From assembly GCF_000221185.1 (NCBI RefSeq), contig NC_015865.1, forward strand, positions 434,001 through 498,000: DNA of 64,000 nt. The letters are read 5' to 3'. Below are positions 1-64,000 of this stretch, piece after piece. The DNA is from Thermococcus sp. 4557. Lineage in GTDB: Archaea > Methanobacteriota_B > Thermococci > Thermococcales > Thermococcaceae. The translations under genes were made by a program, and so were the position numbers. Every line of letters begins with the position of its first letter. Positions within the stretch are counted from its first letter, which is position 1. The notes under the pieces are model-generated. The model made no database searches, was not told the DNA's origin, and saw only the letters and a list, made by a program, of their open reading frames with translations.

Positions 1-349
1 CAGGGAGGACATAATCTCCTACGACGCCTTTGAGCTCGACGACGCTGAAGTAGCGATAGTGAGCACTGGCATAGTCTCCCGCTCGGCGGTAAGGGCCGTT
101 AAGATACTCCGCGAGAAGGGCGTTAAGGCTGGCCTTCTCAAGCTCAACACGATATGGCCCTTCGACTTCGACATGATCGAGGAGCTCGCCGGGCAGGTGA
201 ATAAGATATACGTCCCGGAGATGAACCTCGGACAGCTCTACCACCTCGTCAAAGAGGGTGCCAACGGAAAGGCGGAGGTCGAGCTCATAGCAAAGATAGG
301 CGGCGAGGTTCACACTCCGATGGAGATAGTCGAGAGGGTGGTGGGCTGA
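1..349 (+). CDS. korA: 2-oxoacid:ferredoxin oxidoreductase subunit alpha, C-terminal part
   Basis: This is the 3' end of a gene that begins before the window; the open frame runs from base 2 without a start. About 115 residues are visible, including the late alpha-subunit segment with VPEMNLGQL, typical of the pyrimidine-binding/transketolase C-terminal domain. The enzyme oxidises a 2-oxoacid with CoA and ferredoxin to an acyl-CoA and CO2. The next gene starts directly after this stop, and gamma follows, so the three form one operon. The alpha-beta-gamma order without a separate delta here fits the 2-oxoglutarate type, but the substrate cannot be fixed from this fragment. Confidence 0.85.
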   Translation, partial: REDIISYDAFELDDAEVAIVSTGIVSRSAVRAVKILREKGVKAGLLKLNTIWPFDFDMIEELAGQVNKIYVPEMNLGQLYHLVKEGANGKAEVELIAKIGGEVHTPMEIVERVVG

Positions 350-1195
350 ATGTACCTGAAATCCGCTTACGAGATTCGCGACAAGTACCTGAGAAAGGAC
401 ATGCTCCCGACGATATTCTGTCCGGGCTGTGGAATAGGCTCGGCGCTCCAGTACACGCTCCGCGCGATAGACGACCTCGGCCTCAACCAAGACGAGATAG
501 TCTGGGTCAGCGGAATAGGCTGTTCCTCCCGTGTTCCGGGCTTCGTCAACTTCGACGGCCTCCACACGACCCACGGAAGGGCATTAGCCTTTGCCACCGG
601 CATAAAGCTCGCCAATCCGGACCTCAAGATAATCGCCTTCATGGGCGACGGAGATGCCGCGGCCATAGGAGGAAACCACCTCATCCACGCCATCAGGAGG
701 AACCTCGACATAACTGTGATACTCATCAACAACTTCACCTACGGAATGACCGGCGGACAGGTCGCGCCGACCGCCCTGAAGGGCCTGCGCGGAACTACCG
801 CTCCCTACGGCCAGTTCGAGAACCCCTTCGATATAGCCGACCTCGCGGTCTCGGCAGGGGCCAACTACGTGGCCAGGTGGAGCGTCTTCAACTACCTCCA
901 GGGAATCAACAGCATCAAGAAGGCCCTCAGCAAGGAAGGCTTTACCCTCGTCGAGTTCCTCTCGCCGTGCCCGATAAGCTTCGGAAGGAGGAACAGGATG
1001 AAGACCGCTCCGGAACTGCTCCGCTGGTATCAGAAGATAACCGTCCCGCTCGCGAAGGCCAAGAAGATGCCGCCGGAGGAGCTCGAGGGCAAGATAGTCA
1101 TCGGAGAGTTTGCCGACAGGGACAGGCCGGGTCTCGTGAGGGAGTACGAGGCGTACAAGAAGCGCGCCAAGAAGATGATGGGGTGGGAGGAATGA
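350..1195 (+). CDS. korB: 2-oxoacid:ferredoxin oxidoreductase subunit beta
   Basis: 281 residues, the thiamine-diphosphate-binding subunit. It has CPGCG at residues 24-28 and a conserved GIGCSSR around 55-61, which supply cluster/TPP-site cysteines in this family. The TPP-Mg motif starts with GDGD at 99-102 and ends with NN at 127-128. It decarboxylates the 2-oxoacid and passes electrons to ferredoxin in the cytoplasm. The ATG directly abuts the alpha stop, and the gamma ATG overlaps its stop by 3 bases, so translation is probably coupled. Function of the family is secure; 2-oxoglutarate as substrate is inferred from the operon type. Confidence 0.9.
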   Translation: MYLKSAYEIRDKYLRKDMLPTIFCPGCGIGSALQYTLRAIDDLGLNQDEIVWVSGIGCSSRVPGFVNFDGLHTTHGRALAFATGIKLANPDLKIIAFMGDGDAAAIGGNHLIHAIRRNLDITVILINNFTYGMTGGQVAPTALKGLRGTTAPYGQFENPFDIADLAVSAGANYVARWSVFNYLQGINSIKKALSKEGFTLVEFLSPCPISFGRRNRMKTAPELLRWYQKITVPLAKAKKMPPEELEGKIVIGEFADRDRPGLVREYEAYKKRAKKMMGWEE

Positions 1196-1752
1196 GAAAG
1201 GAAGTCCTCTTCAGCGGCTTCGGCGGCCAGGGAGTCATCCTGGCGAGCGTCATCCTCGGGAGGGCCGCGGCGGTCTACGAGGGACTCTACGCCGTTCAGA
1301 CACAGGCCTACGGGCCGGAGTCTAGAGGTGGAGCGAGCAAGGCGGAGGTGGTCATAAGCGACGAGCCCATAGACTACCCCAAGACCCTCAATCCCGACTG
1401 TGCCGTCTTCTTCTCCCAGGAGGCATACAACAAGTACCTCCACACCGTCAGGAAGGGTGCCCGCATAATAGTCGAGGAGGAGCTCGTTCCGCACAGGGAC
1501 ACCGAGTTCGAGAAGGGGCTTGAGGTAGTCTCGCTGCCGCTCACGGAGATAGCCGAGGAAACCACCGGACTGAGCCTCACCATGAACATCCTCACCCTCG
1601 GAATCCTGACGGCGTGGACTGGAGTCGTGAGCAGGGAGGCCATAGAGAAGGCCGTTCTGGATGCGGTTCCCAAGGGCACCGAGGAGATAAACCTCAAGGC
1701 GCTTCACAAGGGTTTCGAGCTCGGGGAGAAGGCAAAGGCCGGAGACCTCTAA
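1192..1752 (+). CDS. korG: 2-oxoacid:ferredoxin oxidoreductase subunit gamma
   Basis: 186 residues, starting at an ATG that overlaps the beta stop codon. The N-terminus has GFGGQG (residues 9-14), followed by the [10 protein letters not shown] segment characteristic of the gamma (CoA-binding) subunit. It completes the alpha/beta/gamma set. A longer in-frame reading upstream of 1192 lies inside the beta gene and is not credible. It ends the operon: a short gap with a TATA-like element follows before the next gene. Confidence 0.9.
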
Positions 1753-1801
1753 TTCCCTTTCTTTCCCAAAACCTTATCAACTTGCATTTCTATTTCTTAC
1801 C

Positions 1802-2275
1802 ATGCTCGTCAACGAGACCAAGGAGCGAACGTGGCACGGGCCTGTGAAGGTAGCGGACAGCTTCTTTAAGCGCTTCAGGGGATTAATGCTGGTTAGAAAT
1901 ATCAACTATGCCCTGGTCTTCATTCTTCCGGCGGAAACCAAGGCCAACGCGTCAATCCACACCTTCTTCATGCTGAGCGATATAGACGTAATCTGGCTGG
2001 ACTCCGCGAGACGGGTGGTGGACTTTAAAACTGCCCGGAAATGGCGGTTCTACGCTCCGAAAGAGCCGGCCAAGTACATAATAGAGGGGCCGGTGGGCCT
2101 GATAAAAACGCTCGACGTTGAGGAAGGCGATTTGATAAGCTGGACCCCAAGTGAGGAGAAGGAAAGGGCCGTGCCGGTGAAGGTGTCGCTGCCCGATGGT
2201 CTCTCCTTCGACAAGGGGAGCAACGGAATGGCGCTCACAGAGAGCGTGCGGGAAGTTAAGGTGAAGGGGAGTTAG
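1802..2275 (+). CDS. DUF192 family protein
   Basis: 157 residues without a signal peptide. The core matches the DUF192 fold: a FRGLM segment near residues 27-31, [18 protein letters not shown] in the middle, then a WLD...VVDF strand and the conserved IIEGPVGLI near 98-106. The biochemical role of the family is unknown. The ATG has no Shine-Dalgarno sequence, but a TATA-like CTTATCAA lies about 26 bases upstream, suggesting a leaderless message. It is separate from the preceding oxidoreductase operon and convergent with the PIN gene behind it. Confidence 0.8.
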
Positions 2276-2284
2276 CCATGCATT

Positions 2285-2746
2285 TTAACGGTTTTCCTGC
2301 CAGAACTCCACGGGGACAAGCTTAATAACGCCCCTCACAGGGCCAAAATCTTTGTCGAGGGTGGCGAGCTTATCACAGTTGTACTCCAAGGCGGTGGCGA
2401 GGATTCTAGCGTCGTGGGGCATTAAGCCGAATTCTTTAACATGGTAGGCAACTTTTGTCCAGTTTGAAGAATCCGGCACGATTACAACGTTCTGAGCGCT
2501 GAGAAAGCCCAGTATTCCACTCAAATACTTAACCGCCATCTTTCTGAACTCACTACTGTTCTTAAGCTCCTTCCTTATCTTCCACGGGGAGCCTGCGTCT
2601 CTCTTCAAGAGGGCAAACCACACCTCGTCAATCACGGTCTCAGAAGTTATTCGCGGTTCTTCCAATTTAAAGGCTTGGGCGGCATACCCAGTAAGTTCGG
2701 TCACCACAAGCGCGTTGTACAGAACGCTTGAGTCTATGAATATCAA
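2285..2746 (-). CDS. vapC: PIN domain ribonuclease toxin (VapC family)
   Basis: 153 residues. Acidic residues of the PIN active site are visible: D5 in FIDSS, E41 in VIDEVW, D112 in PHDARILA and D131/D133 in LATLDKDFG. The fold binds Mg2+ or Mn2+ and cleaves RNA. The start overlaps the stop of the small upstream gene by 4 bases, the usual antitoxin-toxin arrangement. Target RNA is unknown. It is one of three PIN loci in this window, each with a different partner. Confidence 0.85.
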   Translation of the reverse strand: MIFIDSSVLYNALVVTELTGYAAQAFKLEEPRITSETVIDEVWFALLKRDAGSPWKIRKELKNSSEFRKMAVKYLSGILGFLSAQNVVIVPDSSNWTKVAYHVKEFGLMPHDARILATALEYNCDKLATLDKDFGPVRGVIKLVPVEFWQENR

Positions 2747-2937
2747 CCCTCATACACCTCAAGCTTCGCCTTAAAAAAGTCCTCAGCCTTACCCTTTCCA
2801 AACATTCCAATATGCGCGGTTTTTTTGGCCTCTTCCACCATCATTAGGAACTCCTCTTCAGCCAGTAATTCGCGTAAAAGCCTTTCTTTGAGGGCTGAAG
2901 GGGGATTCTCAGCAACGTTCTCCACTACACTCACCAA
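2743..2937 (-). CDS. probable VapB-type antitoxin
   Basis: 64 residues (from TTG at 2937; GTG at 2934 is an alternative). It is small, acidic and predicted mostly helical (ALKERLLRELLAEEEFLMMVEEAKK). I do not recognise a DNA-binding motif with certainty. The call rests on its 4-base overlap with the PIN gene downstream. A TATA-like TTTATTC lies about 25 bases before the start, so the transcript is probably nearly leaderless. Confidence 0.65.
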   Translation of the reverse strand: MVSVVENVAENPPSALKERLLRELLAEEEFLMMVEEAKKTAHIGMFGKGKAEDFFKAKLEVYEG

Positions 2938-2971
2938 TGGTTCTTAGGGGTATCATGAATAAAAAAGTTTC

Positions 2972-3319
2972 TCAAAACTCAAACTCCACCCCGTTCTCTT
3001 CCCCTTCCCAGAGGGTTACCCTCTGAAGTCTCACTCCTTCCGGGAGCCTTTTCTTCACCTCTCCCGCTATCCACAGGGCTACGTTTTCGGTCGTCGGGTT
3101 TTCGAAGAGAGCGTTTAGGTTCCGGTGGTCGAGCTTCCCAATGATTTCATTCACAATTCTCCTAAGCTCAAGGAAGTCCATCACGTAGCCGTTCTTCAGG
3201 GGGCCTTCCACAGCCACTTCAAGCCTGAAGGTGTGGCCGTGTATCTCCTCGGACTCTCCGTTGATCCGAACGGCATGAGCCGCCTCGAATTTGAAGCGCT
3301 CGATGATTCTGGCTTTCAT
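2972..3319 (-). CDS. 6-pyruvoyl-tetrahydropterin synthase / QueD family protein
   Basis: 115 residues from the ATG at 3319, which follows the GGTGGG ribosome binding site. The zinc ligands H15, H27 and H29 (AAH ... HGH) and the LDHRNLN motif (63-69) are present. The catalytic cysteine expected between H15 and H27 is absent; this stretch has glutamates (E22, E24, E25). That matches the PTPS-III class, which makes 6-hydroxymethyl-dihydropterin for folate-like or methanopterin-like cofactors, rather than a true QueD for archaeosine. The class is an inference from the missing Cys. Confidence 0.8.
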   Translation of the reverse strand: MKARIIERFKFEAAHAVRINGESEEIHGHTFRLEVAVEGPLKNGYVMDFLELRRIVNEIIGKLDHRNLNALFENPTTENVALWIAGEVKKRLPEGVRLQRVTLWEGEENGVEFEF

Positions 3320-3422
3320 GATACCCACCACCGGTCGTGGATGTCATCCAAACTAAAACCTTTGGTCCAGGGATATGCATAATCCAACATATTTTAGCCA
3401 TTTAAAAATAACCCACCGTAAT

Positions 3423-3430
3423 GTTTAAAA
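3423..3430 (+). promoter_or_regulatory. TATA box for metG
   Basis: GTTTAAAA lies about 50 bases before the metG ATG, predicting transcription from about 3450. The preceding 60 bases are AT-rich and also carry a minus-strand TATA-like TTTTTAAATG (near 3398-3410) suited to the divergent pterin synthase gene. Confidence 0.5.
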
Positions 3431-3479
3431 CCCGCAGGTCTTATAAGGGGCTAAATCCATTGCCGGGACGGTGGTTAAA

Positions 3480-5714
3480 ATGGTCAGGTACATGGTAACC
3501 TCCGCACTCCCTTACGCTAACGGTCCGATTCACGCGGGACACCTGGCAGGGGCGTACCTTCCGGCGGACATCTTCGTGCGCTACCTGAGGCTCAAGGGAG
3601 AGGAAGTGCTCTTCGTCTGTGGAACCGATGAACATGGAACCCCCATAACCTTCCGCGCACTCAAAGAGAACAGGAGCGCCAGGGAGATCGTCGACGAGTT
3701 CCACGAGCACATAAAGACGACCTTCGAGAGGGCCAAGATAAGCTTCGACTACTTCGGCAGGACCGAGCTGCCGGTTCACTACCGCATAAGTCAGGAGTTC
3801 TTTCTCAAGGCTCTGGAGAACGGACATCTCGTCAAGAAGGTCACCAAGCAAGCCTACTGCGAGCACGATAAGATGTTCCTGCCCGACAGGTACGTCATAG
3901 GCACCTGCCCCTACTGCGGTGCCGAGGATCAGCGCGGCGACCAGTGTGAGGTCTGCGGTCATCCACTGACGCCGGAGAAGCTTATCAACCCGCGCTGTAA
4001 CATCTGCGGCAACCCGATAACTTTCAAGGACTCAGCTCACTATTACATCCGGATGCAGGACTTCGAGGAGCGGCTGAAGGAGTGGGTTCTCAGCCAGGAG
4101 CACTGGAAGCCGAACGTCAGGAACACCGTTCTTGGCTGGATTAACGAGGGCCTCGAAGAGAGGGCCATGACGAGGGACCTCAACTGGGGAATACCCGTTC
4201 CCCTCGACGACGAGGACGTTAAAGGAAAGGTGCTCTACGTCTGGTTCGAGGCCCCGATAGGCTATATCTCGATCACCATCGAGCACCTGAAGCGGGAGGG
4301 AAGGGAGAACGAGTGGAAGAAGTTCTGGCTCAACCTCGACGGCGAGACCAAGGTCATCCACTTCATCGGCAAGGACAACGTGCCCTTCCACGCGATATTC
4401 TGGCCGGCCTTCCTGATGGCTTACGGCAAGTACAGGGATGAGGAAGTCGAGGCCGAGTGGAACCTGCCCTATGACATCCCGGCCAACGAGTACCTCAACC
4501 TTGAGGGCAAGAAGTTCTCAACGAGCAGGAACTGGGCCATCTGGGTCCACGAGTTCCTAGACGCCTTCCCTGCAGACTACCTGCGCTACTACCTCACCGC
4601 CATAATGCCCGAAACTCGCGATAGCGACTTCAGCTTCGCCGACTTCAAGAGCAAGATAAACGAGGAGCTCGTCAACAACCTCGGAAACTTCGTTCACAGG
4701 GCGATGACCTTCGCCAACCGCTACTTCGACGGTGTCGTTCCGGAGAGGGGCGAGCTGGACGACCTCGACAGGCAGGCCTTCGAGGAGATTGAGAGGGCCT
4801 TCGAGGAGACCGGGGAGCTGATAGCCAGGTATAAGTTCAAGGACGCGTTAAAGCGAGTCATGGAGCTCGCCATCTTCGGCAACCGCTACTTCGACTATCA
4901 GAAGCCCTGGAAGACCGCCAAAACCGACCGCGTGAGGACTGCAACCACCGTGAACATATCCCTCCAGATAGTCAAGGCCCTTGGAATCCTCCTTGAACCA
5001 TTCCTCCCAGATGCGAGCGAGAAGATATGGCACCTCCTCAACCTTGAGGAGCTGAAGAGCTGGGAGTTCACCGAGATTCCGGCCGGGCACCGCGTCAGGA
5101 AGGCCACCCCGATGTTCAAGAAGGTAACCGACGAGGACATAATCTACTTCATCGTGAACTACATGGCGAGGGGCAACCCCAAGAGCGCCAGACTGCTCCT
5201 CGATAAGTATTACAAGCGGGACGATGTGATGAAGGTTGCCCTCGAGCGCTTCGGGGATGCCAAACGGGAAGAGGCGATGGCAATCCTTAAGAGCATCTAC
5301 GGTGATGAAATCGGAGTCAAATCCGAAAAGCCCGGAAAGGCCTCGAAGAAGGAGAAGGTGAAGAGAAAGGGGAAAGGTGGTGAAAGCATGGGATACATCA
5401 GCTTTGATGACTTCATGAAGGTCGACCTGAGGGTTGGAAAGATAATCGAGGTCAAGGACCACCCGAACGCCGACAGGCTCTACGTGGTCAAGGTCGATCT
5501 CGGAGACGAGGTCAGGCAGCTCGTGGCGGGGCTGAAGAAGTACTACAAGCCGGAAGAGCTGCTCAACCACTACGTCGTCATCATAGCCAACCTCGAGCCC
5601 AAGAAGCTCAGGGGAGTAGAGAGCCAGGGAATGCTCCTCGCTGCTGACGACGGAGAGAACGTGGCTTTACTCATGCCGGACAAGGAGATAAAACTGGGAG
5701 CAGGGATAAGGTGA
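3480..5714 (+). CDS. metG: methionyl-tRNA synthetase with fused C-terminal tRNA-binding domain
   Basis: 744 residues. The class I signature is HAGH at residues 18-21 and the KMSKS-type loop is KFSTS near residue 345. Zinc-knuckle cysteines occur as CPYCG, CEVCG and CNICG between about 145 and 185. The last 108 residues (from MGYISFDDFMKVDLRVGK) are the OB-fold tRNA-binding/dimerisation domain, joined by a Lys-rich linker. The ATG at 3480 is chosen because GGTGGT lies just before it; the GTG at 3471 falls inside that site. An internal ATG at 5388 has its own strong ribosome binding site (see findings). Confidence 0.97.
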   Translation: MVRYMVTSALPYANGPIHAGHLAGAYLPADIFVRYLRLKGEEVLFVCGTDEHGTPITFRALKENRSAREIVDEFHEHIKTTFERAKISFDYFGRTELPVHYRISQEFFLKALENGHLVKKVTKQAYCEHDKMFLPDRYVIGTCPYCGAEDQRGDQCEVCGHPLTPEKLINPRCNICGNPITFKDSAHYYIRMQDFEERLKEWVLSQEHWKPNVRNTVLGWINEGLEERAMTRDLNWGIPVPLDDEDVKGKVLYVWFEAPIGYISITIEHLKREGRENEWKKFWLNLDGETKVIHFIGKDNVPFHAIFWPAFLMAYGKYRDEEVEAEWNLPYDIPANEYLNLEGKKFSTSRNWAIWVHEFLDAFPADYLRYYLTAIMPETRDSDFSFADFKSKINEELVNNLGNFVHRAMTFANRYFDGVVPERGELDDLDRQAFEEIERAFEETGELIARYKFKDALKRVMELAIFGNRYFDYQKPWKTAKTDRVRTATTVNISLQIVKALGILLEPFLPDASEKIWHLLNLEELKSWEFTEIPAGHRVRKATPMFKKVTDEDIIYFIVNYMARGNPKSARLLLDKYYKRDDVMKVALERFGDAKREEAMAILKSIYGDEIGVKSEKPGKASKKEKVKRKGKGGESMGYISFDDFMKVDLRVGKIIEVKDHPNADRLYVVKVDLGDEVRQLVAGLKKYYKPEELLNHYVVIIANLEPKKLRGVESQGMLLAADDGENVALLMPDKEIKLGAGIR

Positions 5715-5840
5715 GGCTTTTCTTTCCATTCTCGGTTTTTGCATTTTCCCAATAATTCTGGAGAGTTGTGAAAAGCTCTTGAAATGTTGCAGTGCCCGTT
5801 GATAAACTTAGGGTCATAGTGTCGTAAAAGCAAGACTCGG

Positions 5841-5856
5841 CGAAATTCTTAAAAAG
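5841..5856 (+). promoter_or_regulatory. BRE/TATA promoter, leaderless gene
   Basis: CGAAATTC (BRE) is followed by TTAAAAAG. The TATA centre is about 26 bases before the ATG at 5878, so transcription should start at or next to the start codon. No Shine-Dalgarno sequence precedes the ATG, which agrees. Confidence 0.6.
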
Positions 5857-5877
5857 TTATAGGTCGAGTATTATACT

Positions 5878-7260
5878 ATGTCAATAACTTTCATTGACAG
5901 GGAGCGGGAACTTGAGTTCCTCAAGAGGCTCTGGAAGAAGGGAAATTCGTTCCTCCCCGTTTACGGAAGGAGGAGGGTCGGCAAAACAAGACTGCTCAAG
6001 GAGTTTATAGCCGATAAGCCCTCCGTTTACTACCTCGCCCGGAACAGCACCTACTCAGACAATCTGAGGGAGTTTTCAAGAACGGTGCTTGGGAGGTTTC
6101 CATCCACTTTCCTAAGCGAGACATCGTTTTCAAGCTTTTCCGACGTTTTCAAGTATCTATCGGAGAAGGGGAAGATAGTGGTCGTTATAGACGAGTTCCC
6201 ATACCTCATCCAGTCCGACAAAAGGGTTCTCAGCGAGTTCCAGTACATAGTGGATGAGATAGTGAGGGCATCCCGTCTCCACCTAATCCTCGTCGGTTCC
6301 TCCGTTGGCATGATGGAGGAGCACGTCCTGAGCCAGAAGAGTCCCCTCTACGGCAGAAGAGACGGCCAGATAAAACTCTCTCCGTTAGGATTCTTCGACT
6401 CATGGAAGCTCCTCGGGGTCGACGTTGAAGAGGCCGTTCGGATATACGGGGTAACCGGCGGAATTCCGGCTTACCTCGAGCTCTTTGAAAGGTTTGAGGA
6501 TGTTAGACAGGTTGCGTTTGACAAGAGGGGCTTTCTCTACGCTGAGGCGGACTTCCTCATGTCGAGCGAGCTGAGGGAGCCGAGGGTTTACAAGCTCATC
6601 CTCAAGGCGGTCGCCGAAGGAAAGCGGAGATTCAACGAGATAAGCACCCACACCGGAATACCACGCTCGAACCTCTTCAAATACGTCGAAGTTCTTGAGA
6701 GGCTCGGCTTCCTTAGACGAGAAATTCCCGTAACGGCGAAGCCGAAGACGAAAAACACCCTGTACAAGATTGATGACAACTATCTGGCGTTCTACTTCCG
6801 CTTTGTTGAGCGTTACCGGAATGAGGTGGAGTTTGAGAACTTCAACTTCTGGGACGAGTTCCTTGAGGAGTACAACCATTATCTGGGAGACGTTTTTGAG
6901 GACGTGGCGAGGGAATTCCTCATCGAGCTCGACAGAGGGGGGAGGCTTCCGCTCCATCCCACCAAAATCGGCCGCTGGTGGAGAAAAAACGAGGAGATCG
7001 ACCTCCTTGCACTCGACGAACGGAATAAGAAAGCGCTGTTCGTTGAGGTCAAGTGGAAGGACCTCAGAGAACGGGAAGCCGGGGGGATTCTGAAGGACGT
7101 GAAAAGGAAGGCCGGGCTTGTTGGTTTGAATGGATGGGAAGAGAACTATGGGATAGTGGCAAGGAGAATCGAGGGGAAAGACAGTCTTAGGGATAAGGGC
7201 TACTTTGCTTGGGACTTGGAGGATTTCAGAAGAATCGCTTCCCTCGGGAACAAAGATTGA
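5878..7260 (+). CDS. archaeal AAA+ ATPase with C-terminal DUF234 domain
   Basis: 460 residues. The P-loop is YGRRRVGKT (29-37) and the Walker B segment is VVVIDEFPYL near 100-110, typical of the archaeal ATPase family (MoxR/STAND-like Arch_ATPase). After a winged-helix-like region (residues about 240-290) comes DUF234, with EIDLLAL and FVEVKWKD, which resembles a PD-(D/E)XK nuclease core. Members are numerous in Thermococcales and their function is unknown; they may act on nucleic acids. The gene stands alone with its own leaderless promoter. Confidence 0.85.
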   Translation: MSITFIDRERELEFLKRLWKKGNSFLPVYGRRRVGKTRLLKEFIADKPSVYYLARNSTYSDNLREFSRTVLGRFPSTFLSETSFSSFSDVFKYLSEKGKIVVVIDEFPYLIQSDKRVLSEFQYIVDEIVRASRLHLILVGSSVGMMEEHVLSQKSPLYGRRDGQIKLSPLGFFDSWKLLGVDVEEAVRIYGVTGGIPAYLELFERFEDVRQVAFDKRGFLYAEADFLMSSELREPRVYKLILKAVAEGKRRFNEISTHTGIPRSNLFKYVEVLERLGFLRREIPVTAKPKTKNTLYKIDDNYLAFYFRFVERYRNEVEFENFNFWDEFLEEYNHYLGDVFEDVAREFLIELDRGGRLPLHPTKIGRWWRKNEEIDLLALDERNKKALFVEVKWKDLREREAGGILKDVKRKAGLVGLNGWEENYGIVARRIEGKDSLRDKGYFAWDLEDFRRIASLGNKD

Positions 7261-7302
7261 AATATGCTGGTACAAAAGAAAAATCCCCAACAAAAGACCG
7301 TT

Positions 7303-8142
7303 TTAAAACTTGAGCTCCACCCAGTTCTCCTTCTTCCCCTTCAGTATCCTCACGAGGCCCTTTCTCTCAAGGCGCTTGAACATCCTCCATGCGGTGGTCT
7401 TCGGCAGACCTATCGCCTCCCTGACCTCGGCCTGGCTGGCCTTCCCGCCTTTGTCGAAGATGTAGAGCAGCGCGCGCTTCTCCTCCTCGTTGAGGTCGAG
7501 GTTCTCAAGTCTGGCCTGGAACTCCTCGCGGGTTAGCATTGATTTTCCACCTTTTTTCCTCCTCCAAAGTACGTAGGCGAATCCACCTATCACCACAAGA
7601 CCCCCAAGGAGAGCGAGATACAGCAAACTGCCTGCCCCGCTCTCCCCTCCAGCACCTCTGCCGTTGAGCGTGTAGGAAACGCTCTGGTTTCCGGGGGGCA
7701 TGGTTATCGAGTTCCCCGCTATCTCAAGCGGTATGTCGCTCAGGTCAACCACTATGGCGTTTTCGGGTAGCACAACAGTGAAGGAATCATTGGTTGCAAC
7801 GTGAAGCGTCCACACCATGCCCTCCTTCGCGGTCAGGTCGGGGGTGTAGTAGGAGACCTTGACTATCCCGGCATCCCCGGAATAGATGAGGAGACTTCCG
7901 TTCTCAAGCAGGAAGTTCAGGGGATTTCCGTCCTCGTCCTCAACGATGACGTTTTCGTAATGGTCTCCTAGGAGGGGAAGTTCAATCTGAGAGGAGTACT
8001 CCGCGGGCAGGAGTTCATATTCAACCTTGACGTAGCCGTCATCGTAAACCGTCAAAACCAGAGACGAGACGGTATACGCACTAACCCAAGGCAGAAGGAT
8101 GAGCGTTGCCATCAGGAAGACTGCAACTTGCCTGAGTCTCAT
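7303..8142 (-). CDS. membrane-anchored winged-helix regulator
   Basis: 279 residues in three parts. There is an N-terminal signal peptide (about 1-22), then an extracellular beta-rich domain, a transmembrane helix (about 170-190, YLALLGGLVVIGGFAYVLW followed by RRKK), and a cytoplasmic helix-turn-helix domain (about 215-279) with QAEVREAIGLPKTTAWRMF as the recognition unit. It looks like a one-protein sensor that reads an outside signal and acts on DNA at the membrane. The start has GGAGGGAT. It lies 32 bases behind the secreted helical protein and is probably cotranscribed with it. Confidence 0.75.
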   Translation of the reverse strand: MRLRQVAVFLMATLILLPWVSAYTVSSLVLTVYDDGYVKVEYELLPAEYSSQIELPLLGDHYENVIVEDEDGNPLNFLLENGSLLIYSGDAGIVKVSYYTPDLTAKEGMVWTLHVATNDSFTVVLPENAIVVDLSDIPLEIAGNSITMPPGNQSVSYTLNGRGAGGESGAGSLLYLALLGGLVVIGGFAYVLWRRKKGGKSMLTREEFQARLENLDLNEEEKRALLYIFDKGGKASQAEVREAIGLPKTTAWRMFKRLERKGLVRILKGKKENWVELKF

Positions 8143-8174
8143 TTAAGCATCCCTCCGTAATGAAAAAGGAAAGG

Positions 8175-9389
8175 TCAAGAGTGGGCGAGTATGAACTCGT
8201 CAACGCGGTGAACCATGTCCAGCGCCACCGCAAAGTGCGCCCTTGCCTGTGCTGGCTTTTGAGCCCTGAGCAACCCCACGCCTATCCTGAGCTCCTGCGC
8301 GGCTACCTTCAGCTGGCCCTCCGCCCTGCGGGTGTCGATGCCCTCGCGCTTGAGCTCGTGGAGCGCCTTCCTATCCTTCTGAATCCTGTCGTTCATCTCC
8401 CTGAGGAAAGCGCGGACGTCTTTCAGCTTTTCATCGAGCTCCCTCTCGCGAGCCTTCCTAAGTACGAACTCAACGGCTCTGTGGAACTCAGCTATGGTTT
8501 CCCTGTTGTCCTTCATGACAGTCAGAGCGTCCTCCCACTTGCCCTCGTCCGCGAGAGCCTTGACCTGATCGTAAACCTCCGAGAAAGCATCGAGCCTCTC
8601 CTGGAGCTCCGTCACGTTGTAACCGTTCTGCTCCCCGACTTCGATTGCCTTCTGAGCTATCTCCATTCCCTTCTCGCCCTTGATCAGGAAGTCCTTGACG
8701 ATCTTGTCGGCGTTTGCATAGGCGAGCTCCTCGCGGACCTTTCTCAGCTCCTCGTCGAGGAGAGCTTTCTTCTCCTTGGCGGCGTCATAGTCTGCCTTCG
8801 CCTTTTCGTAGTCCCCGGCCTTAAGGTCATCCAGTACAACCTTGTAGGCATCTCTGGTCTCGTTGTAGAGTGCGGTGAGGTTGCTCACGTCTATCCCCTG
8901 GTTCTGGGCGATGTTTATTGTCTTCTCAACGAACCTGAAGTACTCCGTCATGCGCTCGATTTCCATCTTAATGCGTTCCCTCACATCCTGGACATTCTCT
9001 TTGGCCTCCTTAAGCGCTGAGAGGGCAACCTTGTAGTGGTGCATGGCAGTGAGGCTGTCCAGTATCGAGTTGTAGTAGTCGCCGGCCTCGTATTCACTCA
9101 CTGCCTTTTCCTTGTAGTCCTCTGCGAGCTCGTAGTGGGTTAATATCGTCGAGTTCTCGGGCAGCTTGTCCTTTATGGGTTCTATCTTATCTTCGGCGAA
9201 CTTGCTAAGGCGCTGGAGCTTCTCAACGAGGTTGCCCGCTATCACCATCTCCCTGGTGCCGTTGTCCATTGCTCCCGTGTAGGTGGTGCCGCTGGTCGCT
9301 GTTCCGTTGCTATCGGCCAGTCCAAGCGGTATCAAACTTCCAAACAGCAGCACTGCCAGGGCCAGTGCAAAGCCCTTCATTCCCTTCAT
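8175..9389 (-). CDS. secreted helical-repeat protein, function unknown
   Basis: 404 residues from the ATG at 9389, with GGTGATG as ribosome binding site; upstream GTG/ATG codons fall inside that site. A signal peptide (FALALAVLLFGSLIPLGLA) is followed by an almost entirely helical, charged body. Two similar units can be seen, around IAQNQGIDVSNLTALYNETRDAY and EVGEQNGYNVTELQERLDAFSEVY, each starting with a hydrophobic helix and a VSNLT/VTEL turn. No enzyme motif is visible. It probably sits outside the membrane and may be the ligand or partner of the membrane regulator encoded next. Confidence 0.65.
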   Translation of the reverse strand: MKGMKGFALALAVLLFGSLIPLGLADSNGTATSGTTYTGAMDNGTREMVIAGNLVEKLQRLSKFAEDKIEPIKDKLPENSTILTHYELAEDYKEKAVSEYEAGDYYNSILDSLTAMHHYKVALSALKEAKENVQDVRERIKMEIERMTEYFRFVEKTINIAQNQGIDVSNLTALYNETRDAYKVVLDDLKAGDYEKAKADYDAAKEKKALLDEELRKVREELAYANADKIVKDFLIKGEKGMEIAQKAIEVGEQNGYNVTELQERLDAFSEVYDQVKALADEGKWEDALTVMKDNRETIAEFHRAVEFVLRKARERELDEKLKDVRAFLREMNDRIQKDRKALHELKREGIDTRRAEGQLKVAAQELRIGVGLLRAQKPAQARAHFAVALDMVHRVDEFILAHS

Positions 9390-9450
9390 GGGCATCACCG
9401 ATAAAGGCTAGGCGCCCAACCTATTTGAGGACTCCGACGGAACGAACGTT

Positions 9451-9732
9451 TCAGAGCGTTCCATTCTTCTCAAGCTCCCTTATATGGAGGGCTGTGGCAC
9501 ATATTCCCTCCACCACGTCCGTAAAATGCGGAATCTCGCCGAACTGGGCGTACAGGCTTCCGTAGTTCGGGTGCCACGCATCGACCTGCTCGCGTCCCTT
9601 GGCAGTGATGATGTACACCACCCATCCCCTATCCTTGAGGGTCTCAACGAGCTTCCACGCGTTCGTCATGTCGTTTTCATCCTCTATCACGATCCCGTAC
9701 TCGGCCTTGATTTTCTCGAAAAGTTCCGACAT
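9451..9732 (-). CDS. conserved hypothetical protein
   Basis: 93 residues from the ATG at 9732; the GGTGAG ribosome binding site lies 5 bases upstream, which rules out the earlier GTG. It begins MSELFEKIKAEYGIV and contains WKLVETLKDRGWVVYIITAKGREQ. There is no signal peptide, membrane segment or cysteine pair. I do not recognise the family. Confidence 0.6.
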   Translation of the reverse strand: MSELFEKIKAEYGIVIEDENDMTNAWKLVETLKDRGWVVYIITAKGREQVDAWHPNYGSLYAQFGEIPHFTDVVEGICATALHIRELEKNGTL

Positions 9733-9763
9733 CTTTCTCACCGGGAAAGATTGGGGCCGAACG

Positions 9764-10516
9764 TTAAAAACCTTTGAGTGCCCTGATGAGGAGCCTCACC
9801 GCGACCAGTATCAGGAGCACGGAGAACAGTATCTTAAACCGCCTTGGATGAAGCCTCGGAACCAGCCTGGCCCCCGCGGCGGCCCCTATTATGAGGCCGG
9901 GGGAGAGCAGGAGCGCCGTTTGAAGGTCCACCTGACCCAGCGTGAGGTGGGTGGCCGTTCCCACCAGGGCCGTAAAGAACAGGGCGAGGCTGGACGTTCC
10001 GACGGCGTAGATCACGGGGAGGCCCGCGAGGGTGTGGAAGAGGGGGACGTTCAGTACGCCCCCGCTGACTCCGAGCAGTCCGGAGGTCAGTCCGGAGAGG
10101 GCACCGATCAGCGGAACCTTCCTGTAGTTTATCCTCAGTATCTCCCCGCGGTTTCGTACATCGTTCCTTTTGACGAAGACGTAGGCAACGTAGATTAGGA
10201 GAAGGCCGAACACCGCCTCCAGGACGTTTGAATTCAGCATTCCCGAGAGGTACGCGCCTATCATCGCGGCTGGGATTGAAAAGACCTCCTTCAGAAAGGC
10301 CACCCGGTAGAGAACCCTGCCGGCCCGGATGTGGGCGTAGGCGGAGGAGAGGGAGCTTATCGTTATGCACGCAAGGCTGGTTCCGATAGCCACATGGATG
10401 GGCAGTCCGAGGAACACCAGCGAGGGAACGATGAGGAACCCGCCTCCGACCCCAAAAAGGCCCGCTATCGTGCCTATGAGGGCGCCGATTAAAACTGCCA
10501 TTGCCGGGTCAATCAT
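9764..10516 (-). CDS. TauE/SafE family permease
   Basis: 250 residues with about eight hydrophobic segments in two related halves. Each half carries a glycine-rich first helix: GLFGVGGGFLIVP near residues 20-32 and GLLGVSGGVLNVP near 150-162. The family exports small anions such as sulfite, sulfoacetate or other organosulfur compounds across the membrane; the substrate is unknown here. The TATA box TTATATAA is about 27 bases before the ATG, so the gene is probably leaderless. A paralogue lies at 11117-11881. Confidence 0.85.
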   Translation of the reverse strand: MIDPAMAVLIGALIGTIAGLFGVGGGFLIVPSLVFLGLPIHVAIGTSLACITISSLSSAYAHIRAGRVLYRVAFLKEVFSIPAAMIGAYLSGMLNSNVLEAVFGLLLIYVAYVFVKRNDVRNRGEILRINYRKVPLIGALSGLTSGLLGVSGGVLNVPLFHTLAGLPVIYAVGTSSLALFFTALVGTATHLTLGQVDLQTALLLSPGLIIGAAAGARLVPRLHPRRFKILFSVLLILVAVRLLIRALKGF

Positions 10517-10542
10517 TTTGCATCGGCCCGGTATCCCCGGGA

Positions 10543-10558
10543 GGGTTTATATAATTTA
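10543..10558 (-). promoter_or_regulatory. TATA box for the first TauE/SafE gene
   Basis: On the minus strand AAATTATATAAACC is centred about 33 to 27 bases before the ATG at 10516. No ribosome binding site separates them, suggesting transcription starting close to the start codon. Confidence 0.5.
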
Positions 10559-10617
10559 GCCGGAGGATTACAACTTCGCCCAAAAAATTTTTGAACTTTG
10601 AAGGCGTAGGAATACGG

Positions 10618-11175
10618 ATGAAAATGGGGTGGAAAAAGTACTGGCTGATGGTGCTTCTCGTATTTGTGATAACCCAACCGGGCTCGATAACCTTCGCCAA
10701 CTGGGACGCACCCTACGGCTTTTACAAGGACCTCTCGGTCTGGCTCGGCTCTGCGGCGGGAGGACTGCTGCTGGTGCTCGCCTACGGCCTGTACGAGTGG
10801 AGGAATGGGAAGCTGAGCTCCGTGAATCTTCTTCTGGCGGGGGTTGTCCTCCTTTCAACTGCCATAATCGGGTATCGCGCCGAGCTTGCGCTCGGGGGTG
10901 AGATGGGCTACGGAAGCGGAAACATGGTGCTTTTCGTAATCGGAAGCCTCATTGGGTTCACATTGTCCGTAATGCTACTCCCAGTCTCGTTACCATACAT
11001 CCCGACGGGGAGGCTCTACTATCCCTACGACCGGCCTCTGGTTATTGCGTGGCTGGTGATGATAGCCGTGACGCTCCTCCTTGGGGCGGCCTACGTGAAG
11101 GAAAGAAGAGAAAGGCTCACGGAACCGGAAGGCCGAGACCCTTCAGAATCATCCTCAGGGCCAAGAGGGCCATGA
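10618..11175 (+). CDS. hypothetical membrane protein
   Basis: 185 residues from the ATG at 10618 (10624 is also possible). Five hydrophobic segments are visible, starting with YWLMVLLVFVITQPG, then a loop (NWDAPYGFYKD), and helices around AGGLLLVLAYGLY, LLLAGVVLLSTAIIG, VLFVIGSLIGFTLSVML and VIAWLVMIAVTLLLG. The charged tail runs into the 3' end of the opposing TauE/SafE gene, giving a 59-base convergent overlap. I do not recognise the family. It sits between two TauE/SafE paralogues. Confidence 0.6.
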   Translation: MKMGWKKYWLMVLLVFVITQPGSITFANWDAPYGFYKDLSVWLGSAAGGLLLVLAYGLYEWRNGKLSSVNLLLAGVVLLSTAIIGYRAELALGGEMGYGSGNMVLFVIGSLIGFTLSVMLLPVSLPYIPTGRLYYPYDRPLVIAWLVMIAVTLLLGAAYVKERRERLTEPEGRDPSESSSGPRGP

Positions 11176-11881
11176 CGACCGCGAAGGCCTTCTTCAGACT
11201 GTTCGCCCTCGTTCTCTTGGCTATCCTCGCACCGAGCTGTGCTCCGATTATAAGGCCTGGCACGAGGAGGACGAGCCACTGGGTCTCCACGTTGCCCATG
11301 GCGTAGTGCTTGAGCGCTCCGGCCGTTGCTGTGAAAACTATCGCAAAGCTTGAAGTCGCCACCGCGTAGTGTATGGGCAGGCCGAGGTAGGTAAGGAAGG
11401 GCACGTTGATTATGCCCCCTCCCACGCCGAGGAGGCCGCTGGCAATTCCGGCGAAAAAACCACCGACCGGCACCAGCTTATAGTTGACCTCCACTTCCTC
11501 GAGCCTGACCTCACTCGGCTCTGCGGTTTTCTTGCGGTATATCCTGACGGCGACTACCACAAGGGCGAGACCGAAGATGACCTTCAGCCCGGCGGCACTT
11601 ATAAAAGAGGTCATCCACGCGCCGATGTAGGCACCGATTACGGCCGTTGAGGCCAGCAGAAGGCCGGCCTTGTAGTGTATCCTCCTCTGCCTTGAGTACG
11701 CTATCGCCGAGCTGAGGGAGGTAAAGACGACAGCCGCGCTCGATGTGCCCACCGCGTGGTGTATCTCGACGCCGAGGAAGTTCAGCGTCGGAACTATCAG
11801 GAATCCACCCCCGAGGCCGAACATGGCCGCAAGGATTCCTATGAAGACACCGACTGCAAAGTAGCCGGGGTATTTCAGCAT
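11117..11881 (-). CDS. TauE/SafE family permease (second paralogue)
   Basis: 254 residues, starting at an ATG that overlaps the TAA of the PIN gene by one base. It has the same two-fold layout as the permease at 9764-10516, with GLGGGFLIVPTLNFLG near the N-terminus and GLLGVGGGIINVPFLTYLG in the second half. It probably exports sulfite or a related anion. The gene is translationally coupled to an upstream toxin-antitoxin pair, an odd partnership that may only reflect shared transcription. Confidence 0.85.
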   Translation of the reverse strand: MLKYPGYFAVGVFIGILAAMFGLGGGFLIVPTLNFLGVEIHHAVGTSSAAVVFTSLSSAIAYSRQRRIHYKAGLLLASTAVIGAYIGAWMTSFISAAGLKVIFGLALVVVAVRIYRKKTAEPSEVRLEEVEVNYKLVPVGGFFAGIASGLLGVGGGIINVPFLTYLGLPIHYAVATSSFAIVFTATAGALKHYAMGNVETQWLVLLVPGLIIGAQLGARIAKRTRANSLKKAFAVVMALLALRMILKGLGLPVP

Positions 11882-12312
11882 TAGCCATCCCTCAAGATGC
11901 GTCTTATAGCTTCGCTTATGCTCCACACGTCAATAATGCCTGCTTTGGAGACTTTCTCAAAGTGCTTGTCGTTGGTAACGAGGATTGCCCTGCTTTTCAG
12001 GCACGTTGCCGCGTGGACTGCATCCGCGAGCTGGGTTTCGGGAAAATACGGGAGAATGCGAAGCACCTCTTCCCTGCTGGGATTCACAATCGCGACCCGT
12101 CTGCTGATGAAGTTATAAAAGTCCAACGCGTTGAGCTTTTCGGCGTATTTCCTGTACTCGGCCATTAAGACGTCGTTTGCTACCAGAACATAACGTTTGT
12201 TGGTGAGAAAATGGAGCAAAAGCTCAGTCGTGTCAGTCCAGCCCCGCTTAACGGCCGCTATGAAGACGTTTGTGTCGAGCAGGAATTTAGAGCCCGTAGA
12301 GTTCCTTCGCAA
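11881..12312 (-). CDS. vapC: PIN domain ribonuclease toxin (VapC family)
   Basis: 143 residues from a TTG at 12312, preferred because GAGGGG lies 7 bases upstream; a longer reading from TTG 12345 has no ribosome binding site. The PIN residues are the aspartate in FLLDTNVF, the glutamate in LMAEYRK, the aspartate in LADAVHAA and LVTNDKHF. The start overlaps the upstream AbrB-type gene by 26 bases. It is a Mg-dependent RNase by family; its target is unknown. Confidence 0.8.
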   Translation of the reverse strand: MRRNSTGSKFLLDTNVFIAAVKRGWTDTTELLLHFLTNKRYVLVANDVLMAEYRKYAEKLNALDFYNFISRRVAIVNPSREEVLRILPYFPETQLADAVHAATCLKSRAILVTNDKHFEKVSKAGIIDVWSISEAIRRILRDG

Positions 12313-12553
12313 CCCGGTTCCCCTCTTCTTCGGTTTCGGCTTCAAGTTTTTCGAGGTTGATTCCCCTTGAGTTCTTGACGAGCTTTTCGAGCATCTTCTT
12401 GACGTTGAACCGCCTTAGAACTATAGTATCGCCGTCTATCTCAGTGACGAGGAACTCCTCACCGGGTTTGATGTTTAGCTTTCTCCGAACATCCTTTGGA
12501 ATTACGACCCTGCCCTTGGAGTCCATCTTCGTTATTCCCACTTTTCCCACCAT
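12287..12553 (-). CDS. vapB: AbrB/SpoVT-type antitoxin
   Basis: 88 residues from the ATG at 12553. The N-terminal half is a swapped-hairpin AbrB DNA-binding domain: VGITKMDSKGRVVIPKDVRR followed by PGEEFLVTEIDGDTIVL. The charged helical tail probably wraps the PIN toxin. It is the first gene of the pair and most likely represses its own promoter. The assignment is secure because of the characteristic GRVVIPK strand. Confidence 0.88.
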   Translation of the reverse strand: MVGKVGITKMDSKGRVVIPKDVRRKLNIKPGEEFLVTEIDGDTIVLRRFNVKKMLEKLVKNSRGINLEKLEAETEEEGNRVAKELYGL

Positions 12554-12583
12554 TCCCACGTTGAGCCCTGAGTATTTAAAGGT

Positions 12584-13045
12584 TTACCACTCGAAAGCAA
12601 TCGCCTCTATGAGCTTTACCAGTGCCTCGAAGTCTTCCTTCGTGCCGCCCAACGGAAGGCCTATCCCCTCACCATCGGCCCTGTGGAAGGGGATCCTGTT
12701 CTTCTCCGCTATCTCCAGCACTCTCATGGGAACTGCTCCGATTGTCGCCCCGGTTCCGGGCTCGACCTCGAAGAGACCCAGTTTTATCACGGTGCCCTCA
12801 AACTCCGGCTCGAAACCGAAGGCAAAGACGTTTCTGCCCGGAAGGTCGTGGTCGGTTAGGTCCGCTATCGCGGCCACAGACGCCTCCATGAGTATCCCCT
12901 GGCTCTCGGGGTCAGGAACGACGAATGCCAGCCTGTCCTCCGTTCCACTCTCCTCATCAACCATCTCAAAGAGCAGTCCCCTCTCATCCTCAACCACTGG
13001 GCCGTATGGGGCCAGTCTGTCCTTCAGGTATTCATTCCAATCCAT
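12584..13045 (-). CDS. conserved hypothetical protein
   Basis: 153 residues from the ATG at 13045 (GGTGG upstream). It starts MDWNEYLKDRLAPYGPVV and has a central AAIADLTDHDLPGRNVFAFGF; the C-terminus carries GEGIGLPLGGTKEDF and a final amphipathic helix. No known motif, signal peptide or membrane segment is seen. It follows the 2-hydroxyacid dehydrogenase with a 10-base gap, so they are probably cotranscribed. Confidence 0.6.
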   Translation of the reverse strand: MDWNEYLKDRLAPYGPVVEDERGLLFEMVDEESGTEDRLAFVVPDPESQGILMEASVAAIADLTDHDLPGRNVFAFGFEPEFEGTVIKLGLFEVEPGTGATIGAVPMRVLEIAEKNRIPFHRADGEGIGLPLGGTKEDFEALVKLIEAIAFEW

Positions 13046-13055
13046 TCCAACCACC

Positions 13056-14057
13056 TCAGAGCATTTTTACCTCCCCGGGCGGGCGAACCTTCAGCACCCC
13101 CCTGTTGACGAGCGTTTCAGGAACCTCACCGCGCAGAACGGTGAGGAGGTTTTTAACGGCCTGGAAGCCCATGTCCTCCATCGCTTCCTTTGAGAGGCCC
13201 GCGTAGTGGGGCGTTAAGACGGTCTCCCACTCGTGCTTGAACAGTTCGTGCTCCTGGACGGGCTCCTTCTCGAAGACATCACTCGCATAGCCCTTTAGTT
13301 TGCCCTCTTCAATGGCCCTGACAATAGCTTTCTCGTCAACCAGTGTCCCACGCCCTATGTTCACCAGGTACTTCCCCTCGAGGAGCTTTACCATCTCTTC
13401 GTTAATTATGTGGTAGGTTTCCGGCGTTGCTGGGAGTGCGAGTATAACTATATCGCTCTCCCTCAGGACGTCTTCGAGCGGCAGGTACCTGGCCCCGACT
13501 TCTTTTTCAATATCATGCTTCCGTGAGCGGGACCAGTAGAGTATCTCAGTGCCCATCGCCTTCATTCTCCTCGCTATGGCCTTTCCAATGGCGCCCATCC
13601 CGAGGATTCCAACTTTCTTCCCATAGACCGTCTCTATACCCTTGAAGCCGCCCCATATCGTTCTGTGGGAGTCCCACTTGCCGGCGCGGATGAACCTGTC
13701 GGTGTAGGCTATCTTCCTGAGGAGTGCGATGGTCAGCCCAACGGCGAACTCCGCAACGGCCTCGCTCAGGACACCGGAAACCTTGGTGACGTAAATCCCC
13801 CTCTCCGTCGCGGCCTTAACGTCAACGTGGTCGTAGCCGGCGGAATGACAGCTGATGACCTTCAGCCTCTCGGCCCTCTCAATGACTTCGCGCGGAAACC
13901 TGTTCAGCGGGGAGAGTATGACGCCGTCAAACTCCCCTATCCTCTCTTTGAGTTCATCTACGCTTGGATACAGGATGAATTCGACGTCCGCGTATTTCCT
14001 GAGCTCCTCAACAGGCTTACTTTTCATTTTAAAGAGAACGGCCACCCTCGGCCTCAT
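13056..14057 (-). CDS. D-2-hydroxyacid dehydrogenase
   Basis: 333 residues. The nucleotide-binding motif GMGAIG is at 153-158, and the catalytic triad is R236 (NIGRGTLVDE), E265 (DVFEKEP) and H284 (TPHYAG). After the second strand of the Rossmann fold the sequence is YWSRSRK with no acidic residue, which favours NADP(H). Such enzymes reduce glyoxylate, hydroxypyruvate or related 2-oxoacids; phosphite oxidation is an alternative in related proteins. The substrate cannot be told from sequence alone. Confidence 0.85.
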   Translation of the reverse strand: MRPRVAVLFKMKSKPVEELRKYADVEFILYPSVDELKERIGEFDGVILSPLNRFPREVIERAERLKVISCHSAGYDHVDVKAATERGIYVTKVSGVLSEAVAEFAVGLTIALLRKIAYTDRFIRAGKWDSHRTIWGGFKGIETVYGKKVGILGMGAIGKAIARRMKAMGTEILYWSRSRKHDIEKEVGARYLPLEDVLRESDIVILALPATPETYHIINEEMVKLLEGKYLVNIGRGTLVDEKAIVRAIEEGKLKGYASDVFEKEPVQEHELFKHEWETVLTPHYAGLSKEAMEDMGFQAVKNLLTVLRGEVPETLVNRGVLKVRPPGEVKML

Positions 14058-14139
14058 AGTATCACCTTAAGATGCTTATCGAAACGACCCTAATAAGGCT
14101 TTTGCACAGTCGGCGGAGGTGCCGCCCCGTCCGGGAAAG

Positions 14140-14147
14140 CTTAAAAA
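14140..14147 (+). promoter_or_regulatory. TATA box for proS
   Basis: CTTAAAAA preceded by GGGAAAG (BRE-like). It predicts a start near 14168, just ahead of the AGGTGGT ribosome binding site, so the leader is very short. Confidence 0.5.
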
Positions 14148-14178
14148 CTTTCTTCGGTTCTCCCTTTAGGTGGTGCAG

Positions 14179-15627
14179 ATGAGTAAGGTTGAGCGAAAGA
14201 AATGGAGCGAGAATTTCAGCGAGTGGTACAACGAGCTTATCGAGACCGCTGGAATTCAGGACAAGCGTTATCCTGTCAAGGGAATGAACATCTGGCTGCC
14301 CTACGGCCTCAAGATAATGAGAAACATCGAGCGCTTCGTCCATTCCGAGATGGAGAGAACCGGCCATGATGAGGTTCTCTTCCCGGCGCTCATCCCTGAA
14401 ACCGAGTTCCAGAAGGAGGCCGAGCACATAGCAGGCTTCGAGGGTGAGGTGTTCTGGGTCACCCACGCCGGCCACGACCCGCTCGACATAAGGCTCATTC
14501 TCAGACCCACGAGCGAGACGGCCATGTACTCGATGTTCTCGCTCTGGATACGCTCTCATGCCGACCTGCCCTTCAAGGTTTACCAGATAGTCAACACGTA
14601 CCGCTACGAGACCAAGCACACGAGGCCCCTCATCCGCGTCCGCGAGATAAGCAGGTTCTTCGAGGCCCACACCGCCCACGACAGCTACGAGGACGCCGAG
14701 AGGCAGATAAAGGAGGACCTTGAGATATTCGACAACCTCGCGAGGTTCCTCGCGATACCGTACATAATCTCCAAGAGGCCGGACTGGGACAAGTTCCCCG
14801 GCGCCTACTACTCCCTCGGCGCGGAGGTCATGATGCCCGACGGCAGGACGCTGCAGATAGGCACCATGCACAACTACCGCCAGAACTTCGCGAAGGCCTA
14901 CAACATCCAGTACGAGACCGAGAGCGGGGACCACGAGTACGCCCACCAGACCACCTTCGGAATGAGCGAGCGCCTTCTCGCGGCTGTCATAGCCATACAC
15001 GGCGACGACAGGGGAATGGTTCTGCCCCCAACGGTGGCCCCGATACAGGTCGTGGTCGTGCCGATCCCCAAGAAGGACGCCGAGGCCGACGTCTTCGCCT
15101 ACGCCCGCAAGATAGCGGAGGAGCTGAGGACGGCCGGAATAAGGGTTTACATTGACGAGCGCGACATAAGACCTGGCAGGAAGTTCTACGACTGGGAGCT
15201 CAAGGGAGTTCCCCTCCGCATAGAGGTTGGCCCAAGGGACGTTGCCGGCAGGAAGGCCGTTCTTGCGAGGCGCGATACCCTTGAGAAGCTCGTGGTGGAG
15301 CGCGAGGGAATCGTTGAGGAGGTCAGAAAGACCCTGGACGCGATCCATGAGAACCTCCACAAACGCGCCGAGGAGTTCCTCGAGAGCCACATAAAGCGCG
15401 TCGAGACCATAGAGGAGGCCAAGGCCGTCTTCGAGGACAGACGCGGAATCGTCGAGATTCCCTGGTGCGGCGAGGAGAGCTGCGGTCTCGAGATGGAGGA
15501 AGCCCTCGACGCTAAGATGCTTGGAACGCCCTATCCAGAGGAGAAGGCCAAGGCCCCAGAGGGCAAGAAGTGTCCTGTCTGCGGCAGGGAGGCCAAGTTC
15601 ATAGCGAGGTTCGCGAGAACCTACTGA
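14179..15627 (+). CDS. proS: prolyl-tRNA synthetase (archaeal/eukaryotic type)
   Basis: 482 residues. Class II motifs are visible: motif 2 in [18 protein letters not shown] and motif 3 near the [11 protein letters not shown]-like [19 protein letters not shown]. The anticodon-binding domain follows, and the C-terminal zinc-binding domain shows CGEESCG and CPVCG, ending in the conserved RTY with terminal tyrosine. The ATG at 14179 is preceded by AGGTGGT. It attaches proline to tRNA-Pro in the cytoplasm. It is monocistronic and divergent from the dehydrogenase. Confidence 0.97.
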
Positions 15628-15689
15628 GCCTCCAGCCCCAGATTTTTCTTCTGATTTTATCATAAAAGATCAAGGAGTAAAAAGAAGGA

Positions 15690-16085
15690 TCATGCGTTCT
15701 GGGATTCGAGCTCCTTGAGAGCCTGCTCGAGGACGTCAACGGCCTGGCTGGCGTAGATGTACGCCTTCCTTATGTGGACGCTGAAGACAACCCAGCTGAG
15801 GGTCCTGGTGTCCCTGGGGAGGCCGTAGGTAAGCGCCTGGTTGTACTGGGCGGTGGCGTTGTTGTAGAGCTCAAGAGCGAGGGTGAGGGTCTCGTTGCTA
15901 ACGTTCATCTGGACGCTGAGGTTGTAAAGCTCGTTGAAGCTCCTCTCCTTGTCCTGGTAGAGGTAGTACCAAGCCACGGACTGCTTGATAAAGTTCTTGT
16001 AGCTCCAGGTGGTAGCGCCCGCGGCCCCGGCAAATGGAACCAGAGCCACCATCAAAACTGCAAGGAGTGCAGCAACTCTCTTCAT
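15690..16085 (-). CDS. small secreted helical protein
   Basis: 131 residues from the ATG at 16085, which has a perfect GGAGGTGG upstream. A signal peptide (VAALLAVLMVALVPFAGAAGA) is followed by about 105 residues of mostly helix, with MNVSNETLTLALELYNNATAQYNQAL. That pattern recalls the helical units of the larger secreted protein at 8175-9389. Function is unknown. Its promoter (TTTAAAAATG on the minus strand) faces that of the carbamoyltransferase gene. Confidence 0.65.
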   Translation of the reverse strand: MKRVAALLAVLMVALVPFAGAAGATTWSYKNFIKQSVAWYYLYQDKERSFNELYNLSVQMNVSNETLTLALELYNNATAQYNQALTYGLPRDTRTLSWVVFSVHIRKAYIYASQAVDVLEQALKELESQNA

Positions 16086-16147
16086 GGTTCCACCTCCTTC
16101 AAATGTATTCATCGAGCGGCATTTTTAAATTCTTCCCTCCCCCAACG

Positions 16148-16156
16148 TTTAAAAAA
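16148..16156 (+). promoter_or_regulatory. TATA box, leaderless carbamoyltransferase gene
   Basis: TTTAAAAAA is centred about 26 bases before the ATG at 16177 and no ribosome binding site intervenes. Transcription should begin at the start codon. Confidence 0.6.
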
Positions 16157-16176
16157 CGAGCATCGAACGAACCACC

Positions 16177-17790
16177 ATGATACTCGGAATCCACGACGGT
16201 CACGACGCCGGTGCGGTGCTGATAGACGGCGGAAGGATATTCGCGGTAAACGAGGAGAGGCTGAACCGGATCAAGAAGTACCGCGGCTTCCCAGGGATGA
16301 GCGTGGCGAAAGTCCTCGAAATGGCGGGGGCATCGCCGGAGGACGTTGAGGCAATAGCCGTTGCTGGCATATTCAGGAAGCAGAAACGCCTGCTTGAGCT
16401 GGAGGAGAACCTCAGGGAGATATTCGGACCTGACTTCAAGAGGAAAGTCCTCTTCGTCGAGCATCACCTGGCCCACTCCGCGGGCGCATACTACACCGCG
16501 GGCTGGCGTGAGGCGATAGCGCTGAGCATAGACGCCGCGGGGGACGGACTGAGCTCCTCAATTTACATTGCGAGAGACGGGGAGATGGTCAGGATAGCCC
16601 AGAGCACCTACATCGACTCCCTGGGGGACTTCTACGCCTCCGTTACCGAGCTTTTAGGGTTCAAACCGATGCGCCACGAGGGTAAAGTCATGAGCCTCGC
16701 GGCATATGGGAAACCAACCTACGACCTGAGCTCAATAATAGAACTCAACGGGCTGAGCTTCGACAACCATCTCGGAGTAATCGGGGTCGAAGCGACGAGG
16801 AAGCTCGCAGAGCTCTTTGATTACCCCCTCAGACACGCCAGGGATATCGCCCTCCAGATGAAGCGCGGAAAGCTTGAGGGTAAGCTCCAGATGAAGGCCA
16901 TAGAGATAGCGGCAAGCGCTCAGGCACATCTGGAGAAGCTGATTGAGGAGCTCGGTCTCGGGCTCAATGGGCGGGGACTTCCCGTTGCCTACGCCGGTGG
17001 AGTCGCCCAGAACGTCAAGGCCAACGCCGTGCTGAGGCACATCCTCGGGGACGATAACCTGTGGGTCTTTCCGACGATGGACGACGGCGGTCTGGCCTTC
17101 GGCGCCGCGGTTTTTGTGAAAGCCCAGTTCGAGAGGCTCGACGGAAAGTGGAGGCCCCCCAGACTGGAACACGTTTACCTTGGTCCATCCTACGGAAGGG
17201 AAGAAGTTGAAGAGTTCCTGAAGATGGAGAGGGTTGAGTACGAGGAGGTGGACGACGTCCCGGGCCTCGTCGCGGACGCCCTCGCTGAGGGTAGGCTGGT
17301 CGGATTCTTCCAGGGGGCGATGGAGTTCGGGCCGAGGGCTTTGGGAAACCGCTCCATCTTAGCAGATCCGCGCGATGAGAGCGTGAAGGAGAAGCTCAAC
17401 GTTGCCCTGAAGCGCGATGTCTTCCAGCCCTTCGCACCGTCAATGCTCTGGGAGAAGGCCGAGAAATACCTCGAAGACCTCAATGGAAGGCCAAACGAGT
17501 TTATGACGATGAGCTACACGGCGAGTGAGGAGTTCAGAGAAGCCGCTCCCGCCGTCGTTCACGTGGATGGGACAACCAGACCTCAGGCCGTAAGAAAGGA
17601 AGCCAATCCGGCTTATTACGGCGTAATCAAAGCCTTCGAGCGGGAGACAGGCCTGGGCGCAGTGCTGAACACGAGCTTCAACATGCACGGCGAGCCAATA
17701 GTCTGCTCGCCCGAAGACGCCATGAGAACGTTCCGGAACGCGGAACTCGATGTGCTGGTCATCGAGGGCTTCGCCGTCCACGGGCGCTGA
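16177..17790 (+). CDS. carbamoyltransferase, NodU/CmcH family
   Basis: 537 residues. The N-terminal kinase-like (Kae1/Hsp70-fold) domain starts ILGIHDGHDAGAVL and has the metal-binding VEHHLAHSAGAYY near residues 95-107. The C-terminal domain has FQGAMEFGPRALGNRSILADPR and NTSFNMHGEPIV, hallmarks of the family. It transfers a carbamoyl group from carbamoyl phosphate to a hydroxyl, through carbamoyl-AMP. The acceptor is unknown; neighbours give no clue. It is not HypF, as it lacks the acylphosphatase and zinc-finger parts. Confidence 0.88.
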   Translation: MILGIHDGHDAGAVLIDGGRIFAVNEERLNRIKKYRGFPGMSVAKVLEMAGASPEDVEAIAVAGIFRKQKRLLELEENLREIFGPDFKRKVLFVEHHLAHSAGAYYTAGWREAIALSIDAAGDGLSSSIYIARDGEMVRIAQSTYIDSLGDFYASVTELLGFKPMRHEGKVMSLAAYGKPTYDLSSIIELNGLSFDNHLGVIGVEATRKLAELFDYPLRHARDIALQMKRGKLEGKLQMKAIEIAASAQAHLEKLIEELGLGLNGRGLPVAYAGGVAQNVKANAVLRHILGDDNLWVFPTMDDGGLAFGAAVFVKAQFERLDGKWRPPRLEHVYLGPSYGREEVEEFLKMERVEYEEVDDVPGLVADALAEGRLVGFFQGAMEFGPRALGNRSILADPRDESVKEKLNVALKRDVFQPFAPSMLWEKAEKYLEDLNGRPNEFMTMSYTASEEFREAAPAVVHVDGTTRPQAVRKEANPAYYGVIKAFERETGLGAVLNTSFNMHGEPIVCSPEDAMRTFRNAELDVLVIEGFAVHGR

Positions 17791-17791
17791 G

Positions 17792-18223
17792 TTAGAGCAG
17801 TGCCCTAAGGAAGGCCAGGGACAGCCTCACCATCTGCAGCTTGCCCCTCACCTCAATGTTTTTCAGGCCGAAGATTGCCGGATTGGCCTTGAACCCCATC
17901 ACTATGACTTCCTGTCCCTGGTACATGAGGAACACCGTTTTCCCTCCCTCGTCCAGCCTGTTCGCCACCTCCTCAAGGCCCTTCAGCTGCTTCAGAACCT
18001 CCAGCTTCCCGGTGATGCCCCCTTCCCCCCTCTTCATCTTCATGAGTGGGGAGGCCACTTTGAGCAACTTCCCGGCGTCGATTATGTCGACCACCACGTC
18101 GTCTCTGGTGATCCAAATGAGAACCCCCTCTGCCGAAACCTCGAGCGAACCGCTGACTATAAGGTTCTGGAGCTTCAGGGCGCTCTCAAGCAGGCTCCCA
18201 GCGTCCACTGGCACCACCGGCAC
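17792..18223 (-). CDS. hypothetical protein
   Basis: 143 residues from a GTG at 18223. It contains SLEVSAEGVLIWITRDDVVVDIIDAGKLLKVASPLMKMKRG and TVFLMYQGQEVIVMGFKANP, suggesting an alpha/beta fold without membrane segments. I recognise no family. It lies 18 bases after the small helical protein at 18242-18535 and probably shares its message. Its stop is 1 base from the carbamoyltransferase stop on the other strand. Confidence 0.6.
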   Translation of the reverse strand: MPVVPVDAGSLLESALKLQNLIVSGSLEVSAEGVLIWITRDDVVVDIIDAGKLLKVASPLMKMKRGEGGITGKLEVLKQLKGLEEVANRLDEGGKTVFLMYQGQEVIVMGFKANPAIFGLKNIEVRGKLQMVRLSLAFLRALL

Positions 18224-18241
18224 GGGATAAAAGGGAATGCC

Positions 18242-18535
18242 TCACTCCTTCCTGAGAGGCACTATCTTCAGGGTTATCTCGCCGTCCAGGGTCAGCTTGG
18301 TGAACTTCAGGTGAATTTCCGTCTCGGTTCCCTGAACTGCATCGAAGACCTTTCCCATGTCGACCTTTGGGAGGAGTGCCTGCTTCACCTCCACGAGGGC
18401 GGCTATAATCTCGTCTATCTGGGCCGCGGATATCCCTGGCACCTGCTCCTTCAGTTCCTTGAGCTCGTCAACGGCCTTTCCCAGCTTCTCAATCGACTCC
18501 TCATCGACGGGAGGTTCCCTCCTTTCCTCGGGCAT
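18242..18535 (-). CDS. hypothetical acidic protein
   Basis: 97 residues. It starts at an ATG behind GGGGGTGAT. The first two thirds are acidic helix (EESIEKLGKAVDELKELKEQ and AAQIDEIIAALVEVKQALL); the end is beta-rich (IHLKFTKLTLDGEITLKIVPL). No known domain is recognised. It is the first gene of a two-gene minus-strand unit. Confidence 0.6.
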   Translation of the reverse strand: MPEERREPPVDEESIEKLGKAVDELKELKEQVPGISAAQIDEIIAALVEVKQALLPKVDMGKVFDAVQGTETEIHLKFTKLTLDGEITLKIVPLRKE

Positions 18536-18670
18536 GCGATCACCCCCTGCAGGACTGGTTGATGTTGGTTCTCATGGTATTTATCCTTTTTCGGTTTACC
18601 ATTACGTGCACCACTTCAGACATCAGCGCTTCTTTAAATACTTCGATGTACATCTTTTCGTTGAGGTAAA

Positions 18671-18678
18671 GTTATAAA
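18671..18678 (+). promoter_or_regulatory. TATA box for the aminotransferase gene
   Basis: GTTATAAA lies 31-38 bases before the ATG at 18709, with GGTGAT between. The gap 18536-18708 otherwise holds the divergent promoter of the 18242 gene (minus-strand GTATTTAAAG near 18633-18646). Confidence 0.5.
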
Positions 18679-18708
18679 CATCGGCCCGAAGACCCTTCGG
18701 TGATGCTC

Positions 18709-19878
18709 ATGGCGCTGAGCGACAGGTTAGAACTCGTCAACCCTTCTGAGATAAGGAAGCTCTTCGACCTCGCCCAGGGTGTTGAGGGCCTGATATCACT
18801 TGGAATAGGTGAGCCGGACTTTGACACTCCGGAGCATATAAAAGAGTACGCCAAGGAGGCTCTCGACAAGGGAATGACCCACTATAGCCCGAACGCGGGA
18901 ATCATGATGCTCCGCGAGGCAGTGTCGGAGAAGCTCAGGAAGCAGAACGGCATCGAGGCTGACCCGAGGAGCGAGATAATGATCCTCGTGGGTGCCAACC
19001 AGGCTTTCATTCTGGGCCTCGCCGCGTTCCTCAAGGAGGGCGAGGAGGTTCTCATTCCAAGCCCGATGTTCGTCAGCTACGCCCCGGCCGTCGTCCTGGC
19101 GGGCGGAAAGCCCGTTGAGGTGCCGACCTACGAGGAGAACGAGTTCAGGCTGAGCGTGGACGACCTCAAGAAGCATGTGAGCGAGAAGACCCGCGCTCTC
19201 ATCATCAACAGCCCCAACAACCCAACCGGTGCGGTTCTCACCAGGAAGGACCTCGAGGAGATAGCCGACTTCGCCGTTGAGCACGACCTCATAGTCTTCA
19301 GCGACGAGGTTTACGAGCACTTCGTCTACGACGGCGTCAAGAACCACAGCATAGCCTCGCTCGACGGCATGTTCGAGCGCACGATAACCATAAACGGATT
19401 CTCCAAGACCTTCGCCATGACCGGCTGGCGCCTCGGCTTTGTCGCGGCCCCCTCCTGGATAATCGAGAAGATGGCGCGCTTCCAGATGTACAACGCCACC
19501 TGTCCCGTCACCTTCGCCCAGTACGCCGCCGCCAAGGCCATCCATGACCCGCGCAGCTGGGAAGCCGTCGAAGAGATGAGGCGGGAGTACGACCGCAGGA
19601 GGAACCTCGTCTGGAAGCGCCTGAACGAGATGGGACTTCCGACGGTCAAGCCCAAGGGTGCCTTCTACATCTTCCCGCGCATCAGGGACACCGGTCTGAG
19701 CAGCAAGGAGTTCAGCGAGCTGATGCTCAAGGAGGCAAGGGTCGCGGTTGTCCCGGGAAGCGCCTTCGGAAACGCCGGCGAGGGCTACATCAGGATAAGC
19801 TACGCGACGGCCTACGGGCAGCTTGAAGAGGCCATGGACAGGATGGAAAAAGTTCTGAAGGAGAAGGGGCTGGTCTGA
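18709..19878 (+). CDS. pyridoxal-phosphate aminotransferase, class I (aspartate/aromatic)
   Basis: 389 residues from the ATG at 18709, after GGTGAT. The substrate-binding GIGEPDFDTP (near 32-41), NSPNNPTGAVL and the PLP lysine in GFSKTFAMTGWRLG are present, as is the C-terminal substrate-binding arginine in YIRISYA. The sequence is very close in pattern to the Pyrococcus horikoshii PH1371 enzyme, which acts on aromatic amino acids and aspartate with 2-oxoglutarate. It is alone in its transcription unit. Confidence 0.9.
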   Translation: MALSDRLELVNPSEIRKLFDLAQGVEGLISLGIGEPDFDTPEHIKEYAKEALDKGMTHYSPNAGIMMLREAVSEKLRKQNGIEADPRSEIMILVGANQAFILGLAAFLKEGEEVLIPSPMFVSYAPAVVLAGGKPVEVPTYEENEFRLSVDDLKKHVSEKTRALIINSPNNPTGAVLTRKDLEEIADFAVEHDLIVFSDEVYEHFVYDGVKNHSIASLDGMFERTITINGFSKTFAMTGWRLGFVAAPSWIIEKMARFQMYNATCPVTFAQYAAAKAIHDPRSWEAVEEMRREYDRRRNLVWKRLNEMGLPTVKPKGAFYIFPRIRDTGLSSKEFSELMLKEARVAVVPGSAFGNAGEGYIRISYATAYGQLEEAMDRMEKVLKEKGLV

Positions 19879-19881
19879 GGC

Positions 19882-20538
19882 TTAAAGCCGCTCCAGCTCC
19901 ACACCATCCACCCTCTTCTTTTCCGCATCATAGTCCACAACGGCGTAGTATCCCCTGAAGAGGGGACCCGGGTTCACGATCACTGTTCCGCCGATTCTAT
20001 CGACGCTCCTCGCCTCGTGGATGTGGCCGGTGAGAACGAGCGGGGGTTCTTTCATCTCTATAAACCCCCTCAGCGCGGGACTTCCCACGTGGAGGCCCGA
20101 ATGAACGCGGTCTGCATTCGTATCTTTTGGGGGCACGTGCGAGAGTATCACGTCCCCGTCGCGGTAGTTCCTCTCCAGAATCTCCTCAATTTCATCCTCC
20201 GTGAGCTCCCAGAACGTGCGGAACGGTGTCACGTTTGAGCCTCCGATGCCAACGATTCCAACGCCCCCGATTTCAACGCGCCTGTCGTGGGCCCATACCC
20301 CTATCCCCTCCAGAAACGAGGGAACGTCCTGCCCATCGCAGTTGCCGTGAACCGCAACCACCGGCCTCTTCAGCTCCAGCAGGGGAGTCAGGACCTCGCG
20401 GGCCCTCTCAGCACCTCCAAAGTGGGTCAGGTCTCCCGCCACCGCCAGGATGTCAAAGTCCATCCCGCGGAGGGCCTCGGCGAGCTTTCCAACCTTGCTC
20501 CGGTTTCCGTGGATGTCAGTGATGGCCACGATCCTCAC
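19882..20538 (-). CDS. metallophosphoesterase
   Basis: 218 residues from a GTG with GGAGGTGG upstream. The five phosphoesterase motifs are seen: D8-x-H10, AGDLTH (D36), HGNCD (N67), a histidine in ILSHVPP near 134, and TGHIHE near 170. Two metal ions are expected. The substrate (nucleotide, phosphoprotein or cyclic nucleotide) is unknown. It is the last gene of a kinase-protease-phosphatase unit. Confidence 0.87.
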   Translation of the reverse strand: MRIVAITDIHGNRSKVGKLAEALRGMDFDILAVAGDLTHFGGAERAREVLTPLLELKRPVVAVHGNCDGQDVPSFLEGIGVWAHDRRVEIGGVGIVGIGGSNVTPFRTFWELTEDEIEEILERNYRDGDVILSHVPPKDTNADRVHSGLHVGSPALRGFIEMKEPPLVLTGHIHEARSVDRIGGTVIVNPGPLFRGYYAVVDYDAEKKRVDGVELERL

Positions 20539-20550
20539 GTTACCACCTCC

Positions 20551-21408
20551 TCACGAGTACGCCCCTGTCTCTTCCGCCAGCTTCATAAGCCTCTCGACGC
20601 GCTTTTCCGTCCAGGGGTGGGTGGAGACCAGGTCCGCAAACTCCCCGCGGTACGGGTTCACGATGAAGAGGGGGGCGGCGGCTAGATTTCCGCACTTCAT
20701 CGGCCTGAATGAGATTGCGCGTTCCATTTTTAACATGGCGCTGGCGAGGGAAAGGGGCCTGCCGCTTATCTCCGCCGCCATGGCGTCCGCGCGGTACTCA
20801 AGCTCCCGATCCAGTACAAAATGCAGTATCCCCGCGGCGATGGGTGCGGTGAGCATGAGACTACCCCTGTAATCGCCGGCCCCCCTCCCAACGCTGTCCG
20901 CGGGATGAAGGAGAGCGTCCAGCCAGTAAGAAAATCCCACCACCGAGCCCGCCATCACGACGGTGAGGGTCTGAATAGGGGTTTCACCGGAGAGTATGTG
21001 GGCGATCTCATGGGACATGACCGCCTCAAGCTCGTCCGGCTCGAGGGTGTGGATGATGCCGTGGGTGAGAACGATAACGCTCCGCTTCTGGTTGCCCCCA
21101 GTGGAGAACACGTCGGGGGTGCCCGTTGGAATCAGGGCAAGGTCCGGGGTCGGGATCCCTGCACGGGAGGCGAGGCGCTCGGCGATTTCGTAGATGGACG
21201 CGTAATCCCGTCTGGGAAGAATCCGGGCCCTGTACCACCTGAGCACAAGTTCATCTCCATACAGGTACATCCAGGAGTGAACCGCGATGGAGAGAACCTG
21301 GGCCCCTATCAGGCCGGGAATCCCGAAGATAAAGTAGCCTGCAGCGGAGAAGAGCCACGTAACAAACGCAATCACGAGAATAACCTTGAGCCATAGGAGA
21401 GCGCTCAC
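20551..21408 (-). CDS. htpX: zinc metalloprotease HtpX (M48 family)
   Basis: 285 residues. Two N-terminal membrane helices (about 6-27 and 31-48) precede the catalytic HEIAH at 133-137; a third zinc ligand glutamate is expected in [12 protein letters not shown]. The enzyme degrades damaged membrane proteins, with the active site facing the cytoplasm. It starts at GTG, overlapping the stop of the kinase gene. Membership of M48 is clear; the physiological substrates are not known. Confidence 0.9.
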
Positions 21409-21953
21409 ATCCGACCACTCCCCAGCCGCAGGTATGGCAGCACCTCGTCATACACGCCGCTCCAGTCAACGATTCCGAACCGCCGTTTAATTCCCCTTTC
21501 AAGGAGTTCGGATATCTCCTCCACGATCTCATCAGGGGTCTTTCCCGTCGTGTCGATCTCCAGAACGTTCTCGTTTTCCTCGAGGGCCTCGACCAGGATG
21601 ACGTCCACCAGCTCCGCCTCGACGTTCTCGGCGAGCTTCTCCCTCGAGTAGCCCCGTTCCATCAGTCTCTCAGCAACGAGCTTGGGATTGGCACGGAGGA
21701 CTATTACGACGTCCGCCGGTACAAAGTGGCTGAGGTGGCCGTCTATTACAACATCCCTCCCGTGAAACTCCTGCGACATGGCTTCGGCCAGCTCATCGAC
21801 ATCTATCTCCAGCTCCTCGCCCACCATCTCGCCGATGCCCTTTTCTCTGGCGAATTCTTTAACGCCCACGTATTCGTAGCCAAGCTTCTCGCTGAGGAGC
21901 CTTGATACGGTGGTCTTTCCGACCCCTGGCGTTCCGGTTACCGCTATTATCAT
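21405..21953 (-). CDS. adenylate kinase-like nucleoside kinase (AK6/Fap7 family)
   Basis: 182 residues from the ATG at 21953, which has GAGGTGGGG upstream; a longer in-frame reading lacks a site. The P-loop is GTPGVGKTT (7-15). [14 protein letters not shown] segment (about 82-94) is typical of the AK6 family, which includes the ribosome-maturation factor Fap7. It likely phosphorylates AMP and assists 30S assembly. It is the first gene of a three-gene operon with htpX and a phosphoesterase. Confidence 0.85.
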
Positions 21954-22042
21954 CCCCACCTCACCGGGTGCGAGATACGCGTTGGGGCTTATATCCTTGT
22001 CTTTCGTCGATTGCCGAATGTACATGTAGCATTTATCGAAAA

Positions 22043-22050
22043 CCTTATAA
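22043..22050 (+). promoter_or_regulatory. BRE/TATA promoter for the coiled-coil protein
   Basis: CGAAAACC directly precedes TTATAAGG, a very good archaeal BRE/TATA pair, about 36 bases before the ATG at 22085. The minus-strand GGATATAAGC nearby serves the divergent kinase gene. Confidence 0.6.
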
Positions 22051-22084
22051 GGACCGGGAGCGTCTAAGAGTTTAGGTGATATCT

Positions 22085-22306
22085 ATGGAGAGGTTGAAAT
22101 CCACCCTACTTCAGAAGAGGCTTGAGGTTGTTAAGAAGAGGAAGGAGCTCCTCGCCCTTGAGGAGGCCCGCCTCGTGAGGATGGCCCGCCAGAAGAAGGC
22201 CGCCGCTTCTGAGCTTGCGAAGGTTAAGAAGGAGAAGGTCGCCATAGCCCTCGAAGAGGCGAAGCTCATAAGGGTCCTCAAGCAGAGCGGCTACCCTGCC
22301 GTCTGA
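22085..22306 (+). CDS. small Lys/Arg-rich coiled-coil protein
   Basis: 73 residues from the ATG at 22085, preceded by GGTGAT. It is nearly one continuous charged helix: MERLKSTLLQKRLEVVKK, LLALEEARLVRMARQKKAAA and VAIALEEAKLIRVLKQSG. The repeated ALEEA-x-L-(V/I)-R-(M/V) suggests an internal duplication, residues about 24-32 and 57-65. It could bind RNA or DNA, or a ribosome; no family is recognised. The strong promoter suggests high expression. Confidence 0.65.
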   Translation: MERLKSTLLQKRLEVVKKRKELLALEEARLVRMARQKKAAASELAKVKKEKVAIALEEAKLIRVLKQSGYPAV

Positions 22307-22373
22307 GGTTTCTTCCAAAACTTTTAAACTCCCAACATTCTTGGCTTAGAAAAACCTGGAAAGAGAAAGGGAA

Positions 22374-23591
22374 TCAGAAGACGTTGAGCTGGTCGTCGAG
22401 GATCATCTTCTGTATCTTCGTTATGTCGGCGAGCCAGGCGTCGGCTATCTCGTAGGCCGGCTTCTGGATGGTCTCGAGGTGGTAGCCCTTCTTCGGGATT
22501 ATCTGGACGCTCGCGACGAGCGGCTCGTCGATGGGCTTGCCTATCTGGCTGAGTATCCTGACGTAGACCTCCTCGACACCCTCGACCTGCTCGGCGATGT
22601 CGTTGGCGATGAGCATCGAGAGGAGGTTGTAAATCTTTCCAACGTGGCTGACCGGGTTCTTTCCGGCAGCGGCCTCCATGCTCATGTGCCTGTTCGGGGT
22701 GATGAGACCGTTAACGCGGTTGCCCCTACCAACGCTACCGTCGTCACCGGCCTCGGCGCTGGTTCCGGTGACGGTGATGTAGTAGATGCCCTTCTCCGGG
22801 TCGTCGGCGGTGTTGACGTAGATGTTGACCTTCCTCTCGGTGTGGGCCTCGGCGACGCCCTTGGCGGCCTCGTAGATGGCCTCCTTAACGGCCATGTACT
22901 CGTCCGGGCCGGCAACCTCGCTGTCCACCATGGCGGCCGCGATGGTGATGTCTATCTCATCGCCCTTCCTGAGGCCCATAACCTTGATGTCCTCACCGAC
23001 CGCCGGGTACTTCCTCTTAAACTCGTCGCTGTTGAGGAGCCTCTCGGTCTCGTAAACTATCCTCTCGGTCTCGCTGAGCGGGGCGTAGCCGACTCCAAAG
23101 CTGGTGTCGTTGGCGAGCGGGATCGGAGTTTCCTTGGCCTTGTTGAAGACACCGACGAGGTCCACACTGCCCTGACCGATGCGGGAGTCGATGACGACGT
23201 GGTTCTCAAGGTCGAGGTGCCTGACGGCCTTCCTGAGGTACTCGCGGGCGGCTTTAATGGCAACCTCGTGAACCGGGAAGAGCTCGCGGTCAACTATCTC
23301 AACGGCCCTTCCGGAGAGGAGGATGTATATCGGCTTGATGACCTCACCGCCGCCGAAGCGCGGGTAGGCCTTTCCACCAACGACCTCCACCTGGTCGGTG
23401 TTGTGGTGGAGGATGATGCCGTACCTCTTCACGTACTCCCTGCTGAGCGCCCTGCTGACGGCCTCGGCTATGCCGTCGGCAATGCTGTCCGGGTGTCCTA
23501 TACCCTTCCTCTCAACTAGCTCGACCCTCTGCATCTCAACGGGGGTCCTCATGAGCTCCTCAACAACTATGTTCCTGACCTTCTCAGCCAT
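22374..23591 (-). CDS. mat: S-adenosylmethionine synthetase, archaeal type
   Basis: 405 residues from the ATG at 23591 (GAGGTGA upstream). It is the archaeal MAT, unrelated at sequence level to bacterial MetK. Recognisable segments are [13 protein letters not shown] near the N-terminus, [20 protein letters not shown], and [19 protein letters not shown]. It joins methionine and ATP to make S-adenosylmethionine, PPi and Pi. It is monocistronic with its own strong promoter. Confidence 0.96.
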
Positions 23592-23634
23592 GAGCGTCAC
23601 CTCTGGGGGTTTGTATGGTCGGGTCTGTGCATCC

Positions 23635-23648
23635 GTTTATATACTTTT
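23635..23648 (-). promoter_or_regulatory. promoter of the mat gene
   Basis: On the minus strand GCCGAAAAG (BRE-like) is followed by TATATAAAC; the predicted start lies near 23615, leaving a 25-base leader with GAGGTGA. Confidence 0.6.
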
Positions 23649-23700
23649 CGGCATGAATTCGAGAGCCGAATATTCCTGCCAGTTATTTATCCCGAAACCC

Positions 23701-23708
23701 TTAAAATT
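23701..23708 (+). promoter_or_regulatory. TATA box of the first H/ACA-like RNA
   Basis: CCCGAAACCC (BRE-like) is followed by TTAAAATT. The expected start is near 23730, about 13 bases before the first basal helix of the RNA. Confidence 0.55.
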
Positions 23709-23742
23709 TTCCCCGAAAATAATTCGTACGAGCATCCGACGA

Positions 23743-23885
23743 CGCCCGGTGGCCCGGTCCCGGGAGCCGGTGCGGTGCCAGCGATGAGCGGGTGTGACGA
23801 TGCCGGGCGGACAGGGCTCGCCCTCCGGACCACCGGAGGACGCCGTCCGGCCGCCGATGAGGGATGGAGATGGGCCGAGCCCACA
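23743..23885 (+). ncRNA. two-hairpin H/ACA-like guide RNA (candidate)
   Basis: A very GC-rich stretch in the gap between mat and the translin gene. Bases 23743-23750 pair with 23802-23809 (8 bp, one G-U), followed after one base by ACA at 23811-23813. Bases 23814-23820 (GGGCTCG) pair with 23876-23882 (CGAGCCC), followed immediately by ACA at 23883-23885 and a T-run at 23886-23890. Both hairpins contain CGATGAG (23782 and 23855), a possible kink-turn strand for L7Ae. The inner stems are not clearly canonical, so the guide pockets are not assigned. Such RNAs direct pseudouridine formation with Cbf5, Nop10, Gar1 and L7Ae. Confidence 0.75.
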
Positions 23886-23890
23886 TTTTT
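23886..23890 (+). terminator. T-run at the end of the H/ACA-like RNA
   Basis: TTTTT directly follows the ACA box. T-runs are the usual archaeal termination signal. Confidence 0.45.
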
Positions 23891-23922
23891 AACCCCTTTG
23901 TCGAACTTCTTCCGGTGAGATC

Positions 23923-24582
23923 ATGGAGCTGAAGGAAATAATAGCCGAGATTAGAGAGGTTCTCGATGAGAAGGATTCGCTCAGGGAGGAGGCGCTGAGG
24001 CTGACGAGGGAGATAGTCAGGATGAGCGGGGATACGATAAAGGCCCTGCACAGGGGAGAGGTTGAGGAGGCTGAGAAACGGCTGAAAATCGTCCGCGAGA
24101 AGGTCGAGGGGCTGCGGAGGAAGCTGAAGGATCACCCAGACCTTTACCACACCGGCTACGTCCAGAGCGCCCATCAGGAGTTCGTTGAGGCCAGCCTGTT
24201 CTTCGCGTACATGACAGGGGCGGGTTATCCCTCACCTGGAGAGCTGGGCGTGCCCCACGCAGACTACGCACTCGGCATCGGGGACTTCATTGGTGAGCTC
24301 AGAAGACACTTCCTGCTGCTCCTCCTCGATGGAAACCTCGAAGAGGCGGAGAGAACCTACCGCACCATGGAGAAGACCTACGAGGAGCTGATGACGCTGG
24401 AGTATCCCAAAGGACTCGTGAACGTAAGGGGAAAGCAGGACCAGGCAAGGAACATCCTCGAAAGGACCCTCGAGGACCTCATGAGGGCAAAGCTGAGCAG
24501 GAGTCTGGAGATAAAGCTCGACCTCGCGGCAGGGGCGCTGGAAAAACGGGAAGACGGGGCAACCGATGAAACAATTACATAA
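23923..24582 (+). CDS. translin family protein
   Basis: 219 residues, ATG after GGTGAG. It is almost all helical. The family pattern shows in the N-terminal helix, the LYHTGYVQSAHQEFVEASLFFAYMTG segment (about 73-98) and ALGIGDFIGELRR (about 118-130). Translin/TRAX proteins bind single-stranded nucleic acids and form octamers with RNase activity toward RNA and DNA; the archaeal role is unknown. The acidic residues E and D of the TRAX active site cannot be assigned by eye with certainty. Confidence 0.85.
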   Translation: MELKEIIAEIREVLDEKDSLREEALRLTREIVRMSGDTIKALHRGEVEEAEKRLKIVREKVEGLRRKLKDHPDLYHTGYVQSAHQEFVEASLFFAYMTGAGYPSPGELGVPHADYALGIGDFIGELRRHFLLLLLDGNLEEAERTYRTMEKTYEELMTLEYPKGLVNVRGKQDQARNILERTLEDLMRAKLSRSLEIKLDLAAGALEKREDGATDETIT

Positions 24583-24602
24583 AAACATAATTCGGTGATT
24601 AT

Positions 24603-25178
24603 GTGGTTACCGAATTGCAGAAAAAACTTGAGAGGATCGCCGCGGCCCAGGTGAAACTCGCCGGAAGGGTCGTGGAGAGACCAGTTGATCCTGGCAGTGT
24701 GCGGGTTGTCGCCGCAGTGGACGTATCGTACAGGGAGAACCGGGCAAGGGCGGCCCTAGTTCTCTGCACCTTCCCCGACTGCCATGTTCTGGGCTCAAAA
24801 ACGGCCGTGGTTGATGTCACGTTCCCGTACATTCCCACATACTTTTTCCTGAGAGAAACCCGGCCGGTTCTCCTGGTGCTCCGCGGTGAGGAGTTCGATG
24901 TTCTCCTCGTCGAAGGACACGGAAGGGCGCACCCGCGCGGCTACGGACTGGCCTCCCACATCGGTCTGCTGGTCGGACGGCCAACCATAGGCGTTGCCAA
25001 AGGGCCCCTGAGGGGTGCGCCGGAGGGCTCGTTCAGGCGGATGGGAAAAGCTTATGTAAGCGTCGGCCATTTAATCGACTTGGAATCCGCGGCGAGAATC
25101 ATCGAGCCCCTGCTTGAGGGGGGCTACCCAAAACCGCTCAGGCTCGCTGACAGACTGTCGAAGAGGGAAACGCTATGA
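24603..25178 (+). CDS. nfi: endonuclease V
   Basis: 191 residues from a GTG (GGTGATT upstream). The first catalytic aspartate is in [10 protein letters not shown] near residue 39, [10 protein letters not shown] near 80 corresponds to the wedge motif (PYIP), and [20 protein letters not shown] carries the second acidic residue. It cleaves DNA near deoxyinosine, the product of adenine deamination, a frequent lesion at high temperature. Its stop overlaps the ribK start by 4 bases. Confidence 0.92.
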
Positions 25179-25813
25179 AGAGGATAAAACTGCTCATCCT
25201 GCTGGCCAGAAGGGGGGCCGTTGGAGAGAAGGTCAAGGTGACGCTGAGGGACCTGGGCGATGAGCTCGGGATTTCCCCGCAGTCCGTCCTGAGACTCCTC
25301 GAGGACATGGAGGGGGAGGGATTCATAGAGAAGTCCGTCGAAGGGAAGAAAACCTACGTCGAGATAAGCCCCAACGGTCTGGCCTTTCTGGAGGAACTCT
25401 GCGATGCCATATCGGGCGTCCTTTACAACGGCGTTATAATCGGCGAGGTCATCTCGGGAATAGGTGAAGGGGCGTATTACGTGAGGCAGTACTCCCAGTT
25501 AATCGAGGAGTACCTGGGGTTCAAACCGTACCCAGGAACGCTGAATATCCGCGTTGTCTTCCCGAGGACGGTGTTTGATGCCCTCTGCGGCGTCAGGCCG
25601 GTCATCCTTCCGGGATTCGTGAAGGATGGAAGGACGTTCGGGGACGTCAAAGCATACCGGGTCAGGATAGGGGACGTCGAGGGTGCAATAGTCATACCCT
25701 CCCGGACGGTCCATCCCCCGAAGATAGCGGAAATAGTGGCCCCCATCTACCTCAGGGAGAAGCTGAACCTTCAGGACGGCTCAAAGATAACGATAAAGGT
25801 CGTGAAATCATGA
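25175..25813 (+). CDS. ribK: CTP-dependent riboflavin kinase with N-terminal helix-turn-helix
   Basis: 212 residues. The N-terminal ~80 residues are a winged helix ([27 protein letters not shown]). The kinase domain has [11 protein letters not shown] near 92-102 and the [14 protein letters not shown] motif. It converts riboflavin and CTP to FMN. In this fusion the DNA-binding part may control flavin genes, as proposed for RbkR proteins. It overlaps the genes on both sides by 4 bases, an operon with endonuclease V and a membrane protein. Confidence 0.9.
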
Positions 25814-26346
25814 ACCCGCGGGATGTAAACTGGAGGTCGCTCCTTGCCTGGGCAGGGGTGGGCTCGTTTATAGGCTTTGCGGTAGCGGTGGCCATGTACT
25901 CGCCCAGGGCCGGAAACGAGGGGTTCGTGTATCTGATATACGTCGGCCTGCTCGCGGGAATCCTGCTGGGCCTCAGATACCCCTTTAACGTCAGGGCCTC
26001 CGCCTACGCGTTCCCCATGGGATTCCTTGCCACTTCCCTGCTGGCGGGTCTGTGGGCGGTAAGGGACGTGGGCCCCCCGGGGGCGTACGCGTTCATAGCC
26101 GTCGTCATGGCGGCCATGATTATCGTGGGCCCCTCCAGCTACCTGGACATGTTTCTCGTCCCGCTCAGCTACTTCGGCGGCTTCGCCGTGGCAATGCTGA
26201 CCTTCAAAGGGTACGAACCCCTCCAGGGCACCGAGGGAGCCGTTGCGAGTCTGTTCGTCGTCGGGGTCATGGGGGCGGTGCTGGCGTTCTTCGCGGTATT
26301 TGCGAGATGGGCCTTTGAGGTGGCTAGGAGCATTCCCAGGAGGTAA
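25810..26346 (+). CDS. hypothetical membrane protein
   Basis: 178 residues with about five membrane helices, starting [20 protein letters not shown] and ending in [28 protein letters not shown]. No transport motif is seen. The start overlaps the ribK stop (ATGA), so it is translated with ribK. A flavin-transport role is possible from context only. Confidence 0.65.
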
Positions 26347-26347
26347 C

Positions 26348-26355
26348 GTTTAAAT
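26348..26355 (+). promoter_or_regulatory. TATA box for the PRC-barrel gene
   Basis: GTTTAAAT right after the stop of the upstream gene; start predicted near 26376, before GGTGAT and the ATG at 26388. Confidence 0.5.
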
Positions 26356-26387
26356 ACGTTCACCAACAACCTATTCCGGTGATTAAA

Positions 26388-26597
26388 ATGGTGATGCGCC
26401 TCTCAAAGCTCTACGGGAAGCAGATATACAACACCAAGGGCTACTACGTCGGCTACGTCGATGAGATTCTGATCGAAGTTGACAGGGGCCAGGGAAAGGT
26501 GCTAGCCCTTGGACTGCCGGGCGAGAAGGTCGGCGTGCCCTACAACAGGGTTACCGCGATAGGTGATATAATACTGGTAAAGGCAAAAGAAGAGTGA
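26388..26597 (+). CDS. PRC-barrel domain protein
   Basis: 69 residues from the ATG at 26388. The whole protein is one PRC-barrel: MRLSKLYGKQIYNTKGYYVG, VDEILIEVDRGQGKVLAL and VPYNRVTAIGDIILVK. The fold occurs in photosynthetic reaction centres and in RimM; stand-alone archaeal copies are conserved and one group acts in cell division (CdpB). Which role applies here is unknown. It is convergent with the TrkA-N/DHH gene, stop to stop. Confidence 0.85.
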   Translation: MVMRLSKLYGKQIYNTKGYYVGYVDEILIEVDRGQGKVLALGLPGEKVGVPYNRVTAIGDIILVKAKEE

Positions 26598-28061
26598 TCA
26601 GCCTTCTTTAACTTTTAGTGCCTCGAGGAACTTCTCCGTTATGGCTTCCTCCGCCAGCCTGAGGAGCGAGCCCTTGTCCTTGGCGAGCTTGAAGATTCCG
26701 AGCGGAATTCTCGCCCCGCCAGACTGGGAGTGGCCGCCGCCGCTGCCGATGTCGCCGAAGGCCTCCCTGAGGACGGCTCCTATGTTCACCCTGACGTCGC
26801 GGGTTCTGGCGGAAATCTCTATTCTGTCGTCCACTATGCCGAAGACGAGGACGGTGGTTATGCCCTCCAGGCGGAGGAGGAAATCCGCCGACTCCGCTAT
26901 GGCGTCGCGGTTGGTGATGAAGCCCACGTTGCTGACGACAACGTTCTTGTAGATGCGCCTGTTCATTATTGCCTTCGCCAGTATCTCCGCCGTCTCGGTG
27001 CTTATGTCCGGGTGCTCTATCTTGTCGAGGAGCTCGTAGTCCACCTTACCGGCCAGGAACTCGATGGCCTTGAGGTCGATGTGGCTCAGCTTGGAGAACT
27101 TCTTGGTGTCGATGTAAATGCCGTAGAAGAGGGCGGTGGCCATGAGGGGGGACAGGGAGATGTTGAGCATCCTGAGGTACTCGGCGAGGATCGCGGCGGA
27201 GGAGTGGACATCGGGCCGTATGTCGAGGAAAGCGTCCTCGGGGATGAGTTCCTGAAGGTGCTGGAGTATCTGGTGGTGGTCGATGAGTATCTTTATCTTA
27301 TTGTAATCCGACTGGTCAAGCGTCGTGAGGTTGCCGTTGGGCTGGCAGTCCACGAGGGCTATGAACGGGTAGCGTTTAAGCTCATAGGAACCCCTGGAAA
27401 CCTTCCTGAGGTCGATGCCGAGGAGGTTCACGAAAGCCCTGTTCTCGTGGTGGGCTATCTCGCCGCCGTAGACTATCTGGGTCTTGAAGCCTAGGGTCTG
27501 GGCTATGACGCTCAGGGCGGTCGCGCTGGCTATTGCGTCCGGGTCGGGGTTGTCGTGCATGACTATCAGGAGGGAATCTGCCTGGTTCCTGAGCTCCTTG
27601 AGCTTCCTGACCAGGAGGTTGGCGTTTTTCCGCTCGCCGATTCTCTCGACCGTTCTGACCAGGGCCTCCTTAAGGGCGTTTCTGGGTGAGACGGCGTAGT
27701 CGACCTTAACCTCCGCCTCGTACTCCTCGTTTATCTGGGAGACGAGGTCATCCAGGCCAACATCGTCGGGAAGAACCGTAACGATCGGCACGTCTTTGTT
27801 GTTGGTCCTTATCACGTAGACGGTTTTTCTGATTACATCCACGTTCATTGTGGTTATTATGACGAGTTCGGCTTTGTCAACCCCCGCCTTCAGGAGGGTG
27901 GCGGTGTATGAGAAGTCCCCGTTGATGACCTGGAATCCGCTCTCCTCGAGGGCCTTGGCACGGATTTCATCCTTCTCTATCACGGTTACATCAAACTCTC
28001 CCCTCAGGGATTCGGCTATCGCACGGCCGATTGCCCCGCCTCCGAGTACCAGCACCCGCAT
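26598..28061 (-). CDS. TrkA-N / DHH phosphoesterase fusion protein
   Basis: 487 residues from the ATG at 28061 (GGTGGGG upstream). The N-terminal Rossmann domain (GGGAIG at 7-12) is TrkA-N/RCK-like and probably binds NAD or a nucleotide. From about residue 155 comes a DHH phosphoesterase: HDNPDPDAIASA, LVDCQPNG and LIDHHQ, with DHHA1 at the end (GGGHSQSGGARI). DHH/DHHA1 proteins cleave nanoRNA, pAp or cyclic dinucleotides. The fused sensor may let nucleotide or redox state control the activity. The combination is known in archaea; its substrate is not. Confidence 0.87.
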   Translation of the reverse strand: MRVLVLGGGAIGRAIAESLRGEFDVTVIEKDEIRAKALEESGFQVINGDFSYTATLLKAGVDKAELVIITTMNVDVIRKTVYVIRTNNKDVPIVTVLPDDVGLDDLVSQINEEYEAEVKVDYAVSPRNALKEALVRTVERIGERKNANLLVRKLKELRNQADSLLIVMHDNPDPDAIASATALSVIAQTLGFKTQIVYGGEIAHHENRAFVNLLGIDLRKVSRGSYELKRYPFIALVDCQPNGNLTTLDQSDYNKIKILIDHHQILQHLQELIPEDAFLDIRPDVHSSAAILAEYLRMLNISLSPLMATALFYGIYIDTKKFSKLSHIDLKAIEFLAGKVDYELLDKIEHPDISTETAEILAKAIMNRRIYKNVVVSNVGFITNRDAIAESADFLLRLEGITTVLVFGIVDDRIEISARTRDVRVNIGAVLREAFGDIGSGGGHSQSGGARIPLGIFKLAKDKGSLLRLAEEAITEKFLEALKVKEG

Positions 28062-28175
28062 GTTCCCCACCTTTTTGCACAATAATGTTTAAATACAAGC
28101 GCCGATATACTAGGACGGTGAATTCCTCTCTGGGATTTTTTGGCTGAGGGATATATATAGCTAATGGTGATGGAT

Positions 28176-29891
28176 ATGCAGTTGCCAGACAAGGGGCCAT
28201 TCATGGAGAACGTGGTAGCAACCTCCGCAGGGGATCTGGGAGCGCTCGTTCAAAAGGCGCTTTCCCAGGGCAACGGGGCTTTTCTAAAGATATTTGCTAG
28301 GAGCGCAGGAGGTAAGTACTACATAACCGTCCTCCTCGACAGGTCAAAGGTGCTCGCGGCGGAGTGCCTCGTGGTTGACACGAAGCAGAACCTCTCGGGG
28401 GAGGAAGCAATCAGGGTGCTGAAGTCATCCATTGGCAAACCAATGGTCGTTGACGTTTATACCCTCGATGAACTCGAGCTCAAGCTGTCCGTGGCGGATA
28501 ATATCGACGCATACACTCAGACCCCAAAAGTCCCGCTGGACGAACTCTTCAAAGTCCCCAGCGAGGGGCCTCCTGCGGAGCCCGCAAAGAGGGAGGAACC
28601 CGCTGAGAAGAAGGCAGCGATAGCGGCGACGGCGGGAGCCGCGGTGACCTCCCAGACCACGACCGAGCCGCAGCCCCTGGCGGTGGAGGCAGAGAAGCCC
28701 AAGCCCGCCCCAACCCCTGCGGGGAAGCCCGAGGTTGTGGTCAACCTGACCGGTGGAAGCATACCCGAGAAGGCCTTCCAGGTCTACGCGGAGGACCTCC
28801 TCAAGGAGGCCAAGAGGATAAAGGGCCTCACGATAAACAGAATAGAGTTCGATGCCAGCGTGGGCGAGGGCGTTGTCTACCTCAACGTTCACATCTACGG
28901 AAACTCCACCGGCGATTCAAGGGACATAGAGGTGGCGGAGAAGAGGATGCTCCACGCTGTCAGCAAGTACGCCCCCGTTCTCCTCAGGGAGGCCGAGATA
29001 AAGCCGATAATCAGGGATGTGGGCATAATCATCGACGGCCAGGAGCTCAAGCCCCAGGAGATAGTGGACAGGGACAAGAAGAAGACCGGAAACGTCACAA
29101 AGGACGGAAGGATTTCCTTGTCCGTTCTCGAGGACGTGTGGCCGTACTTCAGCGCCTACGCCAGGACCGTTGTGACGGAGATAGAGAGCGCGGGGATAAA
29201 GATCGACAAGGCCCACTTCGACGTCAGGGGAAGGAAGGAGTTCGAGATAAACCTCTCCCTCGTGGTTGAGACCAGTATGGCCAAGGACTCCGTCCAGAGA
29301 ATAGCCAAGGACATTCTGAGCAGGCACGCAAGGGAGCTCGGAAGAAGTCTGAAGCGCTACATAACCGTCCACAACATAGAGGTTGAAACGGTGTCAAAGG
29401 CAGGCGTCTCAGGTTCTGCGGCCGCTCCCGTGGCCGTCGAGACCAGCGGCAAGGCCGCGGAGATACTGGCGAAGAAGGCGCTCCTCGAGAAGGAGGTCGA
29501 GCAGCTCCTTAAACAGGCCGGAATAGATGAGCTTTCCGTCCTCACGGAGGAAAAGAAGAAGGAAAGCGAGGAAACCATGCTGAAGAGCCGCATAGAGCCC
29601 GCAGTGGAGACCCTCAAGAACAGGATTCACGCGGAGCTCAAGCTCGTCCCGCGCGTCACATTCAAATGGCTCAAGCTCAACCATGAAATCCAGGGTCCAA
29701 CCGTTTACGTCGATATCGAGGCCAGTTTCCTCAAGGAAAACGTTGGAGGCCTCTTCGGTTCGTTCTCCGGCGTCTCCGATGAGAAGATAAAGCAGGACAT
29801 AGCGGCGACTGTCCAGAGAGTCATAAAGGACGTGTCGAGGGAGTACGGAATCGCGATCAACATGCGGAGATTGAACGTAATCATCCGCTGA
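28176..29891 (+). CDS. large protein of unknown function (possible DUF2226)
   Basis: About 571 residues from the ATG at 28176 (GGTGAT upstream). A TATATATA at 28152-28158 would put the transcript start near 28181, so an ATG at 28203 is a real alternative. The protein has an N-terminal alpha/beta domain (to about 115), a low-complexity Pro/Ala/Glu/Lys linker (about 125-195) and two or three related alpha/beta units, for example EKAFQVYAEDLLKEAKRIKG and EKIKQDIAATVQRVIKDVS. A short coiled coil lies near 425-465. I suspect DUF2226 but cannot confirm. No membrane segment. Confidence 0.65.
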   Translation: MQLPDKGPFMENVVATSAGDLGALVQKALSQGNGAFLKIFARSAGGKYYITVLLDRSKVLAAECLVVDTKQNLSGEEAIRVLKSSIGKPMVVDVYTLDELELKLSVADNIDAYTQTPKVPLDELFKVPSEGPPAEPAKREEPAEKKAAIAATAGAAVTSQTTTEPQPLAVEAEKPKPAPTPAGKPEVVVNLTGGSIPEKAFQVYAEDLLKEAKRIKGLTINRIEFDASVGEGVVYLNVHIYGNSTGDSRDIEVAEKRMLHAVSKYAPVLLREAEIKPIIRDVGIIIDGQELKPQEIVDRDKKKTGNVTKDGRISLSVLEDVWPYFSAYARTVVTEIESAGIKIDKAHFDVRGRKEFEINLSLVVETSMAKDSVQRIAKDILSRHARELGRSLKRYITVHNIEVETVSKAGVSGSAAAPVAVETSGKAAEILAKKALLEKEVEQLLKQAGIDELSVLTEEKKKESEETMLKSRIEPAVETLKNRIHAELKLVPRVTFKWLKLNHEIQGPTVYVDIEASFLKENVGGLFGSFSGVSDEKIKQDIAATVQRVIKDVSREYGIAINMRRLNVIIR

Positions 29892-29914
29892 TTCCTTCTT
29901 TTCTATTGCATTTG

Positions 29915-29974
29915 CAGATCAGCACTCAAGATCGTCATCATCCTGACGTCAGATATGCCGAGGTCATCATCCGT
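29915..29974 (-). ncRNA. C/D box small RNA (2'-O-methylation guide)
   Basis: All four boxes are present in order on the minus strand: C box ATGATGA (29970-29964), D' box CTGA (29952-29949), C' box ATGATGA (29941-29935) and D box CTGA (29922-29919). The D' guide is CCTCGGCATAT (11 nt) and the D guide is CGATCTTGAGTG (12 nt). By the N+5 rule the methylated bases would be the fifth of ATATGCCGAGG and of CACTCAAGATCG. It works with L7Ae, Nop5 and fibrillarin. A minus-strand TATA box lies 26 bases upstream. The length of about 60 nt is normal. Confidence 0.88.
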
Positions 29975-29990
29975 TCCAATTCCGCGGGAG

Positions 29991-30000
29991 GTTTAATAAC
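29991..30000 (-). promoter_or_regulatory. TATA box of the C/D box RNA
   Basis: GTTATTAAAC on the minus strand is centred 26 bases before the C box, placing the transcript start within a few bases of it. Confidence 0.55.
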
Positions 30001-30035
30001 TTTGACGGCATTTCGTCGAACATCTAAACGCTAAG

Positions 30036-30044
30036 TTTTTAAAC
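30036..30044 (+). promoter_or_regulatory. TATA box, leaderless EamA gene
   Basis: TTTTTAAAC is centred 26 bases before the ATG at 30066; no ribosome binding site is present. Confidence 0.55.
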
Positions 30045-30065
30045 TAAGTGCTTGCCCTCACCAAT

Positions 30066-30935
30066 ATGGACGGCTTAATCCTTGGAGTTCTGGCGGCGCT
30101 GGCATCGGCTTTCTCGTGGGCGGCATCGACGATACTGATAAAGGCGGGAATGCGTGACAAGAGCCCTGTGGCGGCCAACATATTCCGCCTCTACGCCGTC
30201 TCGGCGATGTTCGCGGTCATCTTCCTGATAAACGGCACCTTCTCGAAGATCGCCGGGCTGTCTCCAGAGCTGCTCGCGATGGCCTTCGTCTCAGGGGCCT
30301 TCGGCTTCGTCATAGGCGACTACTTCTACCTCAACGCCCTCAAGATGATGGGCGTCTCAAGAACCGTCCCGATAACCTCCACCTACCCGCTGTGGGCCAT
30401 ACTGTGGGCCTTCCTCTTCCTGGGGAGAGATGTAAGCGCCCAGATAGTTGTGGGCGCCGCGCTGGTGGTTTCCGCGATAGTGGTTGTGAAGAAGGCGGAG
30501 GAGGAAGAGGAGATAAACCCAAAGGGCTTCCTCTTCGCGATCCTGGCCCCAATCTCCTGGAGCTTCGCGATACTCACGATGGACTGGCTCACCGGTTACG
30601 TGGACGTGCTCACGCTCGCCGGGATAAGAATGATGTTCGCGGCCCTGGCCGTGTCGCTCTTCCTGCCGGGGTACGCGGGCGAGCTGAGGAGGATAACCCT
30701 CCGGGAAGCGCTTCTCCTGACCGGCGCCGCGGCCACGGGCCTGCTCCTCGGCCAGTACCTCTTCGTCTACTCGATAAACCTCGTGGGTTCCCAGATATCG
30801 GCCCCCGTTTCGGCTATAAACCCCATCATAGCCTCGACCCTTGCGATACTAATCCTCAAGGAGCCGCCCAACAGGAAGATACTCGAGGGACTGATCTTGG
30901 CAGTTCTCGGGGTAATACTCATCTCCACCGGCTGA
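30066..30935 (+). CDS. EamA (DMT superfamily) transporter
   Basis: 289 residues from the ATG at 30066; a GTG at 30048 is possible but would lie upstream of the predicted transcript start. Ten membrane helices form two EamA repeats. The first begins LILGVLAALASAFSWAASTILIKAG and the second GFLFAILAPISWSFAILTMDW; TSTYPLWAILWAFLFLG and SAINPIIASTLAILILKEPP are the equivalent late helices. The family exports metabolites or amino acids; the substrate is unknown. Confidence 0.9.
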   Translation: MDGLILGVLAALASAFSWAASTILIKAGMRDKSPVAANIFRLYAVSAMFAVIFLINGTFSKIAGLSPELLAMAFVSGAFGFVIGDYFYLNALKMMGVSRTVPITSTYPLWAILWAFLFLGRDVSAQIVVGAALVVSAIVVVKKAEEEEEINPKGFLFAILAPISWSFAILTMDWLTGYVDVLTLAGIRMMFAALAVSLFLPGYAGELRRITLREALLLTGAAATGLLLGQYLFVYSINLVGSQISAPVSAINPIIASTLAILILKEPPNRKILEGLILAVLGVILISTG

Positions 30936-30942
30936 GGCTCAG

Positions 30943-30950
30943 GTTTTTAA
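30943..30950 (+). promoter_or_regulatory. TATA box of the second H/ACA RNA
   Basis: TTTTTAAG just after the EamA stop; transcription is expected near 30972, ahead of a 10-bp hairpin at 30981-31004 and the two H/ACA hairpins. Confidence 0.5.
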
Positions 30951-31004
30951 GGTGGTCGGCCATAGAATCAATCGCCGACAGTGAGGGGACAATCGTCTCC
31001 TCAT

Positions 31005-31132
31005 GGGCTCGGTTTACCCGCCTCCGCGAGGTATCGGGTTCTGTGAGCGGAGCGTGCTCACGCCGAGCCCACAGGGCCGGGAGCATCCACCCGCGCGAGC
31101 GAATGAACGCGGGCCTCTGTACCCGGCCCACA
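31005..31132 (+). ncRNA. two-hairpin H/ACA guide RNA with kink-turns
   Basis: It fills the gene-free stretch 30936-31214. Hairpin A: GGGCTCGG (31005-31012) pairs with CCGAGCCC (31063-31070) and is followed at once by ACA (31071-31073). Its upper stem is 31022-31027 with 31047-31052, capped by a kink-turn with G31028-A31046 and A31029-G31045 sheared pairs. The pocket strands are 31013-31021 and 31053-31062. Hairpin B: GGGCCGGG (31074-31081) pairs with CCCGGCCC (31122-31129), then ACA (31130-31132); upper stem 31090-31095 with 31108-31113 and a GA/GA-containing loop. The transcript may start earlier, with a 10-bp hairpin at 30981-31004. Target uridines were not searched. Confidence 0.85.
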
Positions 31133-31154
31133 ATTCGATGCACTTCTGAGGAAG

Positions 31155-31162
31155 GCTTATAA
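31155..31162 (+). promoter_or_regulatory. TATA box for the XRE-CBS regulator
   Basis: CTTATAAC, 53 bases before the ATG at 31215; a leader of about 30 bases with GGTGGTT would result. Confidence 0.5.
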
Positions 31163-31214
31163 CCTGGAGGGCGGGAGTTAGTTTCTGAGAAGCCGACATA
31201 ATCGGTGGTTATTT

Positions 31215-31787
31215 ATGGTGATAATTCCCCGGCCGATAGAACCACAGGAGATAAGGCGAATTCGTAAGGAGCTCGGAATAACCCAGGAGGAGCTTGCGGA
31301 GAAGGCAGGGGTCACGCAGGCCTACATCGCCAAGCTGGAGACTGGCAAGGTGGACCCGCGACTCTCGACATTCAACCGAATCCTCCAGGCCCTGCTCGAG
31401 TGCAAAAAGGCCCAGCTCACCGCCAGGGACGTCATGTCATCCCCGGTTCTCTCAGTCAAACCCTACGACAGCGTTGAGAACGTCATAAAGCTCATGAACG
31501 AACACAACATATCCCAAATTCCGGTCATAGCGGGCAACAAGGTCGTCGGCTCCATCACCGAGAAGACCCTGGTGCGGCAGAGCCTCGAGTACGAGGACAT
31601 CTACGACCACAAGGTCATGGAGGTCATGGAGGAGCCGTTCCCGATAGTAAACGAGGACGAGGACCTGGAGGTCGTCAAGTACCTCCTGGAGGAGCACCCC
31701 GCTGTTCTTGTCCAGAACAGGGAGGGCAGGATAACCGGCATCATCACGAGGGTGGATATATTCAGGATAGGGAAAGGCCGCGGCTGA
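31215..31787 (+). CDS. XRE helix-turn-helix regulator with two CBS domains
   Basis: 190 residues. An N-terminal XRE/Cro helix-turn-helix (IRKELGITQEELAEKAGVTQ then AYIAKLETGKVDPRLSTF, residues 15-55) is followed by a tandem CBS pair: one starting TARDVMSSPVLSVKPYDS (near 70) and one starting HKVMEVMEEPFPIVNED (near 135). CBS pairs bind adenine nucleotides, so this probably adjusts transcription to energy charge. The target genes are unknown; neighbouring genes are an exporter and a binding lipoprotein. Confidence 0.9.
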   Translation: MVIIPRPIEPQEIRRIRKELGITQEELAEKAGVTQAYIAKLETGKVDPRLSTFNRILQALLECKKAQLTARDVMSSPVLSVKPYDSVENVIKLMNEHNISQIPVIAGNKVVGSITEKTLVRQSLEYEDIYDHKVMEVMEEPFPIVNEDEDLEVVKYLLEEHPAVLVQNREGRITGIITRVDIFRIGKGRG

Positions 31788-31855
31788 GTTTCCCACGCCG
31801 GCAGCCCTGCATTCCCCCTTCTTCTAACATCCACTCTGGCAAAAATATCCAACAA

Positions 31856-31864
31856 GTTTATATA
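31856..31864 (+). promoter_or_regulatory. TATA box of the tandem binding-protein gene
   Basis: GTTTATATA, about 50 bases before the ATG at 31909; the leader carries GGTGG. Confidence 0.55.
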
Positions 31865-31908
31865 CTCCCGGCCCAACCATCAGTGGACAAATAATCCAGG
31901 TGGTTGGA

Positions 31909-33786
31909 ATGAAAAAGACCGCGGTTTTGCTCATGGCCCTGCTCATCGGAGCGGTCGTGGCGTCCGGATGCCTGGGCGGTGGAACAGCTGAAACGGGCAC
32001 CACGACGGTTCCCGAAACATCGAGCTCACCGGGTACTTCGGAGACCACCACGAGCTCACCAGCTCAAACTGGAACGACCACGCCTACGCCCATTGAGACC
32101 GAAAAGCCGCACTACCCAATAACCGTAACGGACTTCGCCAACAGAACCCTAACGATTGAGAAAGCCCCCGAGCGCGTCGTGACGCTGGCCCCGAGCATCA
32201 CTGAGGACCTCTACTACCTCGACCTCTTTGACAGAGTCGTTGGGGTTACGGACTTCGATGATTTTCCAGCGGGAGTTGTCAACGTCACCCGCGTGGGAGG
32301 CTACGGTCAGTACGCCAACCTTGAAGTGATAGCATCGCTCAACCCAGACCTGATACTGGTGGACAGTTACTCCATGACGATCCTCGAAGACCTCCAGAGG
32401 ATAGCCCCGGTTCTCGTTGTTGATCCACACAGCATCGACGACATCCCAAGGGCCCTTGACCTCCTGGGAGCGGTGTTCAACGCGGAAGAGGGTGCCAGGA
32501 AGGCGACGGCGGAGTTCGAAGCAAAGATAAACACGATAAACTCCGCCGTTAAGGATGAACCCCGTGTGAGCGTTTTCTACGTGGTCTGGAACAACCCGCT
32601 CATGACCGCCGGCGGCGGAACCTTCATCAGCGACGTCATAGAACTGGCCGGTGGGGAGAACATTTTCAACGATACGACCGGCTGGCCGACCGTGAGTCCG
32701 GAGCAGGTCATAGAGAGGAACCCCGACGTGGTGCTCCTCACACCACACTGCGGCATGAGCGTTCAGGACGTTTACAGCGGCCCCCTCGCGGGCATAAAGG
32801 CGGCTCAGGATGGAAAAATCTACGTCATCGAGAACGAGAACGACCTCATCCACCCGAGTCCCCGCGTTGTCCTTGGACTCGAGGCGGTTGCGAGGCTCCT
32901 TCACCCGGACGCCTTTAAAGTGAACTACCCGCTCACGGTCACGGACTTCGCGGGAAGGACCGTCACAGTCGACAAGGAGCCGGAGAGGATAGTCACCCTC
33001 GCGCCCAGCATAACGGAGAGCCTGTTCTATATAGGTGCAGGAGGCAAGGTCGTCGGAGTGACCGACTACGATGACTTCCCGCCGGTAGTGGAGAACATAA
33101 CCCGTGTGGGCGGCTACGGAAAGTACGCCAACCTTGAGGCCATAGCCGCACTGGAGCCGGACCTCATCGTGGTGGACGGGTTCTCCATGGATATACTGGA
33201 TGGCCTGGAGAGGATAGCCCCCGTCGTTGTGATTGACCCCAAGAACATCACCGCGATCTACAGCGCCCTTGAGCTCCTTGGAAAGATAACCAACCGCGAG
33301 GAAGGGGCCAGGGCAGCGGTGGCGGACATGCAGGCGACGGTCGGCTACGTCACCTCAACCGTGGCGGGAGGGTCGAGGCCCAGGACGTTCTTCATCCTCA
33401 GCTACTACAACGGCTACTGGACGGCCGGAGCGGGAACCTTCGTCAACGACCTCATAACCCTTGCCGGCGGTGAAAACATCTTCAACGACGTCAGCGGCTG
33501 GGGAGCCGCGAGCGAGGAGCAGATAATCGCCAGGAACCCGGAGGTCATAATAATCTCGCCGAATGCGGGAATAAGTCCGAAGGACCTCTGCTCCGGGCCG
33601 CTCTCCGAGGTGGACGCGGTCAAGAACGGGCGTGTTTACGTCCTCAGCGACGAGAACCTCGTCGTCAGACCGGGCCCCAGGATAATGCACGGGCTTGAGG
33701 AGATAGCGGAGTACCTCCACCCGGAGGCCTTCAGTTTCCAGCCGCAGCCGCTCGTCTGCAACGCGACTGCCTCGGCCTCCGGCTGA
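31909..33786 (+). CDS. lipoprotein with two fused Fe3+/cobalamin-type binding domains
   Basis: 625 residues from the ATG at 31909. A signal peptide ends in the lipobox VASGC (C about 22), followed by a Thr/Ser-rich linker to about residue 65. Two full BtuF/FepB-type periplasmic-binding domains (PF01497) follow: the first from YPITVTDFANRTLTI, the second from YPLTVTDFAGRTVTV near residue 345. Both have ERVVTLAPSITE or ERIVTLAPSITE, RVGGYG-(Q/K)-YANLE and AGGENIFND. One binding site each is expected for iron chelates or corrinoids. No permease or ATPase gene is adjacent. Internal duplication is clear. Confidence 0.88.
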   Translation: MKKTAVLLMALLIGAVVASGCLGGGTAETGTTTVPETSSSPGTSETTTSSPAQTGTTTPTPIETEKPHYPITVTDFANRTLTIEKAPERVVTLAPSITEDLYYLDLFDRVVGVTDFDDFPAGVVNVTRVGGYGQYANLEVIASLNPDLILVDSYSMTILEDLQRIAPVLVVDPHSIDDIPRALDLLGAVFNAEEGARKATAEFEAKINTINSAVKDEPRVSVFYVVWNNPLMTAGGGTFISDVIELAGGENIFNDTTGWPTVSPEQVIERNPDVVLLTPHCGMSVQDVYSGPLAGIKAAQDGKIYVIENENDLIHPSPRVVLGLEAVARLLHPDAFKVNYPLTVTDFAGRTVTVDKEPERIVTLAPSITESLFYIGAGGKVVGVTDYDDFPPVVENITRVGGYGKYANLEAIAALEPDLIVVDGFSMDILDGLERIAPVVVIDPKNITAIYSALELLGKITNREEGARAAVADMQATVGYVTSTVAGGSRPRTFFILSYYNGYWTAGAGTFVNDLITLAGGENIFNDVSGWGAASEEQIIARNPEVIIISPNAGISPKDLCSGPLSEVDAVKNGRVYVLSDENLVVRPGPRIMHGLEEIAEYLHPEAFSFQPQPLVCNATASASG

Positions 33787-33852
33787 GTTTTCATTTTTCT
33801 TTTCTGGGCAACCGTTAAAAGGTTCCCTCCCCCATTTTCTCCGGGTGGGAGC

Positions 33853-34029
33853 ATGGAGCGAAAGACGTTCTACAGGATTTTGCTGGTCATCGTTCTCGTC
33901 CTGACCGTCGTCTATACCCTGGGGATAATGGGCGTCATACCGTTCCGGTGGAGCTACTACATCACCATCTTTATGATAATCCTGTTCTTTTACCTGAAGC
34001 TGGATAAGATGTCGAGGGGAGAGCCCTAG
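33853..34029 (+). CDS. small membrane protein, 58 residues
   Basis: A short gene after the tandem binding protein, ATG preceded by GGGTGGGAGC and a TATA-like CGTTAAAAGG. The product has two hydrophobic helices, FYRILLVIVLVLTVVYTLG and YYITIFMIILFFYLKL, joined by MGVIPFRWS. It starts MERK and ends KMSRGEP. Codon use and the ribosome binding site argue for a real gene. I do not recognise the family. Confidence 0.6.
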   Translation: MERKTFYRILLVIVLVLTVVYTLGIMGVIPFRWSYYITIFMIILFFYLKLDKMSRGEP

Positions 34030-34133
34030 TACATGCTCAAACCGGCGATTTTTCTCTTTCGCAAACCTCACCCTTCAGGACGGGGAGGAGGTCAGAGACT
34101 CTCAAAAGAGAAAGTAACATTAAGAACGGAGCG

Positions 34134-34964
34134 TTAGAACATGCACATCATGTTCCTCTGAGCTCGGGCGAGCTTCTCTCTGGCTCCATTGATCACTTCC
34201 CCAATAAACGAGGAACCATCCCTAACTTCGATATAGCCGCGTTTTTTGGCATTTTTTATAAGCTCATCCGCCTTTTTATTCCTGGCGAGGAGTATCGTCC
34301 AACCCGGTTTCGTCTCAATGACCCCTGCGGAGATATCACTCCAGCTGCCTGTATAATCCGTACATACCAAACAGCCGACTTGAAGATACCGGTAGATTTC
34401 CCCAATCGGGAGCTTCAGAACTCCCCCGGGATGATAAACCTCTATAATATTCCCTTTAATGGACACGTCCCTCACGTCTCGTCCCTTTATGCCGTGATTC
34501 AGGTACAGATAGTTTATGAAGGTCTCAAAGGCAAAGGTGCCCATGCAGAACAGGCTTATGATGTATTCAATTCTCTCACCGAAGTCCGTCTCCAGCATTG
34601 GAAAGTCCCTCATCTGGCCAAAGAACTGTGCCTGGCAGGGCAAACAGACCACGGCAACTTGGTTGAGGTTATTCTCCTCTATTTTTGTCTTTATCCTGGA
34701 TGCAAAGGGCACAATGCTCCATTTATTGCCCACCGTTGCCAGGAGTTCTTTCCTGCTCCTTGCAACCACGGCTTTACCCTCAAGTCCGTTGGTTCTCTTT
34801 GCAGTGACAACACCGTCTATAATGCCCTCGTCAAGGGCATAGTTCAGAATGGCGGTCACGGCACCGCCGCTTGCCACTTTTGTGTTGAGGACTTCCCTAT
34901 CAGTCGCCCTGGCGAGGTAAATGTTGAGTACGTGCCCCACGAAGGAGTCAGTAACGTTGATCAT
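34134..34964 (-). CDS. frhB: FrhB-like flavoprotein subunit of the Frh-type hydrogenase
   Basis: 276 residues from the ATG at 34964, with a perfect GGAGGTGG. It belongs to the coenzyme F420 hydrogenase/dehydrogenase beta family: ASGGAVTAILNYALDEGIIDG at the N-terminus, CLPCQAQFFG in the middle and GCLVCTDYTGSWSDIS for the iron-sulfur and flavin region. In methanogens this subunit hands electrons to F420. Thermococcus are not known to use F420, so the partner is probably different (a thioredoxin-reductase link has been described for a T. onnurineus FrhAGB). It overlaps frhG by 17 bases. Confidence 0.88.
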   Translation of the reverse strand: MINVTDSFVGHVLNIYLARATDREVLNTKVASGGAVTAILNYALDEGIIDGVVTAKRTNGLEGKAVVARSRKELLATVGNKWSIVPFASRIKTKIEENNLNQVAVVCLPCQAQFFGQMRDFPMLETDFGERIEYIISLFCMGTFAFETFINYLYLNHGIKGRDVRDVSIKGNIIEVYHPGGVLKLPIGEIYRYLQVGCLVCTDYTGSWSDISAGVIETKPGWTILLARNKKADELIKNAKKRGYIEVRDGSSFIGEVINGAREKLARAQRNMMCMF

Positions 34965-35640
34965 CAGAACCACCTCCAAGTGTTAAAATCTGAGTGGCTC
35001 GGGGACATCGAATATAGCACGTCCCGCAACGTATGCACCTCTCCTGGACGAGATTTGGCCGTTTATCTACCAGCTTGAGGGCATGGGTGGGACAGGATAG
35101 TTCGCATGCCCCGCAGCCGATGCAGAGGCCGGTAAGTACCACATCATCCAAAAGGTCAAAACCGCTTAGTTTCTTTATACTCCCGCAAATTCTGAAAAGC
35201 TCCAGTCTTCGTTCGTCCTCGTTGAGATAAAATCTGAAAAATGACTGGAGCATCAGCGGCGCTGGAGGACAGCCCGGAATGGAGTAATCAACCTTTATAA
35301 TGCTGTTTATTGGCTGAAAGCTCCTGTGGTCTGGCCGGGGGTCTTGACCACCGCGACAGAAGCGCAGGATTCCACCGAATGCGGCACACGAGCCGTAGGC
35401 AACGACAACATCGGAGATTTCTCTGATATATTTGAGTTTATCCAGTATTTCCCTTTCGTTCACGCACACTCCTCCGGTGATGACAGCAACGTCGTAGCCG
35501 TCCGATTGGGGGTACCTGTCCACCATATACGGAGTGTCCAGTTCAACGATATCCCTGATTTCAGGGTATGCGCGCACGATGCTCACGCTGCATCCGGCAC
35601 ATCCACCAAAATCCCTGTGGAGAACATTAATCTTTTCCAT
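34948..35640 (-). CDS. frhG: FrhG-like small subunit of the Frh-type hydrogenase
   Basis: 230 residues, ATG after GGTGAG. The [NiFe]-hydrogenase small-subunit motifs are CAGCSVS (C14, C17), GSCAAFGG and IPGCPPAP, which ligate the proximal 4Fe-4S cluster. The C-terminus adds two 4Fe-4S ferredoxin motifs, CIGCGACELSCP and CIRCGTCYIRCP. It moves electrons from the NiFe site toward the flavin subunit. The gene order is frhA-frhG-frhB. Confidence 0.92.
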   Translation of the reverse strand: MEKINVLHRDFGGCAGCSVSIVRAYPEIRDIVELDTPYMVDRYPQSDGYDVAVITGGVCVNEREILDKLKYIREISDVVVAYGSCAAFGGILRFCRGGQDPRPDHRSFQPINSIIKVDYSIPGCPPAPLMLQSFFRFYLNEDERRLELFRICGSIKKLSGFDLLDDVVLTGLCIGCGACELSCPTHALKLVDKRPNLVQERCIRCGTCYIRCPRATQILTLGGGSDDQRY

Positions 35641-35644
35641 GGTC

Positions 35645-36823
35645 TCACCGCCTCAGCCTGGCAACGTGTGTTGTACACGGAATGCAGGGGTCATAAAGCC
35701 TCACAACGGTCTCAGCAGCTTCAACACTTAACCCCTTTACGGATTCTTCCATAACGGGGATATTGAACATCGTGGGGACAACTATCCTCGAATAGAGTGT
35801 CCTTCCCTCCTCTCCCAGTTCAACAATATGCACCAAAGTTCCCCTCGGGGCCTCGTAGACACCGACACCCTTACCCGGTCCAAAAACAATGTTCTGGTTC
35901 CTGAACGGCTCCTTCATATCAAGGGAATCCAGGATACTGCTCAATCTATGGAGTGCAATGCTGACGTCATCAACCCTCGCAGTGTGGAGGCCGTAGAGCG
36001 TTGAATAGCTCTTTTCCCTGTAGGTACTCAACCTGGCCCTGGGGCCAACTTCAACGGGTTTTCCCTTGTACATCGCTATCATGGTAGTCGATTCCTTGGA
36101 GCCGGGGTTATCTTTCCGGAATTCGTAGTATGGAATCAGCTTTATCTTACGAACATCGATGTTGAATCTATCACCGTAGAAGAGTCCGCTGGATAGATAT
36201 CGGTTATCGAGTTTCCTTTCCCTCAACTCCATCGCGACATCGGTTTGAATGTCCTCGTCAACCAGCAGGTGTGCCAGCTCATCCCACGAGCGAAGCATCT
36301 TGGGTAGTCTGGCCTTAAGGTTATTGAACACGCTCCACTTGGGGACGGGATTTATGCCCCCAACCGTGAGATTGGGTGGATGGGTCATGGCCCCCCCGAG
36401 TTTTAGCAGAAAGTCGCCGATTTTTGCGTGGAAATCAATCAGTCTGAGGATTAAATTCTCCCGCTCTTCAGGCACTACCAAGTCAGGAACCACCATGAGG
36501 AATTCGAGTAGATGACTCTGAATCCTGTTGATGAGCCCAAGTGCCTCCCTCAGGAGCACTCCATTTTTAGGGGGCTTCACACCAATTGCATCTTCTATGG
36601 CCTCCGCCGCGGCTATGCCATGGGAGGCGTGGCACAGACCACATATTCTCATGACGGCCCCCACAACGAAGAACGGGCTCTTCCCGACGACCATTTTTTC
36701 AAATCCCCTGACTGGGGCGGTGGATATGAAAAGGGCATCCTGGACTTCTCCCCCCTCCTCGTACATTATAAGTTTTGCATCCCCGGATACTCGACAGACT
36801 TTGCCGAGTTCAATTTCCCCCAA
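35645..36823 (-). CDS. frhA: FrhA-like [NiFe] hydrogenase large subunit
   Basis: 392 residues from a TTG at 36823, which has GGGGGA 6 bases upstream; the predicted transcript start near 36845 rules out the longer reading. Nickel ligands are RICGLCHASH near the N-terminus and DPCIPCTTH at the C-terminus. The last residues, VARLRR, are close to the end, where maturation cleavage after His would occur; the protease gene at 58863 could act here. The family is cytoplasmic and interconverts H2 with an electron carrier. Confidence 0.9.
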   Translation of the reverse strand: MGEIELGKVCRVSGDAKLIMYEEGGEVQDALFISTAPVRGFEKMVVGKSPFFVVGAVMRICGLCHASHGIAAAEAIEDAIGVKPPKNGVLLREALGLINRIQSHLLEFLMVVPDLVVPEERENLILRLIDFHAKIGDFLLKLGGAMTHPPNLTVGGINPVPKWSVFNNLKARLPKMLRSWDELAHLLVDEDIQTDVAMELRERKLDNRYLSSGLFYGDRFNIDVRKIKLIPYYEFRKDNPGSKESTTMIAMYKGKPVEVGPRARLSTYREKSYSTLYGLHTARVDDVSIALHRLSSILDSLDMKEPFRNQNIVFGPGKGVGVYEAPRGTLVHIVELGEEGRTLYSRIVVPTMFNIPVMEESVKGLSVEAAETVVRLYDPCIPCTTHVARLRR

Positions 36824-36865
36824 AATGATCTCCCCCGATTTCCTTCTCAATTCGACCTGCAAACA

Positions 36866-36897
36866 AGCCAATAAAAAGATTTTTTGAACCAAAGGTT
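36866..36897 (-). promoter_or_regulatory. frhA promoter with SurR-like box
   Basis: TATA-like CTTTTTATTGG (about 36868-36878) with AACCTTTGGTT at 36887-36897 (AAC-N5-GTT). On the plus strand the flanking half is TTT instead of GTT, one mismatch from the extended SurR pattern GTT-N3-AAC-N5-GTT. Position upstream of the TATA would suit an activator. Confidence 0.45.
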
Positions 36898-36970
36898 AAA
36901 AATGAAATACTTATGATGCATATAGAACCTAAAAATGATTAAATCAAAAGGGGTAAAAGAAAGCGTCTCC

Positions 36971-38191
36971 TCAGCTTCTGCCGATAGGGTAAAGCGAATC
37001 ACGGTAGATGGCCGCTATTCTCTCCTTGGTAGCCTCCACCGGGGCCATGGAGAGGAGCAGGTCAAGGCTCGGGGTCGTCATGGCCAGCTGGGTTAGCTTG
37101 TCAACATCTCCCTCGGTGAACCCAACATCCGCGAGCTTTTCAGTGATGCCGATGCTGAAGAGCCACTCCTCCACTCTCCTGGCGACGAGTTCCACCTCTC
37201 CCGGGACACCTTTGGCCTCGGGGACGAGCGGCCTGTACACCTCGGCGAGTATCTTCGCGGTGGCGGGGTAGATGTGCCTGATTACCGCCGGAAGAAGCAT
37301 TGCAAGACCAAGGCCGTGGGGCAGATCCGGCTTGACTGCGCTCAGTGGGTGCTCAAGGGCGTGCGTAAAGTGAAGCAGACCATTGTCGAAGCTTATTCCA
37401 GCTATGGCGGAGGCGTAGAGCAGTGCGTACCTGGCCTGAAGGTTGTCCGGATGATTGAGGGCCTCGGGGAGATAGGTAAATATCAGCCTCGCAGCCTCCT
37501 TGGCGAGAAGTATTGAATATGGAGTAGCTACCTTGGTTGTGGCGGCTTCGGTGATGTGATTGAGTGCATCGATGGTCACGTACAGGGTCTGTTCCGGAGG
37601 AAGCTTTGTCGTTAGTGCGGGGTCATCGATTGCGTAAAGGGGGTAGATGCAGTCGTAAGCTATGGCCGGCTTGTACTCCTTCTCAGGAATCGAAGCCACC
37701 GCGAACCTGTCAACCTCGGTTCCGGTCCCATGGGTTGTGTTTATTGCTATTATCGGCTTGGCCTTTACCGGGGTAAACCTGAACTCGTAGAGGTCTCTGG
37801 CGGTCTTGTCCGGGTACTCCAGCAGAATCGCAACACTCTTGGCGCTATCGATAGGGCTGCCGCCGCCTATGCCTATGACGGCCTGAGCCCCAAACTCCCT
37901 TCCCATCTCAGCCGCCTCATCGATCATGTCAACCGTTGGGTTGGCTCCCACCTTGTCGTAATGAACGTACTCAACGCCATTTTCTTCGAGGGCAGGCCTG
38001 ACAACGTCCCATGCGCCGCACTTCTTGTAGGAACTCTTTCCGGTGACGAGGATAACCTTGTCCACGCCCTTTCCCTTAAGCTCCCGGACAATATCGTTAA
38101 ACTTGTGTATGGCGCACAGACCGAAGTAGTTGGTTGTTTTGCACCTCATCTCGAAGATCTGATTTACCGGGACGTGGGATTCCCACACCAT
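36971..38191 (-). CDS. iron-containing alcohol dehydrogenase
   Basis: 406 residues from the ATG at 38191 (GGAGG upstream). The NAD(P)-binding GGGSPIDSAK and TTHGTGTEVDRF are typical of group III ADH. Iron ligands are an aspartate and histidines, seen as TIDALNHITEA, FTHALEHPL and LPHGLG. The length equals that of well-studied Thermococcus iron ADHs, which reduce aldehydes with NADPH and so dispose of excess reductant. It is alone in its unit, with an exact SurR-like box upstream. Confidence 0.92.
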   Translation of the reverse strand: MVWESHVPVNQIFEMRCKTTNYFGLCAIHKFNDIVRELKGKGVDKVILVTGKSSYKKCGAWDVVRPALEENGVEYVHYDKVGANPTVDMIDEAAEMGREFGAQAVIGIGGGSPIDSAKSVAILLEYPDKTARDLYEFRFTPVKAKPIIAINTTHGTGTEVDRFAVASIPEKEYKPAIAYDCIYPLYAIDDPALTTKLPPEQTLYVTIDALNHITEAATTKVATPYSILLAKEAARLIFTYLPEALNHPDNLQARYALLYASAIAGISFDNGLLHFTHALEHPLSAVKPDLPHGLGLAMLLPAVIRHIYPATAKILAEVYRPLVPEAKGVPGEVELVARRVEEWLFSIGITEKLADVGFTEGDVDKLTQLAMTTPSLDLLLSMAPVEATKERIAAIYRDSLYPIGRS

Positions 38192-38230
38192 CGTGGACCC
38201 TCCAAATGTGCTCATTCGTATGTAGTAGAC

Positions 38231-38243
38231 GCCCAATAAAAGG
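38231..38243 (-). promoter_or_regulatory. TATA box of the iron ADH gene
   Basis: CCTTTTATTGGG on the minus strand predicts a start near 38212. The surrounding 250 bases (38192-38441) are strikingly AT-rich relative to the coding DNA and contain no other gene. Confidence 0.5.
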
Positions 38244-38265
38244 TTTTTTTGGACCAAATGTATAC

Positions 38266-38282
38266 AACCCTAAGTTTGTAAC
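38266..38282 (-). promoter_or_regulatory. exact extended SurR-type site before the iron ADH
   Basis: On the minus strand GTT-aca-AAC-ttagg-GTT matches GTT-N3-AAC-N5-GTT at every defined base. SurR is the sulfur- and redox-responsive regulator of Thermococcales. The site is about 25 bases upstream of the TATA box. Confidence 0.6.
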
Positions 38283-38441
38283 TTAAGGTGTGATATTTGG
38301 ACATATAATCGCAATATTCGAACGTTTAATCGGAATAAACGCTTATAAATGTTACGACAATGTTGTCAGAAAGATATTTTGTTTTCCCAACCGGTTACCG
38401 GTAAATTGCATTGTTTAATCAAACAAATTAAAAACAGACCG

Positions 38442-38948
38442 CTAGAGCATTCTCCCCACCCCCTCCAGATTCATGGAGGATATCCTTTCTCTCGCTATCT
38501 TCTCCGCGGTTCTTCTCATTATCCTGTCCTCAATCTCCTCAGATTCGCCGAAGAATATTGCCTCGGCGGGGCACATTTCCCCGCACGCTGGCTCCATGCC
38601 CTCGGCCCTCCTCGCGGCGCACATGTCGCACTTGGTCACCACACGGATTCTGACGTTGAAGCTCGGAACTCCAAACGGGCAGACTGCAAGGCACATCAGA
38701 CAGCCTATGCACTTCCCGGGGTCTATTATCACCGCCCCCTCGTGGTCCTTATATATCGCTCCAACGGGACATATCTCAAGGCAGGGGGCCCTCTCACAGT
38801 GGCGGCAGTTTATGGGCACAGGAAGGCCCGAAACAGTGTAGTATATCCTTATGTTGGGCTTTCCATCGTGGATAAAATCACACACACCCTGGCAGGTTTC
38901 ACAGCCAATGCAGAGGCTGTAATCAACGTGGAGTATCTTCTTTGCCAC
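38442..38948 (-). CDS. polyferredoxin, HydN/HycB-like electron carrier
   Basis: 168 residues from GTG 38948, which has GAGGTGA upstream (38957 also possible). Four 4Fe-4S clusters are suggested by CIGCETCQGVC, NCRHCERAPCLEICP, CIGCLMCLAVCP and CDMC...ACGEMCP. It is the last gene of the large operon and probably feeds the adjacent flavoprotein. A paralogue with the same layout is at 51430-51924. Confidence 0.88.
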   Translation of the reverse strand: MAKKILHVDYSLCIGCETCQGVCDFIHDGKPNIRIYYTVSGLPVPINCRHCERAPCLEICPVGAIYKDHEGAVIIDPGKCIGCLMCLAVCPFGVPSFNVRIRVVTKCDMCAARRAEGMEPACGEMCPAEAIFFGESEEIEDRIMRRTAEKIARERISSMNLEGVGRML

Positions 38949-38949
38949 C

Positions 38950-40008
38950 TCACTCACCTCCCATCATCCACATGTGCATGCTTCTCGCGGCGTAGAGACC
39001 ATCTTTAACGGCCTGTCCTACTTTCGACGGGCCAGTAACGACGTCTCCCGCGGCAAATATGCCCTCAACACTCGTCATGTGTCTCCCATCCACGACCACT
39101 CTGCCCTTTTTGTCCCTGGCTATCTCCACGCCCTCGCCTGCAGGCGGTGTGGGGGTCTGTCCCACGGCAAATATGACGTAGTCAACCTCCAGCTTGAACT
39201 CCGAGCCTTCAACAGGCACCGGCCTCCTTCTTCCGCTCGCATCGGGCTCACCAAGCTCCATCCTGACCATCTCGACGGCCCTTACTTCTCCATCTCCTAT
39301 GATTCTGACGGGCATGGTTTTTTCGAGCCACTTAACCCCCCTCTGGATGAGCTGATTTATCTCATACGGGCCGGCAGGGGCTTCCTTTATGCTTCTCCGA
39401 TAGCTGAGGTACACCTCATCAGCCCCAAGGAGAACGCTCTCAAGGGCCGCGTCCACCGCCGTGTGTCCCGCACCAACAACGAGGATTTTCTTGCTCTCGG
39501 GATGTATTATGTCCGTCCACTCCATGTGTCCGAGCTTAGCGCTCTTTATTCTGAACAGGTATTCCAGCGCTGGATACACTCCCTGAAGTTCGGCGCCCTC
39601 AAGTTCGGGCGTCCATGGCTCCCAGGCCCCCGTGGCTATCAGCACCGCGTCGTAATTCTCCTTAAGCTCCGCTATGTGCACAGTCCTCTCAACGAACTCG
39701 TCTCCTGCCTCCTGTCCCCACTCCCCACAGACCACCTTGGTCCTGGGGAAAAACTTGACCTCGAAGAGATCCTTGAGCTCACCGCAGCCCTCCCTAACGC
39801 GGTATATCGGAATCCTGAACTCGGGGATTCCAAAGAGCATCAAACCCCCAGGCTCGGGGAGCTTGTCGTAGACGTGCACCTCGTGTCCCTGACAGACGAG
39901 GTAACCTGCAGCGCTCAAGCCGGCAGGACCGGCCCCCACTATGGCCACCTTCTTTCCGGTGGGCTCCGGCCGGGACTTGCACAGAAATGCAAACCGCATT
40001 CCGCTCAT
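38950..40008 (-). CDS. GltD-like FAD/NAD(P) oxidoreductase
   Basis: 352 residues, ATG with GGAGGTGG. Two Rossmann motifs are clear: VAIVGAGPAGLSAAGYL (FAD, residues about 21-37) and ILVVGAGHTAVDAALES (NAD(P), about 175-191). The C-terminal GIFAAGDVVTGPSKVGQAVKDG closes the FAD site. It resembles the small subunit of glutamate synthase and NfnL, but lacks the long N-terminal cluster domain. It likely passes electrons between NAD(P)H and the ferredoxin gene behind it. Confidence 0.88.
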   Translation of the reverse strand: MSGMRFAFLCKSRPEPTGKKVAIVGAGPAGLSAAGYLVCQGHEVHVYDKLPEPGGLMLFGIPEFRIPIYRVREGCGELKDLFEVKFFPRTKVVCGEWGQEAGDEFVERTVHIAELKENYDAVLIATGAWEPWTPELEGAELQGVYPALEYLFRIKSAKLGHMEWTDIIHPESKKILVVGAGHTAVDAALESVLLGADEVYLSYRRSIKEAPAGPYEINQLIQRGVKWLEKTMPVRIIGDGEVRAVEMVRMELGEPDASGRRRPVPVEGSEFKLEVDYVIFAVGQTPTPPAGEGVEIARDKKGRVVVDGRHMTSVEGIFAAGDVVTGPSKVGQAVKDGLYAARSMHMWMMGGE

Positions 40009-40328
40009 CTTTCCACCTCCGTAACGTCAATAAGCCTCAGGTTCCATACCGTCGGGTAGGCGCCTTTCATCTCCAGAGCCATCCCCATGACCTCTGAAAC
40101 AACTCCCGTGGGGTCATGAACAACCTTGACCTCTCCGAAGAGCTCGGGATGGAGGTTGTGGAGGGAATTTGCCGGCACCACAATCACGTCCAGTCCCCCC
40201 CACTTTTCTGCGGCATCGGCGAGTAGCTCCGCCTTGTCCCCCTCTTTCAAAACCACAAGCCATGTCTCGCCCAGGAGTGCAACCCCGAGCAGGTTTTCAC
40301 CGTAGTGCCTTCTGAACTCTCCAATCAT
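40005..40328 (-). CDS. conserved hypothetical protein of the hydrogenase operon
   Basis: 107 residues. It starts 1 base after the MnhD-like stop and ends in an overlap with the flavoprotein gene, so it is translated with both. The sequence has LLGVALLGETWLVVLKEGDK and WGGLDVIVVPANSLHNLHPELFGEV; a small soluble alpha/beta fold seems likely. I do not recognise the family. Confidence 0.65.
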   Translation of the reverse strand: MIGEFRRHYGENLLGVALLGETWLVVLKEGDKAELLADAAEKWGGLDVIVVPANSLHNLHPELFGEVKVVHDPTGVVSEVMGMALEMKGAYPTVWNLRLIDVTEVER

Positions 40329-41861
40329 CTACTTCACCCCCGCAGTGAGTGCGGCCCGTATGTACCCCTCCACGTCATTCAGCTGAACCACGGCAGGGTT
40401 CACAAGTCTATCCACCAGAATTGGAGAGAGTACCCCGAGAACCAGGCACGCAAGGGCGAGCATCAGGAGTACCGCCACCATCGAACGTGATTCACGGGCC
40501 TCACTCTCTCCATCCGGCTTTTTAATCCACAGCCAGTAGAGCATCCTCATATAGCTCACAAGAGCAAATAGACTCGATATCAGCAGTACTGCAACGAGAG
40601 CTGGGCTTTTCTCCACGTATGCCCTGTAAAGCAGGAGTTTGCTGAAGAAAACGTTTGTAGGGGGCAGTCCCACAAGGCTCATCGTGGCTATCGCCAGGCT
40701 CACCGTAGTGAAGGGCATACTTTTTCCAAGCCCCTTTAGCTCGTTCAGCTTCCTGCTTCCCGCAGCATGGATGAAGACCCCCACCGCGAGGAAGAGGAGG
40801 GCTTTCGCTATCGCGTGGTTTACCATGTGAAACACCGCGCCGGCGGTTCCGGCCCCGCTGTTCACCCCCACGGCCATCGCCAGGTAGCCCATGTTGAGTA
40901 TTGTTGAGTAGGCCACTATTCTCTTGACATCGTCCTGAACGGTCATTGCGATGGATGATAAAATGGCAGAGACCGCCCCGAGAATGAGGAGTAGCGTGCA
41001 CATGATGTCGCCAATGTGAGAGACTTCCGGGACATAAGTCAGGCTGAGGAACCTCATGAATCCGTAAATTCCAGCGTTAACCACCAGTCCAGACAGTACG
41101 GCTGAGACCGGACTTGGAGCCGCGGAATGGGCCCCCGGAAGCCAGAAATGGTTCGGCATTATCGCGGCCTTTATCGTGAAAGCCCACGTTATCAGCGCCA
41201 TTGAAATGGCGAGGATGGGAACAGTGTCGCTCAGGGGTGTTGATATTGGGAATCCAATTCCGTGCAACTTCGCGGAGATGTCTGCAAAGTTCACCGTGCC
41301 GAGCCCCCGGTAGATCAGCACCAGGGCAAGGAAGTAGAGAGTCGTTCCTATGGAGCTTATTATCGCGTACCTGAGGCCAGAGTAAGCGGGATAGCCGTCT
41401 TCCGTGTAGAACATCACGAGGCCGTATGATGCTATCGCCGTCACTTCGAGCATCACGAACAGATTGAACGCGTCCCCCGTCATGAATATGCCGAGGAGAC
41501 CCGCCTCAAGGCCAAGGTAAAGGGTGTAGAACCACTCCACACCGTCCTCACGACCCAGGTAGCGGACCGAGTAGACCGCCGTGAGGAACATCAGTGAGGC
41601 CGTTACGAGCACCATAACCGCCCCGAACCTGTCCACCTCATAGATTATGCCGACCGGCGCCTTCCAGCCGCCGAAGGAATAGGTTAACGGGAGCTCGGAG
41701 GAATAGACATCCCTGAAGAGCTCAGCCCCCATCACGAGCGTTGTTCCGGTAACGAGCAGGGCGTAGCCAAAGATAAAGCGCCTGCTCTTAATTATGGTGG
41801 AGAGTATGGGGAGTACGAAAGCGAAGGCCATTGGAATCGCGGGCAGTATCAATGGATTCAT
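40329..41861 (-). CDS. mnhD: Na+/H+ antiporter MnhD-like subunit
   Basis: 510 residues, about 14 membrane helices. It belongs to the NuoN/MnhD/MrpD family; the helix 7-8 signature PNHFWLPGAHSAAPSPVSAVLSG is clear, and the lysine of TIKAAIMPNHFW is expected in the ion path. It is part of the antiporter module that couples proton or sodium movement to the hydrogenase in the same operon. The start overlaps the mnhE stop (ATGA). Confidence 0.88.
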   Translation of the reverse strand: MNPLILPAIPMAFAFVLPILSTIIKSRRFIFGYALLVTGTTLVMGAELFRDVYSSELPLTYSFGGWKAPVGIIYEVDRFGAVMVLVTASLMFLTAVYSVRYLGREDGVEWFYTLYLGLEAGLLGIFMTGDAFNLFVMLEVTAIASYGLVMFYTEDGYPAYSGLRYAIISSIGTTLYFLALVLIYRGLGTVNFADISAKLHGIGFPISTPLSDTVPILAISMALITWAFTIKAAIMPNHFWLPGAHSAAPSPVSAVLSGLVVNAGIYGFMRFLSLTYVPEVSHIGDIMCTLLLILGAVSAILSSIAMTVQDDVKRIVAYSTILNMGYLAMAVGVNSGAGTAGAVFHMVNHAIAKALLFLAVGVFIHAAGSRKLNELKGLGKSMPFTTVSLAIATMSLVGLPPTNVFFSKLLLYRAYVEKSPALVAVLLISSLFALVSYMRMLYWLWIKKPDGESEARESRSMVAVLLMLALACLVLGVLSPILVDRLVNPAVVQLNDVEGYIRAALTAGVK

Positions 41862-42352
41862 GCTCCTCCCCCCTCAAAGATTTTCTTCGCGTTTTCCTCA
41901 AACTCTCCGAGGATTTCCTCCCTGCGTTTTTCAGGGTCCGAAGTGGAGACGCTTATCCAGTTCACGTACACACAGCCATCGTCCATGTGGACTGTCACGG
42001 TTCCGGGGGTATTGGTTATTGAAGCGGCAACGAGGAAACGGGCGTATTCGTCTCCCAGGTTCAGGGGCACTTTAACGATGCCCGGCCTGACATCCCCACT
42101 GAGTATCCTCCTGATGACGTCGGCGTGGGCCTTCGCCTCGATTACCGTGATGTACCTGAGAAAGTAGAGCGCAAAGCGCACCCATCTCGCCGGATTCAGG
42201 GCCTTGCCTGGGTTGCTAACGAGATGCTTCCCGAAGAGCAGTCCTGCTGCAAAGGCAGTTATCGCACCGGTAATTATATCGTAAGCCGTTATCGAGCCCG
42301 TTATGATGATGTAAGTTACGAACGCCGCAATCATCACAGGGACAGACCTCAT
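41858..42352 (-). CDS. mnhE: Na+/H+ antiporter MnhE-like subunit
   Basis: 164 residues. Two or three N-terminal helices are followed by a hydrophilic C-terminal domain with VIEAKAHADVIRRILSG, GIVKVPLNL and ITNTPGTVTVHMDDGCVYVNWI, all characteristic of MnhE/MrpE. It starts by overlapping mnhC and ends overlapping mnhD. Confidence 0.88.
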   Translation of the reverse strand: MRSVPVMIAAFVTYIIITGSITAYDIITGAITAFAAGLLFGKHLVSNPGKALNPARWVRFALYFLRYITVIEAKAHADVIRRILSGDVRPGIVKVPLNLGDEYARFLVAASITNTPGTVTVHMDDGCVYVNWISVSTSDPEKRREEILGEFEENAKKIFEGGGA

Positions 42353-42726
42353 TCATCCCACCCCGCGAGCTTCCGGACATCCACCGTCCCGTATTTTCTC
42401 TGGATGTGTATCACACCGTAGGCCATGAGAACGGTGACGGCGAGGCCGATAACTATGGCAGTTATCGTCAGCGCCTGAGGGAACGGATCAACGCCTCTCT
42501 CCACGAGCTTCGTCACGCCTTCACCTGAGTACTCAGTTAAAACCGGAGGAAGAGGGTTTTTGACGTCCCTGTAACCCAGGAATATGACAAGGACGTTCAC
42601 CATATCCGAAAACAGGGACAGGCAGAGCACCTTCTTAACGAGGTTTGGCCTAACCGCCACTCCGTAGAGCGCCACCAGCATGGTGGCTACCGTTGCCGTT
42701 ATCACCAGAGACGCTGCGAGGCTCAT
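42349..42726 (-). CDS. mnhC: Na+/H+ antiporter MnhC-like subunit
   Basis: 125 residues from the ATG at 42726, which gives the usual ATGA overlap and a GGAGGG spaced by 6; the ATG at 42732 would sit on the ribosome binding site. Three helices and the conserved FPQALTITAIVIGLAVTVLM (NuoK-like) are present. Confidence 0.87.
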   Translation of the reverse strand: MSLAASLVITATVATMLVALYGVAVRPNLVKKVLCLSLFSDMVNVLVIFLGYRDVKNPLPPVLTEYSGEGVTKLVERGVDPFPQALTITAIVIGLAVTVLMAYGVIHIQRKYGTVDVRKLAGWDE

Positions 42727-43439
42727 TGCCATCCCTCCTCCGGATTCGCAAGGAGAAGGAAGATTATCGTAAACCCCGCCCCAACGGCCAGGAACTCGGC
42801 CAGATTATAGAGAAGCAGGCTCCCGCTCACGAGGAGTCCCCCCACTTTGATTGGATAAACTGGCAGGTTCTGCATAAAATGGAGTCCCCTCAGCAGGGGA
42901 TACGCCGCGACGCAGGCTATGGTCACGAGTCCCGCGGTTCTTATCGCGAGCGCCCTCACCTTCGTTATCCCGTTCCTCTCAAGGGCCTTCTTGGAGAAGC
43001 CGACTATGATGAGCAGGGAACCGGCGGCGAGCATTGAACCCCCCTGGAAGCCGCCGCCCGGGGTGAGGTGCCCGTGGAACGCCACCGAGGCAGACGCCAC
43101 GAACGTGATGAAGGCCACGAGCTTGACCCCAGTTTTGACTACCTCTGTGAACCCTTCTCCCCGGAATTTCGGCCCGTCAAAGCCCCGGAACACCGAAACC
43201 GCACTTATTATGGCAAGAAAGAGCACTGCCGTCTCGAAGTACGTGTCAACGCCGCGGTAGTCCCACAGGATTGACGTGACAACTTCAGGCGAGCCGGCCG
43301 AACGTTCGCCGAGGTAGCTGTTCCCCAGGTAGAACTCACCAAGCGCCCCGACACCGGCGATGCCTTCGACGTGGGGCTGTAGCAGGTATGCGGCGGAGAG
43401 TGTAATCAGCATGATTACCAGCATTCCAGCGATTCTCAA
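42723..43439 (-). CDS. mnhB: MbhE/MnhB-like antiporter subunit (fused)
   Basis: 238 residues from a TTG at 43439, directly after the previous stop and behind GAGGTGGTG. The N-terminal part (about 1-95) resembles MbhE, with YRGVDTYFETAVLFLAIISAVSV; the C-terminal part is MnhB, with the GGGFQGGSMLAAG segment. In the Mbh complex these are separate genes (mbhE, mbhF), so this seems to be their fusion. Confidence 0.83.
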   Translation of the reverse strand: MRIAGMLVIMLITLSAAYLLQPHVEGIAGVGALGEFYLGNSYLGERSAGSPEVVTSILWDYRGVDTYFETAVLFLAIISAVSVFRGFDGPKFRGEGFTEVVKTGVKLVAFITFVASASVAFHGHLTPGGGFQGGSMLAAGSLLIIVGFSKKALERNGITKVRALAIRTAGLVTIACVAAYPLLRGLHFMQNLPVYPIKVGGLLVSGSLLLYNLAEFLAVGAGFTIIFLLLANPEEGWQ

Positions 43440-43682
43440 TCACACCACCTCTTTCCGAGTTGTTTTGCTAACGAGAAACACCATCAGGCCCGTGGATAGA
43501 GCGACGGAAATGGCAACGTAGGCGAGCACTATGTCAGGTGCCATGAGGGTGTACGTTGCGAGGATTACGAGACCACCGAAGAGCCCGGTGTAGAGGATGG
43601 CCCTCAGCAGATCCCTCTCCGTGACCACAAGGTATGCGAGCCCAAGGCAGCCGAGCAGGGCAAGGGCCGCAAGCTCAATCAT
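43440..43682 (-). CDS. MbhD-like membrane subunit (DUF4040)
   Basis: 80 residues from the ATG at 43682. It has three helices with TERDLLRAILYTGLFGGLVI and MAPDIVLAYVAISVALSTGLMVFL, as in the MbhD/MrpA-C-terminal (DUF4040) family. It belongs to the ion-transport module. Confidence 0.82.
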   Translation of the reverse strand: MIELAALALLGCLGLAYLVVTERDLLRAILYTGLFGGLVILATYTLMAPDIVLAYVAISVALSTGLMVFLVSKTTRKEVV

Positions 43683-44007
43683 CCCAATCCCCCCCAAGCT
43701 CGTTGTGCTTAATCTTCACCACCCCTGCCCTCTCAGCGGCGTAGGCAAGCGCATGGCTCCCAACGGATGCCGTTATCAACAGGGTGAATGCACTCAGGAA
43801 AGCCACCCCTGTCACGGGAAGCAGTCCCCTGTCGAGGGCAATGAGGCCCGCCCCAATGAAGGGATAGAACTTCCCCCCCACAGTACCAACGGTTGCAGCA
43901 TGGAGCCTCAGGTAGAAGTTTCCAAAGCGATGCATCCCGATGGCCCCAAATATGTCACAGACTGCCCCTACGATGAGCAGTACAACCCCGATGAACGAGA
44001 GTATCAT
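43675..44007 (-). CDS. mnhG: Na+/H+ antiporter MnhG-like subunit
   Basis: 110 residues. The family signature IGMHRFGNFYLRLHAATVGTVG is present, with three membrane helices. The start overlaps the mnhF stop (ATGA), and it ends 7 bases inside the next gene. Confidence 0.88.
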   Translation of the reverse strand: MILSFIGVVLLIVGAVCDIFGAIGMHRFGNFYLRLHAATVGTVGGKFYPFIGAGLIALDRGLLPVTGVAFLSAFTLLITASVGSHALAYAAERAGVVKIKHNELGGDWDD

Positions 44008-44273
44008 ACCCCCACCTCCCCCTTAACGAGGTACTTTGACGCGAACACGTCGAGCACGAACGCCCAGAGAACAAGGAAGAAGGCTCCCCCCGCGAGCAGG
44101 TTGTTTTCGTAGTACACCGCTACGAGGAGTGCAATCAAGGCGACGTCAAGGCTTACACAATCCCCCGCGAGTATTGAATCGAGAACCGTGGGGCCCAGTA
44201 GCACCCTTATGAAATAGACTACCCCCGCAACCCCGTAGAGCGCAATCAGGACGGGAATTGTGTGCTCAAACAT
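44004..44273 (-). CDS. mnhF: Na+/H+ antiporter MnhF-like subunit
   Basis: 89 residues with three helices. Family motifs are RVLLGPTVLDSILAGDCVSL and LVLWAFVLDVFASKYLVKG. It overlaps the preceding small gene by 8 bases. It forms part of the Mnh module. Confidence 0.87.
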   Translation of the reverse strand: MFEHTIPVLIALYGVAGVVYFIRVLLGPTVLDSILAGDCVSLDVALIALLVAVYYENNLLAGGAFFLVLWAFVLDVFASKYLVKGEVGV

Positions 44274-44487
44274 TGGGAATCCACCCCACCGTGATTTCTC
44301 CTTTCCTGAGGGCCTCCAGATGTTTTTCTATAGTCTCCCTGTCCTCCCTGGGGAACTCTTCGATGTCAAGGACACCTTTCTCCAGCAGACTCGCGGTTTC
44401 GGGGCTTATCTCGCAGATTACCTCCTCAACCAGTGCACTGGACTCGAAGTGGTCGAGTACCCTCGCCACCTCATTTCGGAAGCCCAA
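44266..44487 (-). CDS. small hypothetical protein of the hydrogenase operon
   Basis: 73 residues from a TTG at 44487, chosen because GAGGGC lies just upstream; a start at 44520 would give 84 residues and a 50-base overlap. It is acidic and helical, with FESSALVEEVICEISPETASLLEK and FPREDRETIEKHLEALRKG, ending in ITVGWIPNV. No family recognised. Its place between the small subunit and mnhF is constant within the operon logic, so it may be an assembly factor or accessory subunit. Confidence 0.55.
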   Translation of the reverse strand: MGFRNEVARVLDHFESSALVEEVICEISPETASLLEKGVLDIEEFPREDRETIEKHLEALRKGEITVGWIPNV

Positions 44488-45232
44488 CGAGCGCCCTCTT
44501 CGCAGCAAGTATGCCCTCATAGGTTCTCACCACCTCAAGATAGTAGGAATAAAGCTTCTCAAGGCCATATCTGAGCCTAGAATCGCCCTCATCATTTATG
44601 GCCTTCTCAACGAGTTTTTCCAGCTCTTCTTTGCTTTCTGAGCTTTCAACGAGTTCCATAAAACGCTTGAGCAGAGAATAACCATCGAAATAGCCCAGCT
44701 CCTTCCTTATCCTTGCGCGGAGAAGGACCTCCACCCACGCGTTGAAGCTCTCCCTCGGGAGAACGAAGGTGCCCTCACGGAACAGTTCTCCCCTAACTTT
44801 TTTCTCCACGATGTTCTTGAGGAGCGCAACGCCGTAGAGGATTTCCTCCGGTCTCGGAGGGCATCCCGGGATGTAGAGGTGCACGGGCAGGAACTCTGAG
44901 GTTCCACCCTTCAGAGGGTATTCAAGGGACTCCCTGTACTCGCGCCTCAGGGCGTAGCTGTCGTGAAATATTCCCCCGGAACACGCACAGGTTCCTACGG
45001 CTATGACAATCCTCGGCTTCGGCGGCATGGCTTCGTAGGCCATCTTGGCCGCATGGTATGCCTGTCTCGTCAAGGGTCCTGTGACCAGGAGGGCGTGGGC
45101 GTGCCTCGGTGTTGGGACGAGCTTTACTCCGAGCCTCTCTATGTCATAGTACGGGGTGAGCACGTCCAGTATCTCTATGTCGCAGCCGTTGCAGGCCCCG
45201 GTATTCACGTGGAAGACCCAAAGGGATTTCAC
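44471..45232 (-). CDS. [NiFe] hydrogenase small subunit (NuoB/HycG-like)
   Basis: 253 residues from a GTG at 45232, which overlaps the previous stop (GTGA) and has GGGAGGTGG. Cluster ligands are CNGCDIE, GTCACSGG and IPGCPPRPEE. The protein is longer than NuoB: after about residue 165 it has a charged helical tail (LVESSESKEELEKLVEKAIN). It carries the 4Fe-4S cluster nearest the NiFe site. Confidence 0.88.
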   Translation of the reverse strand: MKSLWVFHVNTGACNGCDIEILDVLTPYYDIERLGVKLVPTPRHAHALLVTGPLTRQAYHAAKMAYEAMPPKPRIVIAVGTCACSGGIFHDSYALRREYRESLEYPLKGGTSEFLPVHLYIPGCPPRPEEILYGVALLKNIVEKKVRGELFREGTFVLPRESFNAWVEVLLRARIRKELGYFDGYSLLKRFMELVESSESKEELEKLVEKAINDEGDSRLRYGLEKLYSYYLEVVRTYEGILAAKRALVGLPK

Positions 45233-45726
45233 AGTCCATCCACCTCCCCGAATTTGGTGGCGTTGAGTACCGTCAGCTTCAGCTTGCACTCGGAACAGAG
45301 GGGGAGTTTTTCTCTCACCCTGTCAAAGTCGAGGATTCCCCTCGGAATCAGGGACAGTACCTTCTCCACCTGCCGTTCGGTGTAGTGGGTATACTTCCCG
45401 CAGCCCCTGCACCTGGCGAGCCTTAGCTCAACGACCTCCACGTGATCATCCCTGTCATCTGTGGCAGCCTCAAACTCAGTGGTGAGCCTGACCGCACCCG
45501 TTGGGCAGACTTCCTCGCAGCGGGCGCACCTTATGCACCTGCCCACGTCGAGCACTATCCTTCTTGTCCCATTTTGGGGGTCGTCTATCCTCAGTACCGC
45601 GTTCGGCGGGCAAGCGTTGGCACAGGCACCGCAGCCTATGCAGAGCACGGGGTCGATCCGGGGGATGCCCCTGTATTCCGGAGGGGCCTCTTCGGGCTCG
45701 AACGGGTACGCCTTGGTTACCGGCAA
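45229..45726 (-). CDS. NuoI/HycF-like iron-sulfur subunit
   Basis: 165 residues. Two 4Fe-4S motifs, CIGCGACANACPPNAV and CIRCARCEEVCPTGAV, are followed by further cysteines in RCRGCGKYTHY and CSECKLKL, possibly a zinc or extra cluster site. It overlaps the large subunit gene by 10 bases. It links the hydrogenase to the electron-donating side. Confidence 0.9.
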   Translation of the reverse strand: MPVTKAYPFEPEEAPPEYRGIPRIDPVLCIGCGACANACPPNAVLRIDDPQNGTRRIVLDVGRCIRCARCEEVCPTGAVRLTTEFEAATDDRDDHVEVVELRLARCRGCGKYTHYTERQVEKVLSLIPRGILDFDRVREKLPLCSECKLKLTVLNATKFGEVDGL

Positions 45727-47351
45727 ATTCCCACCCCCAACCGCACTACCCTCGACTTCCCACTCTCGATATCAACCACCTGAACCCGCTCGGTGCAGGA
45801 GTAACACGGGTCGATGCTGGCTATAATCAAAGGTGCGTCCGCTATCGTGTAACCGACGAGCATGTCCGGCACAGTTTGCAGGTTGTTGTACGTGGCGGCC
45901 TTCACACGCCAGCGGTAGATGGCATTTCTGTCGCCCGCCAGGATGTAGTGCACGTTCTCACCTCTGGGGGCCTCCACGGCTGAGATGCCTTCCGCTCCCT
46001 CTGGGATATCCCCAAAGTCCGCTAAGATGCCCCCGCCGGGCATCGCGTCGAGAACCTGCTCAATTAGTGAGATGCTCTGCCGTACCTCCTCTATCCTAAC
46101 AGTGGCCCTCGCCAGAACATCCCCCGCCTTCTCGACCGGAACTTCAAAGCTCAAATCCCCGTATTCAGCGTAGGGAAAGTCCCTCCTGACGTCGTAGTCC
46201 ACACCAGACGCCCTTGCAACCGGCCCACACGCGTCCCAGGCCCGCGCCTTTTCTTTTGACAGCACTCCAACCCCTTCACATCTTTTGATGAACCCGCTGG
46301 AGGACAGGAGGAACTCCACAACATCATTGAATTCCCTCTTCATCGCATTGAGTTCCCTCTCCACAAGCTCCCTCCGGTAATCAAGGAGGTCTCTCCTCAC
46401 GCCGCCAACGACGACGAGCCCGTAGGTCTTTCTGTTCCCGGTTAGCCTCTCAGCCAGCCACATGACCCTCTCCCTTATACGCCAGACCTCCATGAACGCG
46501 GTGTCAAAGCCCACAAGATGTGCCGCAACACCAATCCACAGGAGATGGGAGTGGAGCCGTTCAAGTTCGAGAAGCAGTGTTCTGATGTACTCTGCCCTCT
46601 CAGGAACTTCTACTCCGGCGGCCTCCTCTATTGCCTGGGCGTAGGCCGTTGAGTGACAGAAACCACATATCCCGCAGATTCTCTCGGCTATGAAGCACAC
46701 CTGATTGTAGTTCAGCCTGCCCCTCGCGAGCTTTTCAATTCCCCTGTGGGAGTAGAAGCCCCTGTAATCGACGCCTACGATTTCCTCCCCCCTGACAAAG
46801 AGTCTGAAGTGTGCCGGCTCGTCGAGGGCGATGTGGTACGGCCCTATCGCGTGAACACTCGTGCCTTCAGGGGGTCGGACGTAGGGATACCTCTTCTCGC
46901 CCAGCGGGCTTTCCGAGTACTTGAAGTCCTCCCTGAGGGGATAAACACCCTCCGGCCAGTCGTCGGGCAGTATCAGCCTCCTCCGATCAGGCAGACCATC
47001 CGCCTCAACGCCGAGGAGGTCCTGAACTTCCCTCTCGAACCATAGGGCGCCCCTATGGAACTGGGCCACGCTCGGAAACACCGGCCTGTCCTCGGGAACG
47101 TATAGCCTCACGCCCAGGATTTCTCCCCTGGAGGTATCCGCGAACCAGTACGTTATGCTGAACGCATCTTCGACCGCCCTTTCGTCAGTCCCAACCATTG
47201 TAAAGAGCCTTACATTCTGGCCAGCGAGAAGGAACCTAACCATATCCTGAAAGTCCTCTGGCCTCGCCATTATCGTGTACAGCACTTTCTTCTCGCCGAG
47301 GATTCTCTTTTCAAGGATCGGTCCAAACCTGGCCTCAAACTCCGCTATCAT
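45717..47351 (-). CDS. [NiFe] hydrogenase large subunit fused to a NuoC-like domain (HycE-like)
   Basis: 544 residues from the ATG at 47351. The first about 170 residues are a NuoC-like domain (GALWFEREVQDLLGVEADG). The rest is the catalytic domain: nickel ligands RICGICGFCHS (near 230) and DPCYSCTER near the C-terminus, both intact, so an active NiFe site is expected, unlike NuoD. It should produce or consume H2 at the membrane. Confidence 0.9.
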   Translation of the reverse strand: MIAEFEARFGPILEKRILGEKKVLYTIMARPEDFQDMVRFLLAGQNVRLFTMVGTDERAVEDAFSITYWFADTSRGEILGVRLYVPEDRPVFPSVAQFHRGALWFEREVQDLLGVEADGLPDRRRLILPDDWPEGVYPLREDFKYSESPLGEKRYPYVRPPEGTSVHAIGPYHIALDEPAHFRLFVRGEEIVGVDYRGFYSHRGIEKLARGRLNYNQVCFIAERICGICGFCHSTAYAQAIEEAAGVEVPERAEYIRTLLLELERLHSHLLWIGVAAHLVGFDTAFMEVWRIRERVMWLAERLTGNRKTYGLVVVGGVRRDLLDYRRELVERELNAMKREFNDVVEFLLSSSGFIKRCEGVGVLSKEKARAWDACGPVARASGVDYDVRRDFPYAEYGDLSFEVPVEKAGDVLARATVRIEEVRQSISLIEQVLDAMPGGGILADFGDIPEGAEGISAVEAPRGENVHYILAGDRNAIYRWRVKAATYNNLQTVPDMLVGYTIADAPLIIASIDPCYSCTERVQVVDIESGKSRVVRLGVGICR

Positions 47352-47352
47352 A

Positions 47353-48231
47353 TTACCACCCCATCCATCCAACGAGCAGGAAGAAAATTCCGAGGGTCAA
47401 TGCAAGGGCCCCATTTCTAACGGCCTGATCGATGCGGTAGCGGGCGCTCATCGCCTCATACACGACCATCCCAAGGAAAAGGAGTGCAAACGCACCGCAC
47501 TGGAAGAGTAACACAGCACCCCCGCTCACGAATGGAAGTACGAGCATTGACGCCAGCAGCCATATCATGGCAAACCGCTTTATCTGGAACGCCCACAACA
47601 TAATTGCAAACAGTCTTCCGCTGTACTCGGCAAGGGGACCACCGAGGAGCTCCGTTTCCGCTTCGGCTATGTCATACGGCACGAAACCGGCCTCAACGTA
47701 CGTCAGATAAATCAGCAGAAGGTATGCGCCGAGTACTGATATTGAGGGTTTTAATGCTGGCGCTATGCCCTCTATGGTTAAAGCACCTGTTTTCATCGCA
47801 AATATACCAATAACAACCGCGAAAAGCGGCTTGAAGGCTATGGACATCGTGACCTCCCTGCCGGCACCGGCGGACGTGTAGGAGCTGGGAACGCTCAGGG
47901 CTCCCATCACAACAGCGGCTGAGAACATCGTGAAGACGTAGATAAAGGCTATGACATCCCCCTCGAACCCAAAGGGCGCCTTTTCTCCAAAGGGCAGGAA
48001 CAGGAGCATCCCTATGGCGCTCGCAAAGGCGATGTAGGGGGCCAGTCTGAATGTCAGGGAATCCACGGGGGAGTTACACTCCACCCTCAAAAAGCTCAGC
48101 AGGTCGTACCAGCTCTGGGCAATCGATGGGCCGACACGCTTCTGAATCACTGCTCGGACCTTTCTTGCAACCCCATCAATGAAAGGTACCATCAGAGGCA
48201 CGATGATTGGAGCGGCGTCCTGAGCGTTCAT
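47353..48231 (-). CDS. HycD/NuoH-like membrane subunit
   Basis: 292 residues from the ATG at 48231, after GGGGGTGAT and overlapping the previous stop. Eight helices are suggested; signatures are RKVRAVIQKRVGPSIAQSWYDLLSF, SYTSAGAGREVTMSIAFKP and YVEAGFVPYDIAEAETELLGGPLAEYSG in three places. It anchors the hydrogenase to the membrane and lies next to the ion path. Confidence 0.88.
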   Translation of the reverse strand: MNAQDAAPIIVPLMVPFIDGVARKVRAVIQKRVGPSIAQSWYDLLSFLRVECNSPVDSLTFRLAPYIAFASAIGMLLFLPFGEKAPFGFEGDVIAFIYVFTMFSAAVVMGALSVPSSYTSAGAGREVTMSIAFKPLFAVVIGIFAMKTGALTIEGIAPALKPSISVLGAYLLLIYLTYVEAGFVPYDIAEAETELLGGPLAEYSGRLFAIMLWAFQIKRFAMIWLLASMLVLPFVSGGAVLLFQCGAFALLFLGMVVYEAMSARYRIDQAVRNGALALTLGIFFLLVGWMGW

Positions 48232-50012
48232 CCTATCACCCCCACGAAGGCCAGGAACGCGATTACCATCGCCACGAGCACGAGGAAAGTTGTCGCGAGC
48301 ATCCCGTTCAGCTCCTTCGACAGCTCCTTGAAGCATGCACCGAACCCGCAGGAGAGCCTGATCAGCGGCATGAACAGTGCCTCGTCAATGTAGCCCCCTC
48401 CAGTCGAACGGTAGAACCTGCTCCCGGATAGTGCTAGGGACTGGATTCCCTCCCCTGCCGCCGAGATCCTCTGCACTGCCCCCGAAACGCCGGTGTACAT
48501 GTGCTCCGGCTTTATCTCAAACTCCTCCACGGGTTCCCCGTTGGTCCAGACTCCGCTCTCCCCAGCCCGGGGGGGCAGCGCCACGAGCAGGGACGCAATG
48601 AGCACAGCTATTACCAGGGTGAAGAGCGGGAGGTCAAGCGTTGCCGGGTATGGAAGGCCCACCGGACGCAGGAGCACACCGGGAACAACACCGCCCACAA
48701 CGCAGAGGAACGCAAGAATTCCCTCGCCAAGGAGCATTGGCAAGGGAGCCTCCTCGGCCTCGACGTTTGGCTCACCGGTAAACACACGGTAAAGCTTGAG
48801 GTAGGCCGCCAGGGTGAGCGCGCTCCCGAGGAGTGCAACTGCACCGCCCGCAACCAGGAGAGGGTTCTGCGATAGGAATGTCGCCCTGTAAATCAGCCAC
48901 TTGCTCGCAAAGCCATTCAGAGGGGGTACACCCGACACCGCGAGGATTCCAACGATTGACAGCCCGAAAGTGATTGGCATCTCTCTTGAGAGCCCCCTGA
49001 TGCCCGTGTCCTTCCTTCCCGTTGCGTGGAGGATGTTGCCGGAGAGCATGAAAAGGAGGTTCTTGAACAGCATGTGGTTGAAGGAGTGCAGCAGGACGGC
49101 TGTTATGGCCACTTCCCTGAGCTCCCCCGAAAGGAGCAGGTACGCCCCAATTCCAAGGAATATGTATCCCATGTTGTCGATACTGGAGTAGGCCATCATC
49201 CTCTTGATGTCCTTCTGGTTGAGTGCCAGCAACGAACCGAGGGTGATTGTAACGATTGAGAGCACCACAAGCGGGACTGCTATTGAGCCCGCCCCACCGA
49301 ACGTTTCCAGGGTCCTTAACATCCCATAGACCGCCATTTTGAGCATAACCCCGCTGAGGAGCGCCGAAACGTTACTAGGTGCAACGGGATGGGCCTCGGG
49401 GAGCCAGAAATGCAGGGGGAAAACGCCCGCCTTTGCTAGGAACCCCACGGTCAATGCCCAGATCACCCATGAGGGAACTACAGCACCGCTTAGCGCCGAA
49501 TAGTCGAGGGTTCCCGCATGACTGTAGATGTAGCCCAGCCCCATAATCAGGGGTGCAGTGTTCAGGGCGTGCATTGCAACAAGGTACACGACGCGTGCCC
49601 TCAGGGTTTCCCTCCTCTCGTGGTTATACACGATGAGGACGTAGGAGGCGGCCGTCATCAGCTCCCAGGAAATCAGGAGAGTGAGGAAGTCCCTGGCGAG
49701 GACTATCAAGGCCATGGAAAGCACAAATAGGGGGTACGCCGCGGTCACGAGGTGCCTCCTTCCCATATAGGAAAGCGAGTACACGGAGACGGCAAAGCCC
49801 GCCACCCCCACGAGTATGGCGAAGAACCTGGACAGGTCATCGGTGGCAAAGGCAACGGTGATTCCTGAGATGGCGGTGTGGAAGACGATTCCTCCAGTAG
49901 CCTCAACCACCAAGGAAATGGACGCGAGCGCCGAGAGAACGCTCACCACCTTTGAGTTTCTGAACACCAGTCCTACGATGATGGCCAGGAGGAACATCAG
50001 CGCAAATATCAT
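48228..50012 (-). CDS. HyfB/NuoM-like proton-conducting subunit
   Basis: 594 residues from the ATG at 50012 (ATGA overlap). About 14 core helices, with AGVFPLHFWLPEAHPVAPSNVSALLSG at the centre, and a C-terminal extension with a charged stretch (about 480-530) and a last helix. It belongs to the antiporter-like family that translocates H+ or Na+. Confidence 0.88.
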   Translation of the reverse strand: MIFALMFLLAIIVGLVFRNSKVVSVLSALASISLVVEATGGIVFHTAISGITVAFATDDLSRFFAILVGVAGFAVSVYSLSYMGRRHLVTAAYPLFVLSMALIVLARDFLTLLISWELMTAASYVLIVYNHERRETLRARVVYLVAMHALNTAPLIMGLGYIYSHAGTLDYSALSGAVVPSWVIWALTVGFLAKAGVFPLHFWLPEAHPVAPSNVSALLSGVMLKMAVYGMLRTLETFGGAGSIAVPLVVLSIVTITLGSLLALNQKDIKRMMAYSSIDNMGYIFLGIGAYLLLSGELREVAITAVLLHSFNHMLFKNLLFMLSGNILHATGRKDTGIRGLSREMPITFGLSIVGILAVSGVPPLNGFASKWLIYRATFLSQNPLLVAGGAVALLGSALTLAAYLKLYRVFTGEPNVEAEEAPLPMLLGEGILAFLCVVGGVVPGVLLRPVGLPYPATLDLPLFTLVIAVLIASLLVALPPRAGESGVWTNGEPVEEFEIKPEHMYTGVSGAVQRISAAGEGIQSLALSGSRFYRSTGGGYIDEALFMPLIRLSCGFGACFKELSKELNGMLATTFLVLVAMVIAFLAFVGVIG

Positions 50013-51433
50013 TGTACCACCCCCAGAAGGGCGTAGCCAATAAAGGCGGACGTGAGGGAGAGGAGGATAAGCGAACACAGTGCCCCACTTACGATTCCGT
50101 CCACCCTTTTCGGCTCCCCTTCACTGAATATCATGGAGTTGATATTCCTCAGTGCTGAGTACAGAAGGACCACCGAATCCGCGAGAACCACGAGGAGAAG
50201 CAGGATTCCGAGCGGGACATCGTACATCTTCCCGGCGTTGAGGTATATGTAGAGCTTGCTAAAGAACACCCCAAACGGGGGCAGGCCCGCGAGTCCAAGT
50301 AGGGAAAAGCTCCATGAGTACGCCAGGAGGGGGGTTTCCTTCAGGCCCTTTATCCTCCCCATGTCCAGCGTCCCGTAGTAGTAGGTAAATGATCCAGCCG
50401 TCAGGAAGGCCAGTCCCTTGAGGTAAGCGTGGTTCATCAGCTGAAAGAGCGCGGCTTTAATTCCGAGGGGGTTTCCGAGGACGGCAATGGCAACACCGGT
50501 GTACATTATGGCACACTCCGCTATCGTGGAATACGCCAGCAGTTTCTTGGCATCTCTCTGCCTCGGATACTGGAGCATTGCAATGGTGAGGGTTGCCACG
50601 AGAATCAACGCCATGGGATAGAATACGGTGACCGGGGGCTCCATGAACTGGACGACCCTTATCAGAAGGTAGACCCCCATCTCCACCATGGCTGCGCCGT
50701 GGAGGAAGGCACTTGCCGGGGTCGGGGCCTCCATCGCGTCCGGGATCCACGAGTAGAGCGGAAACTGGGCGCTCTTGGTAAACGCTGCCACCATAAAGCA
50801 CAGGAACAGTATCATCTTCTCCCTCTCGGGGAGTGCCCCCAGGAAGTCAAGCCCGAGGTTCCCGTATTTGATTCCATACGCCACCGCTGTGTAGAAGCCG
50901 ATTATGGCCCCGAAGTTGGGAATCAGCAGGGCCTTGAGCGCCGCCCGTTCCGCCCTTTTACTGCCATAGAACCCCACAACGCCCCAGCACGCGAGGCTCA
51001 TAAGCTCAAAGAATATCAGCATCTGGAGCACCGTGGAGGAGTATATGAAAGCCAGCGTTGAACCAAGGAACAGCATCATCCAGCCGTAGAACCGACCCTT
51101 CTGCCCCCTGTGTGGATGGCCGACGTTCTTTTCATCCATATAGTGGACGGCATAGGTCAGAAACACCGCCCCCGCAGTGGAAACGACGAACGCCGTGAAA
51201 ACGCTCGTGCCGTCTACCCTAAGGCCGTAAACCTCCCCAAATCCATTCATGTCAAGGAACACAGCGTGAATCGGGTCTGGGGAGCGGTAAAACACCGCCG
51301 CAACAAGAACCTGAATCAGGGAAGACAGCCAGAGCAGGGGAAGCATTACCGTGTCTGCCCTCCTGTCATCGAGCACGAAGCATACAACCCCTAGATAGGC
51401 GAGCGCTATTGAAGAGAGTACGAGCGCAATCAT
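50009..51433 (-). CDS. HycC/NuoL-like proton-conducting subunit
   Basis: 474 residues from the ATG at 51433 (ATGA overlap). It has the FTKSAQFPLYSWIPDAMEAPTPASAFLHGAAMV segment of the antiporter-like subunits, with a glutamate and lysine in the expected ion path, and a conserved TYAVHYMDEKN. With the gene at 48228-50012 and MnhD it gives three such subunits in one operon. Confidence 0.88.
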   Translation of the reverse strand: MIALVLSSIALAYLGVVCFVLDDRRADTVMLPLLWLSSLIQVLVAAVFYRSPDPIHAVFLDMNGFGEVYGLRVDGTSVFTAFVVSTAGAVFLTYAVHYMDEKNVGHPHRGQKGRFYGWMMLFLGSTLAFIYSSTVLQMLIFFELMSLACWGVVGFYGSKRAERAALKALLIPNFGAIIGFYTAVAYGIKYGNLGLDFLGALPEREKMILFLCFMVAAFTKSAQFPLYSWIPDAMEAPTPASAFLHGAAMVEMGVYLLIRVVQFMEPPVTVFYPMALILVATLTIAMLQYPRQRDAKKLLAYSTIAECAIMYTGVAIAVLGNPLGIKAALFQLMNHAYLKGLAFLTAGSFTYYYGTLDMGRIKGLKETPLLAYSWSFSLLGLAGLPPFGVFFSKLYIYLNAGKMYDVPLGILLLLVVLADSVVLLYSALRNINSMIFSEGEPKRVDGIVSGALCSLILLSLTSAFIGYALLGVVQ

Positions 51434-51924
51434 GGCCCACACCCCATCATGTCTTCAATTTTCCTGATGAACTCCTCCCTCCTGACGGCGGCCTCCTTCA
51501 GCTTCATCCCCACTATCTCCTCCTCGGTGGCCAGAATCAGCGCATCCATCGGGCAGGTCTCGACGCAGGCTGGAAGCTTGCCCTCAGCTCTCCTGTGGGC
51601 GCAGAGGTCGCACTTCACCATGACCTTGAGGCGTTCGTCAAAACGCGGTGTTCCAAAGGGACAGGCAATAGAACACAGCATGCAGCCAATGCATTCATGG
51701 TATTTAACACGAACGGCCCCGTCCTCATCTCTGTAAAGTGCCCTCGCCGGACAGATGAGCATGCAGGGGGCGTTCTCACAGTGACGGCAGTTGAAGGACA
51801 TCATCATTAGCTCGGACGTCTGCACGATGGATATGTTTGGCTTCCCGCCATGCTCCCTCGCGCAGGCCGCCTCGCAGGAGCCGCACCCTATGCACCTCCT
51901 GAAGTCAATGAACACCTTTTTCAC
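51430..51924 (-). CDS. polyferredoxin, FdhB/HycB-like
   Basis: 164 residues from GTG 51924 (GGAGGGATGAACC upstream). Cysteine motifs are CIGCGSCEAACA, NCRHCENAPCMLICP, CIGCMLCSIACP and CDLC...ACVETCP, fitting four 4Fe-4S clusters. It should carry electrons between the molybdopterin subunit and the hydrogenase. Confidence 0.9.
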   Translation of the reverse strand: MKKVFIDFRRCIGCGSCEAACAREHGGKPNISIVQTSELMMMSFNCRHCENAPCMLICPARALYRDEDGAVRVKYHECIGCMLCSIACPFGTPRFDERLKVMVKCDLCAHRRAEGKLPACVETCPMDALILATEEEIVGMKLKEAAVRREEFIRKIEDMMGCGP

Positions 51925-53792
51925 GGTTCATCCCTCCGAATCCTGCAGGGGCAGGCCTTGGATACCAAAAAGTTCCTCCGGGGCTCTAACGGTAATGCTG
52001 CCCTCACAAGGTCCCAGTGCACCACAACGACTCCCTTGAGCGTGCGGTTTGAGATTTTAGCCCTCGCAACTATCCTGCCGTCCCCGACTTCAATCGCAAT
52101 CCTGTCGCCGCTTGAAACGCCGAGGCGCGATGCATCCTCGGGACTTATGAGGGCGGCATCAGCCTCCCCCATTCTCCTGGCCAGCAGACCAGGCATAAAT
52201 CGACCAGAATGTCCCCGAATGAGAAGCATCTCCCCTTGAGGTGGCCTAGATGGGGTTATGGGAGCAAACCTTCGCTTTGCCCTTGAGGGTCTTTCGAGTA
52301 AAACACCTTCTGGAATCCCTACCAGCTTCCTCGGCCCCGGGTACCCCGGAACAAGGAGGCTTATCTCCCTAAGCACCTCTTCGGGGAAGGTATACCCGAA
52401 GCTCGGGAGGTCCATAGCCTTTCCAATCTCCCCAAGAATCGAAACCGCACCCCGCGCTTCACCGGGAGGCCTTTTGGCTTTTCCACACCACAGAACTCTC
52501 CGTTCGAAGTTCGTCGTCGATCCGCCTTCCTCGTAGATAAGGGCACTTGGGAGGATTATATCGGCGAACTTGGCAGTCTCGGTCATAAACGAATCCTGCA
52601 GGACAACGAATTCCGCGTTCCTCAGGGCATCGATGGCACCAGGGATACTGCTGGTTAAATCCGCCCCGAGGATGTAGAACACACCAGTACCACCATCCAG
52701 CATTTCAGCAAGCGATTTCCCGGGGTGGGGGTTCAGGCCCTCAACGAGCCATGCCTTCTGAAAGTCTCCGCTTTCACAGAGGGCGGTATAACCCGGGAGC
52801 AGATTGGGGATGAGCCCCATGTCGAGGACACCCTGGGAGTTTCCGTACCTTGAGAGGGGAAGAAACTTCATCCCTGAAATGAAGGTGAGCGTGATCAGAG
52901 TCCTCACGCAGGAGGCACCGTTTTCATTCATTGTAACTCCTGAACCCCAGAGAATGATTCCATGGGAGGATCTGAGGATTTCCCCTGCAACGGCGTCTAT
53001 AACCCTCTCCTGGACTCCCGTCAGCTCCTCCCCATACGACGGGGGGAACCTCGATACGAGTCCTAGGACGTCCTCCGGAAGGACTGCCCCGAAGCGTTCG
53101 TCGGTTTTTATCAGGCGGTTCATAATGGAGAGCGCGAGGAAGACGTCCGTACCCGGCAGGGGCCGAAGGTGGAAATCGGCAAATTTCGATGTTCTCCCGG
53201 TTACAGGATCCACGAGGATTACCCTTGCCCCACGCTCTCTTGCCCTGGCAATCCTTCCGAGCAGTACCGGATAATTTCCCGCTAGGTCTGCGCCCCAAAC
53301 TATTATCAGGTCTGCCCCGTCGATATCCGTAAAGGCTGCCCAGTGGCCCCACGCGTCCATTTCAAGAACAGCCTCAGTGGAAATCCCCTGGGAAAGGGAG
53401 GCGGTTGTATCGACGTTGTTGGTGCCGAGCAACCGGGCAAGCTTCTGAAACAGATACGCCGACTCGTTTGATACCATCTCCCCGCCTATGAAACCAAGCA
53501 TCTCGGGATCATCGCGGGCGTATTCGGATAGCTGAAAACCAACTTCACGAAGGGCGTCCGCCCAGCTAATCTCAACAAACTTTCCTTCCTCCAAAGCCCT
53601 CATAGGGCGTTTTATTCGGTTACTCCCAGCGCTCGGTTCGAACATCAGATTTCCCCGCGAGCAGAGCTTGCCGGAGCCATTCGGAGCGCCCAAATCTCGA
53701 AGATAATGTATCTCATGAGGGCGCGAATGTTTTTTCTTCACTCCCATCCGGCAACCGATACCACAGTGAAAGCACGTGACGATAGTACGCAT
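51921..53792 (-). CDS. FdhA-like molybdopterin/tungstopterin oxidoreductase lacking the catalytic Cys/Sec
   Basis: 623 residues from the ATG at 53792 (GGGGGGAG upstream). The N-terminal 4Fe-4S motif is C7-x2-C10-x3-C14...C44. The bis-pterin domains are recognisable by GTNNVD (123-128), DADLIIVWGAD-like IDGADLIIVWGAD, and YGNSQGVLDMG. The Mo/W ligand position, Cys or Sec in formate dehydrogenases, is S134 (codon TCC) and the neighbouring histidine is Q135. The arginine of the active site seems kept. Its reaction is therefore uncertain: a different substrate, or a structural role like NuoG. First gene of the large operon. Confidence 0.8.
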   Translation of the reverse strand: MRTIVTCFHCGIGCRMGVKKKHSRPHEIHYLRDLGAPNGSGKLCSRGNLMFEPSAGSNRIKRPMRALEEGKFVEISWADALREVGFQLSEYARDDPEMLGFIGGEMVSNESAYLFQKLARLLGTNNVDTTASLSQGISTEAVLEMDAWGHWAAFTDIDGADLIIVWGADLAGNYPVLLGRIARARERGARVILVDPVTGRTSKFADFHLRPLPGTDVFLALSIMNRLIKTDERFGAVLPEDVLGLVSRFPPSYGEELTGVQERVIDAVAGEILRSSHGIILWGSGVTMNENGASCVRTLITLTFISGMKFLPLSRYGNSQGVLDMGLIPNLLPGYTALCESGDFQKAWLVEGLNPHPGKSLAEMLDGGTGVFYILGADLTSSIPGAIDALRNAEFVVLQDSFMTETAKFADIILPSALIYEEGGSTTNFERRVLWCGKAKRPPGEARGAVSILGEIGKAMDLPSFGYTFPEEVLREISLLVPGYPGPRKLVGIPEGVLLERPSRAKRRFAPITPSRPPQGEMLLIRGHSGRFMPGLLARRMGEADAALISPEDASRLGVSSGDRIAIEVGDGRIVARAKISNRTLKGVVVVHWDLVRAALPLEPRRNFLVSKACPCRIRRDEP

Positions 53793-53869
53793 CCAACTCC
53801 CCCCGATGGTGAACACAGGAGTGCATGTTGCCATCTATGTTCATCCGGAGGTGTGGAGCATCCTCTTAA

Positions 53870-53906
53870 AGGGCTTTCCAAAACCGTATTTCCAAAACTA
53901 AAGGTT
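53870..53906 (-). promoter_or_regulatory. promoter of the large hydrogenase operon
   Basis: Minus-strand TATA-like CCTTTAAG (53870-53880) with AAC-taaag-GTT (53896-53906, read on plus) about 20 bases upstream, a SurR-like half pattern. The rest of 53793-54127 carries only the divergent hyd promoter and a leader. Confidence 0.4.
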
Positions 53907-54012
53907 CTGGAGCCTTAAAATCAGAAATGCACACTTAAATTCCGGCGTGACCAGAAAAAAGAATAAACTCTTTTGTTTTATATCATGCATCATACGAAAA
54001 CAAAACCGTTTC

Positions 54013-54044
54013 AACCTTTGGTTTAGAATTTTCGGGTTTAAAAA
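54013..54044 (+). promoter_or_regulatory. hydB promoter with SurR-like box
   Basis: AACCTTTGGTT (54013-54023), the same 11 bases as before frhA, lies 13 bases upstream of the TATA box TTTAAAAA (54037-54044). Transcription should start near 54067. Sulfhydrogenase I is known to be SurR-controlled in Pyrococcus furiosus, which fits. Confidence 0.5.
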
Positions 54045-54087
54045 CGCTTTTTTAACCTCCGGCCAAGCATCAATTGAGGGAATAAAC

Positions 54088-54141
54088 ATGAGCACGTGTC
54101 TGGTTATGTTCATTGGAGGTGGTTGGTTTGAGATACGTTAA
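54088..54141 (+). other. possible 17-codon leader ORF before hydB
   Basis: ATG at 54088 with GAGGG 7 bases upstream; it reads [17 protein letters not shown] and stops at 54141, 12 bases inside hydB. It lies in the predicted leader (54067-54127). Ribosomes ending here could restart at the hydB TTG. Not proven to be translated. Confidence 0.35.
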
Positions 54142-55231
54142 ACTCCCAAAGGAGAACACCCACATTTTCCTTGAAAGGTTGAAGGAGTGGGGCAAACTCT
54201 ACGCCCCGGTTAAGATATCCGAGAAGTTCTACGACTTTAGGGAAATAGACGACGTCAGGAAGGTCGAGTTCAACTACAACAGGACCATAATGCCGCCGAA
54301 GAAATTCTTCTTCCTGCCCAGGGAGAAGCTCTTCGAGTTCAACCTGGCGAAGGCGGAGTATAAGGAAGTCATAGAGGACGTCGAGCCCTTCGTGCTCTTC
54401 GGTCTCCACGCCTGCGACATCTTCGGCCTCAAGGTGCTCGACACCGTTTACCTCGACGAGCTCCCTGACAAGTACTACAAGGTCCGCAGAGAGAAGGGCA
54501 TAATCATAGGCATCAGCTGCATGCCCGACGAGTACTGCTTCTGCAACCTGCGCGAGACCGACTTCGCTGACGACGGCTTCGACCTGTTCCTCCACGAGCT
54601 CCCCGACGGATGGCTCGTCCGCGTCGGAACTCCCACCGGGCACAGGATAGTGGACAAGAACATCAAGCTCTTCGAGGAGGTCACCACCGAGGACATCTGC
54701 AACTTCAGGGAGTTTGAGAACAGGCGCTCCAATGCGTTCAAGTACCACGAGGACTGGAGCAACCTCCGCTACCTGCTCGAGCTCGAGATGGAGCATCCGA
54801 TGTGGGACGAGCAGGCCGACATCTGCCTCGCCTGCGGCAACTGCAACACCACCTGCCCGACGTGCCGCTGCTACGAGGTGCAGGACATAGTCAACCTCGA
54901 TGGCGAAACCGGCTATCGCGAGAGGCGCTGGGACTCCTGCCAGCTCAGGAGCCACGGTCTCGTCGCCGGAAACCACAACTTCAGGCCGACCAAGAAGGAC
55001 CGCTTCCGCAACAGGTACCTCTGTAAGAACTCCTACAACGAGAAACTCAGCATAAGCTACTGCGTCGGCTGCGGAAGGTGCACATACTTCTGCCCGGCGG
55101 GCATAAACTTCGTGAAGAACCTGCGCACGATCATGGGACTTGAGGAGAAGACGTGCCCAGGGGAGATAAGTGAGGAGATCCCGAAGAGGGGATTCGCCTA
55201 CGCTTCAGAGATAAGGGGTGAGGACATATGA
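54128..55231 (+). CDS. hydB: sulfhydrogenase I beta subunit (HydB)
   Basis: 367 residues from a TTG at 54128 with a perfect GGAGGTGG. It is nearly identical in pattern to Pyrococcus furiosus PF0891. Cluster motifs are [16 protein letters not shown] and [12 protein letters not shown], two 4Fe-4S clusters in the C-terminal half. It connects the hydrogenase clusters to the gamma flavin subunit and is linked to sulfur-reducing activity. It is cytoplasmic. Confidence 0.96.
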
Positions 55232-56112
55232 GCGAGGTAGTTCCCAAGGAGATTATGATGCCGGACGAGAACCCCTACGCCCTCCACAGGGCCAAGGTTC
55301 TCAAGGTTTATCCGCTGACCGAGACCGAGAAGCTGTTCCTGTTCCGCTTCGAGGATCCTGAACTGGCCGAGAAGTGGACCTTCAAGCCGGGACAGTTCGT
55401 CCAGCTCACAATCCCCGGTGTCGGTGAGGTTCCGATAAGCATCTGCTCCTCCGCGATGAGGAAGGGATTCTTCGAGCTGTGCATCAGGAAGGCCGGAAGG
55501 GTCACCACGGTCATCCACAAGCTCCAGCCCGGTGACACCGTCCTCGTTCGCGGTCCCTACGGAAACGGCTTCCCCGTTGACGACTGGGAGGGAATGGACC
55601 TGCTCCTTATAGCTGCAGGCCTCGGTACAGCCCCGCTCAGGAGCGTCTTCCTCTATGCCATGGACAACCGCTGGAAGTACGGCAACATAACCTTCATCAA
55701 CACCGCCCGCTACGGAAAGGACCTCCTCTTCTACAAGGAGCTCGAGGCCATGAAGGACCTCGCCGAGGCCGAGAACGTCAAGATAATCCAGAGCGTTACG
55801 CGTGACCCCGAGTGGCCGGGACTCCACGGAAGGCCACAGAACTTCATAGTTGAAGCAAACACCAACCCGAAGAAGACCGCCATAGCCATCTGCGGTCCGC
55901 CGAGGATGTACAAGTCGGTCTTTGAGTCCCTCATCAACTACGGCTACCGCCCGGAGAACATATTCGTCACGCTGGAGAGGAAGATGAAGTGCGGAATAGG
56001 AAAGTGCGGCCACTGCAACGTCGGAACGAGCACGAGCTGGAAGTACATCTGCAAGGACGGCCCGGTCTTCACGTACTTCGACATAGTATCAACGCCCGGC
56101 CTGCTGGACTGA
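55228..56112 (+). CDS. hydG: sulfhydrogenase I gamma subunit (HydG), FAD/NADP-binding
   Basis: 294 residues overlapping hydB by 4 bases. It has a ferredoxin-reductase fold: FAD part with [12 protein letters not shown] part with [16 protein letters not shown], and C-terminal cysteines ([14 protein letters not shown]...YICKDG) for a 2Fe-2S cluster. It transfers electrons between NADP(H) and the hydrogenase. Confidence 0.95.
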
Positions 56113-56122
56113 GGTGGTGGGG

Positions 56123-56914
56123 ATGGAAGGAAAGGTCAGAATTGGGTTTTACGCTCTCACCTCATGCTACGGCTGTCAGCTCCAGCTGGCCATGATGGAC
56201 GAGCTCCTTCAGCTGTTACCAAAGGCGGAAATCGTCTGCTGGTTCATGGTCGAGAGGGACAGCTACGAGGACGAGCCGGTGGACATAGCCTTCATCGAGG
56301 GGAGCGTTTCCACCGAGGAGGAGGTCGAGCTCGTCAAGAAGATACGCGAGAACGCGAAGATAGTGGTTGCCGTTGGCTCCTGTGCAGTCCACGGAGGCGT
56401 GCAGAGCTGGGAGAAGGACAAGAGCCTCGAAGAGCTCTGGAAGACCGTCTACGGCGACGGGAAGGTCAAGTTCGAGCCGAAGATGGCCGAGCCGGTGGAG
56501 AACTACATCAAGGTTGATTACCGCATCTACGGCTGCCCGCCGGAGAAGAAGGACTTCCTCTACGCCCTCGGCACCTTCCTCGTCGGCTCGTGGCCGGAGG
56601 ACATAGACTACCCTGTCTGCGTCGAGTGCAGGCTGAAGGGACACCCGTGCGTACTCATAGAGAAGGGCGAGCCGTGCCTTGGACCAATAACGAGGGCCGG
56701 CTGTGACGCAAGGTGCCCAGGATTCGGAGTGGCATGCATCGGCTGCAGGGGAGCGATAGGCTACGATGTAGCGTGGTTCGACTCACTCGCCAGGACGTTC
56801 AAGGAGAAGGGAATCAGCAAGGAGGAAATACTCCAGCGCATGAAGATTTTCAACGCCCACAACCCGAAGCTCGAGGAGATGGTTGAGAAGATATTCCAGG
56901 AGGTGGAAGAATGA
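56123..56914 (+). CDS. hydD: sulfhydrogenase I delta (small) subunit (HydD)
   Basis: 263 residues from the ATG at 56123. Small-subunit cysteines are seen in [18 protein letters not shown] and YGCPPEKK; the C-terminal half has [31 protein letters not shown] and CIGCRG, which ligate the further 4Fe-4S clusters. It overlaps hydA by 4 bases. Confidence 0.95.
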
Positions 56915-58200
56915 AGAACCTCTACCTTCCCATCACCGTTGATCACATAGCGCGCGTTGAGGGCAAGGGCGGCGTCGAGATAGTCGTCGGAGACGATGGC
57001 GTCAAGGAGGTCAGGCTCAACATCATAGAGGGCCCGAGGTTCTTCGAGGCCATAACCCTCGGTAAGAAGCTCGATGAGGCCCTGGCAGTCTACCCGAGGA
57101 TATGCTCATTCTGTTCGGCTGCCCACAAGCTTACCGCGGTTGAAGCCGCTGAGAAGGCGATAGGCTTCACCCCGCGCGAGGAAATCCAGGCCCTCAGAGA
57201 GGTCCTCTACATCGGCGACATGATAGAGAGCCACGCCCTCCACCTCTACCTCCTTGTCCTCCCGGACTACCTCGGCTACTCCAACCCGCTCAAGATGGTG
57301 AACGAGTACAAGAAGGAGATAGGCATCGCCCTCGACCTAAAGAACCTCGGAAGCTGGATGATGGACGAACTCGGAGCGAGGGCGATACACCAGGAGAACG
57401 TCGTCCTCGGAGGCTTCGGCAAGCTGCCCGACAAGGCCACCCTCGAAACCATGAAGAAGCGCCTCAGCGAAGCACTTCCGAAGGCGGAGTACACCTTCGA
57501 GCTGTTCTCCAAGCTTGAGCAGTACGAGGAGGTCGAGGGGCCGATAATCCACGTGGCGGTAAAGCCGAGGGGAGATGTCTACGGCATCTACGGCGACTAC
57601 ATCAAGGTGAGCGACGGCTTCGAGTTCCCGGTCGAGGACTACAAGAAGCACATCGTCGAGAAGGTCGTCGAGCACAGCTTCGCCAAGCACAGCTTCTACA
57701 AGGGCGAGAAGCCCTTCATGGTCGGTGCGCTTCCAAGGCTGGTCAACAACGCGGAGACACTCTACGGAAGGGCCAGAGAGCTCTACGAGAGCCACAAGGA
57801 CCTGCTCAGGCCGACCAACCCCTTCGCGAACAACCTCGCCCAGGCGCTTGAGCTGGTCTACTTTATCGAGCGCGGCATAGACCTCATAGACGAGGCCCTC
57901 GCCAAGTGGCCGATAGCGCCGAAGGACAGGGTTGAGGTGAAAGACGGCTTCGGCGTCAGCACCACCGAGGCCCCGCGCGGAATCGTCACCTACGCCCTCG
58001 AGGTCAAGGACGGAAGGGTTGCCTACGCGGACATCATAACTCCAACGGCCTACAACTTCGCCATGATGGAAGTCCACGTCAGGATGATGGCGGAGAAGCA
58101 CTACAACGACGATCCGGAGAGGCTCAAGTACCTCACCGAGATGGTCGTTCGCGCCTACGACCCGTGCATCTCCTGTTCAGTGCACGTGGCGAGGCTCTGA
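56911..58200 (+). CDS. hydA: sulfhydrogenase I alpha (large, NiFe) subunit (HydA)
   Basis: 429 residues. Nickel ligands are [10 protein letters not shown] (near 65-74) and [13 protein letters not shown] at the end; the protein ends just after the VARL, the site of maturation cleavage. Its N-terminus is [16 protein letters not shown]. It oxidises or produces H2 with NADP(H) as the usual partner. Confidence 0.96.
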
Positions 58201-58210
58201 TTTCTCAACT

Positions 58211-58218
58211 TTTTTAAA
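58211..58218 (+). promoter_or_regulatory. TATA box of the third antitoxin-toxin pair
   Basis: TTTTTAAA, 11 bases after the hydA stop and about 35 before the antitoxin ATG. Confidence 0.45.
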
Positions 58219-58248
58219 GTGCAGGAACGAGGTAGTTATGGTGAGGGT

Positions 58249-58464
58249 ATGGGTAAGGTAACGATTCAGGTTGAGGTTCCAGATGAATACATGGATTCGT
58301 TTAAGAAACACGTTGAGGAAATGGCCAGGTTTCTCCGCAACAAGGAGCGACTGAAGGAGAACATGGAGAAAGTGAAAGGAATCCTCAAGACGGACAAATC
58401 CTGGAAGGAACTTAAGGAGGAGTACTATGAGGCACACGTTGGTAGACACCTCCGTCATAGTTGA
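58249..58464 (+). CDS. putative antitoxin of a VapBC pair
   Basis: 71 residues from the ATG at 58249, after GGTGAGGGT. The N-terminal KVTIQVEVPDEYMDSFKKHVEEM looks like a ribbon-helix-helix or similar; the tail is basic-acidic helix. It overlaps the PIN gene by 38 bases, as usual for such pairs. Confidence 0.65.
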   Translation: MGKVTIQVEVPDEYMDSFKKHVEEMARFLRNKERLKENMEKVKGILKTDKSWKELKEEYYEAHVGRHLRHS

Positions 58465-58858
58465 GTACCTTAAAGGCAACCCGAAAGCCATTAGCTCCAT
58501 CTCAAAGCTTCTCAATGAGAATAATGTGCTCTTCATTAATCCCGCAGTTTTCAGTGAAGTTATCTACGTGATGATGGGGCATTACTCAGGGAAGGCCCCC
58601 AGAACGATTAAGGGGAATCCCAAAAGGTTACCAAGAGAACTCGATATAGTTTTTCAGATTCTCTCGGACTATGCCTTTGTGGAAATCACCCGGGAAACAA
58701 CTGAAATCGCTAAAGAACTCATCCAAAAGTACGCCATGCTCCCCAACGATGCACTGATTCTCGCGACCTGCATAGAGCACGGTTTTGCACTGGCGACCCT
58801 CGATGACGACTTTTTCGGCCCCGCGAAGGTGGAAGGTGTTGAAATTGTAACGGGGTGA
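58427..58858 (+). CDS. vapC: PIN domain ribonuclease toxin (VapC family)
   Basis: 143 residues. PIN residues are the aspartate in LVDTSVIVEYL, the glutamate in VFSEVIYV, the aspartate in LPNDALILAT and the LDDDFFG motif. The pair sits between hydA and the hydrogenase maturation gene. Target RNA is unknown. Confidence 0.83.
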   Translation: MRHTLVDTSVIVEYLKGNPKAISSISKLLNENNVLFINPAVFSEVIYVMMGHYSGKAPRTIKGNPKRLPRELDIVFQILSDYAFVEITRETTEIAKELIQKYAMLPNDALILATCIEHGFALATLDDDFFGPAKVEGVEIVTG

Positions 58859-58862
58859 GAGC

Positions 58863-59312
58863 TTGAGAACTCTAATCCTTGCACTCGGCAACGAGCTGAT
58901 GAAGGACGATGGAATCGGGCTGAAGGCCGGCAGAATACTCGCGGAGAAGGGGTACAACGTCCTCGACGTTGGCACGGACATATTCATGCTCTCCGCCCAT
59001 TACAAAGGGGAGGAGCGGTTGATAATCATGGATGCCATACTGAGCGAGAAGTTCCGGCCGGGCGAGATAATTCACCTGAGCGGCGAGGAGGTCTTCAAAA
59101 AGCTGAAGGCCGAGATAAGGAGCGCACACTTTATGGGGGCGATAGACGGGCTCAAACTCCTGATGGCGATGGACGAACGCCTCGCCAAGGCAGATATACA
59201 CTTCATCGGCGTCGTGGCCAAGGAGATAGACCTCGGGATGGAGCTCACCGAGGAAGTTGAAAGGGCCCTGCCGAGGGTCGTCGAGCTGGTTGAGGAACTA
59301 TGCGAAGAATGA
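58863..59312 (+). CDS. hydrogenase maturation protease
   Basis: 149 residues from a TTG at 58863 with GGGGTGAG. The N-terminus ILALGNELMKDDGIG is the HycI/HyaD family signature; the nickel-sensing residues are E (in GNE), D in VLDVGTD, and H in SAHFMG near residue 84. It cleaves the C-terminal tail of a NiFe large subunit, possibly HydA or FrhA. The neighbouring toxin pair separates it from hydA. Confidence 0.87.
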   Translation: MRTLILALGNELMKDDGIGLKAGRILAEKGYNVLDVGTDIFMLSAHYKGEERLIIMDAILSEKFRPGEIIHLSGEEVFKKLKAEIRSAHFMGAIDGLKLLMAMDERLAKADIHFIGVVAKEIDLGMELTEEVERALPRVVELVEELCEE

Positions 59313-59347
59313 ATTAAATAATTGAAGAATTAAAGAACCACAGGGGC

Positions 59348-60682
59348 TCACATGCCCCCACTCACTGCCAGCTCGATTATCTTCCTTATCTCGACGAGGA
59401 ACTCCATCGGTATGTCCTTGAGCATCGGTTCGAGGAAGCCCTTGACGATTAGCTGGGTCGCCTTCTCCTCGCTCAGACCGCGCGACATCAGGTAGAACAG
59501 CTCCTCCTCGCGTATCTTTCCTATGGCGGCCTCATGGCTGAGCTCGGCATCGTCGACCTTGCTGACGAGTCCGGGGTAGGTCTCCATCGTGGCACTGTCG
59601 CTCATCAGCAGTGCATCGCAGCTTATGTGTCCCTTCGTCTTCGGCGCCTCCGCCCGTATGATACCGCGGGTTATGACGGTGCTCTCGTCCATTATGACTG
59701 ATTTGCTGGCGTTTATTCCAGCGGCGCCCCTGCCCCGAAGGTACATCTCGCCGCCGAGGTCAACGTACCAGTCTTTCTGGCCAAGGATTATGCCGTTCAG
59801 CTCGACGTAGCCGTTCTCGTCCACCCAGTACTTGGGGTTGGCCACGTTGCTCTTACCCGTTCCCAGACCAACGGTGGTGTTGATGAAGCGGGCCCCCTTT
59901 CCGATTCTCGCCCGGGTCATCGGCCTTGTGTGAACGTACTCCGGCCAGTTCTGGAGGACGGTGAGCTGGGCCCTAGCGCCGTCGTGGATGTAGGCCTCGG
60001 TCATGTCGAGGTGGAGGGAGTGTTTGAGCAAAACCGGCGCGGTGCAACCCTCGATGAGGTGGAACTCCGTGTTCTTCTCGGCGATTATGATTATGTGCGG
60101 CGCCTGGGCCAGCGCGCTCTCCTGGATGAGGAAGAACAGGTGCAGCGGGAACGGAACTTTGAGACCCTCCTTGACGTAGAGGAAGATTCCACCGTTCCAC
60201 ACCGCGGTGTGGTAGGCGGTCATTTTGCTCTCGTCCGCCCGGAACATCTGGAGGAAGTGCTTCTTAACGACGTCCGGGTACCTCTTGACCGCCTCTTCCA
60301 TGGGCAGGACTATGAGGCCCTTCTTCTCCCATTCCTTGAGGAACTCGTTGTAGATGACCCCGGTGTCTGTCTGAACCGCCAGGCCGGCTATGTACTTCTG
60401 CTCGACCTCGCTTATGCCGAGCCTGTCGAGGAGCGCCTTCATCTCCGGGGGCAGGTCGTCGAGGCTCTCGATGTTCTCGGGAACGCCTGCTATCTCGGGC
60501 TTGGCGATGAACTTAAGCAGCTCCTCCTCGCTTATGACCGGGTCGTTGTGGGGTGCCCTCTCAAAGGCCTCCAGGGCCTTGTACCTTATCCTCGTCATCC
60601 ACTCTGGTTCCCTGTTCCTCTCCGCCAGGTTCTCTATCTCCTGGGCGATTATCTCCTTGGCCTCCTGAACGGTTATCGTCAT
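59348..60682 (-). CDS. sufB: SufB/SufD family Fe-S assembly protein
   Basis: 444 residues, starting at an ATG that overlaps the sufC stop. The C-terminal beta-helix has the Suf signature ETKGHISCDALLMSDSATMETYPGL (split as AEAPKTKGHISCDALL and SDSATMETYPGL) and DAELSHEAAIGKI. It forms the SufBC(D) scaffold on which clusters are built. Whether it is SufB or SufD is not decided by eye; a single archaeal copy may do both. Confidence 0.88.
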   Translation of the reverse strand: MTITVQEAKEIIAQEIENLAERNREPEWMTRIRYKALEAFERAPHNDPVISEEELLKFIAKPEIAGVPENIESLDDLPPEMKALLDRLGISEVEQKYIAGLAVQTDTGVIYNEFLKEWEKKGLIVLPMEEAVKRYPDVVKKHFLQMFRADESKMTAYHTAVWNGGIFLYVKEGLKVPFPLHLFFLIQESALAQAPHIIIIAEKNTEFHLIEGCTAPVLLKHSLHLDMTEAYIHDGARAQLTVLQNWPEYVHTRPMTRARIGKGARFINTTVGLGTGKSNVANPKYWVDENGYVELNGIILGQKDWYVDLGGEMYLRGRGAAGINASKSVIMDESTVITRGIIRAEAPKTKGHISCDALLMSDSATMETYPGLVSKVDDAELSHEAAIGKIREEELFYLMSRGLSEEKATQLIVKGFLEPMLKDIPMEFLVEIRKIIELAVSGGM

Positions 60683-61419
60683 TCTCCCACCTCCTCGAAT
60701 ATCCTGCCGAAGCCCTCGCTCTCTATCCTGTCAACGAGCTCTCCAGAACCGGTCTTCACAATCCTGCCGTCCTTCATCACGTGAACCCTGAGCTTCTCCC
60801 TATCTAGGTGTCCGAGTATCCTGCCGTAGTGGGTGATGAGAAGTATGGCCGTTCCCTTCTGGTGGAGCTCCTCTATCTTCCGGCTTATGACGCTCAGGGA
60901 GTCAACGTCGACGCCGCTGTCGGGCTCGTCGAGGATGAGAAGCTTCGGCTCTATGAGGAGCGCCTGGAGGAGCTCAAGCCGCTTTCTCTCGCCGCCTGAG
61001 AAGCCAACGTTAACGTAGCGGTGGAGATCCTCCTCCCTGAACCACAGCTCCTCCGCCTTTTTGACTATCCTGTCGTAGGCCTCCACGGGATCAACGCCCT
61101 TCGTCTCAACCAGAACCTGCTGAAGGAACTCGATGATCCTAACGCCCTCGACCTCGTGGGGGTGCTGGAAGGCCAGCATTATTCCCCTCTTGGCCCTCTC
61201 GTCGGGCCCAAGGCTGGTTATATCCTCCCCGTCGAAGAGTATCCTTCCGCCCTCCACGGAGTACCTTGGATGACCCGCTATTGTGAGGGCCAGCGTTGAT
61301 TTCCCTGAGCCGTTCGGTCCCATGACGACGTGAAACTCACCTGGATTCACCTCAAGGGTGAGGCCTTTGAGTATGGCCCTGCCCTCTACCGAGACGTGAA
61401 GGTTCTCAACTTTGAGCAT
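60679..61419 (-). CDS. sufC: SufC Fe-S assembly ATPase
   Basis: 246 residues from the ATG at 61419 (GGAGGTGA). ABC ATPase: Walker A GPNGSGKST (near 35-43), signature SGGERKR and Walker B LLILDEPDSGVD. The DEPDSGVD form is typical of SufC. It drives cluster assembly with SufB. A TATA box (GCTTAAAAAACG on minus, 61450-61461) lies before it. Confidence 0.93.
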   Translation of the reverse strand: MLKVENLHVSVEGRAILKGLTLEVNPGEFHVVMGPNGSGKSTLALTIAGHPRYSVEGGRILFDGEDITSLGPDERAKRGIMLAFQHPHEVEGVRIIEFLQQVLVETKGVDPVEAYDRIVKKAEELWFREEDLHRYVNVGFSGGERKRLELLQALLIEPKLLILDEPDSGVDVDSLSVISRKIEELHQKGTAILLITHYGRILGHLDREKLRVHVMKDGRIVKTGSGELVDRIESEGFGRIFEEVGE

Positions 61420-61546
61420 TAGCTCACCTCCGTGGGTAACGTGGATGGGACGTTTTTTAAGCATTTCTGGACATGAATGGGAACCACGAACCGAAATGTG
61501 GCGACCAGGAGAAGCCGCAAACGACGGAAGAAAAGGGAAGGAAAGT

Positions 61547-63451
61547 TCAAAGGGAAAGCGGAAGGGCTTCCCTTATGCGCCTGAGAAGCTCATCCTTCCT
61601 CTCGTTGTCCACGAGGGCGATCTCGAGGACCTGGTCGATGGTCTCGACCGGGAATATCTGTATCTTATCCGCCTTGTCCTTGCTGAGGAAGACGTCCTTC
61701 TCGTTGGCCTTGGGGATTATGACGGTCTTTATGCCGGCCTCGATTGCGGCCTCTATCTTCGGCGTGGCACCCCCTATCGGGAGCACCTCACCGAGGACGC
61801 TGAGCGAGCCCGTCATGGCAACGTCCTGCCTTATCGGTATCTCCTCCAGCGCGGATATAACCGCGGTGGCCACGCTTATGCTCGCCGAGTCGCCCTCGAC
61901 ACCCTCGTAGGTCTGGAGGAACTGGACGTGTATATCGTAGCGGCTTATGTCCTCACCCTTGTAGCGCTTGATTATCGCCGAGACGTTCTGCACGGCTTCC
62001 TTTGCTATCTCACCCAGCTTTCCTGTGACGATAATCTTGCCCTCCTCCTTGCTGGCGGCGGGGGGGACGACCGCCTCTATCGGCAGGACTATACCGCTCT
62101 GCTCGCCTATGACGGCGAGACCGTTCACGCGGCCGATTCCCTTGCCCTCCGCCTTGATGACCTGGTACTCCTTCTTCCTCTCGATGTACCAGTCTGCGAG
62201 CTGCTTCTCGAGCGGCTTTGCCATCCTGACGGCCTCTATCACGTCCTCCCTCTCGACGTGCTTTTTGCCTTTCTTTATGGCTATGTCGCCCGCGGCCCTA
62301 ACGATACCGCCGAGGTCGCGGAGGCGGAGGGTGAGGTGTCCCTTTCTGCCGGCCCGCTTCTGGGCCTCCCTGACTATCTCCTCAACGGCCTCCCTGGTGA
62401 AGTGGGGTATCTTTCCGTCGCGGATTACCTCCTGTGCGACGAACTGGACGAGCTTCTTCCTGTTCTCCAGGGTGTCCGGCATCGTCGTGCGCATGTAAAC
62501 CTCGTAGCCGTAGCCCCTTATACGGGAGCGCAATGCCGGGTGCATCTTGTCAACGGTGTCGAGGTTTCCGGCCGCAACGAGGACGAAGTCGCACGGGACC
62601 GGCTCGGTCCTGACCATCGCACCGCTCGACATCTCGCTTTGGCCGGTTATCGGGAACCTCTTCTCCTGCATCGCGGTGAGGAGGCTCTGCTGCATCTTGA
62701 GGCTCAGGGTCGCCACCTCGTCTATGAACAGGACTCCCTTATGGGCACGGTGTATCATTCCCGGCTCCACCCTCTCGTGGGCGGGCGTTCCGAGGCCGCC
62801 GGACTGGAACGGGTCGTGCCTGACGTCGCCGAGGAGCGCGCCCGCGTGCGCGCCTGTGGCGTCGATGAACGGTGCCTTGTTCCTGCCGCAGTTGTCCACG
62901 AGAAGCTTCGGGACGAGAACGGAGCCCTTGAGGCGCATGTTTGAGAGCGCCATTATGGTGAGGATAACGACGAAGAGACCCATCAGGAGCGTCGTCGAGT
63001 TGAAGTCTATGAAAAGGGCGAGCATGACGGTGAACATAACGAACAGAAGGATGTACGATTTTATATTCTCCTGGCCCTTGGCCTTCTCCCGGTACTTCTC
63101 GACTATCCGTCTTCCCTGGCAGGCGGGAACGGTCTTTATCTTGGGCATGTTCTCGTCTTCCGGGTTCGGGAAGACCAGTATGTCTTCGAGGTTCTCCGTC
63201 GGGAGAAGCTCCGCCATGGCCTGACCGAGCATGGACTTGCCGGTTCCAGGTTCTCCGATTAAAAGAACGTGCCTCTTCTGGTTTGCCGCGGTTCTGATGA
63301 CCTCAACGGCATGCTCCTGGCCGATGACCTGGTCTATTAGCTTCTCCGGAACCTTGATCTCCTCTGTGGTGCTGAAATCCACGCCCAGCTCCAGGCTCTC
63401 GCCGTACTCCCTGGGGGCCAGGGCCTCTTCAATCTTTTCTTTGTCCCCCAT
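61547..63451 (-). CDS. lon: membrane-bound ATP-dependent Lon protease (archaeal LonB)
   Basis: 634 residues from the ATG at 63451. AAA+ part: GEPGTGKS (near 53-60) and LFIDEVATL. Two membrane helices ([18 protein letters not shown] and [15 protein letters not shown]) are inserted between the Walker motifs, as in archaeal Lon. The protease dyad is serine in EGDSASIS and a lysine in [10 protein letters not shown]. The much longer reading from 63988 overlaps the next gene on the other strand and lacks support. Confidence 0.95.
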
Positions 63452-63495
63452 TTTTCTTCCCTCTTTCGTTCTCTCAACTCTGAATGCTCGGGGCG

Positions 63496-63505
63496 ATTTA
63501 TAACT
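63496..63505 (-). promoter_or_regulatory. TATA box of the lon gene
   Basis: GTTATAAATC on minus, predicted start near 63475. The plus-strand GCTAAAAT at 63528-63535 serves the gene at 63569. Confidence 0.5.
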
Positions 63506-63568
63506 TTTTTGAGGCACCTGAGAAAAAGCTAAAATAGTGCATAGAATCCATAATGAATGGTGAAAGCG

Positions 63569-64000
63569 ATGAGGGTAGAGGATCAGATAGTGTTTACGGC
63601 GCATCACGGGAACTGGAAGGTGGCGGACAGGCTCCTCGATATGAACGATGAGAAGGTGGCTCACTTCATAGCGAGCATCGCCAACACGGTCAACGCGAAG
63701 ATACCGGAGTACCTCACGGAGGTCATGAACGTCGCGGGAATAGCGAGCCTCGCCGAGGAGCTGGCACAGAAGAACCTGAGCGATGCCGTTGTGGCGCTCA
63801 AGTCGCCCGGAACCGCGAGGAAGCTGGGTCAGCTCGTCTTCGAGGACGACAAGAAGCTCAGGAAGCACCTCGTTGACGTCGCCAAGGCACTCCTCGTCAG
63901 GGAGGTTCTCTCCAAGAAAGTCCCCGTGGACTACCCCGAAGAGCAGCTGAGCGAGGTCAGGATAGTCTTCCCGTACAACGAGGACCACGTCAACTTCACG
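63569..64000 (+). CDS. DUF2666-like protein, N-terminal part
   Basis: 144 residues are visible, then the window ends in frame. The start is the ATG at 63569, with GGTGA upstream. It begins [20 protein letters not shown] and continues with [17 protein letters not shown] and other helices. I recall DUF2666 for such archaeal proteins but cannot confirm it. No function is known. Confidence 0.6.

Follow-up and report, generated by a model that had tools for sequence, protein, structure and literature searches.

The window, which is the whole stretch of 64,000 nucleotides of Thermococcus sp. 4557 DNA that was analysed, carries a box C/D sRNA on the minus strand at 29915-29974 in which the C, D', C' and D boxes are all perfect. 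The sRNA occupies the intergenic gap between the end of a 575-aa ORF (29891) and the start of an EamA-like ORF (30048), both of which are on the plus strand. Read from 29970 to 29919, the minus strand is ATGATGA-CCTCGGCATAT-CTGA-CGTCAGG-ATGATGA-CGATCTTGAGTG-CTGA, and the features are as follows.

29992-29999, minus strand: TATA element TTATTAAA of the putative sRNA promoter, with a conserved A/T-rich block at -29 to -25 from box C
29915-29974, minus strand: box C/D sRNA gene, ends approximate, with four boxes in register and orthologues across the family
29964-29970, minus strand: C box ATGATGA, read from the sequence
29953-29963, minus strand: D' guide CCTCGGCATAT with core CTCGGCA; CTCGGC is kept in 70/74 genomes and the complement lies in tRNA-Leu(CAA)
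29949-29952, minus strand: D' box CTGA, read from the sequence
29942-29948, minus strand: D'-C' spacer CGTCAGG, which differs among species
29935-29941, minus strand: C' box ATGATGA, read from the sequence
29923-29934, minus strand: D guide CGATCTTGAGTG with core GATCTTGAGT (29933-29924), the partner of nt 31-40 of tRNA-Leu(CAA)
29919-29922, minus strand: D box CTGA, read from the sequence

The preliminary description had reported a complete C/D box RNA with perfect boxes and guides of 11 and 12 nt, placed antisense in the gap before the EamA gene, and both statements hold. A strict four-box pattern has a single match in the window, namely the sRNA locus, and gave no match in 200 dinucleotide-preserving shuffles. 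The terminal C (RUGAUGA) and D (CUGA) boxes, the internal C' and D' boxes and a length of about 50-65 nt, by which archaeal box C/D sRNAs are recognised, are all present. The genome also has a fibrillarin gene (PF01269 match, E 1.3e-101). Folding of the sRNA alone was uninformative (z = -1.06), as expected for a C/D RNA. Judged from its sequence, 29915-29974 is a genuine box C/D guide RNA. Two H/ACA sRNA genes are found elsewhere in the window, both on the plus strand and above the Rfam gathering score: HgcF (RF00058) at 30974-31143 with 148.5 bits and HgcE (RF00060) at 23776-23901 with 66.2 bits.

A TATA box upstream on the same strand had also been proposed. The element TTATTAAA is found at 29999-29992, and the orthologues also keep a TATA element 25-30 bases ahead of box C. 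In 50 thinned orthologues the A/T content at positions -29 to -25 relative to box C is 82-96%, compared with roughly 40-70% in the surrounding positions, and the conservation of this block supports the claim.

Searching with 86 bases recovered orthologues in nearly all genomes of the Thermococcaceae, and in four genomes missed by this search the sRNA was found by pattern. The two guides differ in how strictly they are kept: all 74 orthologues read share one and the same D guide core, GATCTTGAGT, whereas the D' core CTCGGC is conserved in 70 of the 74, and the D'-C' spacer and the flanks vary in both sequence and length. Across the phylum, 95 of 115 genomes contain the block TGATG-N(1-4)-ATCTTGAGTNCTGA, as one copy each except in a single genome with two, and reversed-pattern controls gave no match. 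The two copies (G063, C227:10048-10069 and C424:2393-2414) are in an assembly that is fragmented and 85% complete, and which may therefore be a mixed genome.

Targets were sought in the 16S rRNA, the 23S rRNA and the tRNA genes, as found by the tRNA model, of the same genome. The best partner of the D guide core is tRNA-Leu(CAA) of this genome, whose nt 31-40, ACTCAAGATC, form 10 Watson-Crick pairs with it and bring C34 opposite guide position 5; this passes the threshold of at least about 9 Watson-Crick pairs with a stable RNA, the +5 base included. No site in 16S or 23S rRNA matches the D guide as well as tRNA-Leu(CAA). The fifth base of CACTCAAGATCG, the methylation site predicted earlier for the D guide, is exactly C34 of this tRNA. 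The preliminary description had regarded its proposal as refuted if neither full target string occurred in a structured RNA of the genome. Taken literally this is the case in the RNAs read, since the full 11- and 12-nt strings are absent from the 16S, 23S and tRNA sequences. The 12-nt string is absent because the first and last bases of the D guide, one extra base at each end, are unpaired with tRNA-Leu(CAA), but the inner 10 nt are present in this tRNA and the 10-bp core still pairs. In 83 of 94 genomes the target string lies within tRNA-like sequence, and the tRNA-Leu(CAA) genes that were read are nearly identical among species. With 10 pairs and C34 facing guide position 5, the sRNA very probably guides formation of Cm34 at the wobble base of tRNA-Leu(CAA).

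This target has been described before in a related genus. sRNAs aimed at position 34 of tRNA-Leu(CAA) are reported in three Pyrococcus (PMC7994747), and the Pyrococcus sRNA of Clouet d'Orval et al. (2001), as cited in PMC7994747, is of the same RNA class and acts on the same tRNA and nucleotide. The target is thus already reported for Pyrococcus and the window sRNA is a further case. For P. furiosus, Cm34 of tRNA-Leu(CAA) is predicted and was not detected by mass spectrometry, with incomplete coverage of the isoacceptors (PMC7668247). In T. kodakarensis 61 putative C/D sRNAs are listed in one study (PMC9014305), and an orthologue of the window sRNA may be among them.

Among Rfam families the window copy best matches RF00095 (snoPyro_CD), over the full model, with 25.6 bits and so below the 45-bit gathering score. 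By contrast, the orthologues in four genomes of one group, g3 (L038, L047, L048 and L050), score 46-56.8 bits; as they pass this Pyrococcus family, we take the g3 genomes for Pyrococcus. Their D guide core is identical to that of the window copy, while their D' guide and flanks have a different sequence and register.

The isoacceptor substrates of the bacterial enzyme TrmL are the leucine tRNAs CAA and UAA. TrmL (YibK) methylates the wobble position 34 of E. coli tRNA-Leu isoacceptors (PMC3763551) and, unlike the window sRNA, is a stand-alone SPOUT protein enzyme that works without a guide RNA. The C/D RNA of the tRNA-Trp intron, sR50 (Cm34 and Um39), likewise directs 2'-O-methylation of a wobble base, and both of its guides act on one tRNA (PMC7994747). 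However, sR50 sits in the tRNA-Trp intron, whereas the window sRNA is a free-standing gene predicted to act in trans on an intronless tRNA-Leu.

A single sRNA might also serve two tRNAs, modifying C34 of tRNA-Leu(CAA) and also U34 of tRNA-Leu(UAA), where the target base would form a G-U pair. The latter tRNA offers 9 Watson-Crick pairs plus the G-U at 34, and an exact-match UAA guide was not found in the window genome, only one such sRNA being recognised in the family. We nevertheless consider this dual role unlikely, since a Watson-Crick pair at the methylation target base is generally considered necessary. A differently spaced UAA guide may moreover have escaped the search, and a separate UAA guide is reported in Pyrococcus (PMC7994747). 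Among matches to the exact pattern for a separate tRNA-Leu(UAA) U34 guide, only that in G009 has C/D boxes, the others being without them. This match (L166, around C1:1626481-1626502) is a second C/D sRNA whose D region differs by one base, GATCTTAAGT, and would match U34 of tRNA-Leu(UAA); its sequence suggests a duplicate that gained its new target by one change at +5.

The D' guide was compared with the 16S rRNA, the 23S rRNA and the tRNA genes read. Its core CTCGGCA is complementary to UGCCGAG, which is U9-G15 of tRNA-Leu(CAA) and also occurs in tRNA-Leu(UAG) and at 23S position 1274. Of 420 permutations of this heptamer, just 3 have a match in tRNA-Leu(CAA). The window's own copy makes 7 contiguous pairs with this tRNA, in a register that varies across species: in the 70 genomes with the CTCGGC core, the +5 nucleotide is G10 in 58, U9 in 11 and U8 in one. 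In four Thermococcus genomes (L064, L066, L068 and L069) the D' core is CCAGGC in place of CTCGGC and the D guide is the same; this alternative core could pair with a neighbouring stretch of the D-loop in the same tRNA and in many others.

These data bear on whether the sRNA is a true double guide, in which D sets Cm34 and D' directs another 2'-O-methyl to the same tRNA, at G10 or in some species U9. The complementarity to U9-G15 and the predominance of G10 at +5 speak for it, and the methylation site predicted earlier for D' does fall on G10. That prediction is weakened, however, by the shift of register among species, and with a different core in four genomes and just 7 contiguous pairs in the window copy, a second fixed methylation seems rather improbable. 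As the +5 register moves among species, we read the D' guide as an anchor, U9-G15 of the same tRNA being its most likely partner, although this is the least certain step of the interpretation.

Far less probable is that D' methylates 23S rRNA near 1274 (CTGCCGAG) or 2135 (ATATGCC) and matches tRNA-Leu by chance. Many orthologues do make 8 contiguous pairs at 1274, and the window copy makes 7 at 2135, but the guide bases flanking the match are unpaired and the sites vary (CGCCGAG and CACCGAT; TGCCAGG) and the guide does not change to match. Both 23S positions were rejected as D' targets on this lack of co-variation in 19 genomes. A chance assembly of C/D-like motifs with no gene behind it can be dismissed, given the absence of four-box matches in the shuffles, the conserved promoter element, and a D guide core that stays invariant in all 74 orthologues read while spacer and flanks vary.

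Beyond the family, one genome per species was scanned for the C'-guide-D block TGATGA-N(0-2)-GATCTTGAGTNCTGA, which has 20 fixed bases. At least 118 stretches, almost all of them archaeal, contain the block, compared with our own estimate of about 1.4 chance matches (257 Gb, both strands, three gap lengths). Among the matches listed, 79 of 80 titled stretches are archaeal, and C and D' boxes lie upstream in register in 103 of 118, versus 0.9% of random positions. The hosts include Micrarchaeota, Nitrosopumilus and other Nitrososphaerota, Thermoplasmatota, Heimdallarchaeota (Asgard), Diapherotrites and Thermococcus, among others. The D' guides are lineage-specific; Thermoplasmata, for example, have ACGAACCCTT, and Nitrososphaerota have ACCTATCCC.

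One proteobacterial bin (L278:65-86) holds a copy of Nitrosopumilus type, probably through a binning error or a contaminating archaeal contig. Four stretches that are Micrarchaeota-like by sequence (L298, L305, L307 and L312) have ATGGC, a possible start codon, at most about ten bases past the D box, as if the sRNA were the leader of an mRNA.

This distribution, with a full C/D frame in several phyla, points to RNA guidance of Cm34 in tRNA-Leu(CAA) as a trait widespread in Archaea. Since an exact pattern selects the same guide, convergence on the conserved anticodon loop may also account for the shared guides. It is a tentative and still doubtful extension that this wobble guide is among the most widely kept in Archaea, mesophiles included, and possibly ancestral, with the D' guide rebuilt in each lineage as an anchor on the same tRNA.

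Collectively, our data are best explained by a TATA-driven C/D RNP whose D guide would direct Cm34 and whose D' guide would grip the tRNA, a reading to which we assign a probability of about 0.9. The architecture and the conserved promoter element are seen directly, and the sRNA would be transcribed from its own TATA promoter. The fibrillarin gene is likewise present in the genome, and the sRNA would be bound by L7Ae, Nop5 and fibrillarin. The invariant guide and its complementarity to the target are direct observations as well; upon pairing of the D guide with nt 31-40 of tRNA-Leu(CAA), we infer that fibrillarin methylates the 2'-OH of wobble C34. Pairing of D' with U9-G15 of the same tRNA would most likely aid capture or unfolding and set no second fixed methyl.

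The published summary is that tRNA-targeting sRNAs use one guide, the other being without target (PMC7994747), and the possible pairing of D' with the same tRNA departs from this. The analysis assigns the window sRNA gene a predicted target and ties it to the reading of UUG leucine codons. Formation of Cm34 by an RNA guide in Archaea would parallel the protein-based TrmL of bacteria. The breadth across Archaea and the possibility that D' also holds on to the target tRNA add to the interest of the sRNA, and, if the latter is true, a single RNP would grip the body of a tRNA while methylating its anticodon.
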